From NCBI GenBank assembly GCA_023228925.1, contig JALOAF010000008.1, forward strand, positions 1 to 41,055: DNA of 41,055 nucleotides. Direction: 5' to 3'. Position numbers and translations under genes: made by a program. Below the pieces are notes generated by a model. The model ran no database searches. It was not told the DNA's origin and saw only the letters and a program-made list of their open reading frames with translations. This DNA is from Candidatus Absconditabacterales bacterium (GTDB lineage: Bacteria > Patescibacteriota > Gracilibacteria > Absconditabacterales > Absconditicoccaceae). Shown here one piece after another: positions 1 to 41,055 of the stretch. The number at the start of each line of letters is the position of its first letter. Position 1 is the stretch's first letter.

Positions 1-51
1 AAACAGAAAATATGATTACATAGATGATTAAAAAAAGAAAGAAAACTTAAA

Positions 52-702
52 TTAATAGATGATTTTCTCTCTAAATAACCACACAAAATCTTTAATTATA
101 CCAAAAATTTCATAGTCTTTTGGTGTCAATCATCATTCTGGTCAAACAATTCATATAATATCTGTTTGCAAATTATCTGAAGATTCTGTTTTTTGTTTTT
201 CTATATCAAAAACTATAATTTTCTTGTTTTGAATTATCGAAGAAAGCTCTTTTACAAACTCTATTTTTGGAAGATTCCATCATCGAGATTGTTCTACAGC
301 TTCTTTACTAATTTTTTGCAATCTTTCTCATTTTTTCTTGTTCCAGTCTCTCAATACAGATCTCTCACTGGCTCGAAAATATATTTCATTTATTCCAATT
401 TCAGAAAGTTTTTGAACAATCAGCTCAGCTTTTGTCCATCTATTTGGCATAGCAACAATCATTCATAAGTTTTTATTGTCTAAAGAATTTTCGACTTGTA
501 AAATAGTTTTCAAAATTTTTCAGCTAAGAGAAATGTTGTCCCAACTAGAAATCTCTAAATGATATCTTGTGTTTTCTTTTTGCACAAAAATTTTATCTCA
601 TATTTTCATTCTAAGTACTTTTCTAACTTGCTCCAAAAGCTCCAAATCAGAAACTATTAAAAAATCTCATTTTTTTTCAAATTCTGTAATAAACAATTGC
701 AT
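52..702 (-). CDS. rsmE: 16S rRNA (uracil-1498-N3)-methyltransferase RsmE
   Basis: With TGA read as Gly this is a 216-aa protein. RsmE is a SPOUT-family enzyme that methylates N3 of U1498 in 16S rRNA, using SAM. Seen: PNRWTKAELIVQKLSEIG matches the family's start of the SPOUT domain, EAVEQS follows, and GIVGPEGGLT (two of its glycines on TGA) is the SAM-binding knot signature. The start is the first ATG upstream of the N-terminal OB-like region. The C-terminus looks short: after GPEGGLT the usual LGxxILRxETA ending of the knot is not recognisable and the frame closes within about 30 residues. A frameshift near the end or a diverged tail are both possible. The gene diverges from the DJ-1 gene at 852. 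Family assignment is firm; activity is less certain because of the tail. Confidence 0.88.
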
Positions 703-727
703 AATATCTTTTTAGAATTTAAACGCT

Positions 728-749
728 AATAGACCCCGGGGTCTGTTAC
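728..749. promoter_or_regulatory. GC-rich palindrome between divergent genes
   Basis: A 22-bp near-perfect inverted repeat with core AGACCCCGGGGTCT (731-744), extended by TAA/TTA arms with one mismatched pair. It lies between the start of rsmE (-) and the DJ-1 gene (+) in very AT-rich DNA. It could be an operator for a dimeric regulator or a small hairpin element. No T-run follows, so it is not an ordinary terminator. Confidence 0.5.
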
Positions 750-791
750 CATTTAAACAATATTTTTTTCAAAACTAAAATCCACTAAAAT

Positions 792-819
792 TTGAAATTG
801 ATTTTGAAATAAGTATAAA
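792..819 (+). promoter_or_regulatory. Possible sigma-70-type promoter of the DJ-1 gene
   Basis: TTGAAA (792-797) and TATAAA (814-819) are separated by 16 bp, about 33 bp upstream of the ATG at 852. The match is fair, but the background is AT-rich, so chance is possible. Confidence 0.35.
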
Positions 820-851
820 AGCTCTAGTTTTAACAGTAAACATTATTCCAA

Positions 852-1364
852 ATGGCAAAAGCACTTATAGTAATAGCAAACAACTGATTCCAGGACTATG
901 AATTTGGAGTCCCTTTTGATCTACTAACAAATGCTTGAGTAAATGTCAGCATATGAGCATGAAAAATCTGAGAATGTATTTGAGTTTTTGGTTCCAAAAC
1001 TATCGCTGATATAGCTTTGGAAAAAGTACAATGAGCCAATTATGATATGGTTTTATTTATAGGATGAGGAGGAGCTTATTCCCAATATTTTTGAAATAAA
1101 GAGTATCTCAGAATCGCAAAAGAAGCAAAAAAAATATGAGCTATCTGTATTACACCCATGATACTAAGCGCCTCCGGGGTATTTAACGGGAAAACAGTCA
1201 CTTCACGAGATCAAAATTGAGTTCAAAAGAAATTTATTCAAAATAATTGAGGATTTTGGGTAGATAAAAATGTAGTGGTTTCGGGGAACATTATCACAGC
1301 CAACGGCCCAGATTCAGCAAAAGAATTTGCTGAAAAATGTTTGGAACTAATCAGAAAAGATTAG
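852..1364 (+). CDS. DJ-1/PfpI family protein
   Basis: A 170-aa single-domain protein of the class I glutamine-amidotransferase-like DJ-1/PfpI fold; members act as deglycases, chaperones or proteases. Seen: the N-terminal strand MAKALIVIANNGFQDYE carries the conserved acidic residue; the nucleophile elbow is GAICITP with Cys99; the C-terminal VVVSGNIITANGP is typical. Twelve glycines are written TGA, so in the standard code the gene would be shattered. Codon 119 is CGA in GKTVTS[CGA], where relatives have GKKATVW, which suggests Trp. The start is the only ATG in front of the first beta strand. The cellular substrate cannot be told from sequence. Confidence 0.9.
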
Positions 1365-1405
1365 AAATAAAAAATTAAAGCTTAAAAAATAAAGTGCTTT
1401 TTATT

Positions 1406-1583
1406 ATTCTGAGCTAGCCCCCTTCGAGCGAAGTGAAGCCCCGATCTATCGGGGAACAAGGGGGGTTGGGGGGATCGTTTGCAGATCCTTTGTCATTCTG
1501 AGCAGCCCCCCTTCGAACGAAGTGAAGCCCCGATCTATCGGGGAACAAGGGGGGTTGGGGGGATCGTGTGCAGATCCTCCGTC
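1406..1583. repeat. Two tandem copies of an 89-bp unit with hairpin and G-runs
   Basis: Copy 1 covers 1406-1494 and copy 2 covers 1495-1583, nearly identical. Each begins ATTCTGAGC, contains GCGAAGTGAAG or a close variant, a perfect hairpin CCCCGATCTATCGGGG (1439-1454 and 1528-1543), then several G-runs of four to six. The 5' end matches the start of the palindromic element family found elsewhere in this window, so it looks like an expanded variant of that element. No credible gene lies here; the 92-aa open frame is repeat-derived. Confidence 0.85.
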
Positions 1584-1724
1584 ATTCTGAGCGTAGCGAA
1601 GAATCCATTGGCACACAGCCTTGTCATTCCGAAATGTTCTAAATGTGAGGAATCTTTTTTTAGATCTATCGCAACAATAACGACTCGAGATGACAAATCC
1701 GCAACAATATTCACTCGAGATGAC
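1581..1724. repeat. Palindromic intergenic elements (half of family A, then family B)
   Basis: 1581-1609 is the 5' half of element A (GTCATTCTGAGCGTAGCG...). 1623-1694 is element B: it starts GTCATTCCGAAA and ends TCGAGATGAC, so its ends can pair. The terminal CTCGAGATGAC segment is repeated at 1714-1724. These copies sit between the DJ-1 gene and the convergent SLH protein gene. Confidence 0.7.
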
Positions 1725-1776
1725 AATCCGCCAAATAAGCTTTCAAAGATGATCTAGCAAACATAAAAACACAGAA

Positions 1777-1803
1777 CAAAAAAACCCACTCTCATGGAGC
1801 GGG
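1777..1803 (-). terminator. Rho-independent terminator of the SLH protein gene
   Basis: On the minus strand CCCGCTC and GAGTGGG pair (one G-U) around a 5-nt loop and are followed by seven T. It lies 25 bp beyond the stop of the minus-strand gene at 1828. The plus strand also has a T-run but a poorer stem. Confidence 0.7.
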
Positions 1804-1827
1804 CCTTTTTTTAATAAAAAGATATTT

Positions 1828-4128
1828 CTATTTTTCTCAATCTGCTATTCTTTGTAGCATAATAAAAATATATCATCTAATCTCATCCATTGTAGGATTA
1901 GTGTTTTTAATATATCATCTTTCATGCATTTCTTTCATATGATTAGCAAAATAATTTCAAGAAGTGTTGTCTTGAGTCCATCCATACATCCTAGAAATAA
2001 CTGTCACCACTTCTGCTCTAGTTATTTTATTATTCGGTTGGAAAGTATCTCACATATTTTGTCACATCAATCCCATCCCACAAGCAAGTTTTGAAAAATT
2101 ACCAAGATCTCCAATACCATCAGTATCTGAGAAAGAACATTCTTCAAGTTTTGTTTGATCTATCTCTTTTTCCAATATTTTGATAGCATAAGTAGCGATC
2201 ATCTTCGCAAATTCTCATCTAGTCAAAGGATCTGAAATTCTAGCTTTTTCTACGGTATTCATAGTTGTTATCCCATTTTTTAGAGCAAACAAATATGCAT
2301 CATTTTGTTCTTTATCATAAGGAGAATCTTTAATCGCTTCTTGTAGCTGTTCTGCTGTAAAAGTAGATTCAGATTCAGTTTCTGTATTTTCTGTATTTTC
2401 TGTTTCTTCAGTTTTATCCTCTTTATTGTCGTTGTTTGTAGAAGAAGATGAACCTCCTCCCCCAGATGTTCTTTCTTTGATCAAATACTTAAATGTATTT
2501 TCATCTTGTACATTATGCATTGATCAATATTTTTTATTTTCAGATGTAATAGTATGATAAAAAGTAATAGTTTTTTTATTATTTTCTGCATCAAATTGAT
2601 CTATAAGCACTTTAGGAAGAGTAAGTTCCCATTTTTGATTATCACCTTCTTTAGTATATGTAGCAGTTATTCAAATTGCCTTTAGCACAAGTCATAATTG
2701 TAGACATTCAATATCACACTCTTCATAAAATGGTTCTTCTTCATTTGGAAATAAATGCCATTCGATAAGTTCCATTGAATCTAAAGATTCATTTTTACCA
2801 CCACTTAATAACCATCAAGTAAGAGTATTTAATAATTCTGAATTTAATTTTTCCTCAAGAACATCTTCGAAGTTAAATCTGTTATCTCAATCATAACTAT
2901 GATCAAACTCAATTCTATCAATATTTTTTCACTCTATTGTAATTTTAACATTACCATCTCTATCTCTTGTTATTTCTTTTGTATCAAAATCAGCTCATCA
3001 TTGAATTTTTAAATTAAGATCTCCCCATGCTCACTCAAAAGGAATATATCAAACATTTATAGTATGAGAACCACTTACAATTTCACTATTATTATCTCTC
3101 AAATTTACTACTGAAAAATCTAGTTTATATTCTCACTCTTTATCAGCAAATACATATGCTTTTAAATCAGTACTTTCATTTGCATAAAGATTAAATCAAG
3201 AATTTAGTGATCCCCATCACTGAGTAACAAGATCGTACCATTTATCATTAACTACAGAATAGAGAAATACTTGTAACTTTTCATCACTTAAAGAGTTTCA
3301 ATTCTTAGTTACTGATACATTATTCAATTTAGCAGCAGTGTATCATACATCTCAATTTGAATCACTTGCTTTTAAAGAAAGTTCTACTAAATGATCTGAC
3401 ATATCAACAGTACTACTGTCTCAAAAAATAGCAGTTTTTAATGCATTTATTGAATTTTCATTTGGTTGATTTAGATTTCAACCACTTCATAATACTGAAT
3501 TATTAGTTAAAATACCTTTAGCAGGAGGAAGATCAGTTTCTGAATTTGTTAAATCAAATTTGTAGCTAGATCTTTTGATTGTGAAGCTTTCTTCACCATA
3601 AGCTTCAGCTGAAGTATTCTGAGCATCTACAAGCTTTAAACTAAATTCAAGACCATTTTTTGACCAGTCAGTAACTTTTACATATACTGATCAAGTCATA
3701 TCTCATGTAATTGCACTTAATGGATGTCATTTCATACCATAAATTACAGGATCTGTAGTTTCATGATTTGCTGATTTCCAAGTAATATTTTTTCAATCTT
3801 CAGTATATGGATACCATACTTCTACTCACTCTGGAATAGTCATAATGGTATTTACAGTAATGCCATCTTCATTGTTATAATTATAAACTTCATCATCAAA
3901 AGTTGTTTTGATAGTTACTTCGTAGTCTACATCTGAATCAACTCAGCTAGGAAGAGCTATGGGATCAAATGGATTAGTTACATGTTTAACAGATTCAATT
4001 GTCCAATTTGGAGTAATTGTTGGCTCTGATGAGCCAGAATTAGCCCTAACTTGCTCAACATTGATCATTGGCGAAAACATCTGTAACAACAAAACAGAAG
4101 CCATCAGCCAAGTAAAAATTTTTTTCAT
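1828..4128 (-). CDS. Secreted protein with C-terminal SLH-like domains
   Basis: A 766-aa protein in code 25. Residues 1-29 form a classic signal peptide (Lys-Lys, hydrophobic core, VRA end). Residues about 30-550 are beta-rich, Ser/Thr-rich and unrecognised, probably immunoglobulin-like modules. Residues about 555-592 are a low-complexity linker: GGGGSSSS, then repeated TEN/TES acidic units. Residues about 600-766 resemble S-layer-homology modules, with ITTMNTVEKARISDPLTRGEF, FQPNNKITRAEVVTVISRMYGW and a final MLQRIAD block. The same C-terminal layout recurs in the protein at 27085-28515, so they are paralogous surface proteins. SLH modules normally bind cell-wall polymers, so I infer an envelope-attached role. 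The N-terminal function is unknown. Confidence 0.8.
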
Positions 4129-4609
4129 GATTGTGTAAATATAATATAAAAATTTTTAAGGATTAAAAAAAATACCTTATTATTTTTAATATAACAATCC
4201 CCCCCTTGTCAAGAGATTTTTTGCTTTAGTTTTAGCAACCAAGACCTAGGATATCAGCATTCCAACAAAAAAAACTATTCTCAATTTGAAATAGATACAT
4301 AATCTTGTGCTAATAATATGACCAAACACTGTCATTCTGAGCGGAGCGAAGAATCCATTTACTGTCATTTCGAAGTGCTCTATCTTGCGAGAAATCTTCC
4401 TGAATCCCCCCTTCCCCCCTTAATAAGGGGGGCTTTCAAACAACCCACTTTCTGTTAATGGATATTTCACCTTACAGGCTCAGTATGACCCCAGTGTTAT
4501 CTCATTCAAACAAACGAACACAAACAAAAAAGTTAAAACCATAAACTTCTTGATAAACTTTCCAAGTTTTTTATAAGTACATTAATTTACAATAATATTC
4601 CTATTTTTG
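4129..4609. other. Divergent intergenic spacer with a nested palindromic element
   Basis: The spacer lies between the SLH gene (-) and the exonuclease gene (+). Near 4200 a minus-strand TTGACA followed by a G-run may be a -35 box for the SLH gene, but no well-spaced -10 is clear. 4331-4489 holds element A: GTCATTCTGAGCGGAGCG at the left, and AATGGATATTTC with a terminal GTATGAC at the right. The left half of element B (from 4364) and a C-run/G-run hairpin (around 4404-4433) are inserted inside it. No gene is seen. Confidence 0.6.
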
Positions 4610-6763
4610 ATGTTGAATAAAAACTTTAGATATCTTGCATTGGATTTTGAAACCACAGGCTTGGATCCAAAAAAAGACGAAGCAATCCAAATAGGATTAG
4701 CAGAAATTGATATAAATTGAAAAATAATAAAAGAATTTAAATCTTTTTTAAAACCACAAAAAGATATCAAAGAACTCAAAGATTTAGTTGCTTATATCAC
4801 TTGAATATCTTTAGACGATTTACAGAAAGCTCCTAGTATTTTTGATTTACAAAAAGAAATTTTTGATTTTTTTGGCGAAAATGTGATCTTGATATGACAC
4901 AACATCCAATTTGATATAGATTTTATCAAAAAGTATTTCCCAGATATACAATACTATGATCAAATAGATAGCATGTATTTATCTCAAAATTTTGTCCACT
5001 TTGCTCCTAGCTATGCTTTGGATGTACTAGTGGAATACCTATTTACAAAAAAAGAATTCAAAACAATTTTTCAAGATATACACAAAGTTCCTGACTTCAA
5101 TTCTCAAAATGCTCATGATGCACTATTTGATTCCAAAAACTCACTATGCTTATTTGTTTATATAATACAAGATATCTTATTTTTGATAAAAACTTACCCC
5201 ATTTTGTCTAATTTTGTCCAAAAAAATCTATGATTATATCACAAAATATTAAATTACAAAGCAGACCGGGCTGACAAAAAAAACTGAAAATTGGAACTAC
5301 CAAATCTAGAAAAACAATTCCCAGCTGATATTTCTTTGAAATCTAAAAACAAAATAAATTTGAGAGACTTCAAACACAAAAAAAAATATTTCATATGAAA
5401 TGTCGACATCAATACAATAATTGCTACTATTGTGTGATCAAATAAGGATGTGATTTTATCTTTTGCCAGTGTAGCAAAACTCAATATTGTAAAAAATATT
5501 TTAAATGATATGTGAATGAAAAATATAGGTTTTGTGAGGGGGAATTTAATTATCAACAAAGCTAGATTCAAAACATTTTTGAATAAAGAAAACTTTTCTG
5601 ATAATGAGCTTTTGTTTATTTTCAAATACATGTCTCATCTTAGACACAAGATGTCTATATTGGATTTAAACACAAAATTTGATTTCAAAATAAACTATTA
5701 TATCCAAGACGAAAGAAAAAACAAAAAACATCCCGTAATCCTAACTACTCATTGAGGTTTGTTTACAATTTTAAATGAAGAAAAACATCTTTACTACAAC
5801 TATGATGTCTGTTTTTTTGATCCAGAAATGTGGTATAGATCTTACAATTCTTTTTTATCTAATAGCTATGATTTATATTCAAGTTTAAATTTTTTGGAAA
5901 GCTTGTACTACAAGTATACTTTAGATAATCAAGAAAACACAAAAGAACTTTTAGAAAATTTTGCAAGATTTTTTGAAATTTTTATGGGAGTTTTGTTTGC
6001 TGAAACAAAAAAACATTTTATAGATGTGCAAGACAACTATATTACACTAAATCCAATTATAGATCATATAAATTTTCATGAAACAAACTCCTTAATCAAA
6101 CAATTTGACAAACATAAAATTTTGTTGGAATCCAATTTAGATAGTGGAGATTTTGAAAAATTGTGGTGAGGAATAGATAAAATGTTTGATATTTTATCTG
6201 GACTATTGCAGGTAAACAAAGTAATGTATGGCCAATCAGATTTTTATTTCACTTATTGAGAAGCTATAAAATTTACAAATCGAGATGAGTTTTCAGACAT
6301 ATTTGCATCTCATACTTTATTTTTATCAAATTTTGACAAATCTTGTGATAGCATAACAAACAACGACGATTTAAAACAAAAACTCAGTTTCAAAAAAATA
6401 TGAGATATGGACAATGTTGTAAACTTTATAAATAAAGAATTATCAGAAAGCCCAAACAAAACCTTTTTTGTATTATCTAGCATAAAATCAGAATCAAAAG
6501 AACTTTTTGAAAAAATGTATACAAATTGATTGGATCAAAAAGCTCTATTGTTAATCGAAAATATCACCTGATCTTTATGAAAAAACATCTTTAAATCCAA
6601 AAATAATGGCCCAAAAATTATTGTAGGTGGATACAGTTTTTTTCTACGATTATTATCCAATAAAATTGATATTGACATTTATGTGAATTTCAATATAAAA
6701 TGAAAGATGTCAGAATATCTTTTAAATGATATGCAACGATATGCCAAATCTAAAAAACAATAA
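4610..6763 (+). CDS. DEDDh 3'-5' exonuclease fused to a degenerate DinG-like region
   Basis: A 717-aa protein. Residues 8-190 are a complete DnaQ/RNase T-type exonuclease: D12-F-E14-TTG (ExoI), GHNIQFD with D102 (ExoII), and H169-DALF-D174 (ExoIII). Residues about 200-717 resemble a DinG/XPD-family helicase in layout: VILTTHGG at about 378 looks like the VxxTNHxxL motif, CFFDPEMW sits where a DEAH box might lie, and KIIVGGYSFF near the end looks like the late motif VI region. I see no Walker A (GxGKT) and no true DEAH, so ATPase activity is doubtful. Exonuclease-DinG fusions are known in Firmicutes; here the helicase half seems decayed. The start is ATG 4610; TTG 4613 is an alternative. The 3' end overlaps the next gene by 23 bp. 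Confidence 0.78.
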
Positions 6764-7715
6764 AAAGCTATTTATTCTACTAAAGTTTGTATGAGCTGTA
6801 ATCATTTTATATTTATGAATCAAGCTTAGCGTTTATTTTATAGGAGAAAAGGTAGACATAGTAGATGAGCAACTTTACATTAGCTGATCTTCAAGTGTAG
6901 AAGAATTTGATGAATCTTGGAAAGATTTATTGGAAAAACATGAAATTGCTGAAATAGAACAAACGGAGGCGATTGATAATTACAAAGATTTAGAATGAGA
7001 AGAAAATGAATATCTAATGAAATTTCAGGCTGTTTGTCTGTCCAATATTTCTTTATGTGCAAAAATAAAATTCCAATGAGAGTTTGATATAAAAGATAAG
7101 TATATGTACTTAGCAAGCTCTATATATGTTTTAAAACATATAGAAAACACACAACAATTTGGAAAAACGGTAAAACAACAACTCAAAAAAATCAATATAA
7201 ACAATGAAACTAGTACTAGAAGATGATTTGCAAATTGGGATACTATTACAATAAATTTATGAATGGTAAAATCTTATGTTGAATTTTTAGAGCTTGTTTC
7301 TCATGAAATGTGACATGTAGTAGATTTGGGTATGATTAGATGATTTAGTAATCAAAAAGATTGAAATTATACAGAGTTCGGAAAAAGGGTTTTTGAAATA
7401 GATGATCCTTCTATAGTTTTTTACAAATTATCTTGGCAAAACGAAAAAATTAGAAAATCTAATGCCACAAAAGAAGATTTTTGTAGTAGTTATGGTATGA
7501 CAGATCCTTTTGAAGATTTTGCAGAATGTCACAATTTATATCTAAATCATAATGCTATATTTGCTTATCGAGCCCAAAACAATGAAATAATGAAACAAAA
7601 ATATAATTTTATAGCAAATTTGTATGGTGGAAAATATTTATTTGATTCTAGCACAGATTTAAATAAAGCAAAATTAAACTGAAATTGGAGACCTTGGGAT
7701 ACTACAAAAATGTAA
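6741..7715 (+). CDS. Membrane-anchored gluzincin-type zinc metalloprotease
   Basis: A 324-aa protein. Residues 10-32 form one N-terminal membrane segment after a basic start, so the catalytic domain is probably extracytoplasmic. The zinc site is H188-E-M-G-H192, preceded by ELVS and followed by VVDLG. The third ligand is probably E258 or E262 in DPFEDFAEC, a typical downstream helix of gluzincins; NLYLNH follows. G191 is encoded by TGA, so in the standard code the active site would be interrupted. The start ATG 6741 lies inside the preceding gene (23-bp overlap) and is preferred because only it includes the membrane anchor. The substrate is unknown. The enzyme heads a run of secreted-protein genes and may process cell-surface or host proteins (inference). 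Confidence 0.8.
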
Positions 7716-7765
7716 AAACATTTTATTTAGAGCAAAAAGGACTAAAATATATAGATTGTCAAGTT

Positions 7766-7800
7766 AAGGCTAACTTTAAGGTTGGCTTTTTTTTGTTTTT
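7766..7800 (+). terminator. Rho-independent terminator after the metalloprotease gene
   Basis: AAGGCTAAC (7766-7774) pairs with GTTGGCTTT (7781-7789), allowing G-U pairs, around a 6-nt loop. A T-rich run to 7800 follows. It separates the metalloprotease from the secreted-protein genes that start at 7852. Confidence 0.75.
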
Positions 7801-7851
7801 TTATTATTTTGATTATAATTAAAGTAGTTTTAGAAAACGATTTAATATTAC

Positions 7852-9561
7852 ATGAAAAAACTAAAAAAAATAATAATATATACAATTACATTTATTTATG
7901 TTTTTCAAAATATTTTTTTTGATATTAGTTTTGCTTCAGATGTAAAAATTTTGGAAGCAATAGATGGGTCCTGTATATCTCATGGGATATGATATAAGTT
8001 TGATAAAAACAAAAACTGATGTGTTTGTGAAAATCCAGCACAAAACAACGAATGCAAAGATAATTTTGTCGAAAATGAATATTGATGTTGTATTGGCTCT
8101 TGTGGTGTTTGTTCTTCAAGTTCTGTAGAATTCCAAAAATACATAAATTTCCAAATAGAACTATTTGGTCTATTACTAAACGATTTAAATAGGGACCAAG
8201 AAGACGAACAAAATCTTTCTTTTAAACAAGGGGGAATATTTAGTTCCAATTTATTGTCTATTCCTGTAAAAATATGAAAATCCTTTACTAAAATATGGAA
8301 ATCCTTTACTAAAATATTTAGAAAAGTTGGACAAGAATATGTTGATACAGCAAATGCAATAAAAATGTGAAGCATTATGGTAACATCTATTATAACAGAA
8401 TCTAGAAAAGACAGCTGAGGCTGATTTTTGATTTTATTTAAAAATAGAGCTATTCTTAGAGAACGAAATACTATAGAAGAGCTAGATCTAGTAATTTATG
8501 ATTTAATGCGAGATTTTAGTGACAACTGAAAACGAAACAAAGAAATTTCCAACGATCTAAAAAGAGAAGTAGAAAATTTAGCCAAAAAATATATCAAAAC
8601 AAATCAAAACCAAAGATGAATGTTTGAGGAGTTTTATTTCCAATGAAGCATAAAAAACAAAGACATAATAAATGTTTCAAAAAAAATCAACTCCTTAATG
8701 AAAAACTTTTTGTTAACATGAAAAAAAGGAAGTTCATTTATGAAAAGTTTTGAAAAAGAATTTTCAAGAGGAAATCTTGTTGTACAATTTAGTAAACAAC
8801 GACAAGAAAACATAATAGAAGATTATATTTGTGCTAGACAACTTAATGCTTGCAAAAGTGACCTTAGTCATCTAGTCAAAACAGATAGCTTTAAAAACAC
8901 TCTTACTGAGTCTATGAATATCATAAAAAAAGCTAACAAAGATTTACTAGAAATCTTCATTGATCGAAAAGAACGCAAAGACAAAGACTCAAATCCTTTT
9001 GGACTAACAGAAAAGCAGATTGAATTACTAAGAACAGTTTATGGAATAAATACCTCTAAAATAACTAAAGAACAGTGAGTTTGACTAAAAACTTTTTTTA
9101 GTGAAGATAGAAATGTTCGAGACAATATTAAAAACGGAATAAAATTAGGGTTTTCTGATTATGCAACAAAAAAACAAGAAAAAGAGGAACAAAAAAATAA
9201 AGAAGAGATAAAAAAACAAGAACAAGATAAAAAACACATTGAAAGTTTATCAAAAGAAGAGAGAGAAAAACTTTTAAAAATTCTAGAAAAAGAAGCTGAA
9301 GAAAGCCAAAAAAAAGATCTAACATCAGCATTAACAAACACCATGAAAATTGTTTTAAATGAAAAAGATAAAGATAAAAATACAATTGTATTTTATAGCA
9401 CAAATTCTAGTAATAAATATTTTACAGAAACATTAAAACTAATTCAAAATATCATAGAAGTAGATATTTGAAAAAAAGACACAAAAGGATTGGTTAAATA
9501 TTTATGAGAAGCCTGTGTATCTCAATGTAAAAACAAATGAACATCTAATTGTTTTAAATAA
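7852..9561 (+). CDS. Secreted Cys-containing protein of unknown function
   Basis: A 569-aa protein that I do not recognise. Residues 1-28 are a signal peptide. Residues about 40-85 hold a cluster of cysteines (GCVCENP, ECKDNF, YGCCIGSCGVC), likely disulfide-bonded. Residues about 143-157 contain a 7-residue tandem repeat KSFTKIW, from a 21-nt DNA duplication. The middle is helical and charged. Residues about 438-490 are a Lys/Glu/Gln-rich stretch likely to form a coiled coil. Two cysteines (AC, QC) precede the end. The gene is followed after 15 bp by another secreted protein, so it probably opens an operon of exported proteins. No enzyme motif is visible. Confidence 0.75.
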
Positions 9562-9576
9562 TTCTAAAGCAAAACC

Positions 9577-10731
9577 ATGAACAGAAAAAAAAAGATAATA
9601 TACAAAGTACTTATACTACTACTAACAAGTGTATGAATTTCTTTTTTTCCTATTTTAGCAGAAAATCTTAGTTGCGATAGCATGGTTTTGGTATTAAACT
9701 CAAAATTTACTAACTTATCTGAAATGTGAAGCATAAAAAGCATAAGCCAAAATTTTTGTGAACAAATACATAATTCTAAATGTGACGACAATATCAACAC
9801 TTATGATTCCGACTATTTTGATGCAAATCAGTCAGTATTTTTAACTTTATTGTGTGATAATGTTGATAAATGACAAAATTTTACATTTATAAACAGAACA
9901 TGAAGTGAATCTATTTTAAAGAAAAAAACTTTTTTTGATTTTAATATTTATAATATGGAAGTAGATGGCACTGACAATTGTAGTTCAAAAACAAACATGA
10001 ATTGATGTGACTTTTCCAAACACTTAGCAAAAATATTTAATGAAATTATAAACGATTATTTTAATATATGACAAACTAGAATATATGGAATAAGGGAGTT
10101 TCAAGAAAATTTTGATGCCAGCATATCTGCTAACGAATTTTCTAATGAAAATTTTCTTATAAAAGTTTGTGATCCAAATAATAAAGAGTATTATAAAAAA
10201 TCTTGTAAATATTTAAAAAATTATATGAAAACCGCTAATAAACTATTATCAAAAACTAAAGTTATTAATGTTAAAAAACTAACAGAACAAAACAACGACT
10301 GGGATTGTGACAATAAATTTTCAGAAAACATTTTATATTGTGGTTTGTTGGGAAGCGATAATAACTTTAATGATGATTTTTTAAATTTAATTTATAATGA
10401 ATATTTGTGGTATCGTCTATTTATGGAATATTATAGTAGCAATCTATCTACAAATTCTAAGCTGTCACATATAAAATCAAATTCAGATACAGAAAAACTA
10501 GCAGACAATAAAGAAAAAATCATTTGAATACAACAAAATAATATAAAAATTAGAGAAGCATTAAGTAGTTCTTTAACAAGCTTATCTGAAATATCTCAAA
10601 CATTTCCATTACACATATGATTTACAATGTATCAAGAAATTACAAACCTATTTATGAAAGAATTATCTAAAATATATCCTCCCATTAGGACTTTAGCTGA
10701 TAAACTTAGAAATGTTCAAAAAGCAGAATAA
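9577..10731 (+). CDS. Secreted protein of unknown function
   Basis: A 384-aa protein that I do not recognise. Residues 1-29 are a signal peptide with a basic start (MNRKKK) and an ILAE end. The rest has many scattered cysteines (SCDS, FCEQ, KCDD, LLCD, NCSS, GCDF, VCDP, SCKY, DWDCDN, YCGL), which suits an oxidised extracellular domain, and is Asn/Asp/Tyr-rich. The last hundred residues are helical. It overlaps the next gene by 20 bp and follows the previous one after 15 bp, so the three are probably co-transcribed. No catalytic motif is seen. It is likely lineage-specific. Confidence 0.75.
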
Positions 10732-12817
10732 AAACTATAAAAACAAATATAAAATAATAAAAAACATTGCAATTATTGCATTCTTATTTTTATTTTTCAT
10801 AAACTTTTCTTTTTGATTTGAAATTAGCTTAAAAAATTCTTTAGATAAACTACAAAACACAATAAAGAGAAACAGTGGAATAAAAATTTGAGGAAAAGCA
10901 ATCATAGATGATATTTACAAAACATCTCTAAATAAAATACAAATCAATAATATAAATCCATTATTATCTGCTACAAGCAAAACTGTAGAACATCTAAATA
11001 CAAAGTATAGGTGTCAAATGAATGATGAGGAAATTATAGACATACTCTATTTTGCTAACCCTTCTTTCAAAAACGAATTAAAAAACAATCTAGATGATTT
11101 TGAAAAACCTAGCAAAAATAGTTTATGAATAAATTGCAATAAATTGAATACCTGTATTAGTCGTGACTTACTCAAACCTTGACAAGTTTTTAAAAACACA
11201 GTATCTTCCAATAAATCATGTCAAGAACTTGTAGAAAATACTTTTTTAAAACTTTATATGGACTCTTATTACAATGAAAATATATGAAAACAAATCATGT
11301 GAACAGATGCGTTTTGGAATAATGATTTAGATGATAGCAACTATGATTTACTAAACGATGTCTTTATGTTAGGAAAAATTCTTTTTCAAGAAATGAAAAA
11401 GCCTGCTAAAATACTTTTTTTTAATATGCCAACAATAGGGCATAATAATGTATACCAAGAACCAAAAATAAACATGACAATAGATCGGTTTTCACCATAT
11501 AATATTTTTTATAGTGATGATGAAACAATAAACATTGAAGAAAATTCATGAGCTTCAGTTCAAGAAAGTTTATGAAACAATTTATGAGCTAATTTAACAC
11601 AAATTGATATATTCACATGAAATTTATCAATATCATGAGAAATAGATAATTCTATAAAAGGCTTTATAGATTCTGTAAATATAAACTCAAATAACCCTTA
11701 TTCGTCTTTTATAGGAAACCAATGTATTTCTGGTTTTGAGTCAGAAGAATATACCGTTTTCTTTTCAAATAATTGACAAAGTCAAAGTATCGCTCCTGAG
11801 AAATATTTAGAAAGTGTAATTGAAGAGATTGAAGATCTAAACTGTAATAATGATGGTATTTGTCAAAACCGAGAATCTAATTCTTGTCCTGATTGCAAAA
11901 CCACATCTTATGACACAAATGACCCATCTAGCTTTGAAGAAATACAAACAATTTTAGAAAATGCTATAGAAAATTGAGATGAAATATTGGAAGATGATCC
12001 AGTTCTTGGTTGTTTGCAAGAATGTAGTTTACTGTCTTGTAAAACAACAGATTGTCCCAAACTAACATGTTATGCAAAATGTCTTTGTCAAACATATAGC
12101 TTTGATGCAAATCAACTAAACCTAACAAATGATAATACAACAATAACATGATTAAATAAAACAATTAGTGCTATTGGCTTAAGTAGTGATTTTTCAATAA
12201 AGTTTTGTATAATACCTGCTGTTTGAGTAGAATCAAAAAACAAAAACATTTATAACATTGCTAGTATTTTTTCTGAAATAAATGATGTATTAAATAATCT
12301 AAAAAATAGTTGAGAAATGTGAATAAATATAAAACCTAAAGAATTCTTGGAAAGCAGTAAACAGGAAAACAATTTTGCAAAACAAGCATCTTTTAGTATA
12401 AATAGTAGCACAAAACCTATGTCTTCAAACAAATCTCAAGAATGAATTGAAAAAGAACAAATAAATTTAAATACAGATCTTATGGAACACATTTTGTGAT
12501 TATCAAAAGAATATAATACAGATAAGGAAAAAAATAAATATGTTTTAATAGACGATCCATGTCAACATAAAATTTCTAGTCAAGTAAGTAATAAAGAAGA
12601 AAAAGATGCACTATTAGATTCTTGTAAAGAGGAATCAAACATGTTTACAGAGGCAAATAGTACTGACATAAATTCAGCTATGATTGAACAGAATGTAATG
12701 TTAATAAATAATGAATTTGACAATTTTATGGAAAAAAATCGTGATTTTTGGTATCAAACCAAGCTAATGTTTGATGAGCTAAAAAATATAGCTGAAAATT
12801 TAAAAAATAAAAAATAA
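10712..12817 (+). CDS. Large exported or membrane-anchored Cys-rich protein
   Basis: A 701-aa protein that I do not recognise. Residues about 15-35 are hydrophobic after a Lys/Asn-rich start: an uncleaved anchor or a signal peptide. Around residues 378-396 lies a CxxDGxCxx[CGA]ExxxCPDC motif, a small Cys module seen in exported proteins of related bacteria, usually with Trp at the CGA position. A dense cysteine block (GCLQECSLLSC, DCPKLTCYAKCLC) follows at about residues 435-465. Codon 259 is CGG, a rare codon here. The ATG at 10712 is chosen because it keeps the hydrophobic segment; it overlaps the previous gene by 20 bp. The role is unknown; context suggests it works with the two upstream exported proteins. 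Confidence 0.75.
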
Positions 12818-12953
12818 TTTAATACCACTAAAAAACAAAAACACTCAAACACTAGGTACAAATTGAATAGTTTAAACAATACTGTTTGCTTGTAAATCAA
12901 ACAAAATTTATTAGAATAAAATGAATATTTATTTTAACATTTTTTTTATAACC

Positions 12954-14441
12954 ATGAATGATAGTTATTTTTCAGAAAATGTAAGAGTAGAAACAAAACC
13001 CAAAAAACAAAAAAAATCTGTTTCAGTTTCTACACTCATAATTTCCATCGTTGCAACTATAGTTTTTGTTTTTATTATAGCCAACAAGCGATGAAAAATT
13101 GTTTCTATTTTTTGATTTGATTCTCAAGAAAAGGAACAAAACATTAGTTCACAATTGAATGTTTGAGATGAGGTATCTCTTAGTTGAATAATAGACAACA
13201 ATTGAGATATTATCAATTATACACATACTATTGAGTCTTTAGAGTTTTGAGAATTAGCCTTAAAAAGCTCCAAAATAAATCTTAACAATTATAAAAATGA
13301 AGTTTATATAGAAGGGATTGTAGAAAAAGTATATCAAGGAATACCAATTGTTTGAGTATCAATTATATACTCTTTAGACTTAAATGAAGATGAAAAACAG
13401 GATGACATCTTAGAATTAAACTATGAATCAAAATTTTTAGCAAACATCGGAATCTATTTGGATAGCGAATTTTTTCAAAAATATTCTCTGTTAAATGAAT
13501 GAGAGTGATGAATTTTAAAAATAAAAAACTCTGAAACAAATGAAATCATTAATTTAAGTTATTTTTTATGCTCCAGTTCTGACAACAACAAAAACTGTGA
13601 AAGATTTAATCAGATTTTTGTTCAATCAAATACCGAGAAATTCATAGATACTTATGGGATAAGCTATTACAAACAAACAGAAACTCAATCTCGATTTTTT
13701 TCTAATGATTCATTATTTTGATATTTTATAAATGATGTTGATGATTCTCTAACAAAAGATTTAATAAAACATATACAAATAATAAACAAAAGTTTTATTG
13801 AAAAAAACATTTTAAATAAAATAGATATCCTATGTCGAGAGTCTGGAAATTGAATCAAAAAAATAGACGAAACCAGCATTTCACTCAAAAATCAAGAGCT
13901 TTTTGTGGATATAAAATGAAACAACGAAAGCGAGTCTTTTGAATGTAAACTAAAAATAAACCCTAATTTAAAAAACATGGCAACACTTATTGAGCTAAAA
14001 TCACTTTGAGAAATAGAAAAGCAAGACACAAATGATAATAGTGAAAATAAAGATAAAATAGAAGTAAATTATGATCGAGATTCTGATGTCCCACAATTCC
14101 CAATAAACCCAGAAAAAGCATTAACTTTCACTTCTCGTAAATGATTTTCTTATGTCTTTCCTAGTAGCAATATCGCTTATGCAGCACAAAACACACAAAA
14201 AGACTTTGAACAATTGTGAGTAAATTGTTATTCAGTAATGAATGTTGTTCAATATTCTGAAAAAGAACTAGTAAATCAAAAATGAGAAGTAAAAGTATAC
14301 GAATGTAGTATAAAAGAACATTTTAAAGAATCCAAAAATTTAATTCATAAAAAAATATGAGAAAAAGAATTTGTGATAGAAATAGTAAATCCTGCATGGA
14401 TAGCATTTGCAAACAATATATGAATTAGTGTAGAATGATAA
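12954..14441 (+). CDS. Single-pass membrane protein of unknown function
   Basis: A 495-aa protein. Residues 1-23 are cytoplasmic and basic (KPKKQKK), residues 24-44 form one transmembrane helix, and the remaining ~450 residues are predicted outside. The exported part is beta-rich with many Ile/Asn/Glu and few cysteines (SYFLCSS, NCERF, LCRES, ECKL, NCYS, YECS). An in-frame ATG at 12921 would add 11 residues; 12954 is preferred because the added residues look like spacer sequence. It is the last plus-strand gene of the exported-protein cluster and ends 17 bp before the convergent membrane protein. Not recognised; a scaffold or assembly protein for the upstream exported proteins is only a guess. 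Confidence 0.72.
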
Positions 14442-14458
14442 ATCGTTATTAAAAGAAA

Positions 14459-15334
14459 CTACTCTTCTTCCATATTCACAATAATATTGTATAAATCAAA
14501 CCAAAATTTTTTGAAAAAAGCTTGTATTATAGAAATTATATATGTAATCAAAACAACAGCCACCACACCAACAACTCGTATTAGCCATTCAAAACCACGA
14601 CTAGATGCTCATCAATTTATTAAGAAATATATTAACAACATAGGAACAGATGCAAGTATAAATGCCTTGAAAAAAAACAAAAAATAAAACACTATTTGCA
14701 TAATTCGTCATTTAATAGTAACTCAAATATTGTTTATAGTTATTGAAATACTTTTTTTTATAGCTTCAAAAACTCACATATTTTCCATAACAATCAAAAA
14801 CTTTGCATACTGCCAAAAAATACTACTAAACAAAACCGTGAATCCCCAAATTACTACAAGAATTATGGCTATAGTGTTGTTTAAGACTCACAAAGTAAAT
14901 AGTCTTAATACTGTAATAGCGTATGTATAAACTCAAAAAGAAAGTGCTAAAGCATTTAATTCAAACATAGTAAAAAAATCATTAAATCATTTTCACATAG
15001 CCTTTCATGTACTGTTTTTATTGTCTTTCAAAAAGTGTATTGCTGCAGACATTCATGTTGGAAACAAAAAAACATATCATATCAAAATAATAAGCGCTAC
15101 TAATATTGCCAACCAAATTAAATGATTTGTCACAATTTCTACTCGAAAATATTTCAAAGAACTCATCAAAGACAAACCCTTATCAAATCTATATATCAAA
15201 AGATTATTTATATTATAAGCAAGCAAAATCAAAGTATAAAGTAATTTTCAAAAAGATGTATAAAACACTAATTTTATAAATTTATGATTATTTTTTATAT
15301 AGTTTTTAGATTCTTTAAATAGTTTTAATATCAT
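14459..15334 (-). CDS. Multi-pass integral membrane protein
   Basis: A 291-aa protein with about six hydrophobic helices (around residues 22-44, 72-93, 126-148, 155-174, 211-239 and 253-274) and short charged loops such as KDNKNSTGKAMGKG. The layout resembles the broad group of YihY- or GDPD-membrane-domain-like proteins, but I find no diagnostic motif, so the function stays open. It is convergent with the 495-aa membrane protein gene and divergent from the YidD-Fmt gene, with a 154-bp AT-rich spacer upstream. Confidence 0.75.
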
Positions 15335-15488
15335 TTTATCTAAATTAGATGAATTAATGTTGCTGTATAATAGTTCTTTTATAAAAATATTCAAGCAATT
15401 ATCAAAACAAAAAACAAGTATATAAATAAGAATGTTGAAAAAACTATTTATTTAGATATAAAATTAATGATTTAAAATAAAATAGACA

Positions 15489-16706
15489 ATGATCATATTA
15501 AAATTGATAGATAAAGTTTTAGCTAAATTTACAATTTTTTTGATAAGAATATATCAGTTTACAATATCACCAGACAAGTGACTGCCCTCTCTATGGCTAA
15601 AATGAAAAGTTTGCTCTCATAAACCTCATTGTAGTAATTACAGTATTAAGGTTTTAAAAAGATATTGATTTATTTCTTGAATTCCAAAAATGACAGAAAG
15701 AATTGTTGCGTGCACTCCATCAAAAGAAAAAACATATGATCCAGAATATTACAAAGTGGTGTTTTTTTCATGAGCACCAATATGAGTATCTTTTTTACAA
15801 GAGTTAAAAAATGATAAAAGATTTGATCTTGTTTGAATAGTTACAATGCCTGATGCTCCTAGTGGCAGATGAATGGAAGTAAGGGAAAATATCATAAAAA
15901 TTGAGGCCAAAAAAATTTTCAATAAAATATCCACAAAGGACGAATTTTTTCAAACTCCAAGCTCTCTTCGTTTGGATAGTAAAAAATATGGAAAAGAAGC
16001 ACAAAAGTTTCAACAATGGCTCATAGACAAAGATCCAGATTTTCTAGTAGTCATAGCTTACTGAAAAATAATACCCCAATATATTTTGGATATTCCAAAA
16101 ATTGCTCCAATCAATGTTCATGGATCACTACTTCCAAAATATCGTGGTGCTAGCCCTTTACAGTCCGTGTTTTTGAATAATGAAAAGAAAACTGGAATCA
16201 CTATTATGAAAATGGATGCCAATATGGATACAGGAAACATGATCGATATACTAAAGTTTGATATAGATTTTGATCGAAATGTAAAAGACCTTATAGACAA
16301 AATCCTTGTTAAATGACCAAAATTTTTAAACAATACTTTGCGAAATTTTGGGAAAAGACAGCTTTGAGAAGTAAAACAAAATGAAAATAAAGCAACTTAT
16401 TGTAATAAAATTGAGAAAGAAGATTGAGAAATAAATATTGAAAAAGATAGTTTAGAAAGCATTTACAATAAATATAGAGCATACTATCTATGGCCAAAAA
16501 TCTATTTTTTTGTATGAAATAACAATAAAACAAAAAGAGTTATTATAGAACACATGAAATTAGATAAAAAAATATTTGAAACAGAAAAAAAGAATAAGTT
16601 ATTCAAAGGGAATGAGCTGAATAAAGCTATACTAGAAATACAAATAAAACCAGAATGAAAAAAAATAATGGATCGAGAAAGCTTTAAAAGAGGATATTTA
16701 AAATAA
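15489..16706 (+). CDS. fmt: YidD-Fmt fusion (membrane insertion factor + methionyl-tRNA formyltransferase)
   Basis: A single 405-aa frame. Residues 1-88 match YidD, the small membrane-associated factor that aids YidC-dependent insertion: LIRIYQFTISP, C42-SHKPHC48-SNYS, RIVAC75 and DP84-85 are its conserved features in order. Residues 89-405 are a full-length methionyl-tRNA formyltransferase, which formylates initiator Met-tRNA: VVFFSGAPIGVSFL, N209-V-H211-GSLLPKYRGASP and MDTG with D247 give the catalytic Asn-His-Asp set. The join has no stop and no ATG before the Fmt domain; only GTG codons 90-91 could start a separate Fmt. Codons 263, 285 and 396 are CGA at places where Trp fits well. Both domains look intact. 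The fusion would tether formylation to the membrane (inference). Confidence 0.88.
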
Positions 16707-17056
16707 TTTACAGTATTTGGCATACAAGCTATTCTAAATGGATTGTTATGAACAAGTTATCATTCCACCTGCCAGTCATTCTATGTACTATTGTTGCAAA
16801 AAATCCATTTGCAGGCAATGGATATTTCGCCCTATGGTTCAATATGACCCAACATTGTCATTCTGAGCGTAGCGAAGAATCCATTACACATAAGTTGGCA
16901 TTTCGAAGTGCTCTACCTTACGAGAAATCTCTCTGTAATGCTTTTAGATCTCTCGCAACAATAACAAACGAGATGACACAGCACAGTCATTCCAAATAAA
17001 ACAAAATAACAAACTTCTCTTCTTAGCAAATTTTTAACCTCCTAACCCACTAAACA
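16707..17056. repeat. Intergenic cluster of palindromic elements A and B
   Basis: 16775-16848 is an element A copy (GTCATTCT at the left, AATGGATATTTC and ATATGAC at the right). 16857-16885 is the left half of a second A copy, close to consensus. 16898-16977 is element B, with complementary ends (GCATTTCGAAG and CGAGATGAC) and inner arms AGAAATC / GATCTCT. An open frame of 83 codons here is made only of repeat sequence. No gene is seen. Confidence 0.75.
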
Positions 17057-18106
17057 ATGCCTTTATCTTGGTCAATTTCAAAATCTACCATTCTACATTA
17101 TTGTAGTAAAAAGTATTACTTTTCTAGCTATTCAAATTATTTAAAAGAAGTAGATAAGTGAATACGAACTCAAGCATTATTAGCAAAAAACTTAAAAAGT
17201 ATTTACATGCGATTTGGAGAAAAAATACATGATTTGATGTCAGACTATTTACATTTAAGTAAAGACTGAATAGATAGTCCAGAAAAAATAGACGAAATAA
17301 AAAAATCTTTTATTCTACAAATGGACCAAGAATATAAAATTTCTAAAAATAAAGAATATGCAAACTATGATCCAAATATGAAATTTGGATTAACAGAACA
17401 CTATTACGGATACAATATTGATGATATTTATGAAAATGGGAAAAACAAATTATTGGAAAGTTTTGACAAGTTTTTAAATAGTGAAATAAACAAAAAGATA
17501 AAAGAATATTTTGCAGACAAATCTAATATCTTTTTTATAGAAGCAAAAGAAAAAGATTTTGAATCTATGAAAATCCAAATAAAAAACATTCCTGAATTAA
17601 TGTGAGTAGATGTCTATGCTCAGCCTGATTTTTGAATAATCACAAACAATAAAGAGTATATAATTTATGATCGAAAAAGTGGAAAAGTTCCAAACAAATC
17701 CAATGAAGAAATATCAAATCAACTAAAAATTTATGCATACAAAATATTACAAAAAATTGGAATAGAAAACATAAATAAATTGAATATAGAGGGTTTTGAG
17801 ATTTATTTAAAAAGCTTAGATAAATTTGGCTGAACAATAAGTAAAAAAGATTTAAAGGATATTGAACAAAAAATTATATCAGATGTAGCTATACAAAAAG
17901 CTTTTTTGATAGATCAAGATGTTGAAAAAAATCAACCACTAAAAAACGAACACTTTCCTAGAACAAATGATTTACAAAAATGCAGTAATTGCACTTTTTA
18001 CAAAGTTTGTGAAGAGCTAAAAAAATTTGAAAAAACAAACAATATCGAAAATAGTAATGCTACAGGTAGTAATGATGAGTATCTAGAAGAGGACTTTCCA
18101 TTCTAA
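17057..18106 (+). CDS. Cas4/AddB-like PD-(D/E)XK nuclease with Fe-S cysteines
   Basis: A 349-aa protein of the RecB/AddB/Cas4 nuclease group. Seen: an early Cys16 in HYCSKKYYF (compare CPRKYYF), G-E-K-I-H around residue 57 (the conserved His of motif I), PD190-191 followed by D205-x-K207-SGK (motifs II and III), a Gln/Tyr helix QLKIYAY (motif IV), and a C-terminal C-x2-C-x5-C (CSNCTFYKVC). One N-terminal and three C-terminal cysteines are the 4Fe-4S arrangement of AddB and Cas4. Codons 52 and 206 are CGA where relatives carry an aromatic residue, usually Trp or Tyr. No cas genes or helicase partner are adjacent, so it is probably a stand-alone repair nuclease. It is convergent with tRNA-Lys. 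Confidence 0.83.
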
Positions 18107-18125
18107 AACAATTTTTAAAACAAAA

Positions 18126-18150
18126 AAATACCATTTTTGGTATTTAATTT
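18126..18150. terminator. Bidirectional terminator between the nuclease gene and tRNA-Lys
   Basis: AAATACC (18126-18132) and GGTATTT (18139-18145) form a perfect 7-bp stem. On the minus strand a run of seven T continues from the stem, just after the tRNA-Lys 3' end. On the plus strand the T-rich tail is weaker. Confidence 0.6.
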
Positions 18151-18154
18151 ATTT

Positions 18155-18227
18155 TAGGCCAGGAGGGATTCGAACCCTCGACCACCGCCTTAAAAGGGCG
18201 TTGCTCTACCGACTGAGCTACTGGCCT
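18155..18227 (-). tRNA. tRNA-Lys (UUU)
   Basis: A 73-nt cloverleaf on the minus strand. The acceptor stem AGGCCAG pairs with CTGGCCT, the D arm is GCTC...GAGC, the anticodon loop CTTTTAA holds the anticodon TTT, and the T arm GAGGG-TTCGAAT-CCCTC is perfect. The discriminator is A and CCA is not encoded. It lies downstream of rpmB on the same strand and may be the last gene of the ribosomal-protein operon. Confidence 0.95.
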
Positions 18228-18362
18228 ATATTTTTTTCAAACTTACTCTAACTTCCACATTTTTTTGAACATTCTTTATTTCTTCGAACCATCGACCACT
18301 CCCGACTTGTCGAGATTGATTTATATTACTTCACAAAAACAAAAGCTATCATAAAGATTAGT

Positions 18363-18551
18363 TTAAATAAATCAACGCATTTTTTTGTATAATTTTGAAT
18401 TTATTTTAACTCTTATTTTAGTTCCATCATCTAAAACTACCCATTTATATATAAGATTTGGTTTAAATGTTCTTTTTGATGCTATCATGGAATGAGATCT
18501 TTTATTTCAAGATTTAGTTCATTTTCCTGTAAAGTCACATATTCTTGCCAT
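18363..18551 (-). CDS. rpmB: 50S ribosomal protein L28
   Basis: A 62-aa protein. Seen: MARICDFTGKG at the start, then GNKRSHSMIASKRTFKPNL, the diagnostic L28 core (SHS and KRxFxPN). Several of the conserved glycines are TGA codons, which is why no standard-code frame is visible. L28 binds 23S rRNA in the large subunit. The gene lies 42 bp downstream of rplY on the same strand. No extra zinc-ribbon cysteines are present beyond the first. Length is normal for short bacterial L28. Confidence 0.9.
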
Positions 18552-18593
18552 TTTTTAATTAATTGAATTATCTAAAATATATTAAATTTTGTT

Positions 18594-19253
18594 TTATTCT
18601 GATGGTGTCTCCTCTGTTGAAGAATCCCCTTTTCATTCAGTAGTTGTTTCTTCTGTGGCTTCTGCAGCAGCTTCTTTTGCTTCTTCTTCAGCAGCAGATT
18701 TTTTAAGATCTACAACCGTAACCACAGGTATTTCTCAATCTTCCTCTGACACAATTCATTCTGGAAGATTTAAATCCTTAACAAAGATAACTGTATCTAA
18801 GTCAGTAATAGCAGAAACATCCACAACAATTTCTTTTACTAGATCTTTTGGTAAAGCATTTACCATCAAATAATCTTTCAAAAGTTCAAAGTTTGCATCT
18901 CAAGATTTCACTATAGGAGACATTTCTTCTCAAGATATAACTATAGCTACTTCTGCTGACACCTTTACTCATTTTTTGATTCACAAAAAATCAATATGAA
19001 TAACTCTATCTCTTACAGGATCCAATTGAATGTCTTGTATCAACACTAGTTCATCTACTCATTCTCAAGTCAAAGTAATTGGAGTACTATATCCGGTTTG
19101 TCTATATAGTTTTACAAATTCATTTCTATCACATAATATAGATATAGGTTTTTCTAAATGTTTAGAATAAACTACAGCAGGAACCTTATCCTCCCTTCTA
19201 AGTTTTTTTACATTCTTTCATATTATATTACGAAGTTCTACATTTAATTTCAT
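18594..19253 (-). CDS. rplY: 50S ribosomal protein L25 (Ctc/TL5 type)
   Basis: A 219-aa protein of the long L25/Ctc form, which binds 5S rRNA. Residues 1-90 are the L25 N-terminal domain (LRREDKVPAVVYSKHLEKPISI, then VLIQDIQLDPVRDRVIHIDFL). Residues 95-180 are the C-terminal beta domain (VKVSAEVAIV...LPEGIVSEEDGEIPVVTV). Residues 185-219 form an acidic Ala/Glu/Thr tail common in this form. It lies between rplS and rpmB in a same-strand run, so it is probably co-transcribed with them. Confidence 0.9.
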
Positions 19254-19281
19254 GATTTAACTCTTTCAAAAAATTAAAAAA

Positions 19282-19860
19282 CTATTCTTTCTTTTCCTCT
19301 TCTCAAGATTTTTCTGATTCTACATCAGCAGTTTCTTTATTTTCAACATTTTCTTCTACGATTTTTTCAGCACTTTCTTCAACAACTTCTTTTTCAGTTT
19401 CTATTGTTTCTTGAACAACAACTTGTGTATCATTTGTTTCTATATTTATTTCTTCTTTATCTTTTTCTACTAATTCCAAACCTTCCAACAAATCCATCCC
19501 TCTATTTTCGGCAGAAATCAAACTTTTGAATCTTGCGTCTTTTCCAACCTTATCTCTAATATAATATAATTTAGATCTTCTAATTTTATAATCATCTAAC
19601 AATATAACTTTTTCAAAGTTAGGAAAAGATAATGGATAAATTTTTTCTATAGTCATTCTAGCAACCTCTCCTCTGATAGTGAATGTCCCATCAGAATGAT
19701 TTGGTTTCTTTACTTTAATTACTAATCATTTAAATTTCCAAATTCTTTTTGTATCTCATTCTCAAACATTTTCATGAATCTCCAAAAACATACCAGGCTT
19801 GATTGGCAATATATATTTAGAATGTTTTTGATGAATATTTTTTAATCTATCATAATTCAT
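19282..19860 (-). CDS. rplS: 50S ribosomal protein L19 with acidic C-terminal extension
   Basis: A 192-aa protein. Residues about 15-120 are L19: an SH3-like barrel with KPGMFLEIHE, VIKVKKPN, FTIRGEVARMTIEKIYPLSFPNFEKV, and the basic RRSKLYYIRDKVGKDARFK segment typical of L19. Residues about 135-192 are an extra Glu/Val-rich tail (repeats of VEE and ETEKE) not found in ordinary L19 of about 115 aa. L19 sits at the 30S-50S interface. The extension resembles the acidic tail of the neighbouring L25 in style. The usual trmD/rimM neighbours are absent. Confidence 0.9.
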
Positions 19861-19905
19861 TGTATAATTTTTATCAACTAATAAAAAATTTTATCTAATC
19901 AAATT

Positions 19906-20046
19906 TTATTTTTTACTATTAACAACTCTAGCTTTCCATTTCTTTTGTTGTTCCAACATTTTTCTAGTATCCATAATTACAACCTTTTCCACTCTATTTA
20001 GAGCTTTATTTAATTTTTTTTTACCCATAGTTTTCAATCTTCACAT
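19906..20046 (-). CDS. Small basic protein in the ribosomal operon
   Basis: A 46-aa Lys/Arg-rich peptide (MGRLKTMGKKKL...) whose ATG overlaps the stop of the upstream 89-aa ORF (TAATG), a typical sign of translational coupling. Downstream is rplS after 45 bp. I do not recognise it. A small ribosomal protein or ribosome-associated peptide would suit its charge and place. The coupling and absence of in-frame stops support it being real. Confidence 0.5.
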
Positions 20047-20315
20047 TATATTGCTATTTTAGAAGATAAATCTTTTAATCCTTTTCTATCCAAAGCTTCT
20101 TTAACCTGATTCATTGTAATTCAATATTTTTTCAATCTAGCCAAAGCCTTTTTTTTGGTGTCTTTTGTTCGTTTAGTTTCTCATTGAACAGATTCTTTTT
20201 TCAACACTAAAATATATCGTTCAATAGCTTTTTTATATTTTTGTCCAGACTTTTTCTTTTTCCAGTTTAGTCCGACTAAAAAACGTTTTATTTTTCTTCC
20301 ATTCGTATCTCACAT
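20046..20315 (-). CDS. Small basic protein downstream of S7
   Basis: An 89-aa, strongly basic protein (MGDTNGRKIKRFL, KKKKSGQKYKKA, then ALARLKKYGITMNQVKEALDRKGLKD). It lies 45 bp after rpsG and overlaps the 46-aa ORF by one base. In other bacteria the rpsL-rpsG pair is followed by fusA/tuf, which are missing here. I do not recognise the family. The helical Lys-rich composition fits an RNA-binding or ribosomal protein that has diverged or is specific to this lineage. Confidence 0.6.
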
Positions 20316-20360
20316 ATTACAATAGGTTTAAATTCTAAAGTATAATTTTATCTAACACAA

Positions 20361-20831
20361 TTAGTTAACATATTTTGCCATATAAGCAAAAGCTTTGTTT
20401 GCTTCAGCCATTTTATGGGTTTCTTCTTTTTTCTTAACGGCTGCTCATTGATTTGAATAAGCTGCCAACATTTCTTCTGATAATTTTTTGTACATAGGTT
20501 TTCAACTTTTTGATCTAACGGCGTCCAATATCCATCTCATAGCATAAAACAACCTTTTATTTTGTTTTACTTCTACTGGAACTTGATAAACAGAACCTCC
20601 CAATCTTTTTGATTTTACCATCATCAAAGGAGATGCATTTTCTATTGCCGTTTCCACAACTATTTGAGGATTCATGTGTCAACTAGATTTAATATCTTTT
20701 AGCATATCATTATAAATTTTTTTGGCTACGGATTTTTTACCATCTTTCATAAGATAATTGATAATCTTATCCAACTTTTCATTGGAACTTGGTAAAACGG
20801 TTTTAGCGTTTTTATTTCATTTTACTGCCAT
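20361..20831 (-). CDS. rpsG: 30S ribosomal protein S7
   Basis: A 156-aa protein of normal S7 length. Seen: LDKIINYLMKDGKKSVAKKIYNDML, then NPQIVVETAIENASPLM, VKSKRLGGSVYQVPVEV and the C-terminal ETHKMAEANKAFAYM. These are the S7 landmarks that contact 16S rRNA in the small-subunit head. Several conserved glycines are TGA. The gene lies 91 bp downstream of rpsL in the same direction, the usual str-operon order. Confidence 0.95.
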
Positions 20832-20922
20832 TTATCACAAATATAATTTAATTAAAACTATTTACATATTAGGTTGTAATACTACACAAAACTTCGAAAA
20901 AACATTTGTAGATCTTTAATTT

Positions 20923-21339
20923 TTATCTCTTTGGTCTCTTTACTCCATACAAGGATCTACCTTGTTTTCTTTCTGGAACTGGATTTGCATCATATTTTCA
21001 TCTCATAATGTGATATTTTACTCCAGGAAGATCTTTTACTCTTCATCACTTTACCAATACAACACTGTGTTCTTGTAGAGTATGAGATTGACCAGGAATA
21101 TATGCCAAAACTTCTGCTCCATTTGAAAGTCTAACTTTTGCAAATTTTCTTTGAGCTGAGTTTGGTTTTTTTGGTCCCATTACTCAAACTTTTAAACAAA
21201 CTCATCTCTTGAATGGAGATGGCATATTAACCTTTTTATTGTTTTTTAGTTTATTGATAGAAAATTGCAAAACAGGTGATTTTGATTTCTTTTTTTTGGC
21301 TTTTCTTCAATTTTTAATTAATTGGTTGATTGTAGGCAT
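20923..21339 (-). CDS. rpsL: 30S ribosomal protein S12
   Basis: A 138-aa protein. Seen: [64 protein letters not shown] and a C-terminal GVKRPKR. TGA codons fall on invariant glycines, including both in KGGRVKDL, which is the best in-window proof that TGA means Gly. The decoding-site lysine in PKKPNSA is unchanged. It is the first gene of the translation operon on the minus strand, with a promoter-like sequence about 56-83 bp upstream. Confidence 0.97.
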
Positions 21340-21394
21340 AATTTAGTATTTTCTAGTAAATTAAAATGACATAAAAATGTCATCAAATGAAATC

Positions 21395-21422
21395 AGTATA
21401 AAAAAATTAAAACAAAAATCAA
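21395..21422 (-). promoter_or_regulatory. Probable promoter of the rpsL operon
   Basis: On the minus strand TTGATT (21417-21422) and TATACT (21395-21400) are 16 bp apart, upstream of the rpsL ATG at 21339. The overlapping TTGACTTGAT sequence closely resembles one upstream of the foreign gene block near 26900-26915. Confidence 0.5.
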
Positions 21423-21771
21423 GTCAATTTATAAAAAAAGTTTTTCTGTTAAATCAAAGTCTATTAGCTGTTTTAAACACAAGTATAACTTTTCATACCA
21501 CAAAAAAATAAAAAACATTTTATTTATTCAAAAACAAACAGCTTTCAAAATTTATAAAACTACTAATCCTTGTAGAACTACAAAAAATCCATTACACATA
21601 AATTGTTGTTCTAAATAGTCTGTCATTTCGAAGTGTTCTAGCTTGCGAGAAATCCCCTATAATACTATTAGATTTCTCCCAACAATTACAGTCGAAATGA
21701 CAAATCCGCAACAATAACAACTCGAGATAACATAATAAAACAATCTTCCTAGTTAATGTTTTTTCTACAAC
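21423..21771. repeat. Intergenic spacer with element B
   Basis: 21622-21701 is a complete 80-bp element B: GTCATTTCGAAG at one end and TCGAAATGAC at the other are complementary, as are inner arms AGAAATC and GATTTCT. The preceding 21585-21600 carries an AATCCATTACACATAA fragment also seen next to the B copy at 16880. The rest is AT-rich without a gene. This host-type repeat lies within about 130 bp of the end of the Bacteroidetes-like block. Confidence 0.75.
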
Positions 21772-21802
21772 AAAAAAAAAGTGCCAGTAAAAACCAGCAC
21801 TT
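21772..21802 (-). terminator. Rho-independent terminator of the 893-aa gene
   Basis: On the minus strand AAGTGCTGG and CTGGCACTT pair (with two G-U) around TTTTTA, followed by eight T. It starts 26 bp after the TGA stop of the 893-aa gene. If TGA were read as glycine the coding frame would run through this hairpin to a TAG at 21765. Confidence 0.8.
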
Positions 21803-21827
21803 TCTTTAAAATAGCATTATTCAGGTA

Positions 21828-24509
21828 TCATTGTTTCATAACCTTAAAAGGTTGTGAAACCTGTCCGTCTTGCATTACAAAACGAACAAAATACATACCT
21901 GGAGTAAATTCTGATACATCTATTGTAAGATGATCTGAATTTACTCTAATTTCGTATAATATTTTTCCCATAATATCAAAAATCTGACATTCAGATATTT
22001 CGACATTATCCAATGTGATATTTAAAATATCGCTCATTGGATTTGGGAAAACATTAACGATATCAATCAAAGATATATTGTCCACTCCTACTGGACCAAT
22101 GGTAATTTGCAAAGAAGCTGATTCTTCGCAATGTCCATTGCTATAAGAGTAAACAATATCGTACGTCCCCACTCCCCAGTAAGCTGGGTCAAAGAAAACG
22201 CCTGAAATCTGTCCATTAACAGTCAACTGTCCTCCAGGAGGAGAAACTTCTAACTGAAAAGGATCTGCATTTTCTTCAACATCTGTAGGACCAACTAAAG
22301 TCACTATAGGAGAAGAATGAACAACAATAATTACCTCATCATCACCTCCACACATAGCAGATGGTAATGAGTAAGTAATTGTGTGTTCTCCCTCTCCCCA
22401 GAAATCTGGGTCAAAGTTTGCACTAGATGATACTCCATCAACCATATAATAGCCACCACTAGGTGTAGCGCTCAAGTTGATTGGAGAATCTCCTGTACAC
22501 AATTCAGTAGCAGGGGATGAAATAACCACATTTACTGGAGCATTAACAACAATGTTATCAGATGCTATAGCTATACAACCATAAGGGTCTGTATAGGTAT
22601 ATAAAATCTGATGTGTTCCTGCACCAGCCAAAGCTGGATCAAACACATTGTTGTCTACTCCAGGACCACTATAAACACCACCCGTAGGTACGCCTCCAGT
22701 TAGCACAAATGGTGCATACTGGATACAAGTAGTACCAGTTGGTATGTTGAGAGTGGTAGTTGGTGGATGATGGACAGTTATCAACTCCACTACAGAATTA
22801 TAACATCCTGTAGTTGGATCAGTATAATGTGCCTTAATATCATAAGTACCTCCTACAGCAACTGTAGAAGGATAAAAAATATTACTAGCAACACCTACAC
22901 CCGTAAACCACACTTGCCCACCATTGTAAGGAGTTACTGTAGCCAAGGAGGTCAAGCTTATTGGCTCTCCATCACTACAGATATCATCCTGCAGATTAAA
23001 TGAAATAACTGGCATCGGATTAACAGGCACGAATACACTGTCAACATCCGAGCAACCAAACTCATTGGTCACAGTCACATAGTACCATGTAGGCGCTAAT
23101 GGATTGACAGTAATCTCAGGAGTTGTTGCTCCGGTTGACCACAAGTAAGAGTCACCACCCGATGCCAATAAGTTAACATCCGATCCACCACAAGATGATG
23201 AACCAGAAGTGATAATTGCATTTGCTACTGGTACTGGATCCTGTCCTACAGTAAAGTAGAACGGACTGCCAGTTGCATGGCAACCATTAGCATCTGTGAC
23301 TGTTAGAGCATAACCTCCCTGAGCAAGATTACTCACGGAAGAAGTAATCGCTCCAGTACTCCATTTGTAAGAATAAATTGGAGTACCTCCAGTCACAATT
23401 ACATTAGCAGACCCAAGAGGAGTCCCACTACAATGGATATTATCCACTGTAAGTGTAGCCACCAATTGAGTAGGCTGAGTAACTATAACTGAAGTAATGG
23501 CTTGACAACCATTGTCATCTGTAACTGTCACAGTATAAGTTCCAGCTCCCAATCCTGTAGCCATGGACGTAATCTGTCCATTGCTCCAAGAATAAGAATA
23601 CGGAGCGGTTCCTCCACTCACATTCACTGTCGCGGTACCGGTATTGCTACCAGCACACAAGACATTTGTATGTGAAGGTATAGTAGCTATCAATGGAGGA
23701 TCTATTGCCACAACTACTGATGTAGTAGCTGAACAGCCATTAGCATCAGTAACTGTTACAGTATAAGTTCCTGCTGACAACCCACTTACAGCTGATCCAG
23801 TATGATTACCAGACCAATTGTATGTGTAAGGAGTTGTTCCTCCAGTTGCATAAACCGTAGCAGAGCCACTATTGACTCCAGTACAGTTAACATTTGTGAC
23901 ATTTGCCACAGATAATTGCAACTGGACAGGTTCTCCAATAGTGGTGTCGTAAGATTTTTGACAGCCATTAGCATCAGTTACAGTAACTGAATGACTTCCT
24001 GCTGTCAAATAGTTGTTTATTGAAGTAGTTACTCCATTATCCCAATGATATGTGAATGGCATTGCACCAGTCTCAGGAACAATAGTTGCAGAACCATTAG
24101 CTTGACCAAAACACTGTGTCGAAGACACAGATGTAATGTTTGCTGATGGTAATTGATTCACTGTTACAATCCCTGCCCCAGAGGCCGTTCCGGAGCAATC
24201 TTGATTATTAACAGAAACCAATGTATACACTCTATTAGAATTAGGACTCACACTCAAATAATGAGGCGAATTCACTAATCCAATGAGGTTGTAGTTACTA
24301 ACACCGTCCGTATAGACTATGTCTACTGGACCGTGTGTGAACGAAATCGACAATTGTGCAGATCCACCTACACAAATTGTGGATTGTCCACTTATTGTTG
24401 CGGTTGGAGTTGCTTTCCAAGCTCCTCCAAGATCCACTTCTTCATTTTGTGCAAGCACAAATGAAAGTAGACCAACAATAAAGATGATAAATAATATTAA
24501 TTTTTTCAT
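21828..24509 (-). CDS. SprB-repeat surface protein with type IX secretion sorting domain
   Basis: An 893-aa protein of Bacteroidetes type. Residues 1-20 are a signal peptide. Residues about 125-420 hold four SprB-like repeats, each ending in variants of AGTYTVTVTDANGC with GGTxPYxYxWS in the middle. Residues about 430-800 are further immunoglobulin/PKD-like modules with GVYSGPGV and FDPAYWG motifs. Residues 807-893 are a type A C-terminal sorting domain (VFPNPMSDILNI, DIMGKILYE, FTPGMYFVRF). All glycines are GGN; no TGA is in frame, and the gene stops at TGA (21828-21830), which this host reads as Gly. The natural sorting-domain end PFKVMKQ fits that stop. G+C looks visibly higher than in the neighbours. 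Type IX machinery is not expected in this lineage, so the gene is foreign or the contig is chimeric. Confidence 0.9.
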   Translation of the reverse strand: MKKLILFIIFIVGLLSFVLAQNEEVDLGGAWKATPTATISGQSTICVGGSAQLSISFTHGPVDIVYTDGVSNYNLIGLVNSPHYLSVSPNSNRVYTLVSVNNQDCSGTASGAGIVTVNQLPSANITSVSSTQCFGQANGSATIVPETGAMPFTYHWDNGVTTSINNYLTAGSHSVTVTDANGCQKSYDTTIGEPVQLQLSVANVTNVNCTGVNSGSATVYATGGTTPYTYNWSGNHTGSAVSGLSAGTYTVTVTDANGCSATTSVVVAIDPPLIATIPSHTNVLCAGSNTGTATVNVSGGTAPYSYSWSNGQITSMATGLGAGTYTVTVTDDNGCQAITSVIVTQPTQLVATLTVDNIHCSGTPLGSANVIVTGGTPIYSYKWSTGAITSSVSNLAQGGYALTVTDANGCHATGSPFYFTVGQDPVPVANAIITSGSSSCGGSDVNLLASGGDSYLWSTGATTPEITVNPLAPTWYYVTVTNEFGCSDVDSVFVPVNPMPVISFNLQDDICSDGEPISLTSLATVTPYNGGQVWFTGVGVASNIFYPSTVAVGGTYDIKAHYTDPTTGCYNSVVELITVHHPPTTTLNIPTGTTCIQYAPFVLTGGVPTGGVYSGPGVDNNVFDPALAGAGTHQILYTYTDPYGCIAIASDNIVVNAPVNVVISSPATELCTGDSPINLSATPSGGYYMVDGVSSSANFDPDFWGEGEHTITYSLPSAMCGGDDEVIIVVHSSPIVTLVGPTDVEENADPFQLEVSPPGGQLTVNGQISGVFFDPAYWGVGTYDIVYSYSNGHCEESASLQITIGPVGVDNISLIDIVNVFPNPMSDILNITLDNVEISECQIFDIMGKILYEIRVNSDHLTIDVSEFTPGMYFVRFVMQDGQVSQPFKVMKQ

Positions 24510-24528
24510 ATTTTTTTTATTTTTTTTG

Positions 24529-25725
24529 TTAAGGTTCTATTACTGGAAAGTTTGAACAACCAGTTGTGGTTGAGACAATCCTTGTATGCACATTTTGTGT
24601 TCCATAAGGAATGTCAACATCAACATTTACTGGTCCTACACCAACAGGTAACTGTGGATTTGAAGAAACAATCTCATATTCAGTATCATGAGTTGGATTC
24701 CAAAACTCAACATTAAATGGTCCAGTGCCACTAAATCCTGAAACTTGCAATGTCATATATTCACCATTACAAGTACTAGATGGTATTGGAGTTACAGTTA
24801 AATCAGGCAGCTGATCAACTTGGATATTCAAAGTATTTGAGGTACCTTGACAACCATTGTTGTCAGTAACTATCACATAAGCACTCTGCCCATTCTGAGC
24901 CATTGAAACCGGCCATGAACGAGTAGGCGAAGCTACTGTTGTAGGAGTCTCTGCTATGAAAAATTGCCAAGAAGCAATGTTTGCATTACCACTTGTTTCA
25001 TTTATCACTGCAGTCTGAGCATCACAGAAATGATTCTGTAAATTCAAGTCGTCAAATGCAACAACCGGAGTTGGGTTATTGTACACCGTCATAGCAACAG
25101 CCTGAGCTGGTGGTAATATCGCTGAACAAGACCCATTGGAAACTGCAAAAGATATTGACTGTCCATGAGTAGGTGTATACTGGAAAATATTACTCGTTGG
25201 ATCAGAAACAACCACAGGTATTCCATTCACAGACCAAGTATAAGTTGAAGATCCTGGCAAAGCATTATCTGCTCCAGCCACAAAATCCACTTGAGTTCCA
25301 GCACATACCACACTTCCACCAGTAGCAACCAAACTTAAATTAGCTGGTGCTTCAAGCACAGAAACAAAAACAGTTGTGTCTCTAGGACAAGTAGGCATTC
25401 CAGGGTTTAAATTTATAGTAAACTCATAATTATTACCCACCAAAGACAAATCTGAAGTTGTAAAATTTATTGAATTACTATAGCCATTAGCCGTAACACC
25501 AGGATATGTACTAGAAATAGTCCAAGCATACGTACCATCCAGAGTTAAACTGAATGTTACTTGCTCTCCCACACACACTGATGTAGGAACATTATTGAAA
25601 CTTATCCAATCTGGTGTTTCAGCCCAATAACTAGACAAATTAATTTTACAATTGTCTGATTGAGCAAAAATGTTGCTATTTAACACAGTAACAGCAACTA
25701 CTAATAAAAAAACTAATTTTTTCAT
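24529..25725 (-). CDS. Bacteroidetes-like secreted immunoglobulin/PKD-type protein
   Basis: A 398-aa protein. Residues 1-21 are a signal peptide (MKKLVFLLVVAVTVLNSNIFA). The rest is a string of beta-sandwich modules with conserved cysteine pairs and phrases such as VVCAGTQVDF, VIVTDNNGCQGTSN and CNGEYMTLQVSGFSGTGPF, common in gliding-bacterium adhesins. The last ~95 residues are similar to the end of the next protein upstream (both reach TTGCSNF/TATGCSNF). It has no sorting domain. No in-frame TGA is present; the stop is TAA. It lies 19 bp upstream of the 893-aa gene and 44 bp downstream of the 287-aa gene, so the three probably form an operon. Confidence 0.85.
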   Translation of the reverse strand: MKKLVFLLVVAVTVLNSNIFAQSDNCKINLSSYWAETPDWISFNNVPTSVCVGEQVTFSLTLDGTYAWTISSTYPGVTANGYSNSINFTTSDLSLVGNNYEFTINLNPGMPTCPRDTTVFVSVLEAPANLSLVATGGSVVCAGTQVDFVAGADNALPGSSTYTWSVNGIPVVVSDPTSNIFQYTPTHGQSISFAVSNGSCSAILPPAQAVAMTVYNNPTPVVAFDDLNLQNHFCDAQTAVINETSGNANIASWQFFIAETPTTVASPTRSWPVSMAQNGQSAYVIVTDNNGCQGTSNTLNIQVDQLPDLTVTPIPSSTCNGEYMTLQVSGFSGTGPFNVEFWNPTHDTEYEIVSSNPQLPVGVGPVNVDVDIPYGTQNVHTRIVSTTTGCSNFPVIEP

Positions 25726-25769
25726 AATCTTTAATTTTAATTTTTGTTAATAATTTTAAATTTTGTACA

Positions 25770-26633
25770 TTAAAAATTAGAACAGCCAGTCGCTGTATCA
25801 ATAATTTTTAGATGCACTTCATTTGTCCCATATTCAATCGGGACAGTGAGCAATCCTCCTGAACTAGTGACAGAATAATCATCACCATACTGAACATTAT
25901 GTTCGGTGTTCCAAAAGGATAAAGTCCAAAAGCCACTTCCAGTTAACCCAGAATAAGTGAACTCCATATCATCCCCATAACAAGTAGGAGATGGAGTCAC
26001 TGATCCCAGATCAGGAATCTCATGGACTGTCATACTAATGGGCTCAGAAGTAGTTGAACAACCATTTTCACTAACCACAACAACAACTGTATCGTTATTG
26101 TTCAATAAGCTAGATGAAAATAAATTGGTCTCTCCTATCTGTTCCCTCACTCCATTAACTTTAAACTCATATATTGCTCCACCAGAGGCCAAAAAAGTCA
26201 CCTCTTCACCAGCACATATTGTACTGCTACTAGCAGACAACATAGCAGTTGGCAGATCAACTAAATGAATATCAAGGAATGCTTGTCTAATCCCACCACC
26301 TTGCATATACACAACCAACCAGTAACGATAATAATAATTACCAACAGGTAAAGTAGAAAATGGGGCACTTATTGTTAAGTCACCACCTCCAACTTGAGAA
26401 CTACTATACACAGGTCCAGACAAAGTAGACATAATCTGCTCAGTCCAAACCACACTCTCTATATTCCCGCCATCCAAATATGCCGTTAAATCAATATTTT
26501 GATTCTTACAAACATTTATTTTACAAGAAGTTGAAGGAGAGGAACAAGCATACTCGTTAATTCTAGCTGTTTGTGAAAAAGCAGAGAAATAAGATGACAC
26601 AAATAAAAATAAAAACAAAACTGCTTTCTTCAT
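25770..26633 (-). CDS. Bacteroidetes-like secreted protein, paralogue of the next gene
   Basis: A 287-aa protein from the ATG at 26633, chosen because it opens a proper signal peptide (MKKAVLFLFLFVSSYFSAFS). The frame stays open upstream to 26858, but that part does not look like a protein start. After the signal come beta-rich modules with CKINVCKNQNIDL, TICAGEEVTF and VVVSENGCSTTSEP, then a C-terminal module shared with the 398-aa protein (TCYGDDMEFTYSGLTGSGFW...TATGCSNF). It ends abruptly after that module. No in-frame TGA; stop TAA. Function unknown, probably adhesion-related. Confidence 0.8.
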   Translation of the reverse strand: MKKAVLFLFLFVSSYFSAFSQTARINEYACSSPSTSCKINVCKNQNIDLTAYLDGGNIESVVWTEQIMSTLSGPVYSSSQVGGGDLTISAPFSTLPVGNYYYRYWLVVYMQGGGIRQAFLDIHLVDLPTAMLSASSSTICAGEEVTFLASGGAIYEFKVNGVREQIGETNLFSSSLLNNNDTVVVVVSENGCSTTSEPISMTVHEIPDLGSVTPSPTCYGDDMEFTYSGLTGSGFWTLSFWNTEHNVQYGDDYSVTSSGGLLTVPIEYGTNEVHLKIIDTATGCSNF

Positions 26634-26948
26634 AACTTTTAAATTTTTTAGATTAATTTTTTTGCAATAAAACAAATAAACACCATTATAAATCTTCTCA
26701 TGACTTAACAAAAAGATCTTGAGATTTTTATATATTGGTGGAGCATTTATTCTTTTCCCAAAAAAATCAATCAGGTTAGACAATAGATTTTTCATAATTT
26801 TTTCTTCTTTGATTGATTTTAACGAACTTCCAACTCCTAGGCGTTGGATACCTAACAAACCATAATATATGATTTATTACATAAATTTTAGGTATTTAAA
26901 AACAAAAGTCAAGTCATTTTACAAAAAAAACAACACTTTTAGTAAATA
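26634..26948. other. Leader of the foreign block with an 18-bp palindrome
   Basis: The spacer lies upstream of the 287-aa gene. 26830-26847 is CCAACtCCTAGGcGTTGG, an inverted repeat with one mismatched pair, about 200 bp before the gene. Around 26900-26915 the minus strand reads TGACTTGACTTTTGTTTT, much like the rpsL promoter region, so a host-type promoter may serve the block. The open frame in 26634-26858 (75 codons) has no TGA but no protein-like character. Confidence 0.5.
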
Positions 26949-26975
26949 CAAAAAAGCCCAGCATTTTGCCAGACT
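26949..26975 (-). terminator. Terminator after the second SLH protein gene
   Basis: On the minus strand AGTCTGGCA and TGCTGGGCT pair (including G-U pairs) around AAA, followed by TTTTT. It is about 110 bp beyond the stop of the gene at 27085 and would isolate that gene from the Bacteroidetes-like block. Confidence 0.6.
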
Positions 26976-26979
26976 TTTT

Positions 26980-27084
26980 CAGTGTACAGTTTACAATATT
27001 CAGTACACAGTTTACAATATTCAGTGCACAGTTTACAATATATAGTTTACTTGCAACTTGCAACTTGTAACTTTCAACTTTCAA
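26980..27084. repeat. Compound tandem repeat: 3 x 21 bp, then 5 x 7 bp
   Basis: 26980-27042 is three copies of a 21-bp unit (CAGTnnACAGTTTACAATAT plus one base). 27049-27083 is five heptamers ACTTGCA/ACTTTCA. The last partial heptamer overlaps the TAG stop of the SLH protein gene. Both arrays are non-coding. Confidence 0.85.
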
Positions 27085-28515
27085 CTATTTTACCAACTTA
27101 GTATGTGATCTATTTAACATCAACATCACCCAACCTCTAAGCTCATAATCCCAAGGTTGAGATATTTTTTTCATAATTTCAACTGAATTTAATGCTTCCA
27201 AATGATAATTGTAAAATGGATCTCATCCATTGTAATAATCTCATCGTATAGCTCTAGACAAAACAGTACCAAATTGAGCTCTAGTCACTACCCCAGTAGG
27301 ATCAAAACTAGATTTTGGGATTCATTTATTGTCCACCCCCATCAGTCACATTTGACATGATTGGATTATAAAAGCATACAAATCTTGTCATTTTAGATAA
27401 TCTATATCATCAAAATCACAAACAATACCAGTGTTGGCTTTTACTCCAAGAACTTTCTTTGACCATTGAACCATCATCTTTGCCATATGAGATCTAATTA
27501 ATTTTCACTCTAGATCTGCTTTAAAAATATTTGGCATAGTAGTAATTCACATATTATATGCATATAGATACGCTAAATTCAATTCTTGACTATAAGGAGA
27601 ATTTGATATATCTCATATTTTAGTATAATCTACAGGATTCAATCCTGCCCCAGTAGCCGTATTTCCTGTAGTTATCACTACACCTGTACCACTACAAGTA
27701 TTTCATAAGTTTCAATTTATACAATTTACTCCAGGTTTTTTTTGATAAGTACCACCTACACACATCAAATCTACAAAAGTACAAGTAGGTGTAGATGATC
27801 CACCTCATCATCCACCTCATCATCCACTAGGAGTAGGAAAACAAATGTCATATTGTACACGTCAAGTATCCTCGCTCCAAAGTCAATTATTACATTGTAT
27901 CGAATTTAATGTACAAGAACCAGAAGGTACAGAATAACCCGTCTTGTTAAATCCGCTTGTATAAGAAATTCATCATAAACTACAACTTGATGATGGCAAT
28001 CATCCAGAAAGAGTACATCAAGTATATATATACCCATTATCTATTGAATTAGATAAATTTACAGACCAAGAAGAGTTACAAGATATAGTTTTCTGTTCAC
28101 AAAGTCATGTTGTAGTCTTATATAATTGCATACTAAGTCAAGAATTAATAGTTTTTCAAGAATAAGTACAAGATGATGGATTTGACGCTGGATAACAAGG
28201 TTCATAAGGATTTATTGGCGAACCATTACAACTACAACCTAAACCACCTCATGGACAATACTCAAAATCATTACAAATAAAAACGCCTGTACTCCACTCA
28301 TTAGAACACAAATTTCAACAAAAATCTCCAGGCAAAAATTCTCATCAATCAAGAATTGTACAAGAACAAGCATCAGCAGTAAAAGGGCATTGTTGTCAAA
28401 TTTCACATGAATATAAATTTGGCGCCACTGGCGAACAACTACTTTGAGCATTAACAAAAGAAATAACACCCATAGCAAGTACCAAAACAGACAATATTAA
28501 TTTTAAATTTTTCAT
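27085..28515 (-). CDS. Secreted Cys-rich protein with C-terminal SLH-like domains
   Basis: A 476-aa protein. Residues 1-24 are a signal peptide ending VNAQ. Residues 25-225 carry many cysteines in short beta modules (FTADACSCTI, GDFCGNLCSN, YCPGGLGCSCNG). A poly-glycine linker (about residues 228-240) is written with mixed GGN and TGA codons. A small Cys module follows (TCTFVDLMCVGGTYQKKPGVNC). Residues about 305-476 are SLH-like and align by eye with the end of the 766-aa protein at 1828 (AYLYAYNMGITTMPN, CQMGLMG, FDPTGVVTRAQFGTVLSRA, final MLMLNRSHT). An S-layer or cell-wall-attached role is inferred. It has its own promoter and terminator. Confidence 0.8.
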
Positions 28516-28550
28516 CGGCATTTAAAAAAAATCTAAATAAAATTGAACAT

Positions 28551-28578
28551 AGGATATATTTTTATACACAAATGTCAA
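28551..28578 (-). promoter_or_regulatory. Probable sigma-70-type promoter of the second SLH gene
   Basis: On the minus strand TTGACA (28573-28578, perfect -35) and TATCCT (28551-28556) are 16 bp apart, 35 bp upstream of the ATG at 28515. Confidence 0.6.
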
Positions 28579-28600
28579 GCTAAAATACAAAAAAACAAAA

Positions 28601-28627
28601 AACCTAGTCATTAGCTAGGTTTTTTTA
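28601..28627. terminator. Bidirectional terminator hairpin
   Basis: AACCTAG (28601-28607) pairs perfectly with CTAGGTT (28615-28621) around a 7-nt loop. T-runs follow on both strands. It lies downstream of the minus-strand gene at 29164 and just upstream of the promoter at 28551-28578. Confidence 0.7.
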
Positions 28628-29163
28628 ACACACAACTCAATCTAAAACAAAGTGTCATTCTTACATATTATCATTTTTAGTATCATAGACTCAACATTAT
28701 CATTCTAAGGGCCATTGTTGCACATTGTCATTCTGAACAAATGCATTGTCATTCTGAGCAAAGCGAAGAATCCATTTGCAGTATCCTTGTAGTAATCCAC
28801 TTTCTATGAATGGATATTTCGCCCTATGGGCTCAATATGACCAACTTCTTGTCATTCTGAACAACTTGTTATTTTGATTATTTTATCTTGCAAGAAATCT
28901 TCACTACTGTCATTTCGATTGCCTCGAAAAGACTTCGATGGATTGTTCTATCTTGCGAGAAATCTTCCTGTAATGCTATTAGATTTCTCCCAACAATAAC
29001 AGTCGAAATGACAGAAGAACATCGTCATTCTGAGCGTAGCGAAGAATCCATTTGCAGTATCCTTTCATTTAAACAACCCTCTTTCAGCCAATGGATATTC
29101 CATCCTTACAGGCTCAATATGACACAGCACCGTCTTTCCATTCAAAACAACCAAAAACAACAA
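28628..29163. repeat. Intergenic array of palindromic elements A, B, A
   Basis: 28748-28841 is element A, 28909-29012 is element B (a longer version with extra inner sequence), and 29024-29123 is a second element A. Each begins GTCAT and ends ATGAC with complementary inner arms (GAATCCATT / AATGGATATTC in A; AGAAATC / GATTTCT in B). Partial copies precede them near 28725. A 109-codon open frame through this stretch is repeat-derived. No gene is seen. Confidence 0.8.
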
Positions 29164-32100
29164 TTACTTTCTATACACATCCAATGTTTTTGTAAAAGAA
29201 TCTGCTCATGGAGGTAATTGTGTCCATAAAGTAGGATTGTATTCTATCAACAATGCTGCTCACTGAAATATTTCATTTTTTCTTTCTCTTTTAATAGCTG
29301 ATTCTAGATTGCTTTTTACAGTAAACCAATCATTTAAGTGAGATCTTCTATTGTTTACTAAATTATCTACACCATTACCAATCAATACTCATTTTACATG
29401 TAAGTTACCCCAAGGACATCGTTCTTGATTTTTATCTGTATTTCTAGTTCTACTTACAGAGTCAAATCATCATCTTGCAATAAATATTCCATTTACTACT
29501 TGCCCTCCCTCTTCACAATAATCTTTACTACTATCATCTTCAAAAGAAATCTTGTTGGTTGTAATAATCATTCCATTTGTAGTTATAGATCACTCTACCA
29601 AAACATCCATTCATTCTATATATATAGTAAATGGATCTCCTGGAAAATATTTTGTCATTTGTTTTAATACCAATTGACCATTTCATTCTACAAAGAATAT
29701 CATCTGATTTGGAACTTTTTTTACTTCTCCATTGCTAAATATATCTTTTATTCTTAGATTGTTTCTTACTTTAAAGTCTCCATCTACAGCAATAGCTAAT
29801 GGCTCATATTTGTTTTTAAAATTATTCATTTGATTGACTACATCACTATCAAAACCATATGTCGCAGAATTTACTGACATAGTTTCTTTGATATCTGTAG
29901 ATTTTATCAACTTTTCTCATTTCATATCATAAAAGTCAGTCAAGAAATCTGAAGCATCAGTGGCTATAGGACTTACTCCAAATGTACTTATTTGCATAAT
30001 ATATGGTCTAGTTAGAGCAAAATCCACTTCACAAATTCATTTGTAGGTTCTTCCAACTGTCCAAGTTTTTGTAGTCGGATTACAATAATTATAATCCACT
30101 TTTTCTAATACTAACTTATATTCTCCATAAGTATCCACACTTCCATCAAACATAGATTTTGTATTAAATACATATCTTCCTGCAACTTTATCAAAATTAA
30201 TTTTATATTCTTTTTCAAAATAATTAAACATTACTGAACTATCTTTTTCATAACAATTTGTAGTAAATGTGTGCAAAGGATTGTCATTTATTTGCTGATG
30301 TCTATTCCCATCATATACAGAAAAAGTACATCTCATGCTATCTTTATCTATATAAGTTTTACTTTCGTTACTATTTATATTTGAACAATTATAATTTGAT
30401 CCAACAAACTGCTCTTGTCTCTCCCACAATCTCCACCAAAACGGCATCAACTCATTTTCCATCAAAGAAATTGTTGTATTTGTTCCCAAACATTGAGGTG
30501 GCTGATAAACAAATTCATTTGTTTGATATTCTCTAATTCTACACTCTTGACAATAATGATTTCAATTACCATAAATTCAAGCTAAGTAATTATTGTCAAG
30601 GTCTAGATAATTTCATATTTTTATTCAATTACCTATTAAGTTCATATTTATCCATAAATCACACTCTTCTCCTGCATCTATGATTCCATTTCCACAAACA
30701 CCTACATATCAAGGATCCAAACGGACAGAAGTTTGACACTCATTTCTTGTATGATTGTCTACATAACACCTTACATTATATGTGTTTCAAGTTATTCAAA
30801 CATTTTGGTTGTAAACATAATTACAAGTGTTGGTAAATGATGATGTGTTGTAACCAGTTCTAACAATTCCATTTCCACAATCTAAAACAATTTCATCTGC
30901 TACCACTTCATTTTGAGAATAACAAGTAAAACTTCTAGATCATTGATTACTGTCATTTATTATAATAGTACCACCAGTAGTAATATAATCACACAAAGCA
31001 TCTTCTTCTCCAATTGCTGAAAAATGATAAGATATTTGATCTGAATAGTTGTTGTTGAATTCTGTATAGGTTAAACGAACTGTATTGATATAATCTGGAT
31101 TTGTACAAGCTATATTATCTGATATTTTTCCAGACAAATACAAGCTTAAACTTTCCCCAGAATTTAATGAAGGATAATTCCAAGCTAAATCTACAGGATT
31201 TTTTGTTAATCCAACAGTACCTGTCCAAGCAACATAAGCAATACAACTTGAATTTGGCCAAATGTCTTGTAAAACAATGTTTGATATTTCATTTGGTCAT
31301 TGGTTTTCTAAAATAATTTCAAATAATTTATCATCTCATAACAAATGCTCATCAGGATCAGAATCCTTTGTCAAAACCACAATAGATTTTTGTGCTCTAT
31401 GTGCAATAGTACTAGATTCCAACACCTCTATTGGATTATAAAAATATATATATGAATCATTTACAAAACTTGTATATGCATTGCAAGACACCGAATCAAT
31501 TAATTGGCCTGTAACAATCATAGATCATGTTTGTCAAGGACTAAGGTCAAATCCAGAATATTCTACAATATATCTACCGCTACCATCTCGAGTTTGGGCA
31601 AAGTTTGCTCCAACAACTCCAGTAATACTAGCAGATAAATAAGAGATACACAATGGCATATGATCTACTACACGAACTCATGTAGCATCACCAATTCAAA
31701 GATTTGCAAAATCAACTCTATATGTAATTAGGTCTCCAGTACTAATGTTTATATCTCCTGTGGTAAACGGAATATTTCCAACACTTTGATATTTTTGTAT
31801 AACAGGCAATGGTCTCAATTCAAAATATGCCATATCATAATCTCATGATGTCAGTGCCCAATTTATTGTATGATGAGGTGAAGCATTTACTCTAACCTGT
31901 CATGTCAAATAAACCACAACTGTTTCTCAAGACAGCAAATCAAATCATGAATATTCAAATACCCAATTTCAACCACTCAGCCATTGACCACTTTGATATG
32001 GATATACTCATTGAATGTTATGTGAAACTAAATCCAATGATGCTGGTAATAGATCTCTTATATATGCATCATAAAATGTTCATGAACCAACGTTTGTCAG

Positions 32101-33912
32101 CTCTATCATAAATTCAACATAATCTCCAACACTAAACAATCCTGTATTTAATAGAGTTTTTGTAATTTCAAGTTTTCATAAAGCTGCTTTTTGTCAAACT
32201 GTTAATGTTCCAGTACAGGAAAATTCTTGACCATATATTGTATGAGCACCCATTGAAAAAGTATATTCTCAAGTGTGACTTATATTTGGTCATACAAAAA
32301 CTTCTCATGTTTTATAATAAATATTATGAGGCCAAGGTCCAATCAAAGCAGGATTTATTGTTGGATGAGAAACATACATAAATGTAGGTATATTAAAATC
32401 TGGCCATATTTGCCAAGAAATTTTAGCAACTTCTCACAATTCTATATTATTTGGAAAAACATCTATAGTACATCCAGACATTATTTGAATTTCTCCAGTA
32501 CAATTTGCAGTAGGCCTAACAAGTCATCCAGCAACAGTTCCAGTATAATTGTTTCTAACTCCATAAGCTACTATATAGTTTCAAATTTGAGGATAAACAT
32601 ATGATACATATCAAGTTGAAGGATAAATTATATTTAACATTTCTCAAGTTAAAATATTTCAAAAAATCAAATAATTTGAAATCGCCCAAGAATCTGTTGT
32701 CATAGTAAAATCTGTTGGATATCAAATAACTCAAACAACAGGACTTACTGTTAAATCACAACTAGGTTTCATTAGTTGACACTGACTATCACATCCATTT
32801 CCAAAACCAGGACCATTATCACATTGCTCATAAACTCCATTATCATTTGGTAAATCCACCTTTCCGTCTCCACAAATTTTTAATTCAGGTTTTGGAATGT
32901 TGTAAGTAACACTACAACTATTTGATCCAGCAATATTAGAAACATTCATAGTGGCTGTAAAAGGTCCATAATATCAATTCGGTGCTACAGTATTAAAACT
33001 ACCAACATCTGTGTTTACATTTTTATAGTTAGGAGAAAATGAAGGAGGCTGAATAGTTATTTGTGTAGGATTAAAATCTCAATTTATGGTCCAATTCACT
33101 TTATAGTCAGAATTTTGTAGATGGCTTATAGTCAAAGAACAGCTAGGAGGAGTCTCTGTAATAGCTTTACATGTATTACTACAACCAGCATTTCACCAAC
33201 CAAGTTTATTTGGATCATTTGGATCACACTCTTCTACATAAGTTCCATTTGTATAACTTGTGCTTCCACCTGGTCTATTTACAATTCCATCTCCACACCA
33301 AAAAATTTTATAATTCAAACATTCTCAAATATGTGAATTTACAGCTCAGTATTTTACTTTAACATCTGGACAAGAACTATAACTAGACACAGTATTTCCA
33401 GCAGGATAACAAGTCCAAAAATTTTGACCAAAATCTCTATGATAAAGTTTACTTGTAACACTATTTGGTGCTCATGGAAAAACTGTATAATATTTTATAT
33501 TAAAATGAATTTGTGCATCTATTTTATTTGGATTTGAATGTTTTAAGTATGATGGCTTATTAAAAGTACAACCATCATAATTTTGTATAGCCAAAGCTCA
33601 GTCTGGATCATTTGCAACTGTAACATTACTAACTCTATTCCAATCACTACAATTAGTCAAAACACTACCATTACGCCAAAGGTCTACAGTAGAGTTTACA
33701 GATATCAAAGAATCTATTGTGTTTCAAAAAACATCATAAGGATTTCTAGTAATACTATTTACATCATTTCATAAATAGTAGTACACATTCTTTGATTCAT
33801 TTGTATTACAAGAATTGTAAGTAGACGATATATTGTTTGTAGAAATATTACCAGCACTTACAAATGCAATAGTAGATAATATAAACAAAACAAATGCAAG
33901 AATTTTTTTCAT
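29164..33912 (-). CDS. Giant secreted protein with DUF11-like and Cys-rich (DUF4215-like) modules
   Basis: A 1582-aa protein. Residues 1-20 are a signal peptide. Three Cys-rich modules of the CGDGxx...EECD...C type occur near residues 205-245, 347-381 and 1072-1128; these resemble the myxococcal DUF4215 repeat. Three DUF11-like modules lie near 587-635, 717-762 and 855-893 (GDYVEFMIELTNVGSG, GDLITYRVDFANLGIG, LFEIILENQGPNEIS, each followed by a D-x-x-P segment). The last 430 residues are beta-rich and unrecognised. It starts 33 bp after the stop of the 2083-aa gene, so the two are likely co-transcribed. There is no SLH, sortase or C-terminal anchor. A cell-surface fibre or adhesin is a reasonable inference. 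Confidence 0.8.
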
Positions 33913-33945
33913 TTTAATAATAAGTTATTTTTTAAAATATTTCAA

Positions 33946-36900
33946 TTATACTCATTCATTCCCACCAAATTCTCCACCATCTCCATTTTCTCCACCCACA
34001 GAATTACTGTTATCTCCAGGTTTTACATCTGAACTAGAACCATCTCCTGAATTTACATCTGAACTAGAACTATCTCCAGAATTTGGGCTTGACCAAGGAT
34101 TATCTTCTTGTTCCGGTATCGGCTTTGGTCCAACCGTATAAGATCATGCTACACTAAATTTCTTTTGTTTAGCATAATCTATTTCAGTACGAGCCACAAC
34201 ACTATTTGTTGTTAAATTAGATTTGTAATCTTTTTCTCCTTCTACCACAACTCTTCGATGTCAATTTTCACTAATTTCGTCTGTTTCTTCTTCAGATGTT
34301 TCTTCTTCAGATGTTTTTGTTCAAATCTCAATCCCCTTCAAATTTATACCTATAGACTCATTAGCACACTCTCACAACAAATAAAATACATAATCTAACT
34401 CAAGTTTAACTTTTTTATCTCAAATGTCAACAACCTCTCATGACAATAGTTGTTTTAACTGATCATCATCTAAATCTAAATGTGCTATATTTGTTTGTTC
34501 TTCCAATGTTTTTTTTAGTGTTTTTTTTAGTGTTTCTTTTAATATTTTCTTATGAATATCACTTTTATCTAAATTATTCAAAAATCGTTCTTTTGTAGCT
34601 TCCAAGTCTACCTTTTTTATTGTTTGAATTCATGAATTAGGATCATCTTTTATTCAAAGTACATTAGTAGATCACATTTGAGTCATAGAATATCACCTTC
34701 ATTTTTTATTATTTCTATGATAAAATGCCGTCATACCAAAAAGATTTTTTTCCTCTCTTCTTTCAAGAGTTTTATTTCATTTCAAATCATTAACCATATC
34801 TTCCCTGTATTCTTTTCATTTTAAAGGAAATTGTGTTGTCTTATCATATCAATACAATTTTTGATAGATTAAACTACTACTACTATTATCTCTTTGTTTA
34901 TTTATTAGCTCTAAATAGCGTCCATTATCTGTATTTGTTCCACCTTCAGATATAGTTGGATGATAAGAAAAAATCGCTTTAAATCTATCTACTATCATTA
35001 CCTTTTCTATATCAGAAATGTTGGTGTCTTCTATTTTACTTTTCAATTCATTAAACATATTATTATTGTCCATGACTAATATCTCTTTTAATTTATCAAA
35101 AGCCTTATCATAATTTTCTTCATGAATAGTATCATTATCATTTATTAAATTAAATGTACTTGCCATAAATGCTCCATATATATTTGGAACTATATCATCC
35201 ATCTTTGAAAGTTCTTTTTCAATATCATCAAAAAGTTTATCTATTTCATCATATTCCTCAAAAATATCTAAAAAGACAGTTGTTGTTTTATCATACTCAT
35301 TACCATCAATCGTTTCCTTTGTTTTTGTGATAGTCTCTGTTGTGTTTATAATATTTGAATCCAATTGATAATCCAACACTAAGCTTGCTGTAGGATCAGA
35401 TCTGTAATAAAAATTATATTTATCATCATTTCCTTTTACAATGGTAAGTGTACCAGTTTGTGGCATAGTCAAACTATCTCATTCAATTTCTATCAAAGAG
35501 TTTTTTCCACCAACATCAAGACAATTTTGTCACATATCCTTTTCCAATTCAAAAACAGCCTTTCCGTCTTCTATTTTAGAACACTCCTTTATAGGGAAAG
35601 GATGATTATTTTGATATCATGCATTCTCAACATTGTTTTTAAGCTTTTTAATTTTTTCATCAATATTTCCCTTCTCAACAACAATTTTCATATCCAAAGC
35701 TCATTCATATTTTGTAGGATCTCATTGATAATCTTGCATATCATATCCTACTTGAATATCATCTATTTTTGCTTTATTGTCTCATATAAACAAATGAAAC
35801 TTGCCACCATTTATTCTACTATAATCCATCAATCATATTTTTGTATTAGCAGGCACAAGTAAATATTTTTCATCTGCTGATAATCTAGAATAATTAGCCA
35901 CATTAGAATCTATATTTATATTGGCATATTTTATCAAATCCAAAGGAATACGCAAAACATTTACAGCATCACCACCAGCATTTTCTGTAGTTGGTTTTAA
36001 TTTAATTTCCAAATCAGGAGCCAAAACATCAGGATGTGCTATTCCCAATTTAGCATTCAAGTAATTTACTGCATTCTCTGCAAGATATCAATCTATGTAA
36101 AAACCTTCTCCATTCACCTCACTCATTCATCTTCCTGTCACCAATTTTTCAAAATAATTAGCATGACTTTGTTTTGTCTCTTTAGAATATAAGTTTTTAT
36201 ATTTTGTAAAATCTACAAAAGAAATAATAGGAATAAATCCAGCCAACATTTGAACAGAAACTCCAGCTCCACTTAAATGTCGACTACTTGCATCAAGTTT
36301 TTTATTATTTTTCCATTGTATTGCATAAGCTTCCGCTACTTCATGTATAATTGCTGTAAGCCTTGGATCATCTTTCTTCAAATTTTCCAATCATGCACTA
36401 TAATAAGAAACTCATCTATACAAATTTTCAGCAGCATCAGAAACTAATTTACTCTCATTTTTATTTAAGTCGTTTAAATTTTTAGCTTTATAAAAATGTT
36501 TAGCCAAATTTTGCTTTATAGCAGAAACAACATTTTCTTTATCTTTTGACAAATCTACTCACACCAAAGAACTATACAAAACACCATTTTCGCCTGTCAA
36601 AGCCTCTTTTATTTTTAAAGACTGTTCATCTACTAATTTCATTTTATCTCTAGATCGTCATAAGTATGCTCATCCACCTAATCAAACTCAAGGAATCCAT
36701 GTTATATTGCCTCCAGTAGAAAAATAATGTGCTGATTTAGCTTCTAAAGATTTTAAATCTACATTTGGGTTTAATCTAGATGTAATTCAGGCAGTTCCAT
36801 AAAACATAGGCAAAAACAAAGTTTTATTTGTTGTCCCAAATCATCATCCAAAATTAAAGCTAGTATTCTTTCAAAGTTCTACAGAGTTATTATATGAAAA

Positions 36901-39900
36901 CACTACCCCAAGCACAGGTTCTTTATCTTTTGCCAAATTTCAAACACCCAAGCTCATAGTAAACTGGCCAGCCTTTCCTGCATCATAAGTCAAACCAGTT
37001 CATACAGAAGCACTTATTCCACCATTATTTAAAACTCCAGCATAAAACATAGGTTTTAGCCTTGCCCTAATTTCTGGATCATCTACTAGTCATTCTTTTA
37101 ATAATTTGTTATATTGATCTGCAAAAGCTTTTTCCAATCATTCTATTCAAATTTCTCCACTTTCTATTTGTGGTAAAACATAATTCAGATATTCTTCTTG
37201 TGCATTTTCTCAATACCTAAATATATAATCTATAGGCATAGGACTATTTGCCAAAGTAGTTTGTAAATAATTGAGTAATCAAGGATTAGTTTTTAACTCT
37301 TCTAATATTTCTTCTAATCATTGTTTTTTTAATTCTTTTACATCTGACAAAAGTGCAGATTCTCCATTCTGTTCCATTAAATTTTCGCAAAAATCTATCA
37401 GATTTTGCCATGGAGCTTTTACTTTATCCTTATCTCCTGAAAAGTTTCTATCTACATTTACACTTTTATAAACATTTTTTACTGTAAGTCACATAATAGT
37501 TCATCTATCACCAGAATCTACTCTACCATCTTTATTGTAATCTCCCAACAACATCACAAATTTCTTTTCATTTACATTATCATATCGATCTTTTTCTTTA
37601 TCTTTATCATACTCTACACCATCTAAATTATCCATTATTTTCATGCTATTTACAGCAGAAACTATATCCTGTCTTCATTCCAATACTCCTACCAAAAAAT
37701 CAAAAACAGCATTGTAATACAAATCTTCAGCTGACGAGCTATCTTTTTCTCATTTAACAACAAAATGTCCTTGTTCATCCTTTATATCTTTCTTTTGATT
37801 TTCTTTATAAAGATTGTAAAGTTCAGTAAATTTTTTATGTTTTTTAGTAGAATTTGGATCTGTAAGATATGTAGAAAGATCTATCTTATTTACAATTCTT
37901 TTTAACTCTCTCAAATCCTTGCTATCAGCAAAAACAACTCCTAAATCAATACCTCATTTTTTATTAGCTCTTTCTTTAAATAACTGTCTCACTGCTTGTC
38001 ATCTTTTGTCCGAATCTATAAGTCCTATATCTTTAGCTCTGCCAATTGCTTCTTGCTTGTATATACTTGTAAATAAACTATCAACATCCTTTTTCTCATT
38101 CTCATCCTCATCTACAACATCAAATCCATCTATTCCTCTAAGAAAATAGTTTTCAAGCAATCACATCACTTTTTTGAAATAATCTCAACAATTTTTATCC
38201 TCTTTATACATTTTATATAATTCATAAAATTCTTGTCTTTTTTTGTTTTTACCTTGTGATGGTCTAGGTGGAATAGAAAGATCATAATCTCTAGAAACAT
38301 TTTGAAATATTTCTTGCACAGAAACATCTTCATCTTTAAATGCATCCCAAAGAATCTTCTTTAATTTTCTAAGATTCCTTCTTTCCAACAAGGCAGGATT
38401 GTTTGTACTATAATCAGTTGTTGCTATACTCATATCTTCATCTACTCACTTCAAACCTTTAAGTCACAAAATTCTTTTTAAAGCACGCTTTTCTCTTTTA
38501 ATATCTTTTCAAGATTCAGTTCAAACATATCTTTCTGCCTTATATTGAATTTCTTGATTTTTTGTTAAACCATTCCCTTTCCCTAAATCTTTATCATCAG
38601 TTAAAATAAGGTCTTTTATGGTAAAGTTTCTTTTATCTGATTTTTCATCTATCAAATATTGATCTATTGAATCATAATTATCTAAATCAACATCAAAGCT
38701 AACAAATCTTGTATCTGATAAGTTAATTTTTTTATTTTTATTTTTTGATTTCAATCTGTTCATAAATTTTTCTTGTGAAATATATTCTCCACCAAAATAA
38801 TAATCACAATTATCGTTCAATTTACTTTTTAGCGTTTCCCAATCTTTATTTAAATATTCTTTCATATGTATTTCCGCTTCCTTCAAAATCAAAGCTTTTG
38901 TAATAGCTTCTATTTCATTATTTCTATTAGACAAATCTTGTATTCTTTCCTCAGTATTTCCAGTGTTTTTAATCTCTTTTAAATTATCTTTATATTCAGT
39001 CTTTATTTCTTGAATTCTTTTTTCAATATCCCCTTTTTTATTACCATTATTCTCTATGTCCTTAATCTCTTTTTCTACTTTAGAGATTACACTTTCATAC
39101 TTATTTATATTTATTCCTCAACCCTCATTTGAAGTTATATTTATAGTTATATTTTTTCTATATTCTTGTCAATTCTCATCCTTTAGTATTACGGTAAAAA
39201 TATCTTGTCCAGGAAATTTTCACTCATATTGCAATTTTTCATCTAAAAGAGTCAAGGGAGAATTTCCTTTATCATATGGTGGAATTATTTCATAAGTATG
39301 CTTAGGTGGAAGTGTTCCAAGATCAATTTTATCATTCAAAGAACATGTATATAAAAACGTTCGTCCATATTTATCTGTTCCAACATCAGCAACATCAATA
39401 TTGTTATCAATAGGTTTTACATTATTTGTTGTATTTTGCCCATCTAATCATCCTCACGAAGAAGTTCAATTTATAGCTGAAGGATTCTGATTTAGTGTAT
39501 TTGAAGCAGTTGTTGTATTTGAAGCAGTTGCAGGAGCTGTAATTTTTTTATCGTTTATCCATTTTTTCAAAGCCTTAAAGGTTTCTATTCAAAACAATCA
39601 ATCTGCTCAATGTATGGGTAAATTTTCCAATTTATTATTATTTGTTGCTTCTCATCAGATATGCTCTTGTAGTTTTGTAATTTCTTTTTTCTTCAAAAAA
39701 TCTATTATCTTCTCCTTATCTTTAAAGTTACTTCCATTAATTTCTTTTACAACCGACTGTGAAGTTATTCAATTATAAAAGCTAAGTGAAATTTCATTAT
39801 CTCATAATTTTAAAGTTACTGATTTTTGAGTTTTATCTTTATTTGCAGCTATTTGTTCTTGAAATATTTCTAAATCTAACAATGTTTGAAAACCCTGTAA

Positions 39901-40197
39901 CTCAAAACTTGTCGGTCCAATAATATTTTGAGCAATTTCATCGTCTTTAAATGCATCTAAAGTAGACATTTGTGCGTCCAACCAAGCATTAAAAGCAGGT
40001 TGCAAAATATCTTTTTTTGCTTGGTTTTTATACTGTTCTGCCGTTTCTTCCACAAAATATTGAAAAGATTGCTCAATTTTTTTATCAAATTCAGGAAAAT
40101 TGAATTTATCTATTCCAGGAATATCCCTTAAGTTCTGATCTTCTAAATTATCTTTATTTTCAATATCTTTCACATAATTATTTTGACCTTGTGTCAT
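33946..40197 (-). CDS. Giant multidomain protein: PG-binding-like, EF-hand and beta-barrel-like stretches
   Basis: A 2083-aa protein in one code-25 frame. It has no signal peptide (MTQGQNNYVKDIENK...). Around residues 185-215 HGADGLFGIETFKALKKW resembles the PG_binding_1 fold. Residues about 220-250 are a Thr/Asn/Ser linker. Long helical, charged stretches follow. Around residues 880-900 GDYNKDGRVDSGDRG is a perfect EF-hand/dockerin-type calcium loop. Residues about 1045-1180 are Gly-rich alternating strands (GVVFSYNNSVELG, FNFGGGFGTT, NITWIPGVGLGGGAYLG) like an outer-membrane beta barrel. The C-terminus holds tandem repeats (SEEETSEEET; SGDGSSSDV). A GTG at 40206 is an alternative start. The function is unknown; partnership with the 1582-aa secreted protein is inferred from the 33-bp spacing. 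Confidence 0.78.
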
Positions 40198-40379
40198 ATT
40201 TAGCACAAAATAAATAAAATATTTACTACAATATCAATTTTATCCAAAAAAATAAATATGCCAAAATTTTTACCATATTATATACACTTAATCAACCATA
40301 ATATAAAATTTATGATGCAGTATGCGTTGATAAATTAAAAAACAATTCTTTAAAAAAATATTATAACATTAAAAAAAAT

Positions 40380-41055
40380 TTATTCTTTTTTTGATTTTGA
40401 AAGCTTTTCATCAGGATTTTCTTTGTTTTCAAAAACAGCTACTTCAGCTTTTCTTGTATCTGGAGAATTTTCATTTATTTCTTTCATATTTTTCAATAAA
40501 GTAACAGGTCAGATAGTTTCATTTTTTTCCACAGAAACCTCCTTTTCATTGTTAATTTCGCTAGGCAAATTTGCTTCAGATTTTTTTGATTTTGAACTAT
40601 CCTGATTCAATTCTGATTTTTTTAATTCTTTTCATTCTAATTTTCACTCAACATCTCATTCTGTAGCTATTTCTCTTGCGTTTTTTACAATTTGTCTTAC
40701 ACCAGCAAAAAATCATGGTTTTTCATTTTTTTCATTAGATAAATTTTCCTTTTCTATACTACTCTCTTTTTTTTCTCAATCTTTGTTTTCTGTTTTTTGC
40801 TCTTCTTTTTTATTTCTTGAAAACAATCTTTTGAAAAATCATTCTTTTTTTTCTTTTTTTGTCTTTCAAGACTTTTCTTCAATTTTCTTTTCCTCTTTTT
40901 TTTCTTCTTTCTTTACTTCTTTTTTTTTAAGTTTTTTCTCTTCTTGCTCTTTTTTTTCAGTTTTTTTTTCTTCAGAACCTTTTTTTTGGTCTTGAGAAAA
41001 ATCTATACCAAAATTACTCAAAAACTCTCACACAGTTCATTTTTCTTTTTTTGAA
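40380..41055 (-). CDS. Partial Lys/Glu-rich protein (5' end beyond the window)
   Basis: The C-terminal 224 codons of a gene that continues past the right edge. The visible part is almost entirely charged low complexity (runs of KKEE, EEKK, KSKK) with a few structured islands (GEFLSNFGIDFS, EGFFKRLFSRN, GFFAGVRQIVKNAREIA). No membrane segment or catalytic motif is seen. It ends 182 bp upstream of the 2083-aa gene on the same strand, so it may belong to the same operon. The stop is TAA. The poly-Lys/Glu content suggests an unstructured linker or nucleic-acid- or membrane-associated protein; I cannot name it. Confidence 0.65.

What the first reader, a model, noticed from the sequence alone, without database searches (positions are those of the whole stretch)
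21828..26633. Standard-code Bacteroidetes-type operon with a type IX sorting domain inside a code-25 genome
Three consecutive genes (893, 398 and 287 aa) carry gliding-bacterium features: signal peptides, SprB repeats and, in one, a C-terminal sorting domain. None of their codons is TGA although they are rich in glycine, whereas flanking genes write roughly half of their glycines as TGA. G+C also looks higher. The surrounding DNA is host-type on both sides (element B at 21622, the SLH gene at 27085). Such a block would be a very recent inter-phylum transfer, perhaps from a prey or host cell, or else a contig chimera. If real, the host exports large adhesins whose sorting domain it cannot use.
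Basis: partly seen in the sequence, partly recalled or inferred. Interest (0 to 1): 0.82.

Follow-up and report, generated by a model that had tools for sequence, protein, structure and literature searches.

The report
Standard-code genes kept in recoded bacterium
Bacteria that read the stop codon TGA as glycine keep, at fixed places in their chromosomes, surface-protein genes that almost never contain TGA and look written for another bacterial phylum, as if they had to stay readable in a cell that uses the ordinary genetic code.

Summary
The block is real: three genes, 0 of 145 glycines written TGA, in a code-25 contig. The last gene ends in TGA, so the host's own code would add 21 residues behind its type IX (T9SS) sorting domain. 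A chimera is very unlikely and, as a class, these genes are not recent arrivals. The site beside rpsL carries TGA-free sorting-domain genes in 4 of 8 relatives found through S7. Among relatives, 32 of 33 sorting-domain genes in TGA-using surroundings have no TGA, about 1715 glycines with 554 TGA expected. At three syntenic loci they stay TGA-free although synonymous sites are near saturation. In one genome the TGA-free class shares adenine-rich starts resembling Bacteroidota and non-native codon use. SprA was not found in 118 relatives, but in 8 of 8 Bacteroidota controls. So these genomes hold a stable second, standard-code dialect. Best explanation: selection keeps the genes readable by standard-code, Bacteroidota-type ribosomes, perhaps in the host or prey cell. 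That step is inference (about 0.38) and no vehicle is known. Main rival: repeated import from a Bacteroidota gene pool (0.36).

The parts
21828..24509 (-). gene 1 (P0001), 893 aa: signal-like N-terminus, SprB repeats, C-terminal Por_Secre_tail; 0 of 93 Gly as TGA; stop codon TGA at 21828-21830
21765..21827 (-). stretch that code 25 would read through after the TGA stop (product 914 aa)
   Evidence: protein listed as P0034, sequence
21772..21803 (-). terminator-like hairpin with T-run just behind the TGA stop
   Evidence: read by eye in the sequence
24529..25725 (-). gene 2 (P0002), 398 aa, TAA stop, 0 of 26 Gly as TGA; C-terminal part related to gene 3
25770..26633 (-). gene 3 (P0003), 287 aa, TAA stop, 0 of 26 Gly as TGA
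26634..26795 (-). in-frame leader ORF (MKNLLSNLIDFFGKRINAPP...), present ahead of 9 of 12 aligned database relatives of gene 3
26793..26874 (-). weak full-length match to Rfam RF02980 (freshwater-2), below the gathering score: possible leader RNA
   Evidence: 26.5 bits against 49.9
26885..26912 (-). sigma70-like promoter, by eye: TTGACT, 16 nt, TAAAAT
   Evidence: sequence; same layout in L003
26899..26929 (-). 31 nt that match the rpsL promoter region 21409-21439 (28 of 31)
   Evidence: 0 of 400 dinucleotide shuffles reach the score
20923..21339 (-). rpsL (S12), native, 6 of 12 Gly as TGA: marks the conserved site
21519..29163 (.). segment absent at this site in the close relative L001 (block plus native SLH-type gene and repeats)
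27085..28521 (-). native code-25 gene (478 aa, 28 of 60 Gly as TGA); C-terminal ~170 aa found many times in relatives

Best explanation
Shown: the block belongs to a gene class that code-25 Gracilibacteria/Absconditabacteria-type genomes keep in a second dialect: almost never TGA, adenine-rich starts, non-native codon choice, T9SS cargo signals. At three syntenic loci in other genomes the TGA-free state has lasted until synonymous sites were near saturation. Inferred: selection keeps these genes readable by standard-code, Bacteroidota-type ribosomes because their products are made, at least partly, in the Bacteroidota cell on which the bacterium lives. There the T9SS can export and anchor the adhesins (and, in one genome, a PorP/SprF barrel), and a TGA stop ends the protein correctly. 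The likely route is transcription in the small cell and passage of message or DNA during attachment or predation; no vehicle is identified.
For: TGA: 32 of 33 sorting-domain genes in TGA-using surroundings have none up to the end of the sorting domain; about 1715 glycine codons in those 32, 554 TGA expected. Long residence: G003/G430 orthologues (69% identity, fourfold-site difference 0.58): 58 aligned glycines, 37 with a changed codon, none involves TGA; the 7 syntenic neighbours: 44 of 54 involve TGA. rpsL-site trio, 4 of 6 genome pairs computed: 0 of 536 against 134 of 265 in the ~750-aa neighbour. Third locus, 6 pairs of 4 genomes: 0 of 105 against 185 of 329 in its ~490-aa neighbour. Orthology is locus-specific: normalised similarity 0.20-0.68 within a locus, 0.04-0.07 between loci, also inside one genome. 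Bimodality: in 771 kb of G003 32 of 484 genes with 10 or more Gly have zero TGA, none lies above 0 and below 10%, 5 between 10 and 30%. Starts: A at -12/-11 in 81/78% and at -3 in 72% of those 32, against T-rich starts in 491 TGA-using genes (p 1.3e-13); adenines near -12 and at -3 are reported for F. johnsoniae (PMC6847099, passages). Codon use without Gly: five T9SS/outer-membrane-type genes lie 0.281 from native, maximum of 300 equal-sized native subsets 0.156. Expression does not explain it in G003: S12, S7 and the two genes in the place of L19 and L25 use TGA for 26 of 43 Gly. SprA_N 0 of 118 against 8 of 8 Bacteroidota. PorP/SprF between a PD40 and an SprB-type gene, TGA-free, in single-contig G424. 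The window's gene 1 and one other (L146) stop at TGA just behind the sorting domain.
Against: No delivery route is known or was found. Promoters look sigma70-like and are conserved at two of the three loci (not evident at the trio), so transcription seems native; the Bacteroidota word TAnnTTTG occurs in 4 of 26 upstream regions (shuffled 18%), the two-part Bacteroidota motif in 2 of 26 (shuffled 1.9%), a sigma70-like pair in 3 of 26 (shuffled 5%): too few to decide. TGA is tolerated in some copies: L141 has 3 of 30, and 6 of 91 sorting-domain places hold TGA in the matched stretch. The codon use of the T9SS-type genes is still nearer native (0.281) than one Bacteroidota sample (0.342), and starts in three Bacteroidota pieces are less A-rich (A .32-.46) than in the class (A .57-.65). 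The TGA-free class of G003 also holds genes with no obvious surface role (purB, purC, prs, thyA, PhoH) that fit ordinary transfer. TGA stops are rare in G003 (1 of 34), so native reading may matter too; in G424 the same screen gave 13 of 41, but is blurred by fragments of TGA-using genes. The window's own copy has no long-residence test; gene 2's family is nearly absent from 118 relatives. All data are sequences, mostly from metagenome assemblies.
Confidence: 0.38

Rival explanations
1. Recurrent import: a Bacteroidota gene pool keeps overwriting these loci (predation plus DNA uptake), so every copy is young in its present genome and still wears the donor dialect.
For: Explains TGA absence, starts and codon use together. 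Database relatives of genes 2 and 3 share nearly identical segments next to divergent ones, as in lively recombination. Other TGA-free genes in G003 look like ordinary acquisitions. G442's copy at locus 3 is far more divergent (33-36%) than its neighbours. Proteins with the repeats of the trio's middle gene are common in Bacteroidota: 55 of 257 genomes, best E 5.5e-54 over 344 of 491 positions.
Against: Locus-specific orthology with no mixing between loci; conserved sequence including a promoter directly in front at two loci; TGA stops in only one of the 33 genes plus the window. The best Bacteroidota matches to the trio's middle gene lie in much longer frames (1335-3765 aa), not in stand-alone genes.
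Confidence: 0.36
2. Native use with special translational needs: the genes are read only in the small cell, but strong expression or accuracy demands exclude TGA and favour adenine-rich starts.
For: In G424 genes that I recognise by sequence as EF-Tu (0 of 37), enolase (0 of 40) and pyruvate phosphate dikinase (1 of 76) also avoid TGA; promoters look native; TGA stops are rare in the class.
Against: In G003 four ribosomal-locus genes use TGA for 26 of 43 Gly while three sorting-domain genes use none. Six hand-picked TGA-poor genes of G424 have starts with A .43/T .43, though two of the six are A-rich. Other very long surface-type genes use TGA freely (53 of 135 and 68 of 163 in the window). 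A TGA stop behind the sorting domain makes no sense for native reading.
Confidence: 0.13
3. Single very recent transfer from a Bacteroidota prey or host into this genome.
For: 0 of 145 TGA, TGA stop, absent from L001; gene 2's family rang weakly in only 1 of 118 relatives.
Against: Same site carries the class in 4 of 8 relatives found through S7; L003's gene is homologous to part of gene 1; the class is old elsewhere; the upstream sequence matches the host's rpsL promoter region.
Confidence: 0.11
4. Contig chimera or bin contamination.
For: No read data were available; 7 of the 40 fetched regions had to be set aside for too few or TGA-poor flanking glycines.
Against: Both flanks are syntenic neighbours in L001; the same arrangement recurs in other assemblies, and the class sits in a 1.18-Mb single contig.
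Confidence: 0.02

Closest known systems
Type IX secretion system (T9SS) type-A cargo of Bacteroidota (Por_Secre_tail, SprB repeats)
   Same: Domain content, C-terminal position of the sorting domain, adenine-rich starts
   Different: Encoded in a code-25 CPR chromosome whose relatives show no SprA; promoter looks native
Code-11-compatible phages of Gracilibacteria and Absconditabacteria (PMC10746230, passages read)
   Same: No in-frame TGA although the presumed host is code 25; authors suggest a wider host range as the reason
   Different: Here chromosomal, syntenic surface-protein genes rather than phage genomes; that paper reports prophages of these hosts rich in in-frame TGA
Agrobacterium T-DNA (recalled)
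   Same: Genes carried by one organism in the idiom of the cell that will express them
   Different: No transfer apparatus or border sequence identified here; promoter looks native to the carrier; expression in the host not shown
Hypervariable gene of a gracilibacterium (PMC6851277, passages read)
   Same: Variable locus in the same wider group
   Different: A proline-threonine repeat gene; no standard-code dialect in the passages read

Membership tests
T9SS type-A cargo | Por_Secre_tail sorting domain at the C-terminus | tested here: met
   Gene 1 residues 820-884 of 893, 63.5 bits, cut-off 27; at the very C-terminus only if TGA is a stop
T9SS type-A cargo | T9SS translocon in the encoding cell | tested here: not met
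   SprA_N 0 of 118 relatives, 8 of 8 Bacteroidota controls; other T9SS components not searched; the window's own genome is not held
T9SS type-A cargo | Sec signal peptide | tested here: inconclusive
   MKK-type hydrophobic N-termini read by eye; no predictor run
Recent horizontal transfer | Absent from the same site in relatives | tested here: inconclusive
   Absent in L001; TGA-free sorting-domain gene present in L003 and in 4 of 8 relatives found through S7
Recent horizontal transfer | Little synonymous divergence among resident copies | tested here: not met
   Fourfold-site difference 0.52-0.76 at three loci of other genomes; not testable for the window copy
Code-25 (TGA = Gly) genome | TGA at conserved glycines in core genes | tested here: met
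   S12 6 of 12, S7 4 of 7 Gly as TGA; S7 read with code 25 is 94% identical to L001
Rfam RF02980 freshwater-2 RNA | Score above the gathering threshold | tested here: not met
   26.5 bits against 49.9
Contig chimera | Coverage break or discordant pairs at the edges | not testable with these tools
   No reads held
Host-directed (cross-code) genes | Translation in a standard-code cell | not testable with these tools
   Needs localisation or expression data

The most novel reading that the evidence does not exclude
Recoded episymbiotic or predatory CPR bacteria carry genes written for another phylum's translation and secretion machinery and have them expressed in the Bacteroidota host cell, so that the host itself makes and displays the symbiont's adhesins: a bacterium-to-bacterium counterpart of T-DNA, possibly at the level of messenger RNA because the promoters look native.
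Probability: 0.25. Interest if true: 0.98.

Novelty: categorically new. Interest (0 to 1): 0.9.

Why it matters
A reassigned codon should spread through every resident gene. Here a discrete class resists it for as long as synonymous sites take to approach saturation, and keeps its own starts and codon use as well. That would be a natural record of which genes must be readable outside their own cell, and would make an open question (what do CPR episymbionts do to their hosts, and which hosts) testable from sequence: search recoded genomes for TGA-free genes and read the partner from their dialect. Even if the rival of repeated import is right, it points to Bacteroidota as partners of these bacteria and shows a standing gene flow across a code boundary that has been speculated to isolate them (PMC8080830, passages).

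Tried and rejected
Donor search: the 398-aa protein has 19 database relatives besides itself, 17 of them at 42-79% identity over 95-100% of its length, from the sources lgn, ena and jgi, none with a name. None in IMG/VR, no plasmid DNA match; its profile gave only partial matches in 34 of 395 Bacteroidota genomes, and the 893-aa relative P0044 only partial matches in 142 of 390. RF02980 rang in 0 of 395 Bacteroidota, but also in none of the 14 controls, so that search shows nothing. Bacteroidota promoter motif: no clear enrichment. The rpsL-type promoter word as a genome-wide signature: 3-7 hits in each of six code-25 genomes but also 14 in one of four Bacteroidota, so not specific. High expression as the cause of TGA avoidance: fits some G424 housekeeping genes, fails in G003. 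Bin contamination: regions with TGA-poor or too few flanking glycines were set aside before counting (7 of 40). Literature: no paper of the open-access library holds Gracilibacteria together with type IX secretion, or Absconditabacteria together with sorting domain; other searches. Subscription papers are not covered.

Caps and gaps: no whole genome for the window; the metagenome collection was not open to me; no reads. Of the 80 S7 loci only the nine best (68-94% identity; the tenth has 48%) were used as relatives. The rpsL-site script found no S12 ORF in L006 and G424; both were left out. Only 40 of the 91 sorting-domain places were fetched with surroundings. L139, a fifth copy related to locus 3, was left out of the six-pair count; its four comparisons also show no TGA (0 of 85). 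The Bacteroidota control for starts is 39 ORFs, for codon use one 20-kb piece. The odds of the best explanation and of the novel case were lowered slightly, and that of the import rival raised, after a recheck showed the codon-use, promoter and Bacteroidota-homologue evidence to be weaker than first written.
Full report
1. In the 41,055-base window the three longest table-11 ORFs are the block. They write 0 of 145 glycines as TGA; 20 flanking genes write 36-83%. The 893-aa protein has SprB repeats and a Por_Secre_tail domain; the other two have no Pfam family. A leader ORF, present ahead of 9 of 12 aligned relatives of the 287-aa gene, and a sub-threshold match to the freshwater-2 RNA precede the operon.

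2. It is in place. The closest genome found through S7, L001 (94% S7 identity), is collinear with the window on both sides of the block. Positions 21518 and 29164 of the window are 67 bp apart in L001, so 21519-29163, including a native TGA-using gene, is absent there. A chimera would have to return to the same locus. The sequence just upstream of the operon matches the rpsL promoter region at 28 of 31 positions; 0 of 400 dinucleotide shuffles reach that score. By eye it contains TTGACT-16-TAAAAT.

3. It is not alone. A search of 118 relatives of L001's genome found sorting domains in 39, 37 over the cut-off, at 91 places, and SprB repeats in 14, 7 over the cut-off. I fetched 40 of those 91 places with their surroundings. 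After setting aside 7 with too few or TGA-poor flanking glycines, 32 of 33 sorting-domain genes hold no TGA up to the end of the domain: about 1715 glycine codons, 554 TGA expected at each region's own rate (one of the 1715, in L146, is the TGA just behind the domain). The exception, L141, has 3 of 30. In the whole list of 91 places 6 have TGA inside the matched stretch. So avoidance is very strong but not absolute. Gene 2's own family is a different matter: its profile rang in 1 of 118 relatives, weakly.

4. The site upstream of rpsL is a home of the class. Of the nine best S7 matches (of 80), eight hold an S12 ORF (L006 does not), and four of these eight have a TGA-free sorting-domain gene next to rpsL: L002 0 of 33, L003 0 of 36, L005 0 of 70, L008 0 of 81. 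Four further genomes, fetched because they have sorting domains (L151, L163, L165, L176), show the same; in L151 and L163 a small ORF lies between.

5. It is old there. Fourfold-degenerate sites of syntenic orthologues differ at 0.52-0.76; neighbouring genes give 0.33-0.71 and a non-homologous control 0.64 (39 sites), so synonymous sites are near saturation. Yet no aligned glycine involves TGA: 0 of 58 for the 704/706-aa pair of G003 and G430, whose seven syntenic neighbours have 44 of 54; 0 of 536 for the trio in 4 of the 6 possible genome pairs, against 134 of 265 in the ~750-aa gene next to it; 0 of 105 for a third locus in 6 pairs, against 185 of 329 in its neighbour. Orthology is locus-specific: normalised scores 0.20-0.68 within a locus, 0.04-0.07 between loci, also within one genome. 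At two of the three loci a sigma70-like promoter directly in front is conserved (TTGACTTTT...TATACT in L139, L148 and L156, with variants in L149 and L153; TTGACTTTT...TATAAA in L142 and L157); none is evident upstream of the trio.

6. It is a whole dialect. In 771 kb of G003, where TGA writes 67% of glycines, 32 of 484 genes with 10 or more glycines have zero TGA, none lies above 0 and below 10%, five between 10 and 30%. The 32 TGA-free genes start with adenine-rich regions (A at -12 and -11 in 81 and 78%, at -3 in 72%, T at -1 in 59%), while the 491 TGA-using genes are T-rich (p 1.3e-13). Across 34 of the 40 regions the contrast is the same (42 TGA-free starts A .58/T .24, 239 TGA-using starts A .34/T .45). 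A small Bacteroidota sample shows a similar pattern with less adenine (39 ORFs from three 20-kb pieces: A at -11 in 69%, T at -3 in only 10%, T at -1 in 49%; overall A .32-.46). Adenines near -12 and at -3 are reported for Flavobacterium johnsoniae (PMC6847099, passages). Codon use without glycine differs from native (0.281 against at most 0.156 in 300 native subsets) and is shared by the two TGA-free groups (0.124); against one Bacteroidota piece the T9SS-type genes score 0.342 and native genes 0.521, so the class lies between the two and is still nearer native. The window block has such starts (A .64/T .25 over four starts; 16 native genes .43/.40). In the single-contig genome G424 the class includes a PorP/SprF gene between a PD40-repeat gene and an 852-aa SprB-type gene.

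7. What it may be for. Expression level does not explain it in G003: S12, S7 and the two genes in the place of L19 and L25 use TGA for 26 of 43 glycines. In G424 some housekeeping genes do avoid TGA. SprA_N, a marker of the T9SS translocon, is found in none of 118 relatives but in 8 of 8 Bacteroidota. A sorting domain, a SprF barrel, adenine-rich starts and a TGA stop behind the domain make sense in a Bacteroidota cell and not in the carrier. I therefore think it most likely that these genes are selected to be read by Bacteroidota-type, standard-code ribosomes, in the host or prey. Moderate correlation of Absconditabacteria with Bacteroidetes in mats has been reported (PMC8406219, passages). 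The native-looking promoters suggest that transcription is in the small cell, so a message or DNA must pass; that step is inference and no carrier was looked for. The chief rival is repeated overwriting from a Bacteroidota pool, which locus-specific orthology makes harder but does not exclude; the repeats of the trio's middle gene are common in Bacteroidota, though in longer proteins (55 of 257 genomes). The non-surface TGA-free genes of G003 (purB, purC, prs, thyA, PhoH) may be ordinary acquisitions, though of the 6 TGA-free G003 genes with a reciprocal best hit in G424, 5 have 0 or 1 TGA there too, against 8 of 270 background partners with zero.

8. Known or new. Phages without in-frame TGA that are targeted by code-25 bacteria are known (PMC10746230, passages). 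I found no open-access paper on such chromosomal genes (subscription journals not covered). What is shown here is a stable standard-code dialect inside recoded chromosomes; what is not shown is where it is translated.

Noticed in passing
window 24529-25725 (P0002), 25770-26858 (P0023): Database relatives share stretches nearly identical to the window next to strongly divergent stretches (for example the C-terminal ~90 aa of P0023, P0024, P0025 and P0027): mosaic, recombination-like variation.
   Followed up: partly
P0002 entry: The identical 398-aa protein is listed on a contig of 56,493 bases while the other two block proteins are listed on one of 41,055: perhaps a second assembly of this locus.
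   Followed up: no
G003 C1:23010-37100 and G424 883382-889270: A shared cluster of TGA-poor genes (PP2C, radical SAM, two unknown families) in both genomes; the G003 copy at C1:26897 has a standard-code frame that ends in TGA.
   Followed up: partly
window 15489-16706: YidD and methionyl-tRNA formyltransferase domains in one code-25 ORF: a fusion or overlapping genes.
   Followed up: no
window 1565, 4315, 16841, 28732, 29008 and 4363, 16896, 21621, 28931: Two families of short intergenic repeats that lie on both sides of the variable segment and elsewhere in the window.
   Followed up: partly
window 27085-28521, C-terminal ~170 aa: A conserved C-terminal domain without a Pfam hit at E 0.001, with matches in 32 of 59 relatives and up to 27 places in one genome; presumably the native surface anchor.
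   Followed up: no
L142:9680-12709 (G003): A 1009-aa UPF0182 membrane protein gene with 0 of 57 Gly as TGA right behind a sorting-domain gene.
   Followed up: no
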